Source of the DNA: Bacteroidota bacterium
GTDB lineage: Bacteria > Bacteroidota > Bacteroidia > B-17B0 > Aurantibacillaceae
Assembly: GCA_025362395.1 (NCBI GenBank)
Contig: JANYGK010000022.1
Span: 1 to 62,109, forward strand
DNA length: 62,109 bases
Reading direction: 5' to 3'
Shown here: positions 1 through 62,109 of the stretch, in pieces
Layout of the letters: every line of letters begins with the position of its first letter
Numbering within the stretch: the stretch's first letter is position 1
Program-made: the position numbers and the translations under genes
The notes under the pieces: generated by a model
Told to the model about the DNA's origin: nothing
The model's input: the letters and a program-made list of their open reading frames with translations, nothing else
Databases searched by the model: none

Positions 1-360
1 ATTTTGGTTTATGAAGGTGGCGAAAGCATGCGCTTTGACTACACTGCTATTAACGAGGGCGTAAACGGCTGCCTTAGGCTAATGAAGAATTTTAAAATGA
101 TAGATATTGACATTCCAAATAATACTGCGGTAAAAATTAAAAAGGATAGTTGGATAAGAGCTAACAGCAGCGGGCTTTTTCACATGAATGTACTAAACGG
201 CGCGTATGTTGCCAAAGATGATCTGTTGGGAGTTATCTGTAATCCTTTCGGGTATGTTGAACATAAAGTCCTTTCTACTGTTGACGGTTATATTGTAGGC
301 ATCAATAACCAACCGGTTGTAAACCAGGGTGACGCGCTCATCCATATTGGCATGGAATAA
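1..360 (+). CDS. Succinylglutamate desuccinylase/aspartoacylase-family protein, C-terminal part (5' end outside window)
   Basis: Only the last ~119 codons are present and the frame is open to the left edge, so the start lies outside; the TTG at position 4 is an internal Leu. The C-terminal half reads as a small beta-rich domain ending in a segment with 'TVDGYIVGINNQPVVNQGD', which I recognise from the AstE/AspA-like zinc carboxypeptidase-fold proteins common in Bacteroidota. These hydrolyse amide bonds of N-acyl amino acids or act beside RimK-type ATP-grasp ligases; the zinc ligands would be upstream and cannot be checked here. The substrate is unknown. A ~97-bp gap without clear terminator separates it from the next gene. 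Confidence 0.75.
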   Translation: MLVYEGGESMRFDYTAINEGVNGCLRLMKNFKMIDIDIPNNTAVKIKKDSWIRANSSGLFHMNVLNGAYVAKDDLLGVICNPFGYVEHKVLSTVDGYIVGINNQPVVNQGDALIHIGME

Positions 361-457
361 TATATGACCTCTGCTTACTTAACAGCAGGGCTACCGGTAT
401 TTAAATTGCAAGTAGTTTATAACCATAAATATTTTCTTAAAAGGATTATAAGATTAC

Positions 458-2311
458 ATGTCTGCAAATATGTCAAATAGGCTGTTAAGTCGGGGATTGG
501 CAACATGTATAACATGGTGTTTTATGTGCATTACTCTTACGGCTCAAACAAAAGATGCCACACCGTTAAAAGATACTCTAAAATTTTACAAGAAAATAAA
601 AACGGTGATGTATAAGCACAAGCTTACCAAAATGGCTTACGATGCTATTTTTGTTGAGCCAAAGCCTATTGAATATCCTAAACACCCGGGCTCGAAAGAA
701 GAGAAAATAGTAAATCCGTATTTAAAGTACCAGGATAAAATTATCAGGAACATTAATATTAGAGTATACGATCCTTTCGGGTATTCGGTAACAGACACTG
801 TTCCCCGAAAAATAACAACGCTGGAACATGCCGGAAACAGAGCCCACACGACCACACGTAAATGGATTATTATTAATAAGCTTTTGTTTAAAGAAAATAA
901 GCCTGTTAACCCTTTGGAATTAAGTGAATCGGAAAGGGTGTTACGGGAAGCACGCTATGTAAATGATGTAAACATTTCCATTGTGCCTACGAAAAATAAA
1001 GATAGTGTGGACGTAAATGTGGTAGTAGTTGATAAATGGCCAATCACCATTCCTTTTTTAATAACGGATGTATTTGTAAATGCTAAATTCAGAAATTATA
1101 ATTTATTTGGTGTAGGACAAACTTTTGAACAGTTTGCACAGATAAGGAGGCCCACTGTTCTCGATTTCTATGGCTCTTACGGCATTGATAATATTGATAA
1201 TACTTATATTACGGCATCGCTGTATTACCAAACCAATAAAAATGTAACGCAAACATCCGTATCGTTCGACAGGGGCTTTTACTCTCCTTTGGCTAAGTGG
1301 GCAGGCGGTGTTTATCTTTCAAAAGCATGGAGTTTTTTTGATTATAAGGATTCTATAGATGAACCAAAAAGGGTAAATTTAGATAATATACAGTACGATG
1401 TGTGGGGCGCTAAAAGTTTTAAATTAAGTAAAGACACCAGCATCTTTAATCAGAGTACAAATATTATTACGGGAGGCAGATATTATGCTAACGAATTCCA
1501 GCGCAGGCCAAATGCAGACATAGACCCTAATAAAACTGTTTTAAACTCATACGGAGCAGTAGGTAATGTTGGTTTTGCCGTTCAGCAATATTATAAAGAT
1601 AAATATATTTACAGGTTTGGGGCCAATGAGGACGTACCCGAAGGACTTATCATCCAGTGCATTTACGGTGTTTTAAAAGTGGAATCAAAAAAAATAAGAT
1701 ATTACAGCGGCTTTGAAATAGCACGGGCCAAGCATTTCAAACGCTTCGGATACATATCGGTAACACTTACCTACGGTATTTTCTTTAATAAACATGTCCC
1801 AAACGATGTTACCACAAAATACAACCTTTATTATTTTAGCGATCTTTTAAAAAAAGGACGTTGGTATTTCAGACAATTTTTAAAATACGATTTTGTGCAT
1901 GGCGAAAATAAACTCAATAACGAAAGAACAACCATTAGCCCTGATGACCTTTACGGCTTTAACAGCGGCTCTTTATCAGGAAACACAAAGATGATGCTGA
2001 ACTCCGAAACCGTAGCTTACCTGCCTTATAATGTTATAGGGTTTAGACTTGCACCGGTTATTACGGCAGGTTTTGGTGTAATTGGCAGCCCTGACCGGCC
2101 GCTGGCTCAAAGTAACTTATACCAAGCTTATACGATAGGATTAATGGTGCGTAATGAAAACCTGTTAAGCAGCACCTTCCAGGTTTCATTTGGCATGTAT
2201 CCGTTTTTTCCGGACGGGGGAAATTACATCCTTAAATACAATCCTATTGCAAGTTTTACGTTAAGGGTGAGGGCATTTGCTGTTTCAAAACCGGCGTTTA
2301 TAAGCTATTAG
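458..2311 (+). CDS. BamA/TamA-like (Omp85-type) outer-membrane beta-barrel protein
   Basis: 617 residues. An N-terminal hydrophobic stretch ending near 'LTAQTKD' is a signal peptide. Residues ~95-190 look like one or two POTRA-type modules: 'IIRNINIRVYDPFG', then a helix with 'LSESERVLREARYVNDVNIS', then a strand rich in V and D. The remaining ~420 residues are alternating aromatic/polar strands ending in a C-terminal strand (…RVRAFAVSKPAFISY), as expected of a 16-strand Omp85 barrel. The family inserts or secretes outer-membrane proteins, but this short-POTRA form is one of several uncharacterised Bacteroidota paralogs rather than the essential BamA, which carries five POTRAs. No envelope genes are cotranscribed with it. 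Confidence is in the fold rather than the client. Confidence 0.7.
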   Translation: MSANMSNRLLSRGLATCITWCFMCITLTAQTKDATPLKDTLKFYKKIKTVMYKHKLTKMAYDAIFVEPKPIEYPKHPGSKEEKIVNPYLKYQDKIIRNINIRVYDPFGYSVTDTVPRKITTLEHAGNRAHTTTRKWIIINKLLFKENKPVNPLELSESERVLREARYVNDVNISIVPTKNKDSVDVNVVVVDKWPITIPFLITDVFVNAKFRNYNLFGVGQTFEQFAQIRRPTVLDFYGSYGIDNIDNTYITASLYYQTNKNVTQTSVSFDRGFYSPLAKWAGGVYLSKAWSFFDYKDSIDEPKRVNLDNIQYDVWGAKSFKLSKDTSIFNQSTNIITGGRYYANEFQRRPNADIDPNKTVLNSYGAVGNVGFAVQQYYKDKYIYRFGANEDVPEGLIIQCIYGVLKVESKKIRYYSGFEIARAKHFKRFGYISVTLTYGIFFNKHVPNDVTTKYNLYYFSDLLKKGRWYFRQFLKYDFVHGENKLNNERTTISPDDLYGFNSGSLSGNTKMMLNSETVAYLPYNVIGFRLAPVITAGFGVIGSPDRPLAQSNLYQAYTIGLMVRNENLLSSTFQVSFGMYPFFPDGGNYILKYNPIASFTLRVRAFAVSKPAFISY

Positions 2312-2458
2312 GGGAATTGTAGCTTATATTCTACACTTTTAAATTCCACATATATAGTATACATGTTTTTAAACAACTGTATTTCAATAATTTAAAAATA
2401 ATATAAAAATGGCACAATAATGTACTTAGTGAGTACAGCTCTTAGTATTAAAAAAAAT

Positions 2459-2584
2459 AACATTGTTATAATTTATTGCGTTCATAACGGTATACTTACT
2501 GTTATAATTCGGGGGAGTTCAAAGACGCAATAAAATTTATAATCAGTGTTCCTAAAATGGCGATGATTCATTCATCGCCATTTT
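2459..2584 (+). ncRNA. Candidate structured RNA (long bulged stem, inner hairpin, G-rich loop, terminator)
   Basis: The 302-bp gap between 2311 and 2614 has no coding sequence but folds strongly on paper. Bases 2459-2481 pair with 2525-2550 to give 23 base pairs (one G-U) with three single-base bulges at 2532, 2536 and 2543. Inside, 2484-2492 pairs with 2497-2505 (9 pairs, TACT loop), leaving a G-rich single strand at 2506-2523 that contains CGGGGGAG. A terminator hairpin follows at 2554-2584. This could be a free-standing small RNA or a leader with transcription attenuation for the gene at 2614. A 6S-like long hairpin is one option. I could not see a consensus promoter upstream, and I do not recognise a named RNA family. 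Confidence 0.4.
2554..2584 (+). terminator. Rho-independent terminator, perfect 13-bp stem
   Basis: Arms 2554-2566 and 2572-2584 are perfect reverse complements around a 5-base loop (TTCAT), with GC pairs in the middle, and GTTTT follows. It lies 30 bp before the start of the gene at 2614, so it either ends the structured RNA or the upstream transcript, or acts as an attenuator for 2614-3120. Confidence 0.75.
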
Positions 2585-2613
2585 GTTTTAATAAAGCCGA
2601 CTAAACTAAAATT

Positions 2614-3120
2614 ATGGGAGACACAAAAAACTTAACAAGCACAGAGGCCATTAAAAAATTAAAAGAGATGGCCGAGGATATTAAAACCTGTATGTTCTGT
2701 ACGAGAATTGACAGAATGCCTATTGAAACCAGGCCTATGAGTACAAGGATTGTAGATGAAGAGGGAAACATTTGGTTTATCAGTTCGCAAGACAGTCATA
2801 AAAATTTAGAAATAAAGGATCATGATGAAGTCCAATTGATCTACGCGAAAAATTCTGATTTTCATTTTTTATCGGTATACGGCCATGCTACAATTTTAAA
2901 GGACAAAGCCAAAATTGAAGAACTTTGGACCAAATGGGCTGATGCCTGGTTTGAAGAAGGCAAAAAAGACCCTAACGTTACGCTAATATGTATTAAGCCC
3001 AAGGAAGCTTATTACTGGGATACAAAAGACGGTAAAATGGTTTCTTTAATTAAAATGGCATTTGCTGCTGTTTCAGGAAAAACCCCGGATGACGGCATTG
3101 AAGGAACCATCCGTTTATAA
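2614..3120 (+). CDS. General stress protein 26-like pyridoxamine 5'-phosphate oxidase-family FMN-binding protein
   Basis: 168 residues with a split-barrel flavin-binding fold. Features seen are the early strand with 'CMFCTRIDRMPIETRPMST', then 'GNIWFISSQDSHKNLEI', then 'VQLIYAKNSDFHFLSVYGHA', which is the usual order in the GSP26/YdaG group. The C-terminal part ('PKEAYYWDTKDGKMVSLIKMA') is also typical. These proteins bind FMN or similar cofactors and are linked to stress, but no reaction is established for most of them. This is not the biosynthetic PdxH, which is at 34102-34749. It stands alone, preceded by a strong terminator/attenuator-like hairpin and followed by a bidirectional terminator. 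Confidence 0.88.
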   Translation: MGDTKNLTSTEAIKKLKEMAEDIKTCMFCTRIDRMPIETRPMSTRIVDEEGNIWFISSQDSHKNLEIKDHDEVQLIYAKNSDFHFLSVYGHATILKDKAKIEELWTKWADAWFEEGKKDPNVTLICIKPKEAYYWDTKDGKMVSLIKMAFAAVSGKTPDDGIEGTIRL

Positions 3121-3135
3121 TCATTAATTTATACA

Positions 3136-3171
3136 AAAAAAGTTTCGCAGATTAATCTGCGAAACTTTTTT
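3136..3171. terminator. Bidirectional terminator between the GSP26-like gene and secA
   Basis: A perfect 36-base palindrome: A6, then GTTTCGCAGATT and its complement, then T6. Each strand therefore has a GC-containing stem followed by a U-tract. It sits between convergent genes and should terminate both. The core CGCAGATT is the same as in the inverted repeat at 30072-30162. Confidence 0.9.
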
Positions 3172-3190
3172 ATTAAGCCTGTGTTATAAA

Positions 3191-6100
3191 TTATGCTATG
3201 CCTATTCCATGGCAGTTCTTGTATTTTTTACCGCTTCCGCAAGGACAAGGATCATTTCTTCCAATTTTTTGCTCAACCCGCACAGGCTGTTGTTTTGGTT
3301 TTTGAAGTTCTTGTTGTTGCTGTGCTTCCTCCTCGCTCCTGCTCTCTACTAATTTTTCTTTTGTTCTTTGGGGGACTTGCTCTTGTGTAAAGCGCGCTTG
3401 TTGTAACTGATTAGCATTATTATCTTCAACAGGCAAGCTGCCTTTCATTAAAAAAGAAATAATATCCTTACTCGTTTTAGCGATCATTTCTCTGAATAAA
3501 TTAAATGACTCAAGCTTATATACTACTAAAGGATCTTTTTGTTCGAGGGCCGCATTTTGAACCGATTGTTTTAGGTCATCCATTTCTCTTAAATGCTCTT
3601 TCCACGAATCATCGATCATTGCAAGAATCACTGTTTTTTCGAACACAGCCAACAATTCCCTGCCTTTTGTATCATAAGCCTTTTTAAGGTTTGCCATTAC
3701 CTGTACAGTTCTTACGCCATCCGTAAAAGGTGTTACAATATTTTCGAAATTATTATTAGGGTTTGTATATACATCTTTCACTACAGGAAAAGACATATCG
3801 GCTATTTGCTGTGATTTAACACGGTAATGATGTTCGGCCTGCTCAAATAATTTTTGGATCAGATCATCTTCTTTACCTGCATTAAATTCTTTATCGGTGA
3901 AGGGCGATTCCATTCCGAAATTTTTAATACACTCAAAATTAAATTCTTCAAAATTTCTGTTTGGATAAAATTCGCTGACAATGCTTTCCGCCACTTCATA
4001 AATCATGTTTGCAATATCAATGCTTAACCTATCCCCGTTTAGTGCGTGGCGCCTGCGTTTGTAAACCACATCACGTTGCGCATTCATTACATCATCATAC
4101 TCAATTAAGCGCTTACGCGTACCAAAGTGATTTTCTTCCACTTTTTTCTGCGCACGCTCAATTGATTTTGAGATCATAGAATGTTGAATCACTTCTCCTT
4201 CTTCAAGCCCCATCCTATCCATTAAACTTGCTATACGCTCGCTGCCGAATAAACGCATCAAGTTATCTTCCAGGCTCACAAAAAATTGTGAACTCCCGGG
4301 ATCACCTTGCCTGCCTGCGCGGCCTCGTAACTGCCTGTCTACACGGCGCGACTCATGGCGTTCTGTACCAACAATGGCCAAACCACCGGCATCCTTAACT
4401 CCCGCACCTAATTTAATATCGGTACCACGGCCTGCCATGTTGGTAGCAATGGTAACGGTTCCCGCCTGACCTGCCTCAGCAACAATGTCCGCTTCTTTTT
4501 GGTGCAATTTGGCATTTAATACATTATGCTTAATTCCTCTCAGCTTAAGCATTCGGCTTAGTAATTCCGATATGTCAACGGTTGTTGTACCTATCAATAC
4601 AGGTCTTCCTGCTTCTACTAATTTTACGGTGGCTTCGATTACCGCGTTATATTTTTCGCGTTTTGTTTTGTAAACAAGGTCCTGTTCATCTTTACGTGAA
4701 ATATCCCTGTTGGTAGGAATCACAACAACATCCAACTTATAAATATCCCAAAACTCATTGGCTTCCGTTTCCGCAGTACCTGTCATACCCGCAAGCTTAT
4801 TATACATCCGGAAATAATTTTGCAATGTAATAGTAGCGTAAGTTTGCGTGGCTGCCTCAATCTTTACATTTTCCTTTGCTTCTAACGCTTGATGTAAGCC
4901 ATCGCTGTAGCGACGCCCTTCCATGATACGACCTGTTTGTTCATCTACAATTTTAATTTGTCCGTCAGCAATTACATATTCTTGGTCAATTTCAAATAAT
5001 GAGTACGCTTTTAATAATTGATTCACCGTGTGGATCCGTTCGCTTTTAATACTAAAGTCTCTTAACAAAGCATCCTTTAAAATGATTTTTTCTTTAGGAT
5101 CTTCAAATATTTTTTTCTCCAAGTCGGCAATTTCTTCGCCTACATTAGGAATCACAAAAAAGTGGGCATCATCACTGTTAGTAGTAATCAGGTCAATTCC
5201 TTTCTCTGTTAAATCTACTGTATTGTTTTTTTCATCAATCACAAAAAACAATTCAACATCTATTTTATGCATTTCTTTTTGCTGATCCTGCATATAATAG
5301 TTTTCCGTTTTTTGTTGCAAAGCTTTTACACCCGGCTCGCTTAAAAATTTAATTAAGGCGCCGTTCTTCGGCAAGCCTCTGAAAGCGCGTAACAAAGGAA
5401 TACCTGCTTCTTTCTCTTTTCCTTCTGCAAATAAACGTTTGGCATCCGTTAAACATAATTGCACATACGATTTTTGCGCAGCCAATAATTTTTCAACACG
5501 CGGTTTAAATTCTGTAAACTCATGTTTATCACCGGTTGGCGTAGGCCCGGAAATAATTAACGGTGTACGGGCATCATCAATTAGCACAGAATCCACCTCA
5601 TCCACAATCGCAAAATTATGTTTACGCTGTACTAAATCAGATACTTCACGTGCCATGTTATCACGCAAATAATCAAAACCAAATTCGTTATTGGTACCGT
5701 AAGTAATATCGCATAAGTAAGCTTTGCGGCGCTCATCGGTATTAGGCTCATGCTTATCAATACAATCAACACTTAACCCGTGAAATTGGAACAACGGTGC
5801 GTTCCACTCACTATCCCTTTTTGCCAAATAATTATTTACGGTTACAACATGTACACCGCGGCCTGATAATGCATTTAAAAATACAGGCAATGTAGAAACT
5901 AACGTTTTACCTTCACCGGTTGCCATCTCCGAAATTTTTCCCTGGTGTAATACAGTACCGCCTATCAACTGCACATCATAATGTACCATATTCCAGAGCA
6001 CTTCTGTACCTGCCGCTATCCAACGGTTTTTCCAGGTTGCTTGGTTTCCGGTAATTAAAATATTTTTGTGTGTTTTTGCAATGTCCTTATCAAACTCATT

Positions 6101-6496
6101 AGCCGTAACAACCAATTCTTCATTCTCTGCAAAGCGACGCGACGTATCTTTTAAAATAGCATACGCTTCGGGTAAAATCTCATTAAGCACCTCATCAAAT
6201 TTTTTGGTGATGTTTTTTTCAATTTCATCAACTTGCTTATATAATTCTTCTTTGGTTTCTACATCCAGATCGTACTCTTTTTCTACACGCGCTTTAATAG
6301 CATCAATTTCTGCCTGCTCGCTTTTTACGGAATCTTGTATTTTTTGTTTTAGCACATCTACTTTTAAACGCAATTCATCGTTAGATAAATTTTTAAGAGT
6401 CGGGTAGATCTCTAAAATTTGACTTACAATAGGTTGAATGATTTTGATATCTTTTTCGGATTTTGTGCCGAAAAACTTTTTGAGGAACGTTAACAT
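3191..6496 (-). CDS. secA: Protein translocase subunit SecA
   Basis: 1101 residues. The ATPase motor drives preproteins through SecYEG at the inner membrane. Walker A is 'MATGEGKT' (191-198), Walker B/DEAD box is 'VDEVDS' (~298-303), and helicase motif VI is in '[14 protein letters not shown]'. The C-terminus has a Q-rich linker and the zinc-binding SEC-C motif '[14 protein letters not shown]'. It is ~200 residues longer than E. coli SecA. The extra length includes an insertion after the DEVDS motif (~325-435) and a longer N-terminal coil (45-110), as is usual in Bacteroidota. The start ATG at 6494-6496 gives the expected '[10 protein letters not shown]' N-terminus. It is monocistronic, divergent from the sensor kinase at 6744, and would feed all the secreted proteins of this window. 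Confidence 0.98.
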
Positions 6497-6666
6497 AATA
6501 GAGTTTAAATTTAAGCTAACGAAAATACAAAAATTACACGTTGCTTTGTGATAATTTTTACTAAATAATTAATTGATATTCAGGGTATTTGAAACAACAA
6601 AGCCTGATACTGCAAATAATCCCGGTAATCGTTTAAAATTGGCGCACAACAGACGTGCCTTTATGC

Positions 6667-6719
6667 CCGGTTATACCCTAAACCTTACCGGTTACAAAAA
6701 AGGGCCTGAAAACCGGTTA
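6667..6719 (+). repeat. Three direct CCGGTTA repeats upstream of the sensor-kinase gene
   Basis: CCGGTTA occurs at 6667-6673, 6688-6694 and 6713-6719, spaced 21 and 25 bp (about two helix turns), with a degenerate CCGGTAA at 6622-6628. Two copies sit in the palindrome ACCGGT. They lie just before the start at 6744 in the 247-bp divergent region with secA. An operator is possible but unproven. Confidence 0.35.
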
Positions 6720-6743
6720 TAAATTTATACTTTAGTATTGGTA

Positions 6744-9728
6744 ATGAAAACACAACTGCATAAAGACCTGTTTTTAAAGATTTGGTTCGTTTATACGCTC
6801 TTTTTTTTTGGTCGTATAGGTGCGCAACAATATAATTTTAAAAATTATTCGGTAGAGAACGGCTTGCCCTATGTGCAGATTTTTACCATGTTCCAGGATA
6901 GCAAAGGCTATTTATGGAGCGGTGGTTACGGGGGCCTCAGTAAATTTAACGGTAAAACATTCAAAAATTATTCTCCAAAAAACGGGTTGGCAAACCATTA
7001 TGTAAATGCCATTATTGAAGATCAGTTTCATTTTATTACAGTTGGTACTATTGACGGCTTAAGCGTAATTGATAAGATAGACGGACAGATCAGTAATTAT
7101 TATGTAAAGGATGGCTTACCGTCTAACTACGTCACAAGCTTTTGCCTGGATCCGGGAATCGGGTTATGGACCGGCACTAATAAAGGCTTATGTATATGGA
7201 ACGGCAAAAGAGTAATACAAGTTCCTTTCTTTAAAAACTATACTATTACCTGCTTACTATATTCCGAAAAACACGGAGTTTTTATAGGCACCAACAAAGG
7301 GCTATATAAACAAAAATTGCATTCCGAAATATTTGAGCCCGTTATAGACAGTGTGAACATTACGGGCGTATCGGAAAATAAGAAAGACGGTAGTGTATAT
7401 GTAGGCACAGACAAAGGTTTATATTTATTGAATATCGAAAAAAACACGACCAATACCTTTCATATTAACAATGGCTTACTCGACGAAAACATTACGTGCG
7501 TCTTGTGCCAAAAAGACGGTACAGTGTGGATAGGCTCTAAGTCAGGCCTAATCAGCTTTAACGGAAATGAGTTTTCGTATTATAACGTCAGCTACGATAA
7601 TAATTCAAATCATATTAGTTCATTATTAACCGATTACGAAGATAATTTATGGATTGGCACCCATAGCGGTTTATATAAATACAGGGGAAAAGGATTTACG
7701 GTTTATGATAGGCAAACAGGACTTGGAGGTGCATTTATTTACCAGATCATTCGTGACGCCAAACAAAATCTATGGCTTGGTACAGAAGATAACGGCGTGT
7801 ATAAATTTTCGGAAGGGTTTTTTAAAAATTATTCCACTAAAGAAGGGTTGCTTGATAACAGGGTTGCCTGCATATTGCCGATGGATGACGGCAGTATATG
7901 GTTTGGGACAGACAAAGGCATTTCCGTTTTAAAAAACGAAACATTTCACAACATCATATCAGGCATTAACTTTAAGCAGCAAGCACCCATTAATTGCTTT
8001 TATAAAGACACTAAAAATACGATCTGGATTGGAGGAAAAAATGGTTTGTGCTCCATGAAAAAAAAGGGTGCTTCATATGAAACAACCTATTATAAATTAC
8101 CTGCCGTAAGTATTGATAATAATGGTTATGATATATGGAGCATTATTGAAGACTCGAAAGGAGATTTATGGGTTGGCACTTACCTTGTTGGCATTTATAA
8201 ATTAGAGGGAAATGAATTTAAACGCCAAACCATTTCTTCCCCTGATCCTGTAAACACTGCGCTTGACCTGAACAAAGATGACCGGGGAAATTTGTATGCT
8301 GCAACCATGAACGGGGTACTAATATTTAATCCCAATAAGCACAGTTACAAAATTATTTCCGAAAAAGACGGGCTAAGCTCTGAGCTTGTGTATGCAACAA
8401 GCCTCACAAAAGACAACCGTTATTTGTGGGCCGGCACTAACCAGGGAATTAACCGCATTGATCTTCAAAAATTAAACTACGATAAAATATCCATTGAATC
8501 CTACAGTAAAGCCGACGGCTTTTCGGGCGTTGAATCGAACACGCACGGCATATATGAAGATGCCGACAGCAGCATTTGGTTTGGCACCGTTAACGGGCTT
8601 ATCAGGTATTCGCCAAAAGATTTTATTTTAAATGATAATCTATCCATAACAAACATTACAAAAATTAAACTCGCGTTTAACGATACACTTTTGACTAACG
8701 GTTCGGTACTACCCTATGCACTTAATAATATTAGTTTCGATTTTGACGGCATCTGTTTAACTAATCCTGAAAAAGTGCTGTACACCTATAAGTTGGAAGG
8801 CTTTGACAGGACATGGAGCCCTTATACCGATATTAACTTTGTAAAGTACGATAACTTACCTGCCGGAAAATATACATTTAAAGTTAAAAGCTGCAATAAC
8901 GAAGGCATTTGGAACATTGAGCCTACTCAGTTTGCATTCAAAATAAACCCTCCCTTTTATAAAACCTGGTGGTTTACATTAGGTGGTTTAATTATTGCGA
9001 TCGGTTCTGTTATTCTTATTTTCAGGATCAGGTTAAACCAGCTGAACAAAAAACAAAAAGAAAAATTTGAACAGGATGTGGAAATATCGAAAGCAGAGCT
9101 AAAAGCATTGCGGGCGCAAATGAATCCTCATTTTGTATTTAACTCTTTAAACTCCATACAGCATTATATTTTAAACAGTAAGAGTGAAGAAGCCGTAAAA
9201 TACCTTAACAAATTTGCAAAACTTATCAGGCTTATTTTAAATAATTCGGATAAACCTACAGTAACTATTAATGAAGACCTGGACAGTTTAACCTTATACC
9301 TTGAGCTGGAAAAAATGCGTTTTGAAAATAAATTCGATTATGCTATTATCATTGATCCTGAAATTGACGGAGATTATGATGAGATCCCGCCAATGCTTAT
9401 ACAGCCTTATATTGAAAATGCTATTTTGCACGGCATCAATCCTAAAAAAGGAAACGGTTTAATTACGATTGAAATGCAACTGGTCAATCAATTTATAAAA
9501 ATATCTGTGATTGATGACGGTATAGGGCGTGACGCAGCCAAAGCATTAAAAAGTATTCAACCTTCTTTTAAACATCGCTCACTTGGTATGAAAATAACAA
9601 AAGACCGTTTACGGATTTTAAATACGATCCATCAATCTAACCTGAGTGTAAATATTACCGACCTGTATAATGCACAAAAAGAAGCTATAGGAACCCGTAT
9701 CGATTTATTTATACCTTATGTGAAATAG
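6744..9728 (+). CDS. Two-component sensor: periplasmic beta-propeller, Y_Y_Y domain and LytS-type histidine kinase
   Basis: 994 residues from the ATG at 6744; a TTG two codons earlier is less likely. An N-terminal hydrophobic segment (~12-30) is followed by two seven-bladed propellers made of repeats of the type 'GLPxxxVxxIxxDxxGxLWxGT' (~30-625). A Y_Y_Y module follows ('YTYKLEGFDRTWSPY'), then one membrane span (~742-765) and a His_kinase domain with 'AQMNPHFVFNSLNSIQHYI'; phospho-acceptor His is ~796. The ATPase N-box is 'IPPMLIQPYIENAILHGI'. Such proteins sense periplasmic ligands, often glycans in polysaccharide-use systems, but no SusC/D genes are nearby, so the ligand is unknown. The LytTR regulator 93 bp downstream is the evident partner. 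Confidence 0.93.
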   Translation: MKTQLHKDLFLKIWFVYTLFFFGRIGAQQYNFKNYSVENGLPYVQIFTMFQDSKGYLWSGGYGGLSKFNGKTFKNYSPKNGLANHYVNAIIEDQFHFITVGTIDGLSVIDKIDGQISNYYVKDGLPSNYVTSFCLDPGIGLWTGTNKGLCIWNGKRVIQVPFFKNYTITCLLYSEKHGVFIGTNKGLYKQKLHSEIFEPVIDSVNITGVSENKKDGSVYVGTDKGLYLLNIEKNTTNTFHINNGLLDENITCVLCQKDGTVWIGSKSGLISFNGNEFSYYNVSYDNNSNHISSLLTDYEDNLWIGTHSGLYKYRGKGFTVYDRQTGLGGAFIYQIIRDAKQNLWLGTEDNGVYKFSEGFFKNYSTKEGLLDNRVACILPMDDGSIWFGTDKGISVLKNETFHNIISGINFKQQAPINCFYKDTKNTIWIGGKNGLCSMKKKGASYETTYYKLPAVSIDNNGYDIWSIIEDSKGDLWVGTYLVGIYKLEGNEFKRQTISSPDPVNTALDLNKDDRGNLYAATMNGVLIFNPNKHSYKIISEKDGLSSELVYATSLTKDNRYLWAGTNQGINRIDLQKLNYDKISIESYSKADGFSGVESNTHGIYEDADSSIWFGTVNGLIRYSPKDFILNDNLSITNITKIKLAFNDTLLTNGSVLPYALNNISFDFDGICLTNPEKVLYTYKLEGFDRTWSPYTDINFVKYDNLPAGKYTFKVKSCNNEGIWNIEPTQFAFKINPPFYKTWWFTLGGLIIAIGSVILIFRIRLNQLNKKQKEKFEQDVEISKAELKALRAQMNPHFVFNSLNSIQHYILNSKSEEAVKYLNKFAKLIRLILNNSDKPTVTINEDLDSLTLYLELEKMRFENKFDYAIIIDPEIDGDYDEIPPMLIQPYIENAILHGINPKKGNGLITIEMQLVNQFIKISVIDDGIGRDAAKALKSIQPSFKHRSLGMKITKDRLRILNTIHQSNLSVNITDLYNAQKEAIGTRIDLFIPYVK

Positions 9729-9821
9729 CAAATTATTTTTTAAATTTAAGTCTTACAAATTTTGACATTAAAATCACCATATACCACATCCCATCATAAT
9801 AACTATTAAACTACTACTCAC

Positions 9822-10571
9822 ATGAAAGCATTAATTATTGAAGATGAACAAAAAAGTCGCGAAATGCTGGCTAATCTTATTAAGAAAAATTTTGCTGAAG
9901 TGACTTTGGTAGGCCAGGGAAAAAATGTGGCCGAAGGAGTTGAACTTATCACCACGCTTCAACCCGATTTGGTTTTTCTCGACATTAGTATGCCTGACGG
10001 GACAGGCTTTGACGTATTGGAAAAAGTACAGGGCTTGAAATTTGAAATTATTTTTACTACCGCTACAGATAAGCATGCGCTAAAAGCCATTAAGTATAGT
10101 GCCTGTGATTACCTTTTAAAACCTATTGACATTGAGGAATTAAAAATTGCCATTGAAAAAGTATTGAAGAAAAAAACGACAAGTCTGCCAAGTATGGAAA
10201 ACCTTCAATTCTTAATTCAAAACTTAAAAAGAGCAGATGATAATTACAGTAAAATTACTTTGCCTACAGGTAACGCTTACGAAATTGTAAACATTAAAGA
10301 TATTATCCGTTGCGAAGCCGATGGCAGCTACACCATTTTCTTTTTAAACGGAGGTAAAAAGATCATCGTATCTGTAGGTTTAAAGCATTACGAAGACCTG
10401 TTGCCTGTAAATGATTTTATCAGGATCCATCATCACCATTTAATTAACATGAACCACGTAGTTCGCTTTTTAAAAGAAGACGGCGGATATGCCATTATGA
10501 GCGATAATACAAAACTGGAGATCAGCAGGCGCAAAAAAGATGCCTTTTTAGAGCGTTTAAATTCGCTTTAA
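9822..10571 (+). CDS. LytTR-family response regulator
   Basis: 249 residues. The receiver domain covers 1-~120 with acidic pocket 'IIEDE', phospho-acceptor Asp54 in 'VFLDISMPDG', a conserved Thr in 'IIFTTATDKHA' and Lys in 'YLLKPID'. The C-terminal LytTR DNA-binding domain (~150-249) contains 'IKDIIRCEADGSYTIFFL' and 'FIRIHHHHLINMNHV'. It follows the propeller sensor kinase in the same direction with a 93-bp gap, so the two very probably form a pair, although separate promoters cannot be excluded. Target genes are unknown. LytTR proteins bind paired direct repeats, and the CCGGTTA repeats ahead of the kinase could be autoregulatory sites (inference). Confidence 0.96.
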   Translation: MKALIIEDEQKSREMLANLIKKNFAEVTLVGQGKNVAEGVELITTLQPDLVFLDISMPDGTGFDVLEKVQGLKFEIIFTTATDKHALKAIKYSACDYLLKPIDIEELKIAIEKVLKKKTTSLPSMENLQFLIQNLKRADDNYSKITLPTGNAYEIVNIKDIIRCEADGSYTIFFLNGGKKIIVSVGLKHYEDLLPVNDFIRIHHHHLINMNHVVRFLKEDGGYAIMSDNTKLEISRRKKDAFLERLNSL

Positions 10572-10585
10572 AGCCTTACTGCATA

Positions 10586-10621
10586 AAAAAATCCCGGTTC
10601 ACTAGTGAGCCGGGATTTTTT
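10586..10621. terminator. Bidirectional terminator between the LytTR regulator and the metalloprotease gene
   Basis: A6-TCCCGG and CCGGGA-T6 arms around an inner pairing TTCAC-TA-GTGAG (one G-T). The stem is continuous, with A- and T-tracts on both sides, and the genes are convergent. Confidence 0.92.
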
Positions 10622-10638
10622 ATTGAATTTATTATTTC

Positions 10639-13600
10639 CTATTGAAGAACTACTTTTAGTAATTTCATTCCATCGTTCATTTGTATTTTCACATAATAAA
10701 CTCCTTTACTGAAAGAACTCATATCCAGTAATAATACTTTCGGGTCTTTGCTGCTTTCCATTACTACTGTTTGCCCTAACGTATTAACAACCGACACTTC
10801 CAACTTACCCGTGTTAGATGTACTCGAAACAGTAAATACACCGTTGCTTGGGTTAGGATATAATGTAATATTATTTCCTGATGCAAGTGTTTGCAAACCT
10901 GTACAAGCATTAACAGTTAATGTAATTATTTGATTTCCTGAACAGGTTCCGTTACTTCCTGAAACCGTGTAGATTGTTGTTGATGTAGGGTTAGCAGAAA
11001 CCGCAGTTCCGTTTGCACTGCTTAAATTAGTTGCAGGGGTCCATGTGTAATTGCTTGCTCCCGCAGCAGTTAAAGTGGCGGATGAACCTGCACAGAGTAT
11101 TGTTGAAGACGCGGAAGCTGTAATTACCGTTGTTGGAAGCACATTAATGGTAAACGTGGTTGAGTTCCCCATACAACTGCCCGTACTGCCTGTTACAGTA
11201 TAAATAGTACTTGCTGAAGGCGTTAAACCCGATGAAGCACCTGATCCCGCAGGTAACCAACTGTATGATGAAGCGCCCGTCATATTTACTGTAACCATGG
11301 TTCCGCTACAGGTACTAGTATTAGTAATTGAGGCTGCAATGATTGGAGTAGACGTTAAGTAAATAGTAATATTACTTGTTGAACTGCAACCGCCCGTGGT
11401 ACCTGTTACTGTATAGGATGTAGGAGCAGAGGGGCTCACTGTAATAACAGAAGTTGTTTGAGAACCCGGCAACCAAGTATATCCTGCCGCACCGCTTGCG
11501 GTTAAAGTAGCGGTTTGTCCTGTACAAATTGTATTTGAAAAAACGGAGATACCAACCGTTGGCGTAGTATTAACGTTGATCGTAAACGTTTTTGATGCGC
11601 TCGTACAGCTTCCTACGCTGCCGTTTACTGTATAGATAGTAGTTGATGCAGGCGTTAAAGCGCTTGAGGAACCTGAACCTGTCGGTGACCAACTATACGT
11701 GGAAGCTCCTGAAAGATTAACGGTTACCGATATTCCGCTACATACAGTTGTGTTAGTAATGGATGTTGTAATGGTTGGAGCGGTAGTTACGTTAATTGTA
11801 ATAACGTTTGATGAACTACAGCTTCCGTTACTTCCCGTTACAGTATAGGTTGTAGTAACAGTAGGGCTCACCGCTATAACCGTAGTTGTTTGGGCGCCCG
11901 GTAACCATGCATAGCTTGCAGCACCACTCGCTGTTAACGTAGTTGTTTGTCCTACACAAATTGTAGAAGAGGAAGCCGTAACAGCAACGGTTGGAGTAGG
12001 ATTAACCGTAACGGTTACCATTTTAACAGCGCTTGTACAACCGCTTGTTGTTCCTGTTATTGAATAAACCGTTGTAGATGCAGGTGTTAAAGTACTTGCA
12101 GCCCCGGAACCGCTCGGTAACCAAATATAAGTGCCTGCACCTGTTAAAGTTTCAATAACAGAGGAGCCGCTGCATATAGTTGTGTTAGTTACAGATGCTG
12201 CTACTGTTGGCGTAGCCGTTATTGTAATTGTTTTTGTTGCAGTAGTAGTTCCCGAACCGTTAGCAACGGTTAACGTAATTGTTTTTACACCCACGGTTGT
12301 ATATGTTACAGATGTATTTTGTGAAATCGCCGATGAGGGCGTTCCTCCCGTCATGCTCCACGCCCAAGAGCTTGGGCCTCCCGTAGATGCATCCGTTAAA
12401 GTAATGGCGCTGCCTGTACAACCGGTGTTTACAGAACTAATAGCCGCTGTAGGACTGGCAACCGTAACTCCTGTAATATTTATATTATCAAGGTAAATGG
12501 CATCGCCATAGTGGCCCCTGTTTATAAATGAAACCAACACATTAGGTTGCCCTATATAAGCAGTAAGATCAATAGAATCTTTTTGCCATTGAGATGCGGC
12601 TGTAGGTGTAAATGCCGCGGAATTGGTAGCAGTAACCGCAGTAGCTAATTGTGTACCGCCTTTTAGATAAGCCGATGTTAAAGAAGTGCCGCAGTTTGTT
12701 GACACTCCAATTTGAAGTGTATCTGAATAAGCTCCGCCAAATGTATTTGAATACGATCTGTAAAAGGTCATTTTAGCGCTTGAAAAACCCGTTAAATTGA
12801 CGTATGATTTTAATTCGTCCCTGTTATTAATACTGTCATTGTAATTATTAAAAACAGTACTTTGAGTGCTTAAATAGCCCGCTGTGGTTGATAATTTCCA
12901 TGTAACATTATCATTGCCCGCGTCATATATATACCAATTTGCAGGCGGAAAAACAGCTGTTTGAAAATCCTGTGTTAACGGCAATGCCGTTGGGCTTGTA
13001 ACATTAATATAGGCCAACACGGAATAGGTACTGCTTCCTGTTGCATTTGTTGCTACTAACTGAACGCTGTATGTACCCGCAGTGTTATAAGTAACTGTAG
13101 GGCTCGACACGGTTGACGTGGAAGGTGTGCCTCCTGCAAAAGTCCAGGTAGTTAAAGTTGGCGAGCCTGTGCTTAAATTCGCAAATATAACATTTTGTCC
13201 TACGCATACTATTGTTTTATTAGCCGTAAAGCTTGCTGTTGGTGAACCCAATGCGCAATTCGATGAATTTAAGGGGGTCATTAACGGCAGGGCACATGTG
13301 CCGCCTGCCTGTGCATTTCTTGCCATTACATCCAAACCGCCGTTCAGATCATCTGTATTTAAAGTACGTTTTGATTGCCCGTTAGATAATGCATAATGCA
13401 TGAGATCCGTTGATTTAATAACATGGCCTAATTGGTGGCCGTGCCCCAGCTCGTGTACCGTTACTGATTCAAAATCATATTGCGAACTTGTTGGTGCAGC
13501 AGGGCCGTATTGCCAAGTTAAACCGCCCGGCGTATTTGCAAATTGAATATCCATTTCTGCAACAAACCACTGCATGGATGCTCCTGAACCGCAACCTGAA

Positions 13601-14730
13601 AAGTAACTTCCGCACTGTCCTAAAATACCCGCGCCTAAGCCCGAATTAAAGGTTACAATATTTATTCCGTCACTTGCTGAGGCAGTAATGCTTGATGTTA
13701 CGGCAGCGGTTGGCCAGTTAATATAGGTAGCACAGCGCCATGATTGTAATGAACGCAGAAAAGCCGCTTTAGCAGGAGCATTGGTGTTAAAAGCAGTATT
13801 ATAAGTCCACAAATAACCTCCGCCTGACTGGTTAATATGTTTTGTATTATAAACCATTCCCGCGTTTGTTACATTTAATTCGGAATATGGAACCGTTAAA
13901 GTTACCACGCTGTTTGACCCATTTACATTTATAACGCCTGTGCCCGCGCCTATTGGTACCTGAACCTGTATTTGTGTGTTTGTCCATGATACTATTTGTG
14001 AGGCAATAGGTGATACAGTGGTCGCTCCGCCATCATCCGCGTTTTTAAAACCAATTAATGACGCATCTGCAGTTGCTCCAAAACCTGACCCGTTGATAGT
14101 TAAAACTGAAAACGTACCCGCGGTAATTGTGGTTGGTGAGAAACCTGAAATGGAAGCGATGTTTTGTACGGTGTTACCGCCCGAATGTGAAGCTTGTTGA
14201 AACGGGTTTACAGAACTTAACGGCACATAACTTGCGCCCGTAAATTGCGAAATGGTAGTATAAAGCGTTGAAGACGCGTTTTGATAAGTATTGAAAGGTT
14301 CCGAAGCCGCATTAACAGAAACATCATACTTTATAAAGCCCTGTGCGCTTCCGTATGATTCGTAAACCTGCTTCCCGAATTGTGAAGGTTGGGTATTTTG
14401 ATTAAGTGTAAATACACCTGTTTCGTTTATATGTACTATAAGTGTAGGATCAAATACATGTTTATCATTTCCGACAATACCGCCTTCCGTAATAACTTCT
14501 ATATATGGGGCGCATGTATTTTTAAATGTTTTATATACTTCTATCAAATTAGAGGTATATATTTTATCGTGTTCGCTATTCCAGAAAGACTGTTGGTTTA
14601 CCACCTTGCCTTCAATAACCAATGCTGATTGTGAAACTCTTTGGCTTAAAAGTACGGGGTACATTAAGCACTGAGCTTGCAGTTGAGATAACGCAGCAAA
14701 AAATGCTACAATTGATAAAAGTTTTTTCAT
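10639..14730 (-). CDS. Large secreted matrixin-like metalloprotease with TIG, PKD, six Ig-like repeats and T9SS type A sorting domain
   Basis: 1363 residues. Order: signal peptide (1-19), unassigned domain (20-180), IPT/TIG domain (~187-280), metzincin-like catalytic domain (~290-475), PKD (~497-575), jelly-roll/choice-of-anchor region starting 'DFQTAVFPPANWYIYD' (~587-755), PKD (~763-835), six ~72-residue Ig-like repeats (~838-1285) and a C-terminal 'LYPNPSNGVF…' sorting domain (~1288-1363). Zinc motif HELGHGHQLGH has His426, His430 and His436, with Gln where classic metzincins have Gly; 'DLMHYAL' downstream is a probable Met-turn. It should be translocated by Sec, then T9SS, and anchored or released at the surface. 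The substrate is unknown. It is monocistronic, with its own promoter at 14782-14811. Confidence 0.9.
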   Translation of the reverse strand: MKKLLSIVAFFAALSQLQAQCLMYPVLLSQRVSQSALVIEGKVVNQQSFWNSEHDKIYTSNLIEVYKTFKNTCAPYIEVITEGGIVGNDKHVFDPTLIVHINETGVFTLNQNTQPSQFGKQVYESYGSAQGFIKYDVSVNAASEPFNTYQNASSTLYTTISQFTGASYVPLSSVNPFQQASHSGGNTVQNIASISGFSPTTITAGTFSVLTINGSGFGATADASLIGFKNADDGGATTVSPIASQIVSWTNTQIQVQVPIGAGTGVINVNGSNSVVTLTVPYSELNVTNAGMVYNTKHINQSGGGYLWTYNTAFNTNAPAKAAFLRSLQSWRCATYINWPTAAVTSSITASASDGINIVTFNSGLGAGILGQCGSYFSGCGSGASMQWFVAEMDIQFANTPGGLTWQYGPAAPTSSQYDFESVTVHELGHGHQLGHVIKSTDLMHYALSNGQSKRTLNTDDLNGGLDVMARNAQAGGTCALPLMTPLNSSNCALGSPTASFTANKTIVCVGQNVIFANLSTGSPTLTTWTFAGGTPSTSTVSSPTVTYNTAGTYSVQLVATNATGSSTYSVLAYINVTSPTALPLTQDFQTAVFPPANWYIYDAGNDNVTWKLSTTAGYLSTQSTVFNNYNDSINNRDELKSYVNLTGFSSAKMTFYRSYSNTFGGAYSDTLQIGVSTNCGTSLTSAYLKGGTQLATAVTATNSAAFTPTAASQWQKDSIDLTAYIGQPNVLVSFINRGHYGDAIYLDNINITGVTVASPTAAISSVNTGCTGSAITLTDASTGGPSSWAWSMTGGTPSSAISQNTSVTYTTVGVKTITLTVANGSGTTTATKTITITATPTVAASVTNTTICSGSSVIETLTGAGTYIWLPSGSGAASTLTPASTTVYSITGTTSGCTSAVKMVTVTVNPTPTVAVTASSSTICVGQTTTLTASGAASYAWLPGAQTTTVIAVSPTVTTTYTVTGSNGSCSSSNVITINVTTAPTITTSITNTTVCSGISVTVNLSGASTYSWSPTGSGSSSALTPASTTIYTVNGSVGSCTSASKTFTINVNTTPTVGISVFSNTICTGQTATLTASGAAGYTWLPGSQTTSVITVSPSAPTSYTVTGTTGGCSSTSNITIYLTSTPIIAASITNTSTCSGTMVTVNMTGASSYSWLPAGSGASSGLTPSASTIYTVTGSTGSCMGNSTTFTINVLPTTVITASASSTILCAGSSATLTAAGASNYTWTPATNLSSANGTAVSANPTSTTIYTVSGSNGTCSGNQIITLTVNACTGLQTLASGNNITLYPNPSNGVFTVSSTSNTGKLEVSVVNTLGQTVVMESSKDPKVLLLDMSSFSKGVYYVKIQMNDGMKLLKVVLQ
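10970..12235 (-). repeat. Six tandem Ig-like repeats encoded within the metalloprotease gene
   Basis: Six ~215-bp coding repeats. Two alternating forms are visible: an A form with 'TNTTxCSGxxV…LTPASTTIYTVxGS' and a B form with 'TICVGQTTTLTASGAASY' and 'WLPGxQTT'. The order is A-B-A-B-A followed by a diverged last copy. Each unit holds a conserved Cys pair and a 'Y-x-W-x-P' core. The alternation suggests expansion by duplication of a two-unit block. Confidence 0.8.
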
Positions 14731-14781
14731 ACAGTATATGCTTCGAGGGTTTTACTTAAGTAAATATAACAAACATGGAAC

Positions 14782-14811
14782 CAAAATTAGTTTCTCCGGT
14801 AATAATCCAAA
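14782..14811 (-). promoter_or_regulatory. Predicted Bacteroidota-type promoter for the metalloprotease gene
   Basis: On the minus strand, TTTG (14811-14808) is followed after 18 bp by TAATTTTG (14789-14782), matching the TTTG-N18-20-TAnnTTTG consensus. Transcription would begin near 14775, giving a leader of ~45 nt before the ATG at 14730. Confidence 0.6.
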
Positions 14812-14923
14812 AAAAATTAACAAGATGGCACATTTTATTTTAAAATGCCCGGAAGCTTCTGTTACAAAGCAATAGCTGGCTCTACAACTAATGTAAAACC
14901 TGCTTATAAAAGCATTAAATATT

Positions 14924-14990
14924 TATTCAAGAATTACTTTTACTAATTTTGTTCCGCCGTTCATTTGTATTCACATACATTTACTTCCCT
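14924..14990 (-). pseudogene. Decayed 3' end of a T9SS sorting-domain gene
   Basis: On the minus strand the last codons before a TAA at 14926-14924 read 'IQMNGGTKLVKVILE', closely matching the real tail of the neighbouring metalloprotease 'IQMNDGMKLLKVVLQ'. Upstream the similarity continues (GGA…TATGTGAA) but with a 2-base loss, which gives a stop in the shifted frame. No open frame leads into it. It is best read as the leftover tail of a deleted T9SS cargo gene, or of a duplication of the neighbour. Confidence 0.7.
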
Positions 14991-15222
14991 GCTTCCTGAT
15001 TGGTAACCGTTGAAAAAAAGCAAGTAAATGTTTTTTATATAATCAAAGGTTAATTGAAGTAAATATATAGAAGAGAAATGAAAAAATCAACTCATTTGGA
15101 CGAAGACGCTAAAAAATTTAACATTTCAGTATAAACATATTGGTGTTTATTTCTATTATAGGCTCATTCATTTTAACGGGCTAAAACGAATAGATTTAAC
15201 CTATCTAAACCTTACATAACTT

Positions 15223-16572
15223 ATGGCAAAAAAAGCATCTCCCTCAGCAACTGAACAAAAAATATTTGTATTAGATACTTCCGTTATTATTTATGATCAT
15301 ACCGCGATAAAAAATTTCCAGGAACATGATGTTGTTATTCCTATTACTGTTTTAGAAGAATTGGATAATTTTAAAAAAGGAAACGATACTAAAAATTTTG
15401 CAGCGCGTGAATTTACAAGGTATGTGGATGTGATGTCCGGAAAAAACCTGTTACAGGACTGGACACCTATTAACGGCCGAACACACGGACGGTTTAAAAT
15501 AGAAATGCATACATCGTCAAAAATAGATGCCGAGAAAATATTCGGAGAAAAAAAGGCGGACCATAAAATTTTAAATGCCGCCCTTTATACCGCCGAAACA
15601 AACCCATCAAAAAAAGTAATTTTAGTTACCAAGGATATTAACCTTCGCATTAAAGCAAAATCATTAAACCTGCATGCGGAAGATTATACCACCGGGAAAA
15701 TTTTAACCATTGATGAATTATATACCGGGAATTCGGTTGTTGATAGAGCAAGCGTTGAAGCGGTAAATTTAATTTATGAAAAAGGCGCTTGTCCTTCTAA
15801 GGATGTTCTTAAAAAAGAAGTGCCGTTGGCTAACCATTATTACGTGGTTAAAAATGCCGGGGGCTCTGTGTTAACGCGCTATGAGGAATCTTCCAAAACA
15901 TTAAAGAGAGTGGTTAAGACTTCTTCTTACGGTATCATTCCAAAAAATGCGGAACAGTCGTTTGCGTTGGATGCTATTATGAACCCCGATATTCGTTTGG
16001 TAAGTATACAGGGCGTGGCGGGAACAGGAAAAACATTATTATCATTGGCAGGAGCTCTTGAACAACGCCGCAACTACCATCAAATTTACTTGGCTCGCCC
16101 TATTGTGCCATTAAGCAATAAAGACATCGGTTACCTGCCTGGTGATGTAAACTCCAAGCTAAACCCCTATATGGAACCGTTATGGGACAATTTGAAATTT
16201 ATTAAAAGCCAGTTTACTGAAAAAGATAAGGAGCTGAAAGCGATTAATGAAATGATAGAGAACGAAAAGATTGTGATTTGTCCTTTGGCTTTTATTCGCG
16301 GGCGCAGCTTAAGCAATATGTTTTTTATTGTAGATGAAGCGCAAAACTTAACGCCGCACGAAGTAAAAACAATTATTACACGTGCCGGCGAAAATACTAA
16401 AATAATTTTTACGGGAGATATCTATCAAATTGACACCCCTTACTTGGATGCACAAAGCAACGGCCTAAGCTACTTAATTGATAAAGTAAAAGGGCAACCG
16501 TTATACGCGCACATTACACTACAAAAAGGTGAACGAAGCGATTTAGCCAATTTAGCAAATGATTTGTTGTAA
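15223..16572 (+). CDS. phoH: PhoH-family ATPase with N-terminal PIN domain (PhoH2 type)
   Basis: 449 residues. The N-terminal PIN ribonuclease domain (~12-150) has acidic residues in 'FVLDTSVIIYD' (Asp18), 'PITVLEELDNFKKGNDTK' and 'LVTKDINLRIKA'. The C-terminal PhoH/RecD-like ATPase (~240-449) has Walker A 'GVAGTGKT' (264-271) and Walker B 'FFIVDEAQNL'. PIN-PhoH proteins are reported as RNA helicase/RNases in toxin-antitoxin-like or RNA-processing roles. Length and order are standard for the family. It is a single gene; the convergent lipoprotein gene ends 4 bp beyond its stop. The start ATG follows an AT-rich leader without a clear promoter motif. Confidence 0.95.
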   Translation: MAKKASPSATEQKIFVLDTSVIIYDHTAIKNFQEHDVVIPITVLEELDNFKKGNDTKNFAAREFTRYVDVMSGKNLLQDWTPINGRTHGRFKIEMHTSSKIDAEKIFGEKKADHKILNAALYTAETNPSKKVILVTKDINLRIKAKSLNLHAEDYTTGKILTIDELYTGNSVVDRASVEAVNLIYEKGACPSKDVLKKEVPLANHYYVVKNAGGSVLTRYEESSKTLKRVVKTSSYGIIPKNAEQSFALDAIMNPDIRLVSIQGVAGTGKTLLSLAGALEQRRNYHQIYLARPIVPLSNKDIGYLPGDVNSKLNPYMEPLWDNLKFIKSQFTEKDKELKAINEMIENEKIVICPLAFIRGRSLSNMFFIVDEAQNLTPHEVKTIITRAGENTKIIFTGDIYQIDTPYLDAQSNGLSYLIDKVKGQPLYAHITLQKGERSDLANLANDLL

Positions 16573-16575
16573 GAT

Positions 16576-17004
16576 TTAAGGTATAGTAATAGTATAATGT
16601 GGGCTTGTTACGGATTCTAATCCTGCGGTATCAACCAATGTGAAATGATAATCAAAAACCTGCCCACTTGTTACAATCTTGCTGAATGTTTTAGTGGGTT
16701 TAGGTAAGCTGCCATAGAAGGTATTATTATTGTATACATTTATTTTTGAATACGTTGTAGCATATTGGGCCAATATATTGCTGATACAAACATAAGGTGA
16801 CAAAACAAATGATGTTGTAGTACCCCAAGGCTTAATTGTTGCACTATCTAATTTTACCATTGCATTACTTCCGTATGCATAAACTTTTGGAAGTATAGGG
16901 ATTACTTTTATCGGCTCCAATTCAGGAAGCGTTTCATGTTTTTTACAAGATGTAAAAACAAGAAAGGAAAAAACAGCAAATATTATAGCTTTACAATAAA
17001 ACAT
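16576..17004 (-). CDS. Predicted lipoprotein of unknown function
   Basis: 142 residues. The N-terminus 'IIFAVFSFLVFTSCKKHE' is a signal peptide with a lipobox-like site ending at the Cys before 'KKHE', so it should be a lipid-anchored exported protein. The mature part has no family I recognise; it is beta-rich with an Ig/fibronectin-like ring ('FDYHFTLVDTAGLES'). Its start overlaps the end of the upstream broken PEGA gene by 22 bp, so the two were translated from one transcript. It stops 3 bp from the phoH stop codon in the convergent direction. Confidence 0.7.
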   Translation of the reverse strand: MFYCKAIIFAVFSFLVFTSCKKHETLPELEPIKVIPILPKVYAYGSNAMVKLDSATIKPWGTTTSFVLSPYVCISNILAQYATTYSKINVYNNNTFYGSLPKPTKTFSKIVTSGQVFDYHFTLVDTAGLESVTSPHYTITIP

Positions 17005-17672
17005 ATCTGATTATATAAAGGATTATAGGAAGCATTTATTTTAGTTAATAAGGGAGTTTCATTAAATTGTTTTCGTTTTCGGACGAAATCAATAATATAA
17101 AAGGTTAACGCTGTAGCCATACATGCAGAAGTGACAATTGTTCCTTGCTTTTTTATTTTTTCCTGTTCTTTTATTAATGCTTCATAGTTTGATTTTTCAG
17201 AATAGTATGCTGCACTTTTCTGACTATCACCTTGATCATATTTGCTTTTCAAATCAATTGCACGGTCATGTGATTCATTACTATATTTATTCAGGTTATT
17301 ATAGTCAGAATAATAATCTATACCGGCTATTAAAGAAGCAGCGATCGGTATAATAAAAGTCAGTTTAAATGCATTTTGTTTTCTGCGATACGATTTATAA
17401 TCCTCTGTAAAGCTTAATCTTTTAGTGTAAAATTTATTTCTTTTTGGCAATACCATAAAGGAATCTACCATTAATTCATAATGAGGTGACTATACTGTTA
17501 CAATATACTTGCCTGTTGCAACAGTTTGCAATTTTTTTTGAGGGTCTATTTTTTTATCATTTAAATAAATAATAACTCCTTTCTCTTTAAAATACACCAA
17601 AGCTTTTGAAGAATCAGATTGACAAAACGAGGTTTTAGTAAAAATAATTGATAAAAGGACGATTTTTGTTCT
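16983..17672 (-). pseudogene. PEGA-domain membrane protein gene, interrupted by an in-frame TAG and lacking a start codon
   Basis: Intact downstream frame: 17489-16983, with a possible restart ATG at 17471 giving 162 residues and two hydrophobic spans. The same frame continues upstream through an amber TAG at 17492-17490. The upstream ~60 codons read as a signal peptide ('TKIVLLSIIFTKTSFCQ') and then a PEGA-like beta domain ('ALVYFKEKGVIIYLNDKKID', 'TGKYIVTV'). After the stop the PEGA core resumes as 'SPHYELMVDSF'. No ATG, GTG or TTG precedes the domain in this frame before the upstream TAA. PEGA domains are usually surface or periplasmic. Two independent defects argue for a decaying gene, although a sequencing or assembly error could explain the TAG. 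Confidence 0.75.
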
Positions 17673-17769
17673 ATAAGTTTTTAATATTATAAATAAACTT
17701 AATAATAATTAGTCGCATAGTAAAATTATTAGTTAAACTCATTCGCGTATATTTCGTGTATAATTCATT

Positions 17770-18075
17770 TTACATACCCGGCAACATGCCGCTTGCCACT
17801 TGCTTCATTTCAGTTTCGTTCACTTCATTGGCTTTTGCTAAAGCTTTATTCAAAGTCACGGTTAATTGTTCCTCTAATTCTTCTTTATCGCCATGCTGTA
17901 AGGCAGGCGCAATAGTTAATGATTTAATTTCACGGTTCCCGGTAATGATTATGTTTATATCACCGCCGGCACCTTCTACAGTTATAAGCGTAGTATCTAA
18001 TTTCGCTTTTGTCTCTTCGGCTTTTTGCTGCATCTCCTGTAGCTTGCCTATCATATCGCCAAATTTTCCTAACAT
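17770..18075 (-). CDS. ebfC: YbaB/EbfC-family nucleoid-associated protein
   Basis: 101 residues from the ATG at 18073-18075. This start gives 'MLGKFGDMIGKLQEMQQKAE', the family's typical N-terminus; a start 12 codons upstream adds a charged tail not seen in relatives. A long N-terminal helix is followed by a beta-sheet ('TVEGAGGDINIIITGNREIKS') and a C-terminal helix with 'LNKALAKANEV'. It binds DNA as a dimer and is usually encoded beside dnaX/recR, but neither is adjacent here. It lies 82 bp after the RsmF-type methyltransferase gene on the same strand. Confidence 0.95.
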   Translation of the reverse strand: MLGKFGDMIGKLQEMQQKAEETKAKLDTTLITVEGAGGDINIIITGNREIKSLTIAPALQHGDKEELEEQLTVTLNKALAKANEVNETEMKQVASGMLPGM

Positions 18076-18157
18076 AATATTTATTTTTTTAGGTTCCCGC
18101 TGATCCCGCAAATAAAGCAGATTAAATTTGCAGGAAAGTATTTATCAAAGTTAAATT

Positions 18158-19516
18158 TTATTTTAATATTCTAAATTCATTCGGTAAATAATTATTGATC
18201 CGGTTTCCTAAATTTTTGATCCAGCCTATTCCAAAACTTTTATAAGCCATCAGGCTCCAACCTTTATTTCCCGGAATAGTTTGTAATTCTTTTTTTAAGA
18301 ATTTAAGCACTTCGTCTTCGGAGCAATGAATAGCTTGAATATGCTCTGACCTGTAGATACTTAAAGCAAGGTCATGATGTGGAATAACATCTGTCTTTAT
18401 AACGCTGCCAATGTTAGTCCCCACTTTTTTAAGATACAAATGGCTGTACCAGTTAATAAATTGAACAGCTAAGGCGTTGGTCAACAAATAATCATCCTTA
18501 AATTTTATGATCTCATGCGCATTAACATCATTGATCCAATTAACAAATACTTCTTTTTCTTTAGGTTTTATGGGAGAGAAATTTTCGTACTTACGCTTTC
18601 GGATCTGATGATGCGTTTCGGGCTCTTCCGGTTTTTTAAACACAGCGCAGAAAAAACCCTCTGATTTGGTTTTACCGGGATAGAAGCGATAACCGAATGC
18701 TTTCTGTTCATCACTTTTTGTTTCAACAATACCAAAAGTTTTATCTATAGAAATTTGTATACTTTTTAATGCATACTCTTCAATAAGCCAATCGGCCATA
18801 TCTTCATTTTCCTGTTGCGAATACGAACAGGTAGAATACACAAGCGTTCCGCCCGGCTTTAACGTATTAATGATGTCCGATAAAATACGCTTTTGCCGTT
18901 GCGAACATAAATTCACATTATCTATGCTCCATTCATCTACCGCGTCGTGTTGTTTCCGGAATAAGCCTGAACCGCTACAAGGCGCATCCACCAAAATAAC
19001 ATCAAACACCTGTTCCATTTCAGAAAAAGCAACAGGATCATTGTTAGTAATTACTATATTACATGTTCCCCATTTGCTAAGGTTTTGCGCCAACACCTCT
19101 GCACGTTGCTTAACCACTTCATTCGCCACTAATAGACTTTCTTTGCTGATCAATGAATTTAATAAAGTACTTTTTCCGCCGGGAGAAGCACATACATCAA
19201 ACACACTTAACTGCTCATCAAAATTAACGCACGATCGTAAAGCGTGCTCAATAAACATGGATCCCGCTTCCTGTACATAGTAACAACCTGCCTGGAATAA
19301 CAGATCATGTGTAAAGTTCGGGCGGCTCTCTAAATAAAAACCATGAGTATTCCAAAGTACCGGATCATTTAACCGGAATTGCAACTCTGCTTTTTTAAAC
19401 GGATTTATCCGGATACTTACAGGGGAAGCGGCTTGATGTGCTTCTATAAAAATTTGTTCGTTAAACCCTTGACAGCAGGAAACCGATTGTATGAATTCAG
19501 AAGGTATTTTTAGCAT
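18158..19516 (-). CDS. RsmF/Nol1-type rRNA (cytosine-C5) methyltransferase
   Basis: 452 residues. The SAM-dependent m5C methyltransferase core is at ~70-290: SAM-binding 'DVCASPGGKS' (107-116), PC motif 'VDAPCSGSGLF' with Cys180, and TC motif 'VYSTCSYSQQEN' with catalytic Cys230. The C-terminal ~150 residues match the RsmF C-terminal/PUA-like region ('KGWSLMAYKSFGIGWIKNLG'). It probably methylates 16S rRNA at C1407 or a related site, by homology. It is divergent from recX, with 55 bp between starts. Confidence 0.95.
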   Translation of the reverse strand: MLKIPSEFIQSVSCCQGFNEQIFIEAHQAASPVSIRINPFKKAELQFRLNDPVLWNTHGFYLESRPNFTHDLLFQAGCYYVQEAGSMFIEHALRSCVNFDEQLSVFDVCASPGGKSTLLNSLISKESLLVANEVVKQRAEVLAQNLSKWGTCNIVITNNDPVAFSEMEQVFDVILVDAPCSGSGLFRKQHDAVDEWSIDNVNLCSQRQKRILSDIINTLKPGGTLVYSTCSYSQQENEDMADWLIEEYALKSIQISIDKTFGIVETKSDEQKAFGYRFYPGKTKSEGFFCAVFKKPEEPETHHQIRKRKYENFSPIKPKEKEVFVNWINDVNAHEIIKFKDDYLLTNALAVQFINWYSHLYLKKVGTNIGSVIKTDVIPHHDLALSIYRSEHIQAIHCSEDEVLKFLKKELQTIPGNKGWSLMAYKSFGIGWIKNLGNRINNYLPNEFRILK

Positions 19517-19571
19517 TTTATTTTTCGGAAAAGTGATGAAACGGAATTAATTAATACAATATGATTTCATC

Positions 19572-20096
19572 ATGTCAAATGTAATTAAATATTTACTTTT
19601 GTGTGTGTTTGAGAAAAAAGAAAAGCCGAAAATTACGGAACCGCATTTAGCGCTAATTAAGATGCAGAGCTGGTGTGCATATCAGGAACGTGCGCAGCAA
19701 GAGGCAAGAGATAAGCTTTATGAGCTGGGTATGTGGCCGGAAGCCGTTGAGAATATCATCTCCAAATTAATAGAAGATAATTTTTTAAATGAAGAACGCT
19801 TTGCTATGCAATTTGCACGCGGAAAATTTAATATTAAAAAGTGGGGAAGAATAAAAATAAGGATGGAGCTTAAACAGCGACGCATCAGCGATTACTGTTT
19901 AAAAAAAGCCTTGCAACAAATAGATGAAATGGAATACATTAAGACACTTAAAAAATTAATGGACGTAAAGCGTAAACTACTCAAAGAAAAAAATCATATC
20001 AAATTAAAATACAAACTTATGAGTTACGCTTTATCAAAAGGCTATGAAAAGGATTTAATATTTGATGTTTTAAATGATAAAGAAGATGAATTTTAA
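19572..20096 (+). CDS. recX: RecX-family regulatory protein
   Basis: 174 residues, all helical, with three-helix repeats typical of RecX: 'ALIKMQSWCAYQERAQQEAR', then 'LIEDNFLNEERFAMQFARGK', then 'IRMELKQRRISDYCLKKAL'. RecX binds RecA filaments and modulates recombination. recA is not in the window. The ATG at 19572 is the first in frame. The gene overlaps the convergent hemW stop by 4 bp (20093-20096). Confidence 0.94.
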   Translation: MSNVIKYLLLCVFEKKEKPKITEPHLALIKMQSWCAYQERAQQEARDKLYELGMWPEAVENIISKLIEDNFLNEERFAMQFARGKFNIKKWGRIKIRMELKQRRISDYCLKKALQQIDEMEYIKTLKKLMDVKRKLLKEKNHIKLKYKLMSYALSKGYEKDLIFDVLNDKEDEF

Positions 20097-21220
20097 ACAA
20101 ACAGCTCGCTCGCTATTTTATCTGCAAGTAATTTTCCTTTTTCCGTTAACGTATATGTTTGGTTATTTACTGCAATTGTTTTTGTTTGTATAAAAAGTTC
20201 AACCTGTTTAAGAAAGATCTTTACAAACTCGTCATTAAAATTTGATTTTAAATAACCCAATTCAACTCCCCATATAGTTCGGAGTGATGTTAGTATATAT
20301 TCATTAAATCGTTCTTTTTCAGTTAAGATTTCTTTTTCGAAATACGCTTCTTTATTTTCAGAAATACGTTTACTGTATAAATTATTATTTGATACATTCC
20401 ATTGCCTTGACATACCATCGAAAGAATGCGCCGATGGGCCTAAGCCAATATAGTGCTTACCTTTCCAGTAATTTGAATTATGGATACTGAAATATCCTTC
20501 TTTGCCAAAGTTAGAAATTTCGTAGTGCACAAAATTATGTTTCTCTAAACGATCAATCATCTCTAAAAACAATTCCGCGCTTTTTTCGTCATCAATGGCA
20601 GTTTCTTTTTTAGCTTTAAGATCGTGACCCAACTTTGTTTTTTCTTCAATAGTTAAATTGTAGCTCGAAATATGTTTTACATCTAACACAATTGCTTTAT
20701 CCAATGTTTTTTTCCAATTAGTTATATTCGAAAATTTTGAACCATAGATCAGATCGATTGTAATGTTTTCAAAACCCTTGTCCTGAGCGCGTTTCACACT
20801 AAATTCGCTTTCTTTAGCAGTATGTGCCCTGTTCATCCAAACTAATTCTTCTTCATTAAAGCTTTGCAGGCCAATACTTAGCCGGTTTACTTCAAGTCGT
20901 TTTAATTCTCTCAGTTTGTCATCCAACAGATCATCAGGATTGCACTCAAAAGTAATTTCTGCATCTTTTGATACATTATATAACTTGTAAATTTTTTCTA
21001 AAATTAAAAAGGATTCTTTTTCTGAAAGCAGGCTTGGTGTGCCACCACCAAAGTAGATCGTTTCAATGGTTTTATCGGGTAAATAATTTTTCCGCAAGTC
21101 TATTTCCGTTAAAATGCTTTTTACTAAAGCATCTTTATTTAGGAGCGAAGTAGAAAAATGAAAATCGCAATAATTACACGCTTGTTTACAAAAAGGAATA
21201 TGGATGTAGATACCGCTCAC
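20093..21220 (-). CDS. hemW: HemW, radical SAM heme chaperone (coproporphyrinogen oxidase-like)
   Basis: 375 residues. The [4Fe-4S] motif is CKQACNYC (Cys11, Cys15, Cys18) followed by Asp-Phe. HemN-type oxidases carry a fourth Cys there, so this is the HemW subgroup, which transfers heme to respiratory enzymes. SAM-binding 'YFGGGTPSLL' and the C-terminal HemN_C domain are present. It starts with GTG (21220-21218), whose G is the last base of the upstream gene's TAG, so translation is coupled to the unknown 500-residue protein. Confidence 0.95.
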   Translation of the reverse strand: MSGIYIHIPFCKQACNYCDFHFSTSLLNKDALVKSILTEIDLRKNYLPDKTIETIYFGGGTPSLLSEKESFLILEKIYKLYNVSKDAEITFECNPDDLLDDKLRELKRLEVNRLSIGLQSFNEEELVWMNRAHTAKESEFSVKRAQDKGFENITIDLIYGSKFSNITNWKKTLDKAIVLDVKHISSYNLTIEEKTKLGHDLKAKKETAIDDEKSAELFLEMIDRLEKHNFVHYEISNFGKEGYFSIHNSNYWKGKHYIGLGPSAHSFDGMSRQWNVSNNNLYSKRISENKEAYFEKEILTEKERFNEYILTSLRTIWGVELGYLKSNFNDEFVKIFLKQVELFIQTKTIAVNNQTYTLTEKGKLLADKIASELFV

Positions 21221-22716
21221 TAATCTAATTGCATTGGGATCTTATAATAAGACAATAATTCCTTTATCAGATTTTGGATATGCTTATAGGCACCTGATTC
21301 TTCATAGGTGGCCTTAAGCTTTTCGGTATATTGTTTTCGCTGATTGGTAAGGTATTGGGCAGCAAAATAATAGGCATCAATGGTCAGGTCGTTTTCTTTA
21401 ATAACAATTTGTTCAGACGTAATTTTTTTGTAGCGCTTGTATGTTGTAATTACTTTTTCATATTCCTTCAAGCTAAAATAGCCAATGATAAGAGCGACAA
21501 AGATTCCATCCAAAAATTTCTGAAACGGTATTTGCTGGTACGATACTAAAGTATCTTCAAGTATTTTTATGGATTTATTTTTATCTCGTTCGTCACCCGT
21601 TAAAAGTATGGCAGAATAAAAGCAACGAACATTTATAAATTTAATAATGTGCCCGTCTTCCCAAATATCTTTTGAAAGGATTTCTTCCAGTTTTATTTTT
21701 AAATACGAAATATTTTCATTGACATCCCTCGGCAATTGCTTTATGTAGTCATCTCTGAACACATACCCGTAAGCGCTCATATAATGGCTTACCTGTACAG
21801 AAATAGAAAATAATTCGGGGATATTAATATAACTTTTCCAATACTTTAAAAACGAACTAATGCCATTCATTTTTTTAACCTCGCTTAACATAGCTTCAGT
21901 ATTAGTAGTGTTAACCTTATGTTGAAGCCTTTGCCCAAGTATTTTAAAATACATGTCATCCAAATAATGATAGCAAACAAAAGAGTTATTTAAGAAATCT
22001 CTTTCCAAATTATCAAGCTCCTGCTCTGTTTCTTTTTTAAAAAAATCGGGATGCCCTAAAAAACTCAACTCATAATATTTACCGAAGCGCGCTAAGATAC
22101 TAATCGAATTAGATTCGTGATTTACATATTTATCAAAAAAAGCAAGGTCTTTATTTACCTGCGATTTAGAGATATTTTCCTTGCCTTTAAAAAACAAATG
22201 TTCTCTCAGATAAGCATAAAGCGAGTTTTTAGTTTGCTCTAATAAAAGGTATTCATCAACTTTTTTATGGTATTTATTAGAGTCTTTTGATTCTGTTATA
22301 AAAGCCTGTTGCGCCAAAAATTTATATACCTCAACAAGCGTTGTATAATCTTCTATTTTTTCGGCTACATCCGTAAGCCATTCGGCCAAATCGTTTGCTC
22401 TTTGCTTTTGTCCCTTCGCTAAAAACTCCTCTATTAACTGTAAATTATGTTTTAAATAGTTGGGGTAATTCCTGCTTAAAAACGCGCTTAATTTAAAGGT
22501 GTGATGCGTTAATTGTAAAAACTTTTTTCTGGTTTTTTCTTCTGCGTCGCCATAAATCAATTTACATAACCCATCAGATTCAGGCTGAACTTTTGTTTTT
22601 TTTATACTTGAGATAAGCTTGTAAGGAAGCTCAGAATTTGTATCCAGTAAATGATCGGCAAATTCTTTATAGTGAAAATCTGAAAGTAGTAAAACCTGTT
22701 TTTGTATGCTGATCAT
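21220..22716 (-). CDS. Uncharacterised all-helical protein coupled to hemW
   Basis: 498 residues from the ATG at 22716; a 17-codon extension to 22767 is possible but gives an unlikely hydrophobic N-terminus before 'MISIQKQVLLL'. I do not recognise a family. The sequence is almost wholly helical and lysine-, leucine- and tyrosine-rich, without Cys or His clusters, and looks like TPR/alpha-solenoid repeats (for example 'SLKEYEKVITTYKRYKKI'). It has no signal peptide. Its stop overlaps the hemW start by one base, so it is probably cotranscribed with hemW. A role with HemW is inference only. Confidence 0.75.
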   Translation of the reverse strand: MISIQKQVLLLSDFHYKEFADHLLDTNSELPYKLISSIKKTKVQPESDGLCKLIYGDAEEKTRKKFLQLTHHTFKLSAFLSRNYPNYLKHNLQLIEEFLAKGQKQRANDLAEWLTDVAEKIEDYTTLVEVYKFLAQQAFITESKDSNKYHKKVDEYLLLEQTKNSLYAYLREHLFFKGKENISKSQVNKDLAFFDKYVNHESNSISILARFGKYYELSFLGHPDFFKKETEQELDNLERDFLNNSFVCYHYLDDMYFKILGQRLQHKVNTTNTEAMLSEVKKMNGISSFLKYWKSYINIPELFSISVQVSHYMSAYGYVFRDDYIKQLPRDVNENISYLKIKLEEILSKDIWEDGHIIKFINVRCFYSAILLTGDERDKNKSIKILEDTLVSYQQIPFQKFLDGIFVALIIGYFSLKEYEKVITTYKRYKKITSEQIVIKENDLTIDAYYFAAQYLTNQRKQYTEKLKATYEESGAYKHIQNLIKELLSYYKIPMQLD

Positions 22717-22844
22717 TTTTCCGTTTATATAACTCCTAAACTTAAAAATAAAGATCAATAAAAACAAAATATTGGTTCACCTACTCATCTGTTCTAATAA
22801 TTTAATACATGAGGTCGGCAGATGCCTGAATGTAACTCCTTAAA

Positions 22845-23531
22845 TCATCCTTTTTCAACACCCGGAAGATTCCAATCAATAGCCGTTTTATGATGCGCTT
22901 TTAAATATTTATTGGTTTTGGAAAAAGGAGCGCTGCCAAAAAAAGCGCCCCGGGCCAATGGAGACGGATGAGCGGCTTCCAATATTAAGTGTTTTGATGC
23001 ATCTATTAAAGGCGCTTTAGACTTTGCATAATTTCCCCACAATAAAAAAACACAGTGTTCTTTTTCATCCGAAATAAGTTTTATAACAGCGTCCGTAAAT
23101 TGTTCCCATCCTTTTTTTTGGTGGCTTCCCGGCTCGCCGGCCCTTACCGTTAATGTTGCGTTTAAAAGCAGTACGCCCTGTAAAGCCCAAGCAGTAAGGT
23201 TCCCGTGATTAGGAATTGTAAAACCAACATCGGTATGCAATTCTTTAAAAATATTTATTAACGAGGGTGGCGGCTTAATACCATAGTTTACAGAGAAACT
23301 AAGGCCGTGAGCCTGGTTATAGCCATGATAAGGGTCTTGTCCTAAAATTACGACCTCTGTTTTTTCGAAAGATGTTAATTTTATAGCATTAAAAACTTCA
23401 TTCTCTTTCGGGTACACTGTAAATTTTACTCTCTCCTCTTTAACAAATTGCGTAAGTGCTTTAAAATAAGGTAGATTTAATTCATTTTCTAATTTTATGT
23501 ACCAAGTACTTTTTTCCTTTTTATCAGTCAT
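22845..23531 (-). CDS. ung: Uracil-DNA glycosylase (family 1)
   Basis: 228 residues, the family's usual length. The catalytic water-activating motif 'GQDPYHG' contains Asp66. 'LLLNATLTVR' and the minor-groove loop 'HPSPLARGAFFG' with the catalytic His are also present. It removes uracil from DNA to start base-excision repair. It is a single gene, divergent from the small lipoprotein gene at 23646. Confidence 0.98.
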   Translation of the reverse strand: MTDKKEKSTWYIKLENELNLPYFKALTQFVKEERVKFTVYPKENEVFNAIKLTSFEKTEVVILGQDPYHGYNQAHGLSFSVNYGIKPPPSLINIFKELHTDVGFTIPNHGNLTAWALQGVLLLNATLTVRAGEPGSHQKKGWEQFTDAVIKLISDEKEHCVFLLWGNYAKSKAPLIDASKHLILEAAHPSPLARGAFFGSAPFSKTNKYLKAHHKTAIDWNLPGVEKG

Positions 23532-23586
23532 AACAATGTTGTTAATTATTTTTTAGAAATAATTGAGCGTTTTTGTTTACTTTTTT

Positions 23587-23616
23587 TTTGCCCTTGGCAA
23601 AATTACTATATATTTG
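23587..23616 (+). promoter_or_regulatory. Predicted promoter for the small lipoprotein and ytxJ
   Basis: TTTG (23587-23590), 18 bp, TATATTTG (23609-23616) fits the Bacteroidota consensus. The start would lie near 23623, ~23 nt before the ATG at 23646. This supports 23646-24143 as a transcription unit. Confidence 0.6.
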
Positions 23617-23645
23617 TTATTCCAATATTTAAAACGTCAAAACCT

Positions 23646-23777
23646 ATGAAAAAATTAGCTTTATTAACTTCTGTGCTATTTGCTTTATGCTTAACATGTA
23701 ATTCTTGCAAATCGCATGAAAAGTGTCCGGCTTATTCTAAAGCTAATACTACTATTTCGGCTAAAAAATCTGTATAA
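23646..23777 (+). CDS. 43-residue Cys-rich lipoprotein, unannotated-type small ORF
   Basis: ATG at 23646 and TAA at 23775-23777. The sequence starts MKKLALLTSVLFAL, a clean positively charged and hydrophobic signal. It then has four Cys (15, 18, 21, 27) in 13 residues, around 'CLTCNSCKSHEKC'. Cys21 before 'KSHEK' is the most natural lipidation site, giving a ~23-residue mature peptide. A consensus promoter stands just upstream. It ends 6 bp before ytxJ, so the two are almost certainly cotranscribed. No family is recognised; a thiol-redox link is inferred from Cys content and neighbours. Confidence 0.7.
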   Translation: MKKLALLTSVLFALCLTCNSCKSHEKCPAYSKANTTISAKKSV

Positions 23778-23783
23778 TAATTC

Positions 23784-24143
23784 ATGCTTTGGCATAAATT
23801 AACTGATATTAGTCAGTTATCAGATATTATTGATATTTCAAAACAACAGCCCGGTTTAAATCGGGCTGTTGTTATATTTAAACATAGTACAAGGTGTTCA
23901 ATCAGTTCTATGGCTTTAAATCGGTTTGAATCAAAATGGATTGATGATGAAAATACGCCGGCGTATTATCTTGACTTACTAGCTCACAGGGATATTTCGA
24001 ATGAAATAGCTATCCTTTTCGGCGTTGAGCATGCCTCACCCCAGGTTTTAATACTAAAGGACGGTAAATGTTTTTACAATGTTTCCCATAACGGCATCAT
24101 CGTTTCCGACATACGGGAAGCCATTACCAAACAAATTCAATAA
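23784..24143 (+). CDS. ytxJ: YtxJ-type monothiol bacilliredoxin (bacillithiol system protein)
   Basis: 119 residues with a thioredoxin-like fold. The active-site region is 'FKHSTRCSISSMAL', a single-Cys motif in the position where YtxJ/BrxC has TCGIS-type sequences. The C-terminus 'ASPQVLILKDGKCFYNVSH' is the usual cis-Pro strand. These proteins reduce mixed disulfides with bacillithiol, implying that this bacterium uses bacillithiol. It follows the tiny lipoprotein gene by 6 bp, and its 3' end overlaps the convergent osmC-family gene by 20 bp. Confidence 0.92.
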   Translation: MLWHKLTDISQLSDIIDISKQQPGLNRAVVIFKHSTRCSISSMALNRFESKWIDDENTPAYYLDLLAHRDISNEIAILFGVEHASPQVLILKDGKCFYNVSHNGIIVSDIREAITKQIQ

Positions 24144-24531
24144 CCTGTTTTAAATCGGGATGTAAGCTTTTTGATACAGGACAAGCATGTGCTGTATGCT
24201 CATACACTTTTTTCTCCTTATCACTGTAATTTGATTTAGGAAAGGTAATTTTTACACGGATCTCCCCTACTCTCCTGGGTTCAGTATACATTACTTTAGT
24301 AACTTCTGCGCTCGCACCATCAATGGGCTTCATCGTTTCTCTCATAGCAACAATACCAATCGTAGTTAACATACAGCTTGCCAAAGATGTTGCCATTAGG
24401 TCCGTAGGTGAAAATGCCTCCCCTTTTCCGTGGTTGTCTTTTGGGGCATCGGTATATATTGTGGCATTAGATTGCAAATGAGTTGCCTCTGTTCTTAAAT
24501 CACCTGTATATGTTACTTTACTCGTTATCAT
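24124..24531 (-). CDS. OsmC/Ohr-family peroxiredoxin-like protein
   Basis: 135 residues from the ATG at 24529-24531, chosen because 'MITSKVTYTGDLRTE' is the typical OsmC N-terminus and a TATCTTTG promoter element stands just upstream. The two thiols of the family are seen in 'MATSLASCMLTTIGI' and 'HTAHACPVSKSL'. OsmC proteins reduce organic hydroperoxides. Convergent overlap with ytxJ places two thiol-redox genes together. Confidence 0.93.
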   Translation of the reverse strand: MITSKVTYTGDLRTEATHLQSNATIYTDAPKDNHGKGEAFSPTDLMATSLASCMLTTIGIVAMRETMKPIDGASAEVTKVMYTEPRRVGEIRVKITFPKSNYSDKEKKVYEHTAHACPVSKSLHPDLKQVIEFVW

Positions 24532-24544
24532 TTTATTTTTTTTC

Positions 24545-24552
24545 CAAAGATA
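24545..24552 (-). promoter_or_regulatory. Predicted -7 element (TATCTTTG) of the osmC-family gene
   Basis: Minus-strand TATCTTTG matches TAnnTTTG exactly. The predicted start is near 24538, only a few bases before the ATG at 24531. The -33 side is weak (TTTA). Confidence 0.45.
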
Positions 24553-24590
24553 ATAAAGCAAAGCGTATTCATTAAATAAAATTAAATAGC

Positions 24591-24598
24591 TATTTTTG
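24591..24598 (+). promoter_or_regulatory. Predicted -7 element (TATTTTTG) immediately before the OMP gene
   Basis: TATTTTTG matches TAnnTTTG and ends 7 bp before the ATG at 24606, so the transcript would have almost no leader. No good -33 TTTG was found at the right distance. Confidence 0.4.
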
Positions 24599-24605
24599 TT
24601 TACCA

Positions 24606-25361
24606 ATGTTTAAAAGGATCTTATACAGTTTAGCGTTTATTTGTATTACGGGAATTTGTGTTTCGCAAAGTACAACCCAAGCTGTTGCTTCGGGTCGTGA
24701 CCCTAATGTATTATACAGAAACGAAGGTTCTGTCGGTATTTTCGCACACAGCCGCGGCTTTGGCCTTAATTATATGCGCGCCAAACATATAACCGGCACA
24801 CGTAAAAAATTATTTGAGATTGAAGCCTTGAATATGAAGCACCCTAAAGAAATTAAGGTGTCTAATAGCTCAGATAATTCTAAACGTTTTGTATACGGTA
24901 AATTAAATAATATTTTGCTTTTCAGAGTTGGTGTAGGTTACCAAACTACGTTATTTAAAAGGGCCGACCGGAAATCAGTTGAAATAAGGACCTCTTATTA
25001 TGTGGGCGGTAATATTACTTTTGCAAAACCTGCTTATGTTTTAATTTACCGCGAAAATATTTCAGGCGCAAAATATCAGCAATCGGTAAAATACAATCCC
25101 GAACTGCAAACCATTGACAGTATTTCTGGTAAGGGCCCGTTAGTAGACGGTTTATCAGAAATTAAAATTTACCCGGCAGTATATGCTAAATTTAATTTAA
25201 GCTTTGAATACGCTCCTTACTCAAATAAAGTAAAAGCTATTGAAACAGGGGTTATATTAGATTATTATCCTACGGGCTTGCCGATTATGGCGCATAATCC
25301 TGCCGAAAAATTTATTGTAACAGTATATGTTGGCTTTGTGTTTGGCAAAAAATGGTTTTAA
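24606..25361 (+). CDS. Predicted outer-membrane beta-barrel protein, unknown function
   Basis: 251 residues. Signal peptide with '[16 protein letters not shown]' and probable cleavage after 'VSQ'. The rest is alternating strands with aromatic girdles, ending '…[13 protein letters not shown]', a typical C-terminal barrel strand with terminal Phe. It has the size of small OmpW/porin-like proteins but no recognised family. The lipA start lies at or just after its stop codon, and the lipA product is cytosolic, so the operon link is positional. Confidence 0.7.
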
Positions 25362-25363
25362 AA

Positions 25364-26236
25364 ATGGAAAACATTCAGGAGAATAGTGTAATAGAAAGGC
25401 CAAGAAAACCGGATTGGTTAAGAGTAAAATTACCTATTGGCGAAGAATACCTTAAAGTACGGAAAATAGTATCTGAACATAAATTACACACGATCTGCGA
25501 AAGCGGCAATTGTCCTAATATGGGCGAATGCTGGGGTGCAGGCACTGCAACGTTTATGATATTGGGAAATGTGTGTACACGCTCGTGCGGATTTTGCGCA
25601 GTTGCAACAGGCAAGCCATTACCGGCTGATTGGGATGAACCAAAACGTGTAGCAAATTCTGTAAAACTAATGGGCGTTAAACATTGCGTTATTACATCGG
25701 TTGACAGGGATGACCTAAAGGACGGCGGTTCTATTATTTGGGCCGAAACTATTAAAGCGATAAGAGAAATTAGTCCCGAAACAAAATTTGAATGCTTAAT
25801 TCCTGACTTTGCAGGAAAATGGGATAATTTACAACGCATCATTGATGTAAAACCTGATATTGTTTCTCATAATATTGAAACGGTTCGTCGCTTAACTGCG
25901 CAGGTTCGCATACAAGCTAAATACGACCGCAGCATGGAAGTATTAAAGCGTTTACATGAAGCAGGGTTAAGAACAAAGTGTGGCTTAATGGTAGGCTTAG
26001 GCGAAACGGAAGAAGAAGTTTTGGAAACGATAGATGAATTAGCCGATGTACATTGTGACGTGATAACAATTGGACAATACTTGCAGCCAACGCCAAAACA
26101 CTTATCCGTTGCACGGTTCGTGCATCCCGACGAATTTAAAAAATGGAAAGAAATTGCTTTATCTAAAGGGTTTAAATATGTAGAAAGTGGTGCTTTAGTC
26201 CGTTCATCGTACCATGCAGAAAAACATGTATTTTAA
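25364..26236 (+). CDS. lipA: Lipoyl synthase
   Basis: 290 residues from the ATG at 25364, 2 bp after the OMP stop; an alternative ATG at 25352 overlaps that stop. It is a radical SAM enzyme with two [4Fe-4S] clusters: the auxiliary cluster motif '[12 protein letters not shown]' and the SAM motif 'CTRSCGFC'. The C-terminal '[12 protein letters not shown]' carries the RSSY motif that ligates the auxiliary cluster. It inserts two sulfurs into octanoyl-protein to make lipoyl groups for pyruvate dehydrogenase; the E1 beta gene pdhB lies nearby. Confidence 0.98.
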
Positions 26237-26248
26237 ATCTTCTATTGT

Positions 26249-26863
26249 ATGAAACCTCTACTCTCTATTCTTTTTAAATACATTATTTTATTTGTTATTA
26301 TTGGTATTACCCTTGTATTTATTTTTACTAATAACATCGGGTATACCGAAATTAAATACCTGTTTGCAGGATTAAGTGTTTTATATATTGCGGCTTGCTG
26401 TATTGAAGCGGAGCAAATAGCGGCCGTTTCGAAAGGAACGAAGAAATTTATTTATTTTACCGATAGCTTTATTTCAAAACGGTTTTTGAAAATAATTTTC
26501 TTCTTATGCTCAGGCAGTATTTTACTTTTTCCGCACAGTATTATTAATTACATGTCTTTTATCTGTTTTTTAATCGCTTTTACTGAAATTATATTAACGC
26601 TTTGGAGACATGCAAGAAAACTTTGTTTTGTTGCATTTGAAGGAAATAAAATTATAATGTCAACTAATAAAATAATTTCTATACACGCTGCGGCCATTGA
26701 GAAGATTGAAAAAAGACACGGCATTACCTATTTTGTTTATGAAAATAATGCGGCTATTACTTTACGGACTGATACCATGAAAGAAAAAGATGCTTTTAGT
26801 GAAGCACTAACCAAATGGATTGCCGACAATCATTTAGAAAGCAAAGTTGTTACTGCTTCATAA
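26249..26863 (+). CDS. Membrane protein of unknown function
   Basis: 204 residues. About four hydrophobic spans lie in the first ~120 residues ('YIILFVIIGITLVFIF', 'YLFAGLSVLYIAACC', 'IIFFLCSGSILLF', 'FICFLIAFTEIILTL'). A soluble C-terminal part of ~80 residues follows, with a strand-rich, possibly PH-like core ('LCFVAFEGNKIIMSTNKIIS'). No family recognised. It follows lipA by 12 bp and is closed by a bidirectional terminator. Confidence 0.6.
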   Translation: MKPLLSILFKYIILFVIIGITLVFIFTNNIGYTEIKYLFAGLSVLYIAACCIEAEQIAAVSKGTKKFIYFTDSFISKRFLKIIFFLCSGSILLFPHSIINYMSFICFLIAFTEIILTLWRHARKLCFVAFEGNKIIMSTNKIISIHAAAIEKIEKRHGITYFVYENNAAITLRTDTMKEKDAFSEALTKWIADNHLESKVVTAS

Positions 26864-26891
26864 TTTAATTACGATTTTATTTTTGAACCAT

Positions 26892-26924
26892 AAAAAAGAG
26901 CAACAGAAAGTGTTGCTCTTTTTT
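26892..26924. terminator. Bidirectional terminator between the membrane-protein gene and pdhB
   Basis: A perfect 14-bp stem: AAAAAAGAGCAACA and its complement around loop GAAAG, with A- and T-tracts at the outer ends. The flanking genes are convergent. Confidence 0.92.
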
Positions 26925-26944
26925 ATGTGATTTTAAAGTCGAAC

Positions 26945-27928
26945 TTAAGCTTTTTGATACATTACTTCCTTAACTGCTTTTACAGTTTTGGTAACATTTG
27001 GCAAAGAAGCTTCAATTAAAGTCGGGGCATACGGCAAAGGCACGTCAGCTGCCGTAATACGGCGTATCGGGGCATCTAAATAATCAAATGCATCTTTTTG
27101 CACCCTAAATGCAATTTCAGAAGAAATGCTTGCTAAAGGCCATGCTTCTTCAACAATTACTAAACGGTTTGTTTTTTTAACCGAATTAATTACGGTATCG
27201 TAATCAATAGGGCGAACGGTTCTCAGGTCGATAACCTCAGCGTTGATCCCTTCTTTTTCCAACTCTACAGCAGCAGCTAAAGCTACTTTCATAATTTTAC
27301 CAAAAGAAACAATCGTAACATCTGTTCCTTGTTTTTTAATATCAGCCACACCAATAGGGATAATGTATTCTCCATCAGGAATGTCACATTTATCGCCATA
27401 CATTTGCTCACTTTCCATAAAAATAACCGGGTCGTTATCACGAATAGCTGCCTTTAACAAGCCCTTAGCATCATACCCGTTTGAGGGAACAATAACTTTT
27501 AGGCCGGGGCAATTTGCAAACCAGTTCTCGAATGCCTGCGAGTGCTGTGAGCTTAACATACCTGCACTTGCTGTAGGGCCTCTAAATACGATAGGGCAAT
27601 TATATTGGCCTCCGCTCATACTCAAAAATTTAGCGGCAGCATTTATTATTTGGTCAATAGCGACTAACGAAAAGTTGAACGTCATAAATTCAATAACAGG
27701 GCGTAACCCGTTTACTGCCGCGCCTACGCCAATTCCTGCAAAGCCAAGCTCGGCAATAGGCGTATCAATAATACGTCGTGATCCAAATTCCGCTAACATG
27801 CCTTTACTTACTTTATAAGCGCCGTTATATTCAGCCACCTCTTCACCCATCAGGAAAATGGTTTCATCACGTCGCATTTCTTCGTTCAGGGCTTCACGCA
27901 GGGCTTCTCTAAATTCAATTGTTCTCAT
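26945..27928 (-). CDS. pdhB: Pyruvate dehydrogenase E1 component, beta subunit
   Basis: 327 residues, family length. TPP-binding pyrimidine domain with 'MGEEVAEYNGAYKVSKGM', then 'FMTFNFSLVAIDQIINAAAK', and the C-terminal transketolase domain with 'EAWPLASISSEIAF'. The E1 alpha gene is not in this window, so alpha and beta are split here, as often in Bacteroidota. Together with E2 and E3 it makes acetyl-CoA from pyruvate and needs the lipoyl group made by the nearby lipA product. A branched-chain 2-oxoacid E1 beta is less likely. Confidence 0.93.
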   Translation of the reverse strand: MRTIEFREALREALNEEMRRDETIFLMGEEVAEYNGAYKVSKGMLAEFGSRRIIDTPIAELGFAGIGVGAAVNGLRPVIEFMTFNFSLVAIDQIINAAAKFLSMSGGQYNCPIVFRGPTASAGMLSSQHSQAFENWFANCPGLKVIVPSNGYDAKGLLKAAIRDNDPVIFMESEQMYGDKCDIPDGEYIIPIGVADIKKQGTDVTIVSFGKIMKVALAAAVELEKEGINAEVIDLRTVRPIDYDTVINSVKKTNRLVIVEEAWPLASISSEIAFRVQKDAFDYLDAPIRRITAADVPLPYAPTLIEASLPNVTKTVKAVKEVMYQKA

Positions 27929-27997
27929 ATTATAATTTGGTTAACACTTCATGTTAAATATACTTATCCACTTTTTTGTTAGATTTTTCGTAAAGTT

Positions 27998-28005
27998 CAA
28001 ATGTA
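27998..28005 (-). promoter_or_regulatory. Predicted -7 element (TACATTTG) of pdhB
   Basis: Minus-strand TACATTTG matches TAnnTTTG, with a T-rich -33 side 18 bp upstream. The start would lie ~63 nt before the pdhB ATG. Confidence 0.4.
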
Positions 28006-28050
28006 TATAAAAGGCTGCTAAATAAAAAACCGAAAAAAATGTATAAAAAA

Positions 28051-28088
28051 TTGAAAACCCGAAAAATAATGACTAATTTTGTCATGAC
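28051..28088 (+). promoter_or_regulatory. Promoter with overlapping inverted-repeat operator upstream of the HTH-Fic gene
   Basis: TTG (28051-28053), 20 bp, TAATTTTG (28074-28081) forms a good Bacteroidota promoter. The -7 element is flanked by ATGAC (28069-28073) and GTCAT (28081-28085), and GTCATGAC (28081-28088) is itself a palindrome, giving three half-sites. A protein bound there would cover the promoter. Since the gene product carries an HTH, autoregulation is plausible. Confidence 0.55.
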
Positions 28089-28100
28089 AAATAAAAGAAT

Positions 28101-29177
28101 ATGTTGGGATTTAAACTTAAAGAATTAAGGGTTAAGAAAAACCTGAAAACACAGGATCTTGCCCATAAATTGGGCATTGACCAATCTCTTGTAAGTAAGT
28201 TTGAAAGCGAATTAAGGAAACCGACAAAAGAACAAATTTTAAAACTATCCGGCATTTTAGAGGCAAAGCCTAATGAATTGATGAATGTATGGTTATCTGA
28301 TAAGATTTTAGAAAACATTAAAGGATATGCCTACGCCGAAGATGTTATAAATATTGTAAATGAAACGATTGCCGGATATCAAAAGTTATTAAATAAATCA
28401 TCAAAACAGGTTTTACCCGGGCCGATAACAAAGGTATTAACTGAAATTGATGCTTTAAAACAAAACATTGATGCTTTAAAACCTCTTAGTAAAATTCAGT
28501 TACATAAATTAAACGATTATTTTTTTACGGATTATACTTACGAAAGCAATAAAATAGAAGGTAACACGCTTACGTTACAGGAAACTGCCATGGTTATTAA
28601 AGAAGGTATTACCATAGGGGGTAAAAGTGTAAGGGAACACTTGGAGGCTATAAACCATAGAGAGGCAATTGATTTTGTAAATGATTTAGCGGGTAATCAA
28701 ATTGCTTTAAATGAACGAAGTATTAAGGAGTTACACTATTTAATTTTAAAAGGAATATTAAGCAACGATGCGGGCAAATACAGAAATACTGAGGTAAGGA
28801 TTACGGGCAGTAAACATGAACCGCCTCCTTTTTTTGATGTGCCTTTAAAAATGGAAGGCTTGATTACCTATTATAATTTGCATAGTTCAGGCTTACATCC
28901 TGTGATTTTAGCTGCCGATATGCATCAAATATTAGTAGGGATCCATCCGTTTATTGACGGTAACGGCAGAACTTCCCGTTTATTAATGAACTTGGTATTA
29001 TTAAAAAACGGTTATTACATTGCCAATATTAAGGGCAGTTTGGCAAGTCGTATTAAATATTACCAAGCGCTTGAAAAAGCCCATGTAAAAGGACAATTAA
29101 ATGATTTTAGAATGTTAGTTGCAAAAGCGGTAAAACACTCACTCGCAGAATATTATGATTTAGTGAAAACAAAATAA
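28101..29177 (+). CDS. HTH-Fic protein, probable AMP-transferase with N-terminal DNA-binding domain
   Basis: 358 residues. N-terminal XRE-type helix-turn-helix (1-63, 'TQDLAHKLGIDQSLVSKFES'). Class II Fic core (~130-345) with the inhibitory helix motif S149-xxx-E153-G154 and the active-site motif HPFIDGNGRTSR (282-293). The catalytic His282, Asp286, the GNG loop and Arg293 are all kept, so AMPylation of a target, restrained by Glu153, is expected. The target is unknown. Fusion to an HTH suggests that it represses its own promoter, where an inverted repeat overlaps the -7 box. It is a single gene. Confidence 0.94.
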   Translation: MLGFKLKELRVKKNLKTQDLAHKLGIDQSLVSKFESELRKPTKEQILKLSGILEAKPNELMNVWLSDKILENIKGYAYAEDVINIVNETIAGYQKLLNKSSKQVLPGPITKVLTEIDALKQNIDALKPLSKIQLHKLNDYFFTDYTYESNKIEGNTLTLQETAMVIKEGITIGGKSVREHLEAINHREAIDFVNDLAGNQIALNERSIKELHYLILKGILSNDAGKYRNTEVRITGSKHEPPPFFDVPLKMEGLITYYNLHSSGLHPVILAADMHQILVGIHPFIDGNGRTSRLLMNLVLLKNGYYIANIKGSLASRIKYYQALEKAHVKGQLNDFRMLVAKAVKHSLAEYYDLVKTK

Positions 29178-29195
29178 AATATTGGATTATATCTA

Positions 29196-29225
29196 TTGAT
29201 TTACATCCATATTTTTTTAAATTTG
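29196..29225 (+). promoter_or_regulatory. Predicted promoter of etfB
   Basis: TTG (29196-29198), 19 bp, TAAATTTG (29218-29225): an exact fit to the Bacteroidota consensus. The leader is ~90 nt before the ATG at 29322. Confidence 0.65.
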
Positions 29226-29321
29226 CTAACCTTTTAAATCTATTTAAAATGATATAATCCCGATTTCAGAAGTTTTCTCAAAACAGAATTATTCAACTTA
29301 ACAAAAACAAAATAATTAAAT

Positions 29322-30065
29322 ATGAAAATATTAGTTCCTATTAGTAACGTTCCCGATACAACTACTAAAATAGCCTTTACAAATGGTGATACTGAATTTA
29401 ATACGGCCGGTGTTCAGTTTATTATTAATCCTTATGATGAATGGTATGCTTTGGTGCGTGCTTTAGAATTGAAGGAAACGGGGAAAGCAGAAAAAGTAAC
29501 CATTATACATGTTGGTTTGGCTGATGCTGATGCAACCATTCGTAAAGGATTTGCATTAGGTGCTGATGATGGCGTCCGTGTAGATTCTGAAGGGCCTGAT
29601 GCTTATTTTGTAGCTGAACAAATTGCAAAATATGCAAAAGATAACGGGTATGATCTGATAATGACCGGTAAAGAAACTATTAACTATAATGGATCTTCTG
29701 TTGGCGGCATGGTTGCCGGTTTTATGGACCTTCCTTTTATTTCGTTAGCTGTTAAATTTGACCTTGAAGGAAACAAAGCAACCGTTGAACAGGATGTAGA
29801 TGGCGGCGCACAGGTGGTTGAATGCGAATTGCCCTTAGTTGTTTCCTGTGCTAAAGGAATGGCCGAGCAACGTATCCCAAACATGAAAGGAATTATGAGT
29901 GCCCGTACTAAACCTTTAACGGTAGTAGCTGCAACAGGTTCAGACAAATTAACAAACGTTAAATCATATACTTTATCAGCAGGGCGTACTACTGTAAAAA
30001 TGATTGATGAAAATAATATGGATGAGTTAGTGAACTTGTTACATACGGAAGCAAAGGTTATATAA
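29322..30065 (+). CDS. etfB: Electron transfer flavoprotein, beta subunit
   Basis: 247 residues, family length. Characteristic 'MKILVPISNVPDTTTKI' start, 'FIINPYDEWYALVRALEL' AMP-binding region and 'GADDGVRVDSEG'. 'IMTGKETINYNGSSVGGMVAGFM' includes the adenine-binding part. It pairs with EtfA (30180-31160) to carry electrons from acyl-CoA dehydrogenases to the quinone pool. It has its own strong promoter, and the alpha gene follows after a 114-bp gap containing an inverted repeat. Confidence 0.97.
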   Translation: MKILVPISNVPDTTTKIAFTNGDTEFNTAGVQFIINPYDEWYALVRALELKETGKAEKVTIIHVGLADADATIRKGFALGADDGVRVDSEGPDAYFVAEQIAKYAKDNGYDLIMTGKETINYNGSSVGGMVAGFMDLPFISLAVKFDLEGNKATVEQDVDGGAQVVECELPLVVSCAKGMAEQRIPNMKGIMSARTKPLTVVAATGSDKLTNVKSYTLSAGRTTVKMIDENNMDELVNLLHTEAKVI

Positions 30066-30071
30066 TATTTC

Positions 30072-30162
30072 CCGCAGATTCCGCTGATCACACAGAAATC
30101 TATGAGTTAAAAAACAGTAGTAATAATTAGAATTAATTAATAAAGATCTGCAGAATCTGCGG
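30072..30162. repeat. REP-like imperfect inverted repeat between etfB and etfA
   Basis: Two 18-base arms, 30072-30089 and 30145-30162, are complementary at 16 of 18 positions, around CCGCAGATT / AATCTGCGG, separated by 55 bp. The core CGCAGATT is the same as in the palindrome at 3136-3171. Not a simple terminator, since no T-tract follows either arm. It could be a mobile intergenic palindrome or an RNA structure in the etfBA message. Confidence 0.6.
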
Positions 30163-30179
30163 AACACAAAACTAAAATT

Positions 30180-31160
30180 ATGGTATTAGTATATACAGAA
30201 ATCAATAAAGGAAAAGTAAAAAAATCATCTTTGGAAGCAGTTAACTACGCTTCTAAAATTGCTGAATTAACCGGCTCTACAGTAACTGCAATTGCTATTA
30301 ATGCAGATGCGGGCCAATTGGAAGATATCGGGAAAGCCGGCGCTAAAAAAATATTATCCGTTAAAAACGATGCCTTAGCTTCTTTAGACAGTATGCTGCT
30401 TTCTGCAACTATTGAACAAGCAGTTAAAGCCGAAAGCGCAAAAATTATTATATTTTCATTTGATATAATCGGTAAAGCGGTTGCTCCGCGTTTATCAGCC
30501 CGTTTAAAAGCAGGATTGGTTGCAGGTGCCGTAGATTATCCTACAGTAAACGGAACAAATTTAGAAGTAAAGAAAAACGTTTTTTCAGGGAAAGCTACCG
30601 CGGTTTACTCTATCAACAGCGATGTAAAGATCATTTCATTATTACCTAATTCTTTTCCCGTAAAGTTAGGGGATAACTCTGCAACAGTAATTGATTTTGC
30701 GATTGACCTGACAGGAGTAATTTCTAAAATAGTAATTAAAGAAAAAAAGTCGAACGATGTTGGCGGTATGATCCCATTGCCTGAAGCGGAATTGGTAGTT
30801 TCAGCGGGACGCGGAATGAAAGGCCCTGAAAACTGGGGAATGATTGAAGAGTTGGCAAAAGAACTAAAGGCAACTACTGCCTGTTCACGCCCTGTTGCTG
30901 ATATGCACTGGAGGCCGCATCATGAGCATGTTGGGCAAACAGGTGTTGCCATTCGTCCCAATTTATATATTGCCATTGGTATTTCGGGCGCTATACAGCA
31001 TTTAGCAGGCGTTAACGGAAGTAAAACAATTGTTGTTATTAATAGTGATAAGGAAGCGCCGTTTTTTAAATCGGCTGATTATGGTGTGGTGGGCGATGCG
31101 TTTACCATTGTTCCAAAACTGATCGAAGCCGTGAAAAAATTTAAAGCAAATCATAACTAA
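30180..31160 (+). CDS. etfA: Electron transfer flavoprotein, alpha subunit
   Basis: 326 residues. The C-terminal FAD-binding domain is clear: 'GRGMKGPENWGMIEELA', 'ACSRPVADMHW', 'VGQTGVAIRPNLYIAIGISG', 'AIQHLAGVNGSKTIVVINSD' and 'EAPFFKSADYGVVGDAF'. The N-terminal domain starts 'MVLVYTEINKGKVKKSSLEA'. It forms the heterodimer with EtfB and carries the redox FAD. No acyl-CoA dehydrogenase or ETF-QO gene is in the window. Confidence 0.97.
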   Translation: MVLVYTEINKGKVKKSSLEAVNYASKIAELTGSTVTAIAINADAGQLEDIGKAGAKKILSVKNDALASLDSMLLSATIEQAVKAESAKIIIFSFDIIGKAVAPRLSARLKAGLVAGAVDYPTVNGTNLEVKKNVFSGKATAVYSINSDVKIISLLPNSFPVKLGDNSATVIDFAIDLTGVISKIVIKEKKSNDVGGMIPLPEAELVVSAGRGMKGPENWGMIEELAKELKATTACSRPVADMHWRPHHEHVGQTGVAIRPNLYIAIGISGAIQHLAGVNGSKTIVVINSDKEAPFFKSADYGVVGDAFTIVPKLIEAVKKFKANHN

Positions 31161-31193
31161 TACTTACTTTTTTGTATATTAGAGTATCTTAAA

Positions 31194-31799
31194 ATGGGAA
31201 TGAAAAAAGTACGATTAGAAATTGTTGGTTTATCTTATAGCCAGACACAAAGTGGCGCGTATGCACTGGTGCTGGGCGAAAGTACCGGAAGCAGGCGTTT
31301 ACCGATCATAATAGGGGGTTTTGAGGCACAGGCTATTGCTATTGAGCTAGAGAAAATGACACCGACCCGCCCTTTGACTCATGATTTATTTAAAGCCTTT
31401 TCTGAAACATTTTCAATTGAAGTAACTGAGATATTAATTTATAATTTAGTAGAAGGAATTTTTTACGCTAAACTAATTTGTACCGATGGAACACGCGAAG
31501 TAGAAATTGATGCGCGTACAAGTGATGCTATCGCTTTAGCGGTTCGTTTTAATTGCCCTATCTATACTTACGAATTTATTTTAAAATCGGCCGGCATTGT
31601 GTTGGATGACGATTCTTTACCGGCGGCAGCTACCGAACAACCAATGGCAACAGTGGAAGATATGTCGACACCCGACAGCGAATACAAATCAAAATCGAGT
31701 GAAGAATTAAAAAACTTATTACAAACCGCGTTAGATGATGAACAGTATGAACTGGCTTCTAAGATACGGGATGAATTAAATACAAGGAAACAATCTTAA
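31194..31799 (+). CDS. Bifunctional nuclease (BFN/DUF151) domain protein with C-terminal UVR motif
   Basis: 201 residues. The BFN domain covers ~1-145: 'LVLGESTGSRRLPIIIGGFEAQAIAIELE', then 'PTRPLTHDLFKAFSETF', then 'EVEIDARTSDAIALAVRFNCPIYTYE', all typical of DUF151 (residues quoted in pieces). The C-terminal ~35 residues ('SEELKNLLQTALDDEQYELA' region) form a UVR coiled-coil motif as in UvrB/UvrC and Clp adaptor proteins. BFN members are reported to cut DNA and RNA, but function in bacteria is poorly known. It follows etfA by 33 bp on the same strand and may be cotranscribed. Confidence 0.9.
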   Translation: MGMKKVRLEIVGLSYSQTQSGAYALVLGESTGSRRLPIIIGGFEAQAIAIELEKMTPTRPLTHDLFKAFSETFSIEVTEILIYNLVEGIFYAKLICTDGTREVEIDARTSDAIALAVRFNCPIYTYEFILKSAGIVLDDDSLPAAATEQPMATVEDMSTPDSEYKSKSSEELKNLLQTALDDEQYELASKIRDELNTRKQS

Positions 31800-31829
31800 T
31801 AAAAAAACATAGTGTAAGTCCCGGTTTTT

Positions 31830-33335
31830 TTACCCTCTCTTTAATACGATTCTAAATGTAGTGCCTTTGTTTTCTTCACTGTGCATCACAAAGAGTTTAC
31901 CGTTATGGTAATTTTCAATAATACGTTTGCTGAGTGACAGGCCTAAACCCCAACCTCTTTTTTTAGTAGTGTAACCGGGTTTAAAAACAGATGCCAGTTT
32001 TGATTTATGAATTCCTTTTCCGGTATCGCTTAAATCAATAGAAACACCTTCCGGAATCTCTTTAATGGTCACCCTAAACTCTCCTTTACCGTCCATAGCA
32101 TCTACGGCATTTTTACAAATGTTTTCTATAACCCACTCAAATAAGGGGACAGAGAGCATAACAATAATCTCTGTATCAGGAATTGTTACAACATACTTTA
32201 CATTTTTAGAGGTACGCGTTTTTAAATAATCAAGCGCCTCTTTTACCACCATGCACACATTTGTTTCATATAGTGTTGGCTGTGATCCTATTTTAGAAAA
32301 ACGATCTGTAATAGTATTTAACCGCATTACGTCGCGGTTCATTTCATTAATAATACTCTCATCCGTACCTGTCGATTTCAAATACTCTGTCCAGGCCATA
32401 AGGGATGATAAAGGCGTACCTAACTGGTGGGCAGTTTCTTTACTCATTCCTACCCACACTTGGTCCTGCTCTGCCTTACGCGCTGTGCTAAACAGGACAT
32501 ACGCAATTAATAAAAACAAACCAATAACGCCAAACTGTACGTATGGATAATATTTTAACCTGGCCAGTAAGCCGGACTCTTCATAAAAAATAAAATTCTT
32601 TGATCCTTCTCCCAAGTCCACTTCAATGGGTGTATTTTGCAGCTCCATCATCTGTACAGCAAACTGCAGTTTTTCGGGTGTATTAATTTTCCAAAGATCA
32701 ATGTTACCGCTCGCTATTACAGTTGTTCTGCTCGAATCGGTATATATTACGGGCACTGCGGCGCTGTTAATAGCTACTTCCGAAATAAATGATTTTATTA
32801 AACTGTCAAATACAATTTTAATATCGTTAAACAACCTGCTGTCTTTATGATATAGATAATTTTTTTTGTCTTGATATACATCAATCACCACAGGCTCATA
32901 GAGGGCCTTCATCAGCTCAAGTTCTTTTTGCAATGCTTGTTTATCGTTAGCGATTACAGAATCGAGGTTACGGCTTGCATTTACGTGACCTTCGTTATCG
33001 GTTAGTATAACGGGCACGGTTGTATTATCCTGCAAAACCTTTAATACAAATAAAGATATTTGGTTTGATTGGCTGTTGAGTTCTTTTGTGGCAAGCGCGT
33101 ATAATTCGGCTTTTTTAAGTTCTTCGGTTTGTAATTTTTGAAATAGGTCGTTGGTAAATTTTACCAATTTTGCCTTCCGCTGAACAGCGTCTGCCCAAAG
33201 TTTTACTTTTTGTTTTTCGTCGTTAGCTATTGTTTGAGCGAGCTGAGTAGTATACCACAACGAAGTAAATACAATGATAATAGCTACTATAAAGAGTAAC
33301 CATTTCCAACGTTGTTTTTTAGTATAGATGTTCAT
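31830..33335 (-). CDS. Sensor histidine kinase with two membrane spans and extracytoplasmic sensor region
   Basis: 501 residues. First span ~11-29, extracytoplasmic domain ~30-266 with two similar halves ('VPVILTDNEGHVNASRNLD' and 'VPVIYTDSSRTTVIASGNID'), second span ~266-284. HisKA-like dimer region 'MSKETAHQLGTPLSSL' with His303, then HATPase with N-box 'ENICKNAVDAMDGKG' and G-boxes 'DTGKGI' and 'GWGLGLSLSKRI'. No response regulator is adjacent, so it is an orphan kinase here. The duplicated sensor half is unusual and may form a tandem PAS/Cache-like fold (inference). Confidence 0.93.
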   Translation of the reverse strand: MNIYTKKQRWKWLLFIVAIIIVFTSLWYTTQLAQTIANDEKQKVKLWADAVQRKAKLVKFTNDLFQKLQTEELKKAELYALATKELNSQSNQISLFVLKVLQDNTTVPVILTDNEGHVNASRNLDSVIANDKQALQKELELMKALYEPVVIDVYQDKKNYLYHKDSRLFNDIKIVFDSLIKSFISEVAINSAAVPVIYTDSSRTTVIASGNIDLWKINTPEKLQFAVQMMELQNTPIEVDLGEGSKNFIFYEESGLLARLKYYPYVQFGVIGLFLLIAYVLFSTARKAEQDQVWVGMSKETAHQLGTPLSSLMAWTEYLKSTGTDESIINEMNRDVMRLNTITDRFSKIGSQPTLYETNVCMVVKEALDYLKTRTSKNVKYVVTIPDTEIIVMLSVPLFEWVIENICKNAVDAMDGKGEFRVTIKEIPEGVSIDLSDTGKGIHKSKLASVFKPGYTTKKRGWGLGLSLSKRIIENYHNGKLFVMHSEENKGTTFRIVLKRG

Positions 33336-33486
33336 TAAGGCTAAAATATAGAATATATAACGCTATTGCAAGTTGAATATTGTTGCTTAGGTATTTAAAC
33401 CAACAAGGGCAGTTGTTTAACCGGAGAGGTACAGCAAGATTTTGCAGAGAACGTAAAGCAGGTGAGTGCGAAAAACTATTATATAA

Positions 33487-34014
33487 TTAGCGCTCGTTTA
33501 TGTTTTGCTTCGCTAGTTCTTCATGGTGCTGAACATGGTACGCTGCATTGTATAACATTTCCCGTAATGTTAAGTTGCCTAACAGAGGATGTGGTATGCA
33601 TAAGGTATCAAGTTCTTGTTCGGTAAAGGTTTCAATTTTAGTACATAACTCTATTATCATTTTTTTCAATGTGTTGCTCAACTCTTTTCGTTGTTCGGGC
33701 AAAACCGTTTCAGGCACATAACGGTTAGGGGCTTTGCCGCCCCGGTCTAATTTTTCTGAATAATCCTTTATCAATACATCATAGCTGCGGCTTGGTTTAT
33801 CCGTTACTCCAAAATTTTGCTCTATTGCCAGTTTATCCATACTAAATACCTGCACCAGTGGTTTCACACACGATACAATATGTTCGAGCTGTTGGGCTGC
33901 CGACCATTTTTGTTGGTAGCTAAATGCATATTCCTGAGGTGTTAGGTCATTTATATAATTAATAAATGATTGGTAGTTTTTAGTGAGTAACTCACCAATT
34001 TCCTGCTTATTCAT
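33487..34014 (-). CDS. DinB-family (DinB_2) putative metal-dependent protein
   Basis: 175 residues, four-helix bundle. The metal-binding His pattern of DinB/YfiT-like proteins is seen in 'SAAQQLEHIVSCV' and in 'YNAAYHVQHHEELA', the second and third His being on the last helix. It is not related to DNA polymerase IV. Family members act as bacillithiol or mycothiol-dependent transferases in some bacteria, and YtxJ in this window hints at bacillithiol here. The reaction is unassigned. It lies 88 bp after pdxH on the same strand. Confidence 0.85.
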   Translation of the reverse strand: MNKQEIGELLTKNYQSFINYINDLTPQEYAFSYQQKWSAAQQLEHIVSCVKPLVQVFSMDKLAIEQNFGVTDKPSRSYDVLIKDYSEKLDRGGKAPNRYVPETVLPEQRKELSNTLKKMIIELCTKIETFTEQELDTLCIPHPLLGNLTLREMLYNAAYHVQHHEELAKQNINER

Positions 34015-34101
34015 CCTATTGTATTTGTATTATAAAAATAGCAACTTAATTTCTGCCTATATCCGCATCCCGTTTATTTTAAACTTATTCTCCTTTATCA
34101 C

Positions 34102-34749
34102 CTATGGTGCAAGTCTTTCTATTTTCCAGTTTCCAGTTTCCAAAGTATACGCTATTCTATCATGCAGGCGACTTTTACGGCCTTGCCAAAACTCATAGTA
34201 TGTTGCTTTTATGACGTATCCTCCCCAAAAACCGGGACGAGGTATAGTATCTTTAAAGTTTTTAACATTTTCTTCCACTAGTCGGTCTAACGTTTCACGG
34301 CTTGCTATTTTACTGCTTTGCGGCGAACTCCACGCCCCAAGCTTCGATTCGGTAGGCCTTGCGTTAAAATAAGCATCACTTTTTTCTTTGCTTGCAAATT
34401 CCACTGTGCCTTCAATACGGATTTGCCGCTCAAGCTCAGGCCAAAAAAAAGTGGCGCATACATGCGGATTTGTCTGTATATCAATCCCTTTTTGCGATTG
34501 ATAATTTGTGTAAAAATAAAATTCGTTTTCCGAAAATTCCCGTAAATAGACTATCCGTGCAGAAGGTTTATGCTCCTTGCTCACAGTGCCTAAATTAAAA
34601 GCCTGCACTTCATTTGCTTTGGAGTCCACGGCTTCTTTCATCCAAATTTCAAACTGAACATGAGGCAAATCGGAAATAGATTTTTCCGATAATATTCCTT
34701 TCATAAAATCCTCCCGCAATTGATAAATATGTGTATTTACTTCACCCAT
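34102..34749 (-). CDS. pdxH: Pyridoxamine 5'-phosphate oxidase
   Basis: 215 residues from the ATG at 34747-34749; a 23-codon upstream extension is possible but not conserved in the family. FMN-binding elements 'ARIVYLREFSENEFYFYTNY' (R-x-V-L-L-K type) and 'SQKGIDIQTNPHVCATFFWP', 'RQIRIEGTVEFAS', and the C-terminal PLP/FMN dimer region 'RPGFWGGYVIKATYYEFWQG' followed by 'RLHDRIAYTLETGNWKIERLAP' match PdxH. It oxidises PNP/PMP to PLP. It is divergent from the yqgE gene with 38 bp between starts, and has its own promoter. Confidence 0.97.
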   Translation of the reverse strand: MGEVNTHIYQLREDFMKGILSEKSISDLPHVQFEIWMKEAVDSKANEVQAFNLGTVSKEHKPSARIVYLREFSENEFYFYTNYQSQKGIDIQTNPHVCATFFWPELERQIRIEGTVEFASKEKSDAYFNARPTESKLGAWSSPQSSKIASRETLDRLVEENVKNFKDTIPRPGFWGGYVIKATYYEFWQGRKSRLHDRIAYTLETGNWKIERLAP

Positions 34750-34765
34750 TTTTGTAAATTTACCA

Positions 34766-34795
34766 CAAATATAAAGATAGTTATCCATTGGTAAA
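34766..34795 (-). promoter_or_regulatory. Predicted promoter of pdxH
   Basis: Minus strand: TTT (34795-34793), 19 bp, TATATTTG (34773-34766). It supports the ATG at 34749 as the true pdxH start, since the longer reading would begin upstream of this promoter. Confidence 0.55.
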
Positions 34796-35333
34796 GCCAG
34801 GAGATATATTAATTGCAAAACCCTTTTTACAAGACGGCCGGTTTAAGCGTTCTGTGATTTATATGGGTGAGCATAACAATGAAGGCAGCCTTGGATTTAT
34901 TTTAAATAAACCTCACGGATTATTATTGAGAGATATTTTTCCACATTTAAAGAACGGTAATTTTCCATTGTTTGAAGGAGGTCCCGTATCTCCAAACCAA
35001 TTGTTCTATACACATACATTGGGTTTAAAATTGAGTGATAGTGTAGAAATAAAAAAAGGAGTGTACTGGGGGGGTAATTTTTTTGAGCTCACACACATGA
35101 TAGAGCACGGGCAAATTTCCTCTAACCAAATAAGGTTTTACATTGGCTATAGCGGTTGGACTACACAGCAATTAGACGCTGAATTAGAAAGTAATACATG
35201 GCTCACACAATCTACCGATTATGACGAGCTTATTCAAGCTGCACCCGACGATTTGTGGGGAAATGAGCTCATAAAAGTAAATCCGGCTTATAAAGCTTTT
35301 ACCGATTTTTCTTTCGATCCCTCTCTTAATTAG
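34788..35333 (+). CDS. YqgE/AlgH-family (UPF0301) protein
   Basis: 181 residues. Family hallmarks: 'GDILIAKPFLQDGRFKRSVI', 'NEGSLGFILNKPHG', 'LFEGGPVSPNQLFYTHTLG' and 'FYIGYSGWTTQQLDAELE'. No biochemical role is established. The start is TTG at 34788-34790; no ATG or GTG lies in frame between the upstream TAA (34755) and this codon, so TTG is the only sensible choice. It overlaps the divergent pdxH promoter. The palindrome CAATGCTTATAAGCATTG follows its stop. Confidence 0.92.
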   Translation: MVKPGDILIAKPFLQDGRFKRSVIYMGEHNNEGSLGFILNKPHGLLLRDIFPHLKNGNFPLFEGGPVSPNQLFYTHTLGLKLSDSVEIKKGVYWGGNFFELTHMIEHGQISSNQIRFYIGYSGWTTQQLDAELESNTWLTQSTDYDELIQAAPDDLWGNELIKVNPAYKAFTDFSFDPSLN

Positions 35334-35351
35334 CAATGCTTATAAGCATTG
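35334..35351 (+). terminator. Possible weak terminator after yqgE
   Basis: A perfect 18-base palindrome follows the yqgE stop by one base, then GCGCTTTTC. The stem is short in GC and the T-run is short, so termination is uncertain. Confidence 0.4.
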
Positions 35352-35527
35352 GCGCTTTTCTACAATCAAATAATCGATCAATTATATCTTAGACTTCTCT
35401 TTTTAAAGTTTAAAGTATATTTTTTACCGCCCTCCGGTTACCGTTTACCGACTACTTGCCTTCCTTAGCCTAATACCTGTTGTGGGAGCTTTACAACCGT
35501 TGTATGTTTGATGAAAATTTACACATA

Positions 35528-36349
35528 ATGGAAATTAAAGATATAAATACAGAGAACGAACAGGTTTGGAAGAAACTTGAAAAAGAACATCGCAGAGGAA
35601 AAGTATTCGGAGGATTTTTAATTGTTACAGCAGGTGCCCTTTTCCTAGCTAAAGAATTAGGAGCAGAAATTCCTCAATGGATCTTTACCTGGAAGATGTT
35701 TTTAATAGCAGTTGGTTTAATTATTGGGGTTAAACATAAATTTATGCATCCCGGATGGCTTATATTAGTTTTGGTTGGGAGCGCATTTTTATTGGCAGAT
35801 ATGTACCCCGGCATTGCTATCAAACCTCTTTTATGGCCGGTGTTGATCATAATTTTCGGGTTGTTCATCATATTTAAACCCCACAGAAAAAGAAGAGAAC
35901 ACCATTGGAAAAAGTGGCAAAAATTTCATCAACACAATCACAGGCACAACCACGCATATAACCGTGAATATAACGCTGATTGTTTTGTGGAAGAAACCAC
36001 TACAAACGAAGATGTATTAGATTATACAACATTTATGGGGGGAATTAAAAAAATTGTCCTGACAAAAAATTTTAAAGGCGGCGATGTAACTACTGTTTTT
36101 GGCGGGGCGGAAATTAATTTTATGCAAGCCGATTTTGAAGGAACTGCCACACTGGAGTTAACCTGTGTATTTGCAGGCACAAAACTTATCATTCCTTCAA
36201 ATTGGGAAATTAATTCTGAGTTGGTTTCCGCCTTTGGCAGTGTGGAAGATAAACGCCCCGTACAACCGAAAAATACTGAAGGAAGCACTAAGACCTTAAT
36301 TTTAAAAGGAAACGTATTCTTTGGAGGAATTGATATTAAAAGCTACTAA
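35528..36349 (+). CDS. LiaF/LiaI-like membrane protein (DUF5668 plus DUF2154-type C-terminal domain)
   Basis: 273 residues from the ATG at 35528, chosen because 'MEIKDINTENEQVWKKLEK' is a clean soluble N-terminus; upstream TTG and ATG codons (35480, 35504) give an unlikely extension. Residues ~20-125 contain about four spans ('VFGGFLIVTAGALFLAK', 'MFLIAVGLIIGV', 'WLILVLVGSAFLLADM', 'LLWPVLIIIFGLFIIF'), then a His/Arg-rich linker. The C-terminal ~115-residue beta-helix domain has 'TTFMGGIKKIVLTKNFKGGD' and 'TVFGGAEINFMQADF', the repeat pattern of LiaF and cell-wall-active antibiotic response proteins. It is first in a run with DUF4288, LytS and LytTR. Confidence 0.88.
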   Translation: MEIKDINTENEQVWKKLEKEHRRGKVFGGFLIVTAGALFLAKELGAEIPQWIFTWKMFLIAVGLIIGVKHKFMHPGWLILVLVGSAFLLADMYPGIAIKPLLWPVLIIIFGLFIIFKPHRKRREHHWKKWQKFHQHNHRHNHAYNREYNADCFVEETTTNEDVLDYTTFMGGIKKIVLTKNFKGGDVTTVFGGAEINFMQADFEGTATLELTCVFAGTKLIIPSNWEINSELVSAFGSVEDKRPVQPKNTEGSTKTLILKGNVFFGGIDIKSY

Positions 36350-36385
36350 TACCACATATAAAGTTAAACCCTTAAAAACAAAATT

Positions 36386-36733
36386 ATGAAACGCTATCTT
36401 GTAAAACTCATGTTCAATATTAATATTGATAATGGAAATCACAACTCCCAATTCGATGAACAAATTCGTATTGTTGAATCTTACGGTATGGAAAATGCTT
36501 TCCACAAAGCACGCAACATGGGTAAAAAAGAAGAAGAAACATTTGTGAATACAGACAATAAATTAGTACAATGGCAATTTATTGATGTGGTTGATATCTA
36601 TGAATTAGATTCGATAAAAGATGGAGAGCAGGTGTATTCGAACACGCATGAAAAAGACGATACAAATTCTTTTATTAATTACATCCGTCAAAAAGCTATG
36701 GTTATTCAGGCAAAAAACTTAACCTTTGCATAA
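36386..36733 (+). CDS. DUF4288-family small protein
   Basis: 115 residues, all soluble. Pattern 'MKRYLVKLMFNI…QFDEQIRIVESYGMENAFHK' followed by 'WQFIDVVDIYELDSIKDGEQ' is that of DUF4288, of unknown function. Its position between the LiaF-like gene and the LytS kinase, 36 bp after the former and 3 bp before the latter, makes it part of this signalling operon. Confidence 0.8.
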   Translation: MKRYLVKLMFNINIDNGNHNSQFDEQIRIVESYGMENAFHKARNMGKKEEETFVNTDNKLVQWQFIDVVDIYELDSIKDGEQVYSNTHEKDDTNSFINYIRQKAMVIQAKNLTFA

Positions 36734-36736
36734 GAG

Positions 36737-37780
36737 TTGAAAACAGGGCTGCCATATTCAAAAGGCCGGATCATCTGCATGTATTTAGCATGGTGGATGT
36801 TTTGGTCGTTTACGCAAACTTTTGTATTGCACCGCTTAGGCCTTAACTGGCAGGTAGCTTTAATAGATGGCATTATTTCAAACGCGTTATTAGGCTTCTT
36901 CTGTTTTGTATCCATTGCCATATTCTATTATTACCAACCGGGAAATAATAACCGGGGATACCGTTTTATTTTTGCTTTAGGGCTTGCAATTTTTTATACA
37001 ATTATGCTTCGCTTTGTTCTTAATTATGTAATCACTACAGGTGAAGATTACCCGTCTTTTTTACTTAATTCCATGCCGGTTCGTTTTATTATGTCTTTAC
37101 TGGTATTATCTTTTGTAACTCTTTTAAATTGGATGTGGAATTTGCTAAAAGATCAAAAAGAACAGGAACAACGCAGGAACGATGCAGAACAATTAGTTAA
37201 AGATGCTGAATTGGCAAGGCTCAGACAGCAGCTCCAACCGCATTTTTTATTTAACAGCCTTAACTCTATAAGTGCCTTGGCCGGTTCTAAACCTAATGAA
37301 GCACGTAAAATGATTCAACAGCTTTCTGATTTTTTGCGTGGCACGCTAAAAAAAGACGATCAACAATCTGTTGAATTGAATGAAGAGCTGGAGCATTTAA
37401 AGTTGTATTTAGAAATTGAAAAGGTAAGGTTCGGACATCGCTTGGAAATTAATGTAAATTTTGAAGAAGAAACGTTGCCCATGCACATCCCTCCGTTACT
37501 ATTGCAGCCTATTGTAGAAAATGCCATTAAATTCGGCTTGTACGACACCATCGATGAAATTACGATCAGTATTTCCTCTTATATAAAAGACGGGCTTTTA
37601 CACGTTCAGGTTAAAAATCCGTTCGATCATGAAACGCAGTCGGCCAACAGGGGTACGGGTTTCGGACTAAGCTCTATAAAAAGGCGTTTATTTTTATTGT
37701 ATGCAAGAAACGATCTAATGAGTACAGAAAAGAAAGAAAATCAATTTATTACAACTTTAAGAATTCCGCAAATCAAATGA
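36737..37780 (+). CDS. LytS-type membrane histidine kinase
   Basis: 347 residues. Four membrane spans (~10-35, 43-65, 75-100, 113-135) form the sensor, with no large extracytoplasmic domain. The His_kinase motif 'QLQPHFLFNSLNSISAL' has His169, and the ATPase N-box is 'IPPLLLQPIVENAIKFGL'. It starts with TTG at 36737-36739, 3 bp after the DUF4288 stop; the next in-frame ATG (36779) would cut into the first span. It ends in a 4-bp ATGA overlap with the LytTR regulator gene, a classic coupled pair. It probably monitors envelope state through the LiaF-like partner (inference). Confidence 0.93.
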   Translation: MKTGLPYSKGRIICMYLAWWMFWSFTQTFVLHRLGLNWQVALIDGIISNALLGFFCFVSIAIFYYYQPGNNNRGYRFIFALGLAIFYTIMLRFVLNYVITTGEDYPSFLLNSMPVRFIMSLLVLSFVTLLNWMWNLLKDQKEQEQRRNDAEQLVKDAELARLRQQLQPHFLFNSLNSISALAGSKPNEARKMIQQLSDFLRGTLKKDDQQSVELNEELEHLKLYLEIEKVRFGHRLEINVNFEEETLPMHIPPLLLQPIVENAIKFGLYDTIDEITISISSYIKDGLLHVQVKNPFDHETQSANRGTGFGLSSIKRRLFLLYARNDLMSTEKKENQFITTLRIPQIK

Positions 37781-38520
37781 AAATAATAGTTATAGACGAT
37801 GAGCCTTTAGCAAGACTGGTTGTGTTGGAATACATACAATCACACCAAGGTTTAGAAGTAGTTGCAGAATGTAATGACGGCTTCCAAGGTGTAAAAGCCA
37901 TTATACAACATAAGCCCGACCTCATTTTTTTAGATATACAGATGCCTAAAATCAATGGGTTTGAAATGCTTGAATTAGTAGATATAATGCCCGCTGTTAT
38001 TTTTACAACAGCCTTTGATGAGTATGCTATTAAAGCGTTCGAATCTAACGCTATTGATTATCTTTTAAAACCTTTCAGTAAAGAGCGGTTTGATTTAGCG
38101 ATTGAAAAATATAAAACAAAATCAGTGAACGGCTCGTTAGCGGAAAAAAATGTGCAGTCGCTTTTAGAAACTGCTGCCAAACAACCGGATGATAAAAATA
38201 GAATTGTTGTAAAAAACGGCAGCGACATTCGCATTGTACCCGTTCAGGATGTAATGTATATAGAGGCTTATGATGATTATGTTAAGCTGTTCACTAAAGA
38301 CGCCTATTATCTTAAAAAGAAAACCATGAGCTACTATGAGCAGGTATTGGACAGCTCAAAATTTTTTAGAACGCACCGCTCCTACATTATAAATCTGCAG
38401 GAGCTTACTAAAATTGAACCTCTTGAAAAAAATACATATATAGCCATTTTAAAGAACGGAAAGAAAATCCCTCTCAGTCGCACAGGCTACACAAAGCTTA
38501 AAGAAACCTTAGGTGTATAA
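37777..38520 (+). CDS. LytTR-family response regulator
   Basis: 247 residues. Receiver with 'VIDDEPLA', phospho-acceptor Asp53 in 'IFLDIQMPKINGFEM', conserved Thr in 'VIFTTAFDEYA' and Lys in 'YLLKPFSKERF'. LytTR domain at ~140-247 with 'VQDVMYIEAYDDYVKLFT' and 'SSKFFRTHRSYIINLQEL'. Its ATG overlaps the LytS stop by 4 bp, so the two are a matched system. It likely regulates its own operon or nearby envelope genes. Confidence 0.97.
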   Translation: MKIIVIDDEPLARLVVLEYIQSHQGLEVVAECNDGFQGVKAIIQHKPDLIFLDIQMPKINGFEMLELVDIMPAVIFTTAFDEYAIKAFESNAIDYLLKPFSKERFDLAIEKYKTKSVNGSLAEKNVQSLLETAAKQPDDKNRIVVKNGSDIRIVPVQDVMYIEAYDDYVKLFTKDAYYLKKKTMSYYEQVLDSSKFFRTHRSYIINLQELTKIEPLEKNTYIAILKNGKKIPLSRTGYTKLKETLGV

Positions 38521-38566
38521 TACATTTAACTTGGAGATTTTTTAGGAAGATAAATGAAAGAACGGG

Positions 38567-39808
38567 CTACACTTTATTTTTTTGTTCGATCCATTTAGAC
38601 ATATACTTTGTGCTGTTCATAGAATGGTGTAGGAGTATAACACCTATAAAGTTTTTTCGGCGATGCTCTATTAAATTTTTTTGAGTGTAGAGTAATTTAT
38701 CTATAAAACAGGTTTCATGTTTTTGTTTCGAAAAAAAAGTGTTGATGATTGTAATCCCGTTCCTTTGAAGTTCTTGCCAAAGGGCTTCGTTTGTATATAA
38801 CTTTACGGCTTCATTTGCAATGTATATGGCCCTATCTGCTATAAAGCCCGGCCATGGGTAAGGTTTATGCATTCCTTCGGCACCAATAGATGTTGTAACA
38901 CTTGGGGTGCCGCATTGCATAGCTTCCGCTAATTTTCCTTTAATGCCTGCGCCAAACCGTAAAGGTGCCAATAAAACCTTTGACCCCCGTATTACTTCTT
39001 TAGCGTTTAGTGCCCTGCCTTTAATAAGAAACCCCTCTTTAGGCTCGTTTAAATTATTTATTTTTTCGCTTGCATACGCACCGTAAATATGCAGTTCAGC
39101 TCCCGATAATTGGTTTCTTATCAAAGGCCAAATATCTTGTTTCATAAAAAGAACAGCATCGGCATTGGGGTCATGCAAAAAATTACCTATGCTTACAAAA
39201 TGTCGTCTGTCATTAAAAGCCGGCCACTCTTTTATATCTTTATCATTTAAAGGCTCTAATAAAAAAGGCAGGTAATGAAGGAGTTCTTTATCCATTTTAA
39301 AAAAAGAGTGCAGCAGTTCCATTTCAAACGTTGAAATAATAAGGGAAAGATCACAACGGTAAATGGAAGCAATTTCTCTTTTTGCAGTATCATTCAGCAG
39401 GTCATTAGTTGTAAATTCTTTTTTCTTTTTAAAAGCGTCTTGCCTTCCTTTCCTTAAACAGTGCAGGTCTTCGGTGTCCAGTATTTTTATGGCGTCGGGG
39501 CATTGTTCAGTAATTCTCCACCCGTATTTTTCTTCGGTCATAAACCGGTCAAACACTACTATAGTGGGTTGTAATTTTTTAAACAGGTCATCATAGGTTG
39601 AGTTATTAAGCTCAATAGTTATACATGCAACCGCATATTCCGAAAAATTGAACGAGTGCTCTGTAACATGAGCATCGCAGGCAATGGTTATTTTACATTG
39701 ATTTTCGGAAAATAATTTTATCAATTGCATCATTCTGCTGCCCGCGGCCGATGAGGCAGGCTCAGGCCACACAGTACATATAATTAAAAGGTGCTGATGC
39801 TTAAACAT
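38567..39808 (-). CDS. GT4-type (group 1) glycosyltransferase
   Basis: 413 residues from the ATG at 39806-39808; a 22-codon extension to 39874 is hydrophobic and unlikely. GT-B fold. The N-terminal domain starts 'HLLIICTVWPEPASSAAGSR'. The C-terminal nucleotide-sugar region has 'ELHIYGAYASEKI' and 'GIKGKLAEAMQCGTPSVTTS' plus 'IGAEGM', the usual E-x7-E-like region of group 1 transferases. The donor and acceptor are unknown; surface polysaccharide or lipid glycosylation is likely. The last ~50 residues are unassigned. Confidence 0.85.
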   Translation of the reverse strand: MFKHQHLLIICTVWPEPASSAAGSRMMQLIKLFSENQCKITIACDAHVTEHSFNFSEYAVACITIELNNSTYDDLFKKLQPTIVVFDRFMTEEKYGWRITEQCPDAIKILDTEDLHCLRKGRQDAFKKKKEFTTNDLLNDTAKREIASIYRCDLSLIISTFEMELLHSFFKMDKELLHYLPFLLEPLNDKDIKEWPAFNDRRHFVSIGNFLHDPNADAVLFMKQDIWPLIRNQLSGAELHIYGAYASEKINNLNEPKEGFLIKGRALNAKEVIRGSKVLLAPLRFGAGIKGKLAEAMQCGTPSVTTSIGAEGMHKPYPWPGFIADRAIYIANEAVKLYTNEALWQELQRNGITIINTFFSKQKHETCFIDKLLYTQKNLIEHRRKNFIGVILLHHSMNSTKYMSKWIEQKNKV

Positions 39809-40083
39809 GCCATAATGATAAAATAAAAGGGCGGAAAAACCTAAACAAAAATAAGGGGTGCTAAAGGGTAACACTTATACATGCGGTGAAACAATTAACT
39901 TACGTAATGGATAACTTATAAGTGCATTTATACGTTCTTAAATGTTGTTATAATGCAGTATGTGTGGGCGATGGTTTGTCCATGAGTTTTTTTTCTCAAA
40001 TAAAAAGAAAAAATAAGAACTAAAATTAAACCTATTGTGTTTGAGATTACTTCAGCGGTGGATGAATTGAAATAACGCGCGCT
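39809..40083. other. 275-bp gap between the GT4 and the T9SS type-B gene
   Basis: No open frame, tRNA or strong hairpin is seen. AT-rich, with poly-A stretches near 39996-40015. No convincing promoter motif was found. Confidence 0.4.
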
Positions 40084-43000
40084 TTATTTTCTAAACACAG
40101 TTACAAAACCACTGTATTTCTTATCATCCGGTACATCTATAATATAAAAGAAGGTTCCGTCAGCTGTTCCATCGGCTTTCCACTCATTATTATAGTTAGA
40201 ATTCTCATAAACTTTTCTTCCCCACCTGTCAAAAATAGTAATGCTTGTATTGGGATGGAATTCAATGTTTTTAATTTTAAAAAAGTCATTTGCATTATCG
40301 CCGTTAGGCGTAATAATATTCGGAATAATAACACTACACGGCGGAAGCACTGTAATTACCTCATAGGCCGCTTTACTGTACCCGCAGCTGTCATTCACAT
40401 AAACCCCAATGGTATATTTGCCTTGCGTATCAGGGCTTGTATAGGCAAGCGATGAAGTAGCTGACAAAGAGTTTGGGTTACCGTCGATAAACCATCCGAA
40501 ATTATAAACAGGGTATCCACCCGTTGCGCTTGCATGCAATACAAACGGCGTATTTGCACAGGTGGTAGACGTATCTAAAATAGACACCGCCAGGTTATTT
40601 ACAAAATTAGAAATCACTACAGTATCCTTGCTTTCATTAGCACATACCCCATTTACAGTCAGTACTAAAGTAGTTGTTGTGTTTGCTGTTATTGAGTACA
40701 CGGGTGCTGTATTGTTTCCCGGAGCGGCACTATTGCCCGGTAAAGTGGTCCAATTATAGGTGTAAGGAGTGCCTGTATTACCTTGTGTACCCGAACCTAC
40801 ACCGGTTGTAATAATATATGGTTTATCCATACACTTCGTAACATTTTGTAAAGGTGATATGAGCAGGTTTGCTTTTGGAATCACTGTAATAACTACAGAT
40901 TTAGTATCGGGTAAAGAAGCAGGGCAAGGTGAGGAACCTTTAATAATATACGTGTTGGTTCCTGCCGAAGGAGGAGTAACAATAATGCTTTGGCTTGTAG
41001 AAATTGGCAACTGAGCTCCGCTTTGTAAATAATACCAATTATAATTAAGTGTGCCCGAAGCAAATAAGTTAACAGAGTTCCCTATACAAATGGTTGTTTG
41101 AGTGGGAGTAGCCGTAACACTGTTTACTAAGGTCGGGTATAGTATGGCAACCGTTTGCGTGGCAATACAGCCACCTACCGGGTTTGTAACCGATACCGTA
41201 TATACAGTAGCGGAATTATTAAGAGGAGGCGCGGTAAACGTTGGTACAATTTTTAACGAGTCATTATTATAATTATGCGCGATGCTCCCGTTAGGAGAAA
41301 CCGTAACCGTATAAGATGACGGGCTTTGCGGAGCACAATAGCCGAATTTTATATTTGGCAACATATTGGCTCCGTTGGTCATGCGCAATATAGTATTAGT
41401 AGGTTGAGTGCCCCCGCAAAGAGGGTTTACATCCTCAACACGGTATTGGGTCGCTGTATATCCCATTTGTTTTAATTGAACGGAAGCGTTAAACGAAAAG
41501 GTTGAAGGACTATTCATCCCAAAACAGGTTTCAATAATTAAATTAGAAACACCGTCCCATACATAAGCCTGCGAAAAATTATGAGTGAGCCAACCCACTG
41601 CCAAGTTTTGGTTTGTAGCTGAGTATACGGTGTTCATATTAGCGGTAACAAATGGTTGGCCCGACGCAGCCGATAGATTAGTTAACGATGTACAACCCAT
41701 TTTTATAGAAAAGTTGGGGTACACGGTTATACCGCCATTAAGTGATAAAATATTAAATGCCAAGCTTGAAATTTTGCCTGCCGTAATTCCCGCAGCATTC
41801 AATTCACTTTTTTTCACCAAAAATTGATTTCGCCCATAAGTATAATAATTCCCATAAGGTGTAGGGTAGCTTGTTTGCCCGTTTTGAGTAAAGGGGCCGG
41901 CTGTAAATAATGCGGTCGGACTTCCGCTTGTACATAAACTGGGATCTGTTCCGCACGATGCAGGAAGACTTGACCCAAAGTTAATACTTACCTTAGCTGT
42001 ATCGGTAGGAAAACAGATAACCGTGTTAGTTGCAGTAACCGTAAAATTGGTTTGTATGGGATCAATCGTAAATGTATTTACATAAATACATACGCCATCG
42101 TTTATAGTAGCTGTGTACGACCCCTGCGCCAACCCTGTTACCGGCAGTGAAGTGGCAGATGTATTACTGTTTGTAATAACGGCATTAGCACTGTTGTTTA
42201 CAGTGTAGATGTAAGGAGAAGGGTTAGTGGTATTTAAATTTAAAAGAATAGATCCTGTAACGGCACCGGGACAAACATTAACATGGTTGGTAATAAAGGT
42301 GTTTCCTCCAGGCACTTGTAATAAAGTATATTGTATAGAATCTCTGCAGCCCAAACTATTAGTATACGATAAGTTATAAATATCTCCTGATACGCCGGTT
42401 ACAATATATAAAGTATCATTGGTTCCTGTTGGCGCAGCGATAGGCGTGTTACCATAATACCAAGTATAATTGCTTCCGCCGGGCTGAGGAATGAATGTTG
42501 AATTTCCGCAGAAAGAATGGGACTGTGTAAAAAATAATGCCGGCGCTACAGCTACCGATAAATTAGCGGATGCCTGTCCGCAACCCGGGGAAGTAACTGA
42601 AATACTGTAGTTGCCGGGCGAAAGTCCCGTAGCGGTTTGTGAAGTGCTTACTACGGCTCCTGATAATGTATTTGTCCATTGATATGTATACCCAAGGCTG
42701 CTCCCATTGGCCTGTACAAAGGCAGTTCCTGAATTGCCCCCCGAGCATGAGCTGGTAGAATTTAAGTTAACAATATTAACCGTTGTAGGATTAACAACTA
42801 CAGTAGCCGTAAGCATACAGCCTCCGGGAGAAATCATTTGAACACTATAAATGTTGCCTATAGTAGGGCCGTTTACAGTAAGCGTATCATTGGTTGCACC
42901 CGTAATGGGATTGTTTGAGGGATCGAACCATTGGTAACCGGTAAAACCGGTGGGGGCCACAAGTGTTGCAAACGCAGAACCTGAACACATACTTACATAC

Positions 43001-44058
43001 GGCACTCCAATACCCCCGCACTCCGCATCAACATAGGCATAGCCTGCATGGCCTCCAAGTGTACAGCCGCCAACTTCAAAATTTACAGACACATTTGTTC
43101 CGGCAGGCAATGATGAAAGATCAACGGAATAGTATTGCCATTTCCTGTATTTGGTGACATCAAAATTCATTTGAATTAAGGATGTTTTTAATGAATCAGC
43201 GGCGACGGCTGTTTTAGGATTAAAAGAATAAGAAGTGCAACCGGGTAAAAGCGCTCCAGTGGATTCATTTTTTACGGTTACCGTAAAATAAGGAGATTCG
43301 AAGATTTGATGAGATCCCGGATCATTTAATACAATGGCATAACTAAAAGACACCCTTTGATTTATGGAAGAAACCGTGGTTACATATTTTAAACGCGCCG
43401 CCCTATTACTGGCATTAGCGCTGTTTAGCCTTACTGAAACAGGGTCAAAGCTGTATGGGCTTATAAATGGAATATCTGAAACAGTTGTTGAGCCTACCAA
43501 CCTTATTGCAAGCGAATCGTAACCTACGCAATTAGGATACACGCTGTTTGTAGCAGGAATGGTCATTATAGTTTGAAAATTAGTAGTGTTCAAAACAGAC
43601 ACATTACTCCCTGCTGTATTAACAATAGCAGTTCCCGTAACCGTATAGTTCGGATTATTTGTACCTGTGCTTGAAGAAACTGTTCCTGTGCCGCCTGTCC
43701 AACCTGTAAAGCTATATTGCTCAAAACCCATGTTCGGGCAACCGATGCTTTGTGGTTGGTTAGGACGCAAATAAATTACTGTTTCCGGTATTTCTGTAGT
43801 AAGCTGTTCGTAAGGTGTATGCTTATGCACCTGTTTTTCAAGCGCTCTTTTAGAAGAGAAATCATTTTTTAAAAACTGTATATACCCTTCTGTTTCAGTA
43901 GGTTTTATTCCATTTGCTGTGGCATCTTTACGAGCTTTATTTACATCGAACGAATTACTTTCACGGGTTTTTACAATATCTGTTTGACTAAAACAGGGAG
44001 TATATAAACCAAGAATGATAATGATAATACTACTTAATTTATAATTTAAACCCCTCAT
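40084..44058 (-). CDS. Giant secreted surface protein with gliding-associated C-terminal (CHU_C, T9SS type B) domain, paralog 1
   Basis: 1324 residues. Signal peptide '…IIIILGLYTPCFSQ' (1-25), then an N-terminal beta-sandwich region with 'IGCPNMGFEQYSFTGWTGGT'. Next come several Ig/SprB-like repeats with Cys ('SSTSCSGGNSGTAFVQANG'), a ~200-residue module (~699-906) shared with the next gene, more PKD-like repeats, and the CHU_C domain (~1239-1324: 'IPNIITPNGDNANDFF', 'ITIFDRWGRKVYENS'). CHU_C directs outer-membrane export by T9SS, usually of adhesins or structural surface proteins. It is the second of two tandem paralogs, 10 bp after the first. Confidence 0.92.
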   Translation of the reverse strand: MRGLNYKLSSIIIIILGLYTPCFSQTDIVKTRESNSFDVNKARKDATANGIKPTETEGYIQFLKNDFSSKRALEKQVHKHTPYEQLTTEIPETVIYLRPNQPQSIGCPNMGFEQYSFTGWTGGTGTVSSSTGTNNPNYTVTGTAIVNTAGSNVSVLNTTNFQTIMTIPATNSVYPNCVGYDSLAIRLVGSTTVSDIPFISPYSFDPVSVRLNSANASNRAARLKYVTTVSSINQRVSFSYAIVLNDPGSHQIFESPYFTVTVKNESTGALLPGCTSYSFNPKTAVAADSLKTSLIQMNFDVTKYRKWQYYSVDLSSLPAGTNVSVNFEVGGCTLGGHAGYAYVDAECGGIGVPYVSMCSGSAFATLVAPTGFTGYQWFDPSNNPITGATNDTLTVNGPTIGNIYSVQMISPGGCMLTATVVVNPTTVNIVNLNSTSSCSGGNSGTAFVQANGSSLGYTYQWTNTLSGAVVSTSQTATGLSPGNYSISVTSPGCGQASANLSVAVAPALFFTQSHSFCGNSTFIPQPGGSNYTWYYGNTPIAAPTGTNDTLYIVTGVSGDIYNLSYTNSLGCRDSIQYTLLQVPGGNTFITNHVNVCPGAVTGSILLNLNTTNPSPYIYTVNNSANAVITNSNTSATSLPVTGLAQGSYTATINDGVCIYVNTFTIDPIQTNFTVTATNTVICFPTDTAKVSINFGSSLPASCGTDPSLCTSGSPTALFTAGPFTQNGQTSYPTPYGNYYTYGRNQFLVKKSELNAAGITAGKISSLAFNILSLNGGITVYPNFSIKMGCTSLTNLSAASGQPFVTANMNTVYSATNQNLAVGWLTHNFSQAYVWDGVSNLIIETCFGMNSPSTFSFNASVQLKQMGYTATQYRVEDVNPLCGGTQPTNTILRMTNGANMLPNIKFGYCAPQSPSSYTVTVSPNGSIAHNYNNDSLKIVPTFTAPPLNNSATVYTVSVTNPVGGCIATQTVAILYPTLVNSVTATPTQTTICIGNSVNLFASGTLNYNWYYLQSGAQLPISTSQSIIVTPPSAGTNTYIIKGSSPCPASLPDTKSVVITVIPKANLLISPLQNVTKCMDKPYIITTGVGSGTQGNTGTPYTYNWTTLPGNSAAPGNNTAPVYSITANTTTTLVLTVNGVCANESKDTVVISNFVNNLAVSILDTSTTCANTPFVLHASATGGYPVYNFGWFIDGNPNSLSATSSLAYTSPDTQGKYTIGVYVNDSCGYSKAAYEVITVLPPCSVIIPNIITPNGDNANDFFKIKNIEFHPNTSITIFDRWGRKVYENSNYNNEWKADGTADGTFFYIIDVPDDKKYSGFVTVFRK

Positions 44059-44068
44059 AGTAAGTTAA

Positions 44069-47000
44069 TTATTTTGAATGAAATACGGTTATAAAGCCAC
44101 TATATTTTTTATCATCGTCCTGTAAAGCAAGCGTATAGAAAAAAGTTCCGTCCGATAAGCCTTCTGCTTTCCATTTATTATCATAATTAGGGGTATCGTA
44201 TACTTTTCTTCCCCATCTGTCAAAAATGATAAGATTTGTGTTAGGGTGAAATTCTAAATTTTTAATTACAAACACATCATTTGCATTATCACCATTAGGG
44301 GTTATAACATTTGGTATTACTAGTTCGCAGGGAGGCAATACCGTTATTATTTTATAATCCGCATCCGTATATCCACAGCTGTCGTTAACATACACACCCA
44401 CTGTATAGGTGCCCTGTGTTGACGGACTTGTATAGGATAATATGGAAGTATTGCTTAATGATGTAGTATTCGGGTCTAAATACCAAATATATTTATATCC
44501 TGCATTTCCGCCATAGCCGCCTGTTGCCTGAGCATGTAAAGTAAATGTTGAGTTTGCGCAGGTTTTTGAGGAATCGAGGATGGCAACATTTAAAGTATTA
44601 ATAAAATTCTTAACAACAACTGTATCTGTAGTTGGTATTGCACAACTGCCGCTTACAACTAATACAAGTGTTGATGTAGTATTAGTGTTCACAGTATACG
44701 TTGGAGCTGTATTATTGCCCGGGGCGGGAGTATTACCGGGTAACATAAACCATGAATAACTGTAAGGAACACCACTGTTACCGGTTGTTGTAGAGTTAAC
44801 GCCTGTTGTAATAACAAACGGCTTATCCATACATTTAGTTTGATCTACCAACGGCGCAATAATTAAATTTGCCAACGGCCTAACGTTTACGGTAACCGTA
44901 TATGTTTTAATTAAAGCGGTACAATTTGCACCTGCCGATAAAATGTAAGTGTTAATGCCTGCCTGTACAGGTACATGGGTATAAGTAGAATTAGTGGTTA
45001 ACTGAACGGGAACACCGCCTTGCATATAACTTATGGTATAAGTATCTGCACTGCCGGCAGTTAAAATTACAGAGCTGCCAATACAAACAGAAGGTGTGCT
45101 TGCCGCAAATGTTGCATTAACCACTCCCAGGTTATTATTTATACATATCACTGTATCTTTAACACAACCACCTATAGGATTGGTAACAGTTATTGTATAA
45201 CAGTTTATAGAACTTACATTAGGAAGGTCAATTTTTATGGAATCCTTTCCGGCAGGTATTACAACACCTAACGTAGGGGTAACCGCTACGTTAAACTGTG
45301 AAGGTATTTGTTGCGCAAGGCAGTTTCCGAATTTTACATTTGGTCTAATTTGACTAATGCCTGATGAGGTACCTGCGATTCCACATAAATTAGTACCACT
45401 TTGATAATGCCCTACTGTAGAATTGAACCCTGTATTTGAACTAACTACGGTTGAGTTACCGGAAAAAGGGACGCTTGCATGACAAACATCCATTAATATA
45501 TTTGAGATCCCATCCCAAATGTAGGGTTGAGAAAAAGTATACATATTAAGACCTGTTGTAATCGTTGTATTTGCCGAATATACTTGCGATAAACCGGTAT
45601 TATCTAATGTAGTAGTAAGAGCTGTAGCACCGGTGCATTTTAGCTTAATAGTAAAGCCCGGGTAATTTGTTACAGTTCCTAAGGCTGAATAACTGAACGT
45701 TATACTTGAAATTTTACCTGCCTGCAGCCCTGCAGCCGTTAATTCTGTAGCCTTAAATAAATATTGATGATGTGTGCTGCTATATAAGCTTATCATAGGT
45801 CCTATTATTTGCGAATTATTATTTACAACACCGGTTCCAACTGACACGGTATTAACTACTGCGCAGTTTATATTTCCGAGCCCGCAGGCTGCACTCGATG
45901 TAGTGTAGTGAAACGCAATTCTGGCTGTATCCTGTGTAACGCAATATATAGAGCCGCCACTGATAGCATTGGTTGTTAAGCTGTAGCTCGGGCTTTCGTA
46001 TACCGTAACCGTAGTTGTAGCCGATGATACGCACCCGTATTGATTGGTGATGACAACCGTATAAGTACCGGCAGATACATTGGTAGTTTGCCCGTTAGGC
46101 GTATTGATAGTGCCTGAACCATACCACGAGTAAGTGTATGGCGCTTGGTTGCCTGCGGTATATGTGTTATCAGCCTGTATCGGAGTTAAGGCACTATTAC
46201 CGTTGCAATACGTTAAGTTACCGGTAATGGCAGCTACAGGTACAGGGTTAAGATTAATGTTACCTGTAATCGTTTTTTTACATTGACCTGATTTTAAGGT
46301 GACAAATATAAGAGAATCGGCAGGCACAATTGTGGTAAATGAAGTTGCTGCCGTGGTAGCATTATTGCTCCATAAATAACTGTCGGGAATCCCTCCGTTA
46401 ACAAGTACCGAAGCTGTAACAGCTTGCCCCGGGCAAGCGCCAAGGGTAGGTGTTAACACAATACTGCCATTTAAATTACTTACGGCGCCTTGGTTTACAT
46501 ATATTACAAATGTTTGAACGGATGTTTGTGGCGGCGTACCATTATCTGTTGCCGTCATCGTTACAGTATGATAACCGTTAGTAGCTGTATTACCATCAAC
46601 AATCATATAAATATCAGCCGTATTACTGCTTGATATGTTTGTATATGAAAAGGAGGAGCCCAATGTTGGGGCACTTGCACTGACATAGGTATTTTGAGTA
46701 ACTTCAGGGGCAAGAAATGTATTTTTAATATATAGGGTATCATTACCGCATACTTTTAAAGTATCGCAATAGCCTACGAGTGTTGATATAGGCTCAAGAT
46801 TTGTGCCGACAGGAGGGCATGCATTAAAATAAAAACGTTTACCGTCGAGCCAGCTGACACCATCATCATTTAATAAAGGGCCGTCATAAGCACTTCCGGG
46901 TACCCCGAATCTTCCAATCAAATAATAATCTATCCCGTTTCCTTGGTTTATCCCAACAGTAGCAGGGCTTGAAATACCGGCGTTAGGAAAGCCTCCGGTA

Positions 47001-47740
47001 CCAATCGATGCGTCACCCGTTGTCCATTGCATTTGCCTGTAATAAAACCCGACATTTTTACCGGGAGGTAATATATTATCAAGCCCATTGGTTATTACCA
47101 ATTGAAAACTATTTAACTTATCAGCATGGTTACTATAGTAACCAACACTATCCCAGCTTATTTCAAGACGTGTAGGATACGGAGTTACCAAAATCCGGCT
47201 TCCGGCAGTTCTATATACATCTGCCCAAAAAGGGGCAATCATATTTACCGCGGTTGACGGGAAACCTGTAGAGGTAAAAGCGGCAGAATTTGTTGTAAAT
47301 TGAATATTACCGTTAATAGAAATTCTGCAGGAGGTATAATTATTACCGTAAAAACAAAAGCTAAAAGGTAAATTATACAAACTGGTTTCGTCATCTAAAC
47401 CAACAAAAGGTACCGCTGTGCCGGCATACGGAACGGGATCACAGGGGGTTGGACTAGCTGTTGATGCGGGACTTAAGGGACTTACATAGGTAGTATTTAT
47501 AGTGGCTTTACCGTCAGGAGAATAGGTGATCTCATATTGCGCTAAGGCATGGTCTGCTTTTAATTTATCATATTCTTTACTTCCGAGAGCTACTGTTCTT
47601 TTTGTACCTGACGAAGAATTATCGTTTATTGATTGGGATTTTAATTTTTCTTCTTTCTGCTTTTGAGTATCATATTTGGTTTGGGAAGTACAAAAAAAAG
47701 CAGATAGTATAAAGGTAGTAAATAGTAAAGTTTGTTTCAT
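44069..47740 (-). CDS. Giant secreted surface protein with CHU_C (T9SS type B) domain, paralog 2
   Basis: 1223 residues. Signal peptide ending 'FFCTSQ' (1-19). Nidogen-like N-terminal domain (~110-300: 'LPFSFCFYGNNYTSCRISIN', then 'MIAPFWADVYRT'). Cadherin-like and Ig-like repeats follow, then the shared ~190-residue module (~617-807: 'LQAGKISSITFSYSALG', 'PYIWDGISNILMDVCH') and CHU_C (~1138-1223: 'IPNVITPNGDNANDVF'). The C-terminal ~330 residues align almost end to end with paralog 1. It is first of the pair, with a TAACTTTG promoter element before it, and both probably come from one transcript. Confidence 0.92.
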   Translation of the reverse strand: MKQTLLFTTFILSAFFCTSQTKYDTQKQKEEKLKSQSINDNSSSGTKRTVALGSKEYDKLKADHALAQYEITYSPDGKATINTTYVSPLSPASTASPTPCDPVPYAGTAVPFVGLDDETSLYNLPFSFCFYGNNYTSCRISINGNIQFTTNSAAFTSTGFPSTAVNMIAPFWADVYRTAGSRILVTPYPTRLEISWDSVGYYSNHADKLNSFQLVITNGLDNILPPGKNVGFYYRQMQWTTGDASIGTGGFPNAGISSPATVGINQGNGIDYYLIGRFGVPGSAYDGPLLNDDGVSWLDGKRFYFNACPPVGTNLEPISTLVGYCDTLKVCGNDTLYIKNTFLAPEVTQNTYVSASAPTLGSSFSYTNISSSNTADIYMIVDGNTATNGYHTVTMTATDNGTPPQTSVQTFVIYVNQGAVSNLNGSIVLTPTLGACPGQAVTASVLVNGGIPDSYLWSNNATTAATSFTTIVPADSLIFVTLKSGQCKKTITGNINLNPVPVAAITGNLTYCNGNSALTPIQADNTYTAGNQAPYTYSWYGSGTINTPNGQTTNVSAGTYTVVITNQYGCVSSATTTVTVYESPSYSLTTNAISGGSIYCVTQDTARIAFHYTTSSAACGLGNINCAVVNTVSVGTGVVNNNSQIIGPMISLYSSTHHQYLFKATELTAAGLQAGKISSITFSYSALGTVTNYPGFTIKLKCTGATALTTTLDNTGLSQVYSANTTITTGLNMYTFSQPYIWDGISNILMDVCHASVPFSGNSTVVSSNTGFNSTVGHYQSGTNLCGIAGTSSGISQIRPNVKFGNCLAQQIPSQFNVAVTPTLGVVIPAGKDSIKIDLPNVSSINCYTITVTNPIGGCVKDTVICINNNLGVVNATFAASTPSVCIGSSVILTAGSADTYTISYMQGGVPVQLTTNSTYTHVPVQAGINTYILSAGANCTALIKTYTVTVNVRPLANLIIAPLVDQTKCMDKPFVITTGVNSTTTGNSGVPYSYSWFMLPGNTPAPGNNTAPTYTVNTNTTSTLVLVVSGSCAIPTTDTVVVKNFINTLNVAILDSSKTCANSTFTLHAQATGGYGGNAGYKYIWYLDPNTTSLSNTSILSYTSPSTQGTYTVGVYVNDSCGYTDADYKIITVLPPCELVIPNVITPNGDNANDVFVIKNLEFHPNTNLIIFDRWGRKVYDTPNYDNKWKAEGLSDGTFFYTLALQDDDKKYSGFITVFHSK

Positions 47741-47759
47741 AGCAAATAGTTTAGTAACC

Positions 47760-47767
47760 CAAAGTTA
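47760..47767 (-). promoter_or_regulatory. Predicted -7 element (TAACTTTG) of the CHU_C gene pair
   Basis: Minus-strand TAACTTTG matches TAnnTTTG, with the start ~13 nt before the ATG at 47740. The -33 side is T-rich but lacks a clear TTTG. Confidence 0.45.
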
Positions 47768-47888
47768 ACAAAAATATTACAGAATGTTTTCTTTAGGGTA
47801 TGTATTTAACGTCATAAAACCTGTTAAAAAATGCCGGTTATTGGATTTCTAATAGTTAAGAATAATTTTTCTATACGGTGTTTTAAAT

Positions 47889-47896
47889 TAACTTTG
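47889..47896 (+). promoter_or_regulatory. Predicted -7 element (TAACTTTG) of the PBP1A-type gene
   Basis: TAACTTTG matches the consensus; a T-run 20 bp upstream serves as -33. The ATG is 15 bp downstream, so the leader is very short. The same octamer drives the divergent CHU_C pair, giving a back-to-back arrangement. Confidence 0.5.
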
Positions 47897-47910
47897 CGTT
47901 TGTAATATTT

Positions 47911-50166
47911 ATGGCTTCCACTAAACTTTCAAAATATATTAAATTAACCTGGCTTATTATTTGGGGGCCGTTCCTGGTTATCTTTTTATTAATTACACTT
48001 ATTTCTTTTGAATTGTTTTTTGACCTGCCAAGTGTTGAAGAGCTTCAAAATCCTAAAAGCAATTTGGCAACTGTTATTTACAGCAGCGACTTAAAAACAT
48101 TGGGTAAATATTATTCGGAGAACAGGGTTAACGTAAAATATTATCAGATAGACAGAGACCTCATAAACGCTCTGATTGCAACAGAGGATGCAAGATTTAA
48201 TGAGCATAGCGGAATAGATGTTAAAGCTTTAGGGCGTTCGGTATCGGGCGTGCTAACCGGTAATTTAAATAAAGGCGGAGGAAGCACGATAACACAGCAA
48301 CTTGCTAAAATGATGTTTCCTCGAAAAAAATTAAGTAAACCTCAAATGATTTTACAAAAATTAAAGGAATGGGTTATTGCAGCAAGGTTAGAAAAAAACT
48401 ATACGAAAGATGAGATTCTTGCCATGTACCTTAACAAATTTGATTTTTTACATTTAGCAGTAGGTGTAAAATCAGCCGCCCAGATTTATTTTAATCGCGG
48501 CCAGGACAGCCTTGAGATACAACAGGCAGCTATGTTGGTAGGTATGGCGAAAAACCCGGCTTTGTTTGATCCCATCAGAAGGCCTGATACTGTTTTGCAT
48601 AGAAGGAATGTAGTGTTATACCAGATGACCCGATTCGGAGACCTGACCAAAGAAAAATACGACAGTTTAAAAAAATTACCGCTTGGTTTAGTATATCGCC
48701 CGGAAGATCACAACGATGGTTTAGCACCATACTTCAGAGAATATTTAAGAGAATATTTTTTAAAAAAATGGTGTGCAAATCATATAAATTCTGAAACCGG
48801 CAAACCTTATAATATTTATAAAGACGGTTTAAGAATATTTACGACCATTGATTCGCGCATGCAACAATATGCTGAAGAAGCAGTACATGAGCACATGACG
48901 GATCTGCAGAAAGCGTTTACAAACGAATGCAAAACAAAAAAGAATGCACCCTTTGCATGGAATGTTAATAAGGAGCAGATCGAAAATATTATGATGAGCT
49001 CTATGAGAAGAAGCGACCGGTATCATTTTTTAAAAGATTCGGGATTAACGAAAGAGCAAATTTTAGCGGAGTTTAAAAAACCGGTTAAAATGACGGTGTA
49101 TAGCATACGCGGTGATATCGATACTACTATGTCGCCATGGGACAGCATACGGTATTACAAAAGTTTTTTACATACAGGGTTTATTTCTATAGAGCCGAGC
49201 ACGGGATATGTAAAAGCGTGGGTTGGCGGAATTAACCATAAGCACTTTAAATTTGATCACGTAAAGGTAGGGCGCAGACAGGTAGGCTCAACTTTTAAGC
49301 CTTTTGTATATGCTATGGCAATACAGGAAGGCTACTCCCCTTGTTACCAGGTGCCGAATGTGCGTACTTGTATTACAACGTCTGAAGGTACAGAATGGTG
49401 TCCCGATAATTCGGACGGTGATAAAGGCACAGGAAAAATGATCACGTTACGGAAAGCTTTGGCGGGATCGGTAAATTATGTCTCCGCTTTTTTAATGAAA
49501 AGATTTGGCCCCGAAGCAGTAATTAATTTAGTAAGGAGGATGGGCATTACCGCGCCAATTGAAGCCGTACCTTCAATTTGTTTAGGAACGCCCGATATTT
49601 CAGTTTTTGAAATGGTAGCCGCTAATGCTACATTCGCTAATAAGGGAACGTACATTCAACCCACTTTTATTACACGCATAGAAGACAAAAACGGGAAGGT
49701 GTTGGAAGAATTTTTCCCGACAACGGATGAGGTTATGAGCGAAGAAAAAGCCTATGTGATGATACAGTTAATGCGGGGTGTGGTTGATTATGGCACAGGC
49801 GCCCGGTTGCGCGGTAAATATAAATTATTTAATGAAATAGCCGGTAAAACCGGTACTACGCAATACAATGCCGACGGTTGGTTTATCGGCTTAACACCTG
49901 AGCTGGTGGCGGGCTGCTGGACAGGCGGGGAAGAGCGCAGCGTACATTTTAACTCTACCAACGAAGGGCAAGGTGCAAGTATGGCTTTACCTATTTGGGG
50001 GAAATTTTTTCAGAAGGTATATGCCGATCCTCACTTAAAAGTTTCTAAAAACGGTTTTCCAAAACCGGCCAATATGGGTAATATCGAACTGGATTGTTCT
50101 AAGTATGATCAGGACACCCGGGAAGAGTTTCAAAAAGAAGAATTAAATTTTGAAGATTATAAATAA
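47911..50166 (+). CDS. Class A penicillin-binding protein (PBP1A-like transglycosylase/transpeptidase)
   Basis: 751 residues. A membrane anchor is at ~12-33. GT51 transglycosylase has catalytic Glu92 in 'ATEDARFNEHSGID', plus 'GGGSTITQQLAKMMF' and 'KNYTKDEILAMYLN'. The transpeptidase has the SxxK serine Ser460 ('GSTFKPF'), SxN 'SVN' (520-522) and KTG 'KTGTT' (646-648). It polymerises and cross-links peptidoglycan in the periplasm. Length is typical of Bacteroidota PBP1A. A multi-span putative glycosyltransferase gene follows 24 bp later. Confidence 0.97.
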   Translation: MASTKLSKYIKLTWLIIWGPFLVIFLLITLISFELFFDLPSVEELQNPKSNLATVIYSSDLKTLGKYYSENRVNVKYYQIDRDLINALIATEDARFNEHSGIDVKALGRSVSGVLTGNLNKGGGSTITQQLAKMMFPRKKLSKPQMILQKLKEWVIAARLEKNYTKDEILAMYLNKFDFLHLAVGVKSAAQIYFNRGQDSLEIQQAAMLVGMAKNPALFDPIRRPDTVLHRRNVVLYQMTRFGDLTKEKYDSLKKLPLGLVYRPEDHNDGLAPYFREYLREYFLKKWCANHINSETGKPYNIYKDGLRIFTTIDSRMQQYAEEAVHEHMTDLQKAFTNECKTKKNAPFAWNVNKEQIENIMMSSMRRSDRYHFLKDSGLTKEQILAEFKKPVKMTVYSIRGDIDTTMSPWDSIRYYKSFLHTGFISIEPSTGYVKAWVGGINHKHFKFDHVKVGRRQVGSTFKPFVYAMAIQEGYSPCYQVPNVRTCITTSEGTEWCPDNSDGDKGTGKMITLRKALAGSVNYVSAFLMKRFGPEAVINLVRRMGITAPIEAVPSICLGTPDISVFEMVAANATFANKGTYIQPTFITRIEDKNGKVLEEFFPTTDEVMSEEKAYVMIQLMRGVVDYGTGARLRGKYKLFNEIAGKTGTTQYNADGWFIGLTPELVAGCWTGGEERSVHFNSTNEGQGASMALPIWGKFFQKVYADPHLKVSKNGFPKPANMGNIELDCSKYDQDTREEFQKEELNFEDYK

Positions 50167-50190
50167 TGCGTTTCATATTATTGTAAATTA

Positions 50191-51735
50191 ATGAGACAAC
50201 GCCTGCGGATTTTTTTTACCGGCAAAAACGCTCTCCTCTTTTTCATTTTTTCGCTAATAGTATATGCTTTTGCAGAAAAGATAGTATTATTCACTGAGTT
50301 CAGCATTAAATATACTGATGAAGATCAATGCATACAATGGTTAGCGGCTGATGAGCTTATGCACGGCCATTTTAGAGAACCTTGTTTTTTTGGACAGGAC
50401 TATAATAGTTGTTTAGAAGGTTGGCTGTCCATACCGTTTTTGGTTATAGGCCTGCAGTTTTCTGAGGCAATACCTTTAACAACCCTATTAATGTCTTGCC
50501 TTCCGTTTTTACTGCTTATTATATATTTTTTAAAGAAAAAAGAGTACGCACTCACTGTCGTTATTTTATTCTTCTTTTTATACTTCTCTTTAAATTATAA
50601 GCTCATCAGTATTTTGCCGAGGGGTTTTATTACAGGCGTTTTTTGTTTCGGTATCGGTTACGCGTTTTTGCTTAGAAATACAAAGTATCGGTTTTTTTGG
50701 TTTTCTTTTTTTGCGTTTTTCGGCATTGTATTTAATGAAACAACTTTCTTTTTAATGTTCCCGGTATTTTGTATTTATTGGAAACAGAATTATAGGTTAA
50801 AACAATTTTATTTGCAAGGCTTTCTCGGTTCAACTATTCCTTTGGTTTACAAAATATATGCTTACGTGTTTTATAACGTCACGCATCCGAAATATAAATA
50901 TTTTACAAAACCGAAATTTCAATGGGATTTCAAAAATCTAAGTTCGGCTGTTTCCCATTTAGATGAGTGGCTCTTTAACGACTTCACACTTATTTTTATT
51001 TCTTTTATAGTGTTAATGTGCTTGTTTATTTTAAAAAAACAGTATTTTAATTTATGTATTGTTGTAGTTACGTTTGTTTTAATAACTCTCATGTTCGGCC
51101 TCGTAAGAACTCTTGAAGGCACAGAGTCAATTATGTTTAATAAATCGAGGCTCTTTGTTTTTTTTCCTTTTTTATTGGCGGTATTATTTTCGATTATTAT
51201 TCCTGCATTTAAGTGGGATCTAAAAGCACAGTCCTTTATATCACTCGCTTTATTTATTTTAATATCCATTCGGTGTTTTGGTCAGCAAAACCTGCTTAAA
51301 CATAAAATTACGGAGGAAGTGTTACGGAATGATAAAATCGTTTCCTTTTTACCGGTAAAAGATGTTTTTAAGCTTTCGTATAAATATATTTATATCTGTA
51401 AAGCAACACATAATACTATTATATTATATGACGCTATGAAACAAGAAAATTTTATTTTATATATAACCATTCCCTTATTATCAGGAAATAAAATAAAAAC
51501 ATTTAGTCCTACTTTCGACAGAAGGCTTTGGGTGTTTTCTTCTCTTATAAATACACAGCCTGAAAAAGTTTTAATATCGGGAAATTTTAAAGACAGGTAT
51601 AACAACAAACATTTAAGTTCATATAAAAGAAGGATCATTTTTGCGAATGATGAAAATTGGTTGGTAGAATATAAATTAAATAAAACGATCGGTAATACCT
51701 GTAAGGATTTCACACTAAGGCTAAGACGTCATTAA
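50191..51735 (+). CDS. Multi-span membrane protein, probable GT-C-type glycosyltransferase
   Basis: 514 residues with ~10-12 hydrophobic segments and a soluble C-terminus of ~120 residues. After the first span comes 'IKYTDEDQCIQWLAADELMH', an acidic motif where GT-C enzymes place their catalytic Asp, followed by 'FFGQDYNSCLEGWLSIPFLV', as in PMT-like proteins. No other family assignment is possible, so the donor (probably polyprenyl-phosphate sugar) is inferred. It follows the PBP gene by 24 bp. A 264-bp gap before scoA holds only a doubtful 40-codon ORF. Confidence 0.65.
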   Translation: MRQRLRIFFTGKNALLFFIFSLIVYAFAEKIVLFTEFSIKYTDEDQCIQWLAADELMHGHFREPCFFGQDYNSCLEGWLSIPFLVIGLQFSEAIPLTTLLMSCLPFLLLIIYFLKKKEYALTVVILFFFLYFSLNYKLISILPRGFITGVFCFGIGYAFLLRNTKYRFFWFSFFAFFGIVFNETTFFLMFPVFCIYWKQNYRLKQFYLQGFLGSTIPLVYKIYAYVFYNVTHPKYKYFTKPKFQWDFKNLSSAVSHLDEWLFNDFTLIFISFIVLMCLFILKKQYFNLCIVVVTFVLITLMFGLVRTLEGTESIMFNKSRLFVFFPFLLAVLFSIIIPAFKWDLKAQSFISLALFILISIRCFGQQNLLKHKITEEVLRNDKIVSFLPVKDVFKLSYKYIYICKATHNTIILYDAMKQENFILYITIPLLSGNKIKTFSPTFDRRLWVFSSLINTQPEKVLISGNFKDRYNNKHLSSYKRRIIFANDENWLVEYKLNKTIGNTCKDFTLRLRRH

Positions 51736-51999
51736 AATTTTACTCCTATTTATTTAAATAATAGATATTTGGAAAAACACAAAACATCACCTCGGTGCAA
51801 CATTACTAAATGTATATATACTTTAAAACAAAGCGATACATTATCGTTTCAGTTAATTACTATTTACCCGAAAATAAATATCTGTCTGAAGCCATTGTTA
51901 AACAACAAAAATTTGTAAATTGCTTACTGTAATAATAATAGTTTTTGTATTAATATTATCAATACTTTTATAAAATTGTAATCGAATTTAAACTGATAT

Positions 52000-52713
52000 A
52001 TGATAAACAGAGTTGTAAAAAATGCCGAAGAAGCGGTAAAAGATATTTCGGATAATATGACGTTATTGGTTGGTGGATTCGGCTTATGCGGTATCCCTGA
52101 AAATTGCATCAATGCCTTAGTTAAAAAAGGAATAAAAGGGTTAACCTGCATCAGTAATAACGCGGGTGTGGATGACTTTGGACTGGGATTGTTGCTTCAA
52201 ACCAAACAAATAAAAAAAATGATCTCCTCCTATGTAGGAGAAAACGCAGAATTTGAAAGACAGATGTTAAGCGGTGAATTAGAGGTAGAGTTGATCCCAC
52301 AGGGAACCCTTGCCACGCGTTGTTTAGCTGCCGGGTATGGAATGCCTGTTATTTATACTCCTGCCGGTGTAGGCACGGAAGTGGCAATAGGTAAGGAAAC
52401 GCGTAAATTCAATTATAACGGAGAAGAAAAAGAATACCTGATGGAACATGCTTTTGAAGCCAATTTTGCCATTGTAAAAGCATGGAAAGGCGATACTGCC
52501 GGTAATTTAATTTTCAGGTCAACTGCCCGTAATTTTAACCCCATGATGGCAATGGCAGGTAAAATTACGATTGCGGAGGTAGAAGTATTAGTGGAGGTTG
52601 GTGAATTGGATCCTGACCATATACATACTCCCGGAATTTATGTAAACAGAATATTTCAGGGGGAAAAATATGAGAAAAGAATTGAGCAGGTAACAGTAAG
52701 AAAAAGAAATTAA
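52000..52713 (+). CDS. scoA: 3-oxoacid CoA-transferase subunit A
   Basis: 237 residues, standard length. '[19 protein letters not shown]' is the conserved CoA-binding G-rich segment, and '[20 protein letters not shown]' and '[17 protein letters not shown]' are typical of the SCOT/AtoD alpha subunit. It transfers CoA from succinyl-CoA (or acetyl-CoA) to acetoacetate or another short acid, with ScoB. The subunit B gene follows 17 bp on. Confidence 0.96.
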
Positions 52714-52730
52714 TTTATTATCAAATTAGT

Positions 52731-53387
52731 ATGTTAGATAAAAACGGAATTGCAAAACGTATTGCCGGAGAAGTAAAAGACGGGATGTATGTAAACCTGG
52801 GAATAGGAATACCAACACTCGTTGCTAATTTTATTCCTGACGGTGTAAATGTAGTGTTACAATCTGAGAACGGAATTTTGGGCATGGGCCCTTTTCCTTT
52901 TGAAGGAGAAGAAGACGCGGATTTAATAAACGCCGGCAAACAAACAGTCACTCTTTTAAAAGGGTCTTCTATTTTTGATAGTGCCATGAGTTTTGGAATG
53001 ATCCGTGCTCAAAAAGTAAACCTTACTATTTTAGGTGCCATGGAAGTAAGTGAGAACGGCGATATAGCAAACTGGAAAATTCCGGGTAAAATGGTTAAGG
53101 GAATGGGCGGAGCCATGGACCTTGTGGCCAGTGCAAAAAACATCATCGTTGCTATGCAGCATGTTAATAAAGCAGGCGAATCAAAATTATTAAAAAAATG
53201 CACCTTACCCTTAACAGGCGTACGTTGCGTGAAGCGTATTATAACAGAATTAGCGGCATTGGAGATTATGCCGCAAGGTGGTTTTAAATTATTGGAACGC
53301 GCTCCCGGAGTGAGTGTTGATGAAATAAAAAACGCTACTCAGGGAAAATTAATTATTGAAGGTGAAATTCCTGAAATGAGCCTTTAA
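52731..53387 (+). CDS. scoB: 3-oxoacid CoA-transferase subunit B
   Basis: 218 residues. The catalytic Glu46 is in 'VVLQSENGILGMGPFP', the S-E-N-G motif of class I CoA transferases. 'YVNLGIGIPTLVANF' and the closing 'PGVSVDEIKNATQGKLIIEG' complete the family pattern. It forms the heterotetramer with ScoA. The next gene, a membrane glycosyltransferase-like protein, starts 16 bp downstream, so ketone-body metabolism and surface glycosylation share a transcript here. Confidence 0.96.
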   Translation: MLDKNGIAKRIAGEVKDGMYVNLGIGIPTLVANFIPDGVNVVLQSENGILGMGPFPFEGEEDADLINAGKQTVTLLKGSSIFDSAMSFGMIRAQKVNLTILGAMEVSENGDIANWKIPGKMVKGMGGAMDLVASAKNIIVAMQHVNKAGESKLLKKCTLPLTGVRCVKRIITELAALEIMPQGGFKLLERAPGVSVDEIKNATQGKLIIEGEIPEMSL

Positions 53388-53403
53388 TGCATACATACCG
53401 CTA

Positions 53404-54999
53404 ATGATTAAACCCCTTAAATATCATTTAGTAGCTTTGGTTGTGCTTCAGGTTGCCTTATGCTTTTTATACGGCTATCACAAAGTATATAACAAACGTC
53501 CTTTCTCTATACATCAATGGCGCCAGACAGACTGTGCCTCCTTCACCAAAAACTATTATGAAGAAGGGATGCATTTTCTGCAACCTGAAATCCATTGGCA
53601 GGGAAACATGAAAGGGAAAACCGTAAGTGAATTTCCTTTAATAAATTATACAGTAGCCTGCTTATGGAAAGTATTTGGAGAGCATGAATACCTTTATCGA
53701 TTCACGGTATTAACTATTTATATAGTTGCCTTACTGTTTCTATTTGTAATGATTTACAGTACCTCCGGCTCATTCGTTTATAGTTACTTTGCTACCTGTA
53801 TTATAACAACGTCGCCCGTATTGGCCTATTACTCTTTTAGTTTTTTAGCGGATGTCCCCGCATTATCATTTGCTGTTATTTCTCTTTCCCTGTTTTTTAT
53901 TTTCTTAAAAAGCAAGAATCAAAAACAGTTTATCTTTTCTGTATTATTTGCCACGTTGGCTATATTATTAAAAGCAAGCTCTGCTACAGTGCTTGGTATT
54001 ATAGGAATTATTTCAATAGTCGGTTTATCGGGTTTTTCAGAAAAATTATCTGTTCAGGGAAAATTGTTTACCGGTAAATTAATTCCTCTTATGAGTTTTT
54101 TAGCATCAGGCAGTATCATCTGCGGCTGGTATTATTTCGCATATTCATATAATAACGAAAACAGTAACGGCGTATTTTTAATGGAAACATTGCCTATTTG
54201 GAAAATGGATGATAAAGTTATTGAAACCTCCAGGTTGCTTTACAGCGATCAGCTGGCAATGTGCTTTAATAAAGGAGTATGGTTTTTTATAACACTTGTA
54301 ACCGGGTGGCTCTTATTAAATATAAGCCGGTTAAAGGGATACCTTAAAATTGCATTAGTACTTTCCCTGCTGTCTTTTTTTTCGTTTCTAATTTTGTTTT
54401 TTCAGGTGTTTAATGTGCACGATTATTATCTGATTAATACGATGACCCTGCCCATTATTATATTAGTTTGTTTAGGTGCTTATTTGAAGACTGTATCTTT
54501 CAATTTTTTTAATACTAAATTGATTATTTTATGTACTTGTATCTTTGCCTTCAATGCATTGTACTGCGGGTCTATTACACGATTAAGAAATAGCAGTGAA
54601 GACAGTCTGAATAAAATTTATCCATTTATAAGTAATACTGAAAAAAATAATTTTGATAATATTCACCGTGATTACAGCCACTCCATACAGGCAGTTGAAA
54701 CCATTACTCCTTATTTAAGAAGTTTAGGAATTAAACGAACTGATAAAGTGATTAGTATTCCGGATCCAAGTTTTAATATTACCTTATATTTAATGGATCA
54801 GAAAGGGTTTACGGCAACAGGAGAGGCTTTACAGGCAGACTCAACAAAAATAAATGAATATATAAATTCAGGTGCAAAATATGTAGTCTTAAATGATACG
54901 CATTTACTCCATACCACTTGCCTTGCCCGGTTAAACATGTCGGCTGTCGGCCAATATAAAAATATATGTATTTATAAATTAACGGGTAAACAACCATAA
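53404..54999 (+). CDS. GT-C/PMT-like membrane glycosyltransferase
   Basis: 531 residues with ~10 spans. After the first span 'SIHQWRQTDCASFTKNYYEE' carries the HQWRQ-x-D motif common in PMT_2/ArnT-type GT-C proteins, whose Asp binds the lipid-phosphate sugar. A further acidic/His segment, 'FQVFNVHDYYLINTMTLPII', is typical of these enzymes. The soluble C-terminal part (~430-531) is unassigned. It starts 16 bp after scoB and is followed by another multi-span gene 23 bp on. Confidence 0.75.
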   Translation: MIKPLKYHLVALVVLQVALCFLYGYHKVYNKRPFSIHQWRQTDCASFTKNYYEEGMHFLQPEIHWQGNMKGKTVSEFPLINYTVACLWKVFGEHEYLYRFTVLTIYIVALLFLFVMIYSTSGSFVYSYFATCIITTSPVLAYYSFSFLADVPALSFAVISLSLFFIFLKSKNQKQFIFSVLFATLAILLKASSATVLGIIGIISIVGLSGFSEKLSVQGKLFTGKLIPLMSFLASGSIICGWYYFAYSYNNENSNGVFLMETLPIWKMDDKVIETSRLLYSDQLAMCFNKGVWFFITLVTGWLLLNISRLKGYLKIALVLSLLSFFSFLILFFQVFNVHDYYLINTMTLPIIILVCLGAYLKTVSFNFFNTKLIILCTCIFAFNALYCGSITRLRNSSEDSLNKIYPFISNTEKNNFDNIHRDYSHSIQAVETITPYLRSLGIKRTDKVISIPDPSFNITLYLMDQKGFTATGEALQADSTKINEYINSGAKYVVLNDTHLLHTTCLARLNMSAVGQYKNICIYKLTGKQP

Positions 55000-55022
55000 T
55001 ATAAACAAGCGTTACTTCTAAA

Positions 55023-56432
55023 ATGGAATTACATCAAAATACGATAGGGGTTAAAGCATTAGTTTTAAAAAAACTGGGCACACCTACCGTATTTGTTATT
55101 TTACTAATGGTATTGTTTTCCTTATTTACATTTAAATATTGGCTTAACGGGGCCGATCCTTTTTTCCAAGGTGATGTCGATCAGTATTATTCCTATTTGG
55201 TGGCAGAATTTATTCACCACGATTTTTCTTTTCATTTTCCACACCATTATTGGCTTATAAAAGCGCCTAACGGCGACCTTGTACCAAAGGTAACCATGGG
55301 CATGGCCATCTTATATTTTCCATTTTTTATTATCGGTAATAATATAGCCTACGTTTTCGGTTATGATCCCTTAGGCTATAGCTCGCCGTTTGGGTGGTGT
55401 ATTCATTTTGGCACGTTTATTTATGTATTTACAGGGTTTTGGTATTTACGTAAAACACTCTTATTGTTTTTTTCTGAATGGGTTTCCGCCATCACTTTAT
55501 TTTTAATTTTATTTGCCACTAATTTATTTTTTTATACTTACAGAGAAGGAGAAATGACACACAGTTATTTATTCTTTTTGTTTTCTTTATTCCTTTATCA
55601 TACCGTTAAATGGCATTTCGTAAAAAAAATAAAACACTTTTATTATTTATCATTTATAGCCGGTTTTATAACTTTAATAAGACCTACAGAGATTTTGGTT
55701 TTACTTGTTCCGTTTTTTTACGGCATAGCAACATGGCCCGATTTTAAATTAAGAATCGCAGAATTACTCTCCCTAAAGTGGAAGCTTTTTTTATCGGTAT
55801 TATTATTTATGACGCCAATTATTCCCCAACTTATTTTTTGGAAAGAGCATACCGGCCGTTTTCTATTTTTCTCCTATGGAAGCGACGAGCATTTCTTTTT
55901 TAACGACCCTAAACTGTACAGCATATTATTTGGTTGGCACAAGGGTTGGTTTATTTATACGCCACTGGCACTGTTTATGATTGCCGGTTTAGTGTTAATG
56001 TTTTTTAAACGATACAAACTCGCTTTTCCTATCACTATTTATTTAATGCTTAATATTTATTTGATCAGCTGTTGGTGGGATTGGGGATTTGGCGGGGCTT
56101 TCGGCATGCGAGCCTTGGTACAATGTTTCGCGTTTTTATCTATTCCATTAGCTTATGTTATTAATTATGTATTTTCAATTAAAAAAAAGACACTAAAAAT
56201 TTCGGCTGTAGCGGCCTGTTTTTTATGTTTTGGGTTTTTCACATCAGTTAATGTGTTTCACATGTGGGCTGCGCGCAACTATGTGTTACATTGGGATGCT
56301 ATGAGTAAAGAATCGTATCAATTTATTTTTTTTAAAACAGGCTATTCGCAAACGGAAAGAAACTATCTGGAAACTTTATTTAAATATCCCGATTACGAGG
56401 CTATGAGAAAAGGAGAGAGAGATGAAAAGTAA
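55023..56432 (+). CDS. Multi-span membrane protein, possible GT-C-type glycosyltransferase
   Basis: 469 residues with ~11 spans. The first periplasmic loop contains 'FQGDVDQYYSYLVAEFIHHD', an acidic motif in the GT-C position, and 'LVPKVTMGMAILYFPFFIIG'. It closely resembles Bacteroidota proteins annotated only as hypothetical membrane proteins. Its last 11 bases overlap the start of the Dpm1-like GT2 gene, so the enzymes are translated together. A GT-C role is inferred from the neighbours and the acidic loop. Confidence 0.65.
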   Translation: MELHQNTIGVKALVLKKLGTPTVFVILLMVLFSLFTFKYWLNGADPFFQGDVDQYYSYLVAEFIHHDFSFHFPHHYWLIKAPNGDLVPKVTMGMAILYFPFFIIGNNIAYVFGYDPLGYSSPFGWCIHFGTFIYVFTGFWYLRKTLLLFFSEWVSAITLFLILFATNLFFYTYREGEMTHSYLFFLFSLFLYHTVKWHFVKKIKHFYYLSFIAGFITLIRPTEILVLLVPFFYGIATWPDFKLRIAELLSLKWKLFLSVLLFMTPIIPQLIFWKEHTGRFLFFSYGSDEHFFFNDPKLYSILFGWHKGWFIYTPLALFMIAGLVLMFFKRYKLAFPITIYLMLNIYLISCWWDWGFGGAFGMRALVQCFAFLSIPLAYVINYVFSIKKKTLKISAVAACFLCFGFFTSVNVFHMWAARNYVLHWDAMSKESYQFIFFKTGYSQTERNYLETLFKYPDYEAMRKGERDEK

Positions 56433-57162
56433 ACTAAAGGTTGCTTTGATAATTCCTTGTTTTAATGAAGAAGAATCCATCCCGGGCCTTTTTGCTGAAA
56501 TTAAAAACACGCGTTTTTCTGAACATGTAAGTGTTACACCGGTTTTTATTAATGACTGTTCTAAGGATAATTCAAAACAAATATTATTAAACCATACCAT
56601 TGAGTTTATTGATCTGCCTGTAAACCTTGGCATAGGCGGCGCCGTACAAACAGGCTTTAAATATGCGCTGCGAGAGGGTTATGATGTGGCCGTACAAATG
56701 GATGGAGATGGGCAACATCCGCCTTCTGAGCTGCAAAAAATATTGGATCTTATTATAAATAACGAAGCTGATGTCGTTATCGGCTCACGTTACTTAACGA
56801 AAGAAGGATTTCAATCCTCCTCGTTAAGACGCGCAGGCATTAATTATTTTAAATGGCTCAACAAAAAATTAGTCGGAGTAACTATATTCGACAGTACTTC
56901 CGGGTACAGGGCATTAAATAAAAAAGCGTTGAAAATAGTAGCTGATTACTATCCTGACGAGTATCCTGAACCGGAAGCCATTATTTTATATGCTTTACAT
57001 AATTTAAAAATTAAAGAAGTACCGGTTACCATGCGAGAAAGGCAAGGAGGGAGCTCTTCTATAAAGACTTATAAAACGGTTTACTATATGTTTAAAGTTA
57101 CTTTAGGAACAATCTTTTTGTATATTCGTTTAAAATTTAATGGAAAACGTTATACCTTATAG
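56422..57162 (+). CDS. Dpm1-like polyprenyl-phosphate glycosyltransferase (GT2)
   Basis: 246 residues, GT-A fold. Motifs: 'LIIPCFNEEESIPGLF', 'FINDCSKDNSKQIL', 'LGIGGAVQTGFKYA', the metal-binding DXD-type 'MDGDGQHPPSEL' and 'DVVIGSRYLTKEGF'. It likely moves a hexose from GDP- or UDP-sugar to polyprenyl phosphate on the cytosolic face, giving the donor for GT-C enzymes on the other face. It overlaps the gene before (11 bp) and the DUF2304 gene after (23 bp). Confidence 0.93.
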   Translation: MKSKLKVALIIPCFNEEESIPGLFAEIKNTRFSEHVSVTPVFINDCSKDNSKQILLNHTIEFIDLPVNLGIGGAVQTGFKYALREGYDVAVQMDGDGQHPPSELQKILDLIINNEADVVIGSRYLTKEGFQSSSLRRAGINYFKWLNKKLVGVTIFDSTSGYRALNKKALKIVADYYPDEYPEPEAIILYALHNLKIKEVPVTMRERQGGSSSIKTYKTVYYMFKVTLGTIFLYIRLKFNGKRYTL

Positions 57163-57523
57163 GCTTCAGATCATTGCCATCATTCTGGCATTGTGTTTTA
57201 TGTTTTTTATCTTCAGGTTAATTGCTAAAGGTAAATTAAGAGAAGAATATTCTTTTATATGGATCACCTGTACCGGTTTATTATTACTTTTTTCTTTCTG
57301 GAGGAACGGGTTGGATGTTATCGCGAAACTATTGGGTATATTTTATGCGCCGTCCCTTATATTTTTAGGCGCCATATTTGCCATTGTTATTTTTCTGGTA
57401 CATTTATCTGTTGTAAATTCCAAACAGCATACGCAAATTAAAGACCTGGCACAAGAGATGGCGATCTTAAAAAAGAAACTGGAAGAGAATGAAAAATTGT
57501 ATAGTAACGCTAAGATAGATTAG
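57140..57523 (+). CDS. DUF2304-family membrane protein
   Basis: 127 residues with three hydrophobic spans ('LQIIAIILALCFMFFIF', 'FIWITCTGLLLLFSFW', 'PSLIFLGAIFAIVIFLV') and a C-terminal coiled coil ('KDLAQEMAILKKKLEENEKL'). DUF2304 regularly accompanies Dpm1-type GT2 genes, as here, and may anchor the GT2 to the membrane or act as flippase helper (inference). The start overlaps the GT2 gene by 23 bp. Its end overlaps the convergent wecB by 14 bp. Confidence 0.9.
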   Translation: MENVIPYRLQIIAIILALCFMFFIFRLIAKGKLREEYSFIWITCTGLLLLFSFWRNGLDVIAKLLGIFYAPSLIFLGAIFAIVIFLVHLSVVNSKQHTQIKDLAQEMAILKKKLEENEKLYSNAKID

Positions 57524-58658
57524 CAAGCATTTCCTCACAAATAAATTCAGCCGCCTTTCCGTCTCCATAAAATTCGGGATATATTAAATTAGCATTTGAA
57601 GTTAATGCATTATATGCATCTAAAATTTTTTCTTCGTCTGCATCCGCAATTATGGCTGAGCCACACTCTACAAGCTCTATCCATTCAGTTTCCGCACGAA
57701 GTATGATACAGGGTTTTTTAAAATAAAAGGCTTCTTTTTGCACGCCGCCGCTATCCGTCATAACAATAGAACAGTTTTTTTCAAGAACAATCATTTCTAA
57801 AAATGATACAGGTTCTACCTGTTTAATATGTTTACTCGACAGAATAAGCTTATACAATTCTGCATTTAAATTTTGTTGCAAAAGCTTGGCAGTTCGCGGA
57901 TGCAGGGGCAATATAACGTCTATGGTATGCGCTTCGCTTATGCGATGTAATGTTTTAAATAAGGCGTTTAAACGTTTGGGTTCATCCGTATTATTGTTAC
58001 GATGAATAGTAGCCAGTATAAACTTATTTTTTGTGAGCCGGTGTTTTGTTAGGATGTCGCTTTTTTTTTCTGCAAGGCCTGAAAAATAAAGGCTGTTATC
58101 GTACATCACATCGCCGCTGCTGTAAATTTTTGGATGATCGGCAGTGTAAGGCTTGGTATTATTAATTTTAAAACCTTCATTCTGTAAATTAATATAGCCG
58201 GTTTTTGTTGGAGAAAACAGCAGTGTGGAAACATGATCGCATAGGATCCGGTTAATCTCTTCAGGCATAGCTTTATTAAAAGACCGGAGTCCCGCCTCAA
58301 TATGAATTACGGGAATGTGTAATTTACTTGCGGCAATAGCCCCTGCCAGTGTTGAGTTTGTGTCTCCGTATAAAATAATGCCGTTCGGCTCTTCGCTTAA
58401 TAAAATTTCCTCAATACCCGTAATCATGGCTGCTGTTTGCTTGCCATGTGTTCCGCTGCCCGCATTTAAATTATAATCGGGTTCAGGTATTCCCAGCTCC
58501 GTAAAAAATACGCGGCTCATGTTTTCATCATAATGCTGCCCGGTATGAACAATAATTTCCTTAATAGAAGTATTATAGTGATTTTTAATGGCCCTGCTGA
58601 GGGCTGCAGCTTTAATAATTTGTGGTCTTGCACCAATAACCGTAACTATCTTTATCAT
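57510..58658 (-). CDS. wecB: UDP-N-acetylglucosamine 2-epimerase (non-hydrolysing)
   Basis: 382 residues. Conserved elements: 'VIGARPQIIKAAALSRAIK', 'HTGQHYDENMSRVFF', 'YGDTNSTLAGAIAASKL', 'HIEAGLRSF' and 'MTDSGGVQKEAF', the last lining the UDP-sugar site. It converts UDP-GlcNAc to UDP-ManNAc for surface polysaccharide. The radC gene lies 11 bp upstream on the same strand, so the two are probably cotranscribed. It supplies a sugar precursor in a region rich in glycosyltransferases, though the pathway genes for ManNAcA are not seen. Confidence 0.96.
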   Translation of the reverse strand: MIKIVTVIGARPQIIKAAALSRAIKNHYNTSIKEIIVHTGQHYDENMSRVFFTELGIPEPDYNLNAGSGTHGKQTAAMITGIEEILLSEEPNGIILYGDTNSTLAGAIAASKLHIPVIHIEAGLRSFNKAMPEEINRILCDHVSTLLFSPTKTGYINLQNEGFKINNTKPYTADHPKIYSSGDVMYDNSLYFSGLAEKKSDILTKHRLTKNKFILATIHRNNNTDEPKRLNALFKTLHRISEAHTIDVILPLHPRTAKLLQQNLNAELYKLILSSKHIKQVEPVSFLEMIVLEKNCSIVMTDSGGVQKEAFYFKKPCIILRAETEWIELVECGSAIIADADEEKILDAYNALTSNANLIYPEFYGDGKAAEFICEEMLANLS

Positions 58659-58669
58659 TCTATTTAATA

Positions 58670-59395
58670 TTACATCAGGCCTTCGTCTGCCATGCTCATA
58701 TAACTACTGTCGCCAATAATAATATGATCCTGTAGGCTTACATCAATAAGCTTGGCCGCTTCTTTCACTTTTTTAGTTAATAAAATATCTTCGTGGCTGG
58801 GTTTTAAATTTCCGGAAGGGTGGTTATGCGACAGTATAATTCCGCTTGCCAAATATTCGATGGCCGGTTTCAAAATTAACCTTACATCAACCACAGTGCC
58901 GCTAATTCCGCCCCTGCTGATGCATTCTGTTCTTATAACAGAGTTTCGCCTGTTCATAAATATTACCCAAAATTCCTCATAAGGCAAATCCGTTAATTTC
59001 GATTTTAAAATATCGTATGCTTGTTTCGAAGAAATTATTTTTTGTTTTTCTTCCACTATTTTTTCTGTTCTCCTGCGTCCTATTTCTAAAGCAGCGGCAA
59101 TCGTTACAGCTTTAACCTCCCCAATTCCCTTAAACTTTTTTAAATCTGTAATCTGCAATTTGGCTAATTGATGAATAGAGTTTTGATTATCATTTAAAAT
59201 ACGTTGTGCCAGCTGTACGGCTGTTTCGTTTTTATTGCCCGATGTCAGTAATATAGCCAATAGCTCAGCATCTGAAAGGGCATGCCTCCCTTTGGCAATT
59301 AATTTTTCGCGGGGCCTGTCATCTTCTGCCCACGCTTTTATATTTAAATGCTTATATACTACCTCTTCCAATGTAGTGAATGTACTAAATTTCAT
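58670..59395 (-). CDS. radC: RadC/UPF0758 JAMM-domain protein
   Basis: 241 residues. The N-terminal helix-hairpin-helix part ('EDDRPREKLIAKGRHALSDA', 'KKFKGIGEVKAVTIAAALE') is followed by the MPN/JAMM motif 'SHNHPSGNLKPSHEDILLTK' with the H-x-H and Asp zinc ligands. The historical DNA-repair role is not supported for most RadC proteins. It is cotranscribed with wecB by position, and divergent from the M4 protease gene with 63 bp between starts. Confidence 0.96.
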   Translation of the reverse strand: MKFSTFTTLEEVVYKHLNIKAWAEDDRPREKLIAKGRHALSDAELLAILLTSGNKNETAVQLAQRILNDNQNSIHQLAKLQITDLKKFKGIGEVKAVTIAAALEIGRRRTEKIVEEKQKIISSKQAYDILKSKLTDLPYEEFWVIFMNRRNSVIRTECISRGGISGTVVDVRLILKPAIEYLASGIILSHNHPSGNLKPSHEDILLTKKVKEAAKLIDVSLQDHIIIGDSSYMSMADEGLM

Positions 59396-59458
59396 ACTAA
59401 AATCGCTTATAAGATATAAACTAAAAATTTATTAATATCTTTAATAAAAACTATAGCG

Positions 59459-62005
59459 ATGCGTAAACTATATTACACCCTTTCAGTATTTTCCTTATCC
59501 GGCATTTTATTTTCTCAAAAAGAGTTTGGTTCGGTTAACGGAATTAAGGTAGAATCCTATTCAAATATTACCAAGCTGCCTTTAATAGTATCCGTCAATG
59601 CGTCAAAAAACCTATCCATCGGTAAATTCCCGGATTGGCTTAAAAATGATTTTTGCCGGGATACTAACTGTTCATTTTCTTTTACAAAAAATGAGAAAGA
59701 CCCTTTGGGTATGATCCACAGCCGTTTTGTGCAGGATTATAAAGGCGTTAAGATCGAAAACTCTATGGTTATTGCGCATTGTAGCAATAATAGTGTAACC
59801 TCTTTTAACGGAGACTGGTTTACAAATATTTCTATTTCAAACAGTCATTCAATAACGGAGCAACAAGCTTTGCAGTTTGCTTTAAATAAAATAAAAGCAA
59901 CAAAGTATAAATGGGAAAATAAGGCCGAAGAAGCCCACATGAAAGAAGTTTTAAACGATCCTGCATTTACCTATACTCCTAAAGGCGAATTGGTTATTTT
60001 TCCTGTGATTAATACCAAACAAAAAACATTAAGTTTTTTATACGCATACAAGTTTAATATTTACGCAGAAAAACCATTATACAGGGCCAAAGTATATGTG
60101 GATGCAACAACAGGAAATATTATAAAAGAACAAAATTTAATTTGCACAGTTAATGCAACGGGTACCGCGGCTACAAAATACAGTGGGTCTCAAACCATTA
60201 CTATGGATAATGTTACTTCCAACTCATACCGTTTACGCGAAACCGGCCGTGGTAACGGTATTGAAACCTATAACTTAAATAACAGTATGTCTTACGCGAA
60301 TACTGATTTTACAAATACCTCAACCAATTGGACAAGCACGGGCTATAACCAAGTGGCAACAGATGCGCATTGGGGCGCTGAAAAAACATACGATTATTAT
60401 AATACTTCATTTAACAGGAATAGTTTGGATAATAACGGCTACAAGCTGTTAAGTTATGTGCATTATGATGTGAATTATGTAAATGCCTTTTGGGACGGGC
60501 AACGCATGACTTATGGCGATGGCAATCTTTCCATGGGCTATAAAGAAATGACGGGATTAGATGTTTGCGGCCACGAAATTACTCATGGTGTTGTACAGTT
60601 TACCGCTCAATTAAGCGGAGGAGAATCTGACGCCCTTAATGAAGGCTTTGCTGATATTTTTGGAACGTCGGTAGAATGGTTCGCTCGCCCGGCACAATGT
60701 AACTGGATAATGGGTAACGAGATTACAACAAGCAACATTGGATTAAGAGACCTTTCGAACCCTTCATCCTTAAACCAGCCCAATACGTATTTAGGTAATT
60801 TGTGGGATCCTAATAACGAGCCGCATCAAAATAACGGCCCTTGTATTTATTGGTTTTATTTATTGTCGGCCGGCGGAAGCGGAACAAATGACAATAATCA
60901 ATCTTACGCTGTGTCGGGCATTACCATGGCAAAAGCGTCTGCCATTGCTTATCGCGCGTTAAGTGTTTATATGACGCCGAGTACAGACTATACAAACGTT
61001 CGCTATTGTGCTATTCAGGCGGCAAAAGACCTGTACGGATCCTGTTCGAACGAAGTTATTCAAACAACCAATGCTTGGTATGCCGTTGGGGTAGGCTCGC
61101 AATATACGCCGGGGGCTATAGCGCCCGATTTTTCAGCCGATCAGGTAACAAGCTGCACAGTTCCTTCAACCATTAATTTTACTAACCAAACAAATAACGG
61201 TTCTTTCTTTACATGGTATTTTGGCGATGGTACTACAAGTACCGCAAACAATCCGGTACATACTTACGGCACTTCTGGAATTTATTCTGTAAAGCTTGTG
61301 GCTAACGGCTGCAGCAGCGGTAAAGACAGTATTTTAAAAACAAGTTATATTAATATAAATACAAGTAACCCCTGTGTTTACAGTATGCCGAACTCAGCGG
61401 TAAGTTATTCTTCCTGCACGGGAATATTGTATGACGATGGCGGGCCGGCGGCTAATTATAATGATAATACAACTAAACAGGTTACCATTATAGCGGCAAC
61501 CGGTAATGTTATATCGTTAACGTTTAATAGTTTTGATATGGAGCCGGGTTATGATTATGTATATATTTATAAAGGCACTACAACAAACGGGAGCCTTATC
61601 GGCACATACTCAGGCACCAATCTCCCAAATACTGGACAGGCTATTATGACCAATACAAATGTTGTAACCATTGTCCAATCTTCCGATCCGTATTTAAATT
61701 ATTCAGGATTTGAGATGCATTGGAACTGTACAACCTCTGCTATTGGCGTAGGAATAGCAACAGTGAATAACCCGGATGAAATATCTGTTTATCCTAACCC
61801 TGTAAATAATATGATTACACTGAATAATATTAATGGCGTTAAATTAATAGAAATTACTAATGCCTTGGGACAAACCGAGCAATCGGTCACGGTAAGCGAT
61901 TTAAGCACTGCCACCTTACTTACCGGAGATCTGGCAACTGGTATGTATATTATAAAATTGTATACTGATGAGGCTGTTATTACTAAAAAAATAATAAAAC
62001 AATAG
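59459..62005 (+). CDS. Secreted M4 (thermolysin-like) metalloprotease with PKD, CUB and T9SS type A sorting domain
   Basis: 848 residues. Signal peptide (1-19), FTP/PepSY-type propeptide (~30-230), M4 catalytic domain (~235-550), PKD (~556-640), CUB (~639-762), and T9SS type A sorting domain (~773-848, 'ISVYPNPVNNMITL'). Zinc ligands are His372 and His376 in 'GHEITHGVVQF' and Glu395 in 'NEGFADIFGTS', 19 residues downstream. The catalytic His is probably in 'EPHQNNGPCIYWFYLL'. It should be exported by Sec and T9SS and matured by propeptide removal. It is divergent from radC; a near-consensus TATCTTTA lies ahead of the ATG. Confidence 0.96.
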   Translation: MRKLYYTLSVFSLSGILFSQKEFGSVNGIKVESYSNITKLPLIVSVNASKNLSIGKFPDWLKNDFCRDTNCSFSFTKNEKDPLGMIHSRFVQDYKGVKIENSMVIAHCSNNSVTSFNGDWFTNISISNSHSITEQQALQFALNKIKATKYKWENKAEEAHMKEVLNDPAFTYTPKGELVIFPVINTKQKTLSFLYAYKFNIYAEKPLYRAKVYVDATTGNIIKEQNLICTVNATGTAATKYSGSQTITMDNVTSNSYRLRETGRGNGIETYNLNNSMSYANTDFTNTSTNWTSTGYNQVATDAHWGAEKTYDYYNTSFNRNSLDNNGYKLLSYVHYDVNYVNAFWDGQRMTYGDGNLSMGYKEMTGLDVCGHEITHGVVQFTAQLSGGESDALNEGFADIFGTSVEWFARPAQCNWIMGNEITTSNIGLRDLSNPSSLNQPNTYLGNLWDPNNEPHQNNGPCIYWFYLLSAGGSGTNDNNQSYAVSGITMAKASAIAYRALSVYMTPSTDYTNVRYCAIQAAKDLYGSCSNEVIQTTNAWYAVGVGSQYTPGAIAPDFSADQVTSCTVPSTINFTNQTNNGSFFTWYFGDGTTSTANNPVHTYGTSGIYSVKLVANGCSSGKDSILKTSYININTSNPCVYSMPNSAVSYSSCTGILYDDGGPAANYNDNTTKQVTIIAATGNVISLTFNSFDMEPGYDYVYIYKGTTTNGSLIGTYSGTNLPNTGQAIMTNTNVVTIVQSSDPYLNYSGFEMHWNCTTSAIGVGIATVNNPDEISVYPNPVNNMITLNNINGVKLIEITNALGQTEQSVTVSDLSTATLLTGDLATGMYIIKLYTDEAVITKKIIKQ

Positions 62006-62089
62006 CCGCTAAATACGATTAGTGTAAACATTAGTTTTAGTATTTTTGCGACCGTACTATAAGGCCAAATGCTAAAAGATTAGCGGCTA
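62003..62089. repeat. 10-bp perfect inverted repeat around the 3' end of the M4 gene
   Basis: TAGCCGCTAA (62003-62012) and TTAGCGGCTA (62080-62089) are exact reverse complements, separated by 67 bp. The left arm includes the M4 stop codon (62003-62005). It brackets a predicted outward promoter. Confidence 0.55.
62019..62048 (+). promoter_or_regulatory. Predicted promoter pointing out of the window
   Basis: TTAG (62019-62022), 18 bp, TATTTTTG (62041-62048): an exact TAnnTTTG with a near-consensus -33. The 61 bases that follow to the edge contain no start codon followed by an open frame; they include CGAGGACCTCG (62095-62105). The transcribed feature lies mostly beyond the window and may be an RNA gene or long leader. 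Confidence 0.4.
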
Positions 62090-62109
62090 CCCCATCGAGG
62101 ACCTCGCCT

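Follow-up and report, generated by a model that had tools for sequence, protein, structure and literature searches.

The region between an outer-membrane-type gene and secA in a member of the Aurantibacillaceae (Bacteroidota) raises the question of whether a structured interval lying there is an RNA gene in its own right or the leader of the gene that follows it. An earlier note, made from the letters of the sequence, had named both possibilities, either a previously undescribed small RNA or a leader that attenuates the gene of an FMN-binding stress protein. The interval was analysed in its genomic setting (contig JANYGK010000022.1; the whole stretch of 62,109 nt is called the window) and in related genomes. 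The preferred reading, held at a probability of about 0.55, is a stand-alone intergenic small RNA (sRNA) gene of ~170 nt on the + strand, situated between the outer-membrane-type gene and the convergent secA, and acting in trans. That the interval is a real structured sRNA is in itself very probable. With its clear boundaries, it adds a candidate sRNA to a group in which RNA regulation has been little mapped; no description of it was found in the literature, as judged by titles and abstracts.

Predicted fold and terminator

The features of the locus are given in Table 1. The MFE fold joins 2459-2482 to 2524-2550 by 24 base pairs, the 23 counted in the earlier note being the same stem less one U-G pair, with bulges of 2 and 1 nt, both on the 3′ side. 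The inner hairpin of 9 bp was recovered as described. The G-rich segment is likewise present, but its supposed exposure is only partial, as a weak 5-bp mini-hairpin (AAUUC/GAGUU, loop GGGG) is predicted there.

Table 1. Features at the sRNA locus, in positions of the window.
Feature	Position	Strand	Remarks
TGGCAC	2410..2415	+	common to UBA4416, there after the TATCTTTG box; the window lacks here the TTTG of a TAnnTTTG -7 box
Inferred transcript	2416..2589	+	~174 nt; start placed by reference to the -7 box of UBA4416, end set at the T-run of the terminator
5′ block ACAGCTCTTAGTA	2435..2447	+	invariant, 13 nt, outside the main hairpin; possible interaction site
5′ arm of the 24-bp bulged stem	2459..2482	+	predicted MFE fold
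Inner 9-bp hairpin	2484..2505	+	arms invariant; loop variable, of 4 nt in the window and of 7 nt in UBA4416, where the stem has 10 bp
G-rich segment AATTCGGGGGAGTTCAAA	2506..2523	+	invariant, as is the whole 28-nt run 2496-2523 that contains it
3′ arm of the long stem	2524..2550	+	predicted fold
Intrinsic terminator	2553..2590	+	13 Watson-Crick pairs and one U-G, then TTTT
Pyridoxamine 5′-phosphate oxidase-like protein, 168 aa (PF16242)	2614..3120	+	not in the UBA4416 locus

The structure is well beyond chance. The interval 2430-2590 folds at -52.1 kcal/mol against a shuffle mean of -24.6 (z = -7.38), and the hairpin without its terminator (2455-2552) at -30.0 (z = -6.58), with 0 of 200 shuffles as good in either case, so that the z-score which had been proposed as a check proved to be far from zero. 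The opposite strand of the same hairpin gave z = -3.95. When the whole window was scanned on both strands in 100-nt segments (step 50, 25 shuffles each, with 621 weakly folding segments unscored), 2451-2550 on the + strand ranked first of 2482, at z = -8.1 against -6.9 for the next.

As would be looked for in a stand-alone sRNA, the element ends in an intrinsic terminator of its own. The perfect 13-bp stem reported earlier (2554-2566 with 2572-2584) is Watson-Crick throughout and is extended by one U-G pair; it scored z = -7.8 alone, and was the sole terminator-like site that a consensus scan reported in 2300-3200. Its distance from the next gene, 29 bp between base 2584 and the ATG at 2614, was also as given before.

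A second copy in a related species

A DNA search of 60 genomes, the own one included, returned one long match besides the window's own genome (82% over query positions 6-164, E = 2e-35); everything else was short, with a best match of 28 nt (E = 0.0016). The long match, in genome G006, sits on contig DGQK01000024.1 of Bacteroidetes bacterium UBA4416, which belongs to the same genus. The RNA is flanked there, as in the window, by the outer-membrane-type gene on one side and on the other by secA with its 3′ end, and taken alone it folds to the same plan (z = -7.1 for the whole, -7.4 for the core).

The pyridoxamine-oxidase-like gene is missing from that locus. Its homologues in this genome are on other contigs (50% and 45% identity), and the + strand past the RNA holds mechanical open reading frames, the longest of which (4697-5152 of locus L042) is mostly antisense to secA. 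The RNA and its terminator have thus been kept together irrespective of the gene downstream, and in the sole relative found to carry the RNA a leader is not conserved together with that gene. Because the gene is absent there, it falls outside the conserved unit, and the RNA is not primarily its leader. The small-RNA branch of the earlier note is therefore the one supported, and an attenuating leader as the conserved role is not. In the window, the gene between the RNA and secA represents a lineage-specific insertion or loss directly behind a strong terminator.

Conservation between the two copies

From ACAGCTC to the T-run, 121 of 152 aligned positions are identical (0.80), against a maximum of 0.54 in 20 shuffles. 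Fourfold-degenerate sites are close to random between the two species, with 53 of 171 identical in the upstream gene and 131 of 339 in the available part of secA, so that an identity of 80% marks the bases that matter and makes the start, end and functional elements directly testable. Four noncoding neighbour pieces, at 0.45-0.56 identity, each fell inside their shuffled range: 39/87 before the upstream gene, 52/95 from the upstream stop to the RNA, 14/25 over the putative 5′ leader, and 18/35 after the T-run. Since the flanks are near random and the RNA is not, conservation extends from about 2435 through the terminator; further upstream, TGGCAC alone stands out as shared. The interval has been under purifying selection in two diverged species.

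Invariant runs include 2435-2447, 2472-2492 and 2496-2523, the last being the longest and spanning an inner-hairpin arm together with the G-rich segment. Changes affect the loops and the mid-portion of the long stem, in which six A-U pairs in the window stand against two G-C pairs and an internal loop in UBA4416. Indels of 5 and 2 nt occur in loop regions, and two of 1 nt in the variable middle of the stem. In the alignment of the two sequences (A2), 27 hairpin pairs were scored, comprising helices 1-3 and excluding the six mid-stem A-U pairs that UBA4416 does not form; 25 were unchanged, 2 had changed on one side (U-A to U-G) and none on both. The terminator shows one A-U/G-U change with pairing kept, and beside its insertion the alignment suggests one exchange of A-U to U-A. 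The wobble changes, two in the hairpin and one in the terminator, preserve pairing in the + strand RNA only. Being drawn from two sequences, this comparison amounts to consistency with the fold and not to proof by covariation.

Expression signals and coding frames

The statement that no coding frame fits did not stand, as the window contains a 37-codon ATG frame at 2420-2533. It was rejected as conserved coding sequence, since in UBA4416 a stop and frame-shifting indels interrupt it. UBA4416 has in turn a frame of 80 aa antisense to the RNA; stops break it in the window, and it was also discarded.

The -7 box consensus of Bacteroidetes is given as TAnnTTTG, placed at -12 to -5, in two studies (PMC7366714, PMC9723704). 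In UBA4416, TATCTTTG matches this consensus directly before GGCAC; the window has no match in 2300-2640. The consensus occurs 79 times on the two strands of the window, and because ~0.26 chance matches are expected in the 410 bases of UBA4416 examined, the box is suggestive of a promoter there and no more. We infer that the sRNA is transcribed as one unit.

Short independent intergenic transcripts are described for Bacteroidetes in the same two sources. Intergenic sRNAs with their own start and terminator have been validated in Bacteroides (PMC7366714). Of the nearest parallels, GibS of B. thetaiotaomicron combines a start site of its own and an intrinsic terminator with a 5′ seed that is single-stranded and conserved, and Rfp18 of F. 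psychrophilum has a strong predicted structure and is kept across its genus (PMC7366714, PMC9723704). The present candidate resembles them by description, and is known from its predicted fold and its conservation.

Comparison with known RNA families

Rfam gave no gathering-level match in the whole window, and a permissive cmscan of 2300-2640 gave 15 matches at E ≤ 10, none to a 6S family. The best score at the locus was to STnc430 (RF02053), which reached 24.4 bits where the gathering score is 47 (E = 0.084 for a search of 341 bases). That family shares the plan of a hairpin plus terminator; it is enterobacterial, and the match, far under the gathering score, was taken as chance.

6S RNA binds RNA polymerase and templates pRNA, and has a central bubble, open on both strands, between its closing and terminal stems. 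The loop predicted here has 1 nt on its 5′ side and 18 nt on its 3′ side, and so would not form such a bubble. The 6S-like shape suggested earlier is accordingly not upheld, and identity with 6S RNA (RF01685 6S-Flavo, RF01693, RF00013) was rejected on family model and fold. The likeness to 6S-Flavo and to Bacteroidales-1/6S-Bacteroidales (RF01693) is that of hairpin RNAs of broadly similar size that contain GGAGUU, a motif found inside the loop in this RNA, whereas 6S matches elsewhere have GGAGUUU near the 3′ end. Nor does the candidate have the ends seen in sub-threshold 6S matches of three other genomes, AAACUCAAC at the 5′ end and the GGAGUUU type at the 3′ end.

The 6S-Flavo model exceeded its cut-off in none of the 60 genomes, the own one included and 20 of the genus among those searched. 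This silence is weak evidence and says little about the genus, since the model was over cut-off in 0 of 14 control genomes as well. When the 20 genus genomes were searched for a 6S RNA by an end-motif pattern, 43 matches were obtained, compared with 30 from the reversed control; in the own genome each gave one. Matches to 6S-Flavo below the cut-off of 85 bits (49, 36 and 34 bits) were seen in three genomes of other Bacteroidota families (G057, L088 1501-1605; also G048 and G045; loci L088, L089 and L090), with ends of the ACUCAAC...GGAGUUU type, and suggest that true 6S RNAs escape the Rfam model or its cut-off. None was found in the genus of the window.

Distribution

A covariance model (R1) was built from the window and UBA4416 copies, and matches both by construction. 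Among 87 family genomes, with up to 47 candidates scored in each, it found the RNA in 2; among 395 sampled class genomes, with 10 candidates in each, in the own one alone; and among 20 genus genomes, confidently in 2. Matches in six more genus genomes and at one further place in the own genome had E values of 1.7-6.5 and were taken as chance, so that no confident third copy appeared in any genome searched, several of the genus genomes being incomplete. At 30 secA loci, those of the own genome and UBA4416 carry the RNA, and the best of the 28 others reached 15.4 bits (E = 3.4). One genus genome with no confident RNA match (G016) has a SecA C-terminal segment 88% identical to that of the window, compared with 86% for that of UBA4416. 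Since a model from two copies finds no confident third and 28 other secA loci lack the RNA, it is thus patchy or fast-evolving, and a diverged homologue could be missed.

Other routes gave a similar picture. A scan of genome contigs for the 17-nt loop returned 16 matches, UBA4416 and 15 others of at most 22.0 bits (L047, 22.0 bits, E = 0.088; L049, 21.0 bits, E = 0.15), these 15 being without the fold and taken as chance. The upstream gene was located in 8 other genomes; at the 7 usable loci, no like sequence was seen by eye past the first in-frame stop (the eighth, L034, is a - strand match whose stretch is not the 3′ flank of the gene). Plasmids and phages gave one short match each (E = 0.5), and viral contigs no exact match to the 19-nt loop. 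A mobile or repeated element was considered and rejected, there being no second long copy among the 13 matches in the own genome.

Mode of action and alternative explanations

The element is most likely a self-terminated small regulatory RNA, kept in two diverged Bacteroidetes species despite change in the surrounding DNA. Its long hairpin would display the invariant inner hairpin and the invariant G-rich segment, with the invariant 5′ block outside the main hairpin and an intrinsic terminator of its own, and the long stem may serve as scaffold and stabiliser. Such an RNA would act in trans, most likely by pairing of its 5′ block, its G-rich segment or both with mRNAs, and the chances that it works via base-pairing are about even. 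Part of the 5′ block is held in weak local pairings, which differ between the folds predicted for the two species, and the block may be free to pair. A pseudoknot between the block (AGCUCUU) and the G-rich loop (GGGAGUU) was tried and rejected: the duplex, of about -7 kcal/mol, was equalled by 80 and 96 of 1000 shuffled blocks.

An attenuating leader, in which termination at 2585-2590 controls read-through into the gene at 2614, is improbable, and slightly more so than an origin in the 3′ untranslated region of the upstream outer-membrane-type mRNA (stop at 2311), whether as a processed sRNA or as a stabilising 3′ end. Both draw on the missing TAnnTTTG box in 2300-2640. Because of this, and of the 29-bp gap behind the terminator stem, the 2614 gene may depend on read-through in this lineage, and the partial transcript of the window is predicted to be able to pair the 5′ block with the G-rich segment. 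Against the leader, UBA4416 keeps RNA and terminator without the gene, whose homologues lie elsewhere in that genome, and its partial-transcript fold lacks this pairing. For the 3′-untranslated origin, the upstream gene is the same in both species, but the ~100 nt from its stop to the RNA align no better than shuffled sequence and UBA4416 has TATCTTTG right before the RNA.

It is unlikely, if less so, that the RNA binds a protein instead of pairing, as a 6S-like RNA-polymerase ligand, as a decoy for an RNA-binding protein that prefers the G-rich segment, or in the manner of Ms1, an sRNA that reportedly binds core RNA polymerase. The long hairpin with its invariance in inner hairpin and loop would suit such a part, as would the resemblance of the loop GGAGUU to the 3′ motif of 6S matches elsewhere and the fact that the 6S RNA of the genus is unaccounted for. 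The one-sided loop and the failure of any 6S family to match at E ≤ 10 argue the other way; 18 of 20 genus genomes without a confident match would be odd for a housekeeping RNA, and the missing 6S counts for little given the silent controls. A more specific form, doubtful at best, is that the RNA is the founding member of a new family restricted to a few species of one Bacteroidota genus, its G-rich segment and inner hairpin forming a protein-binding platform, for instance a 6S-analogous RNA polymerase or RNA-chaperone ligand, in place of an antisense seed. Binding of the RNA by a protein such as RNA polymerase, if it occurs, would have a bearing on what RNA fills the 6S role in the genus.

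Returning to base-pairing in trans, sites matching the 9-nt loop complement AACTCCCCC number 6 in the own genome and 11 in UBA4416, and each count includes the RNA itself; the numbers for the reversed control are 2 and 3. Of the five remaining sites in the own genome, one is found immediately upstream of a start codon. By eye, no target common to the own genome and UBA4416 was seen among the site contexts. The site before a start codon (G000:C78, L137) ends 2 nt upstream of the gene of a secreted-looking protein, with no counterpart seen in UBA4416. Another (G000:C72, L135), also without a counterpart seen there, lies 198 nt before a gene that we take to encode a sigma-70-type factor.

Elsewhere in the window, the next-strongest folds lie at 23801-23900 and 26851-26950. 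They score z = -6.9 and -6.4 for the - strand and about -5 for the + strand, and their sequences resemble bidirectional terminator hairpins.
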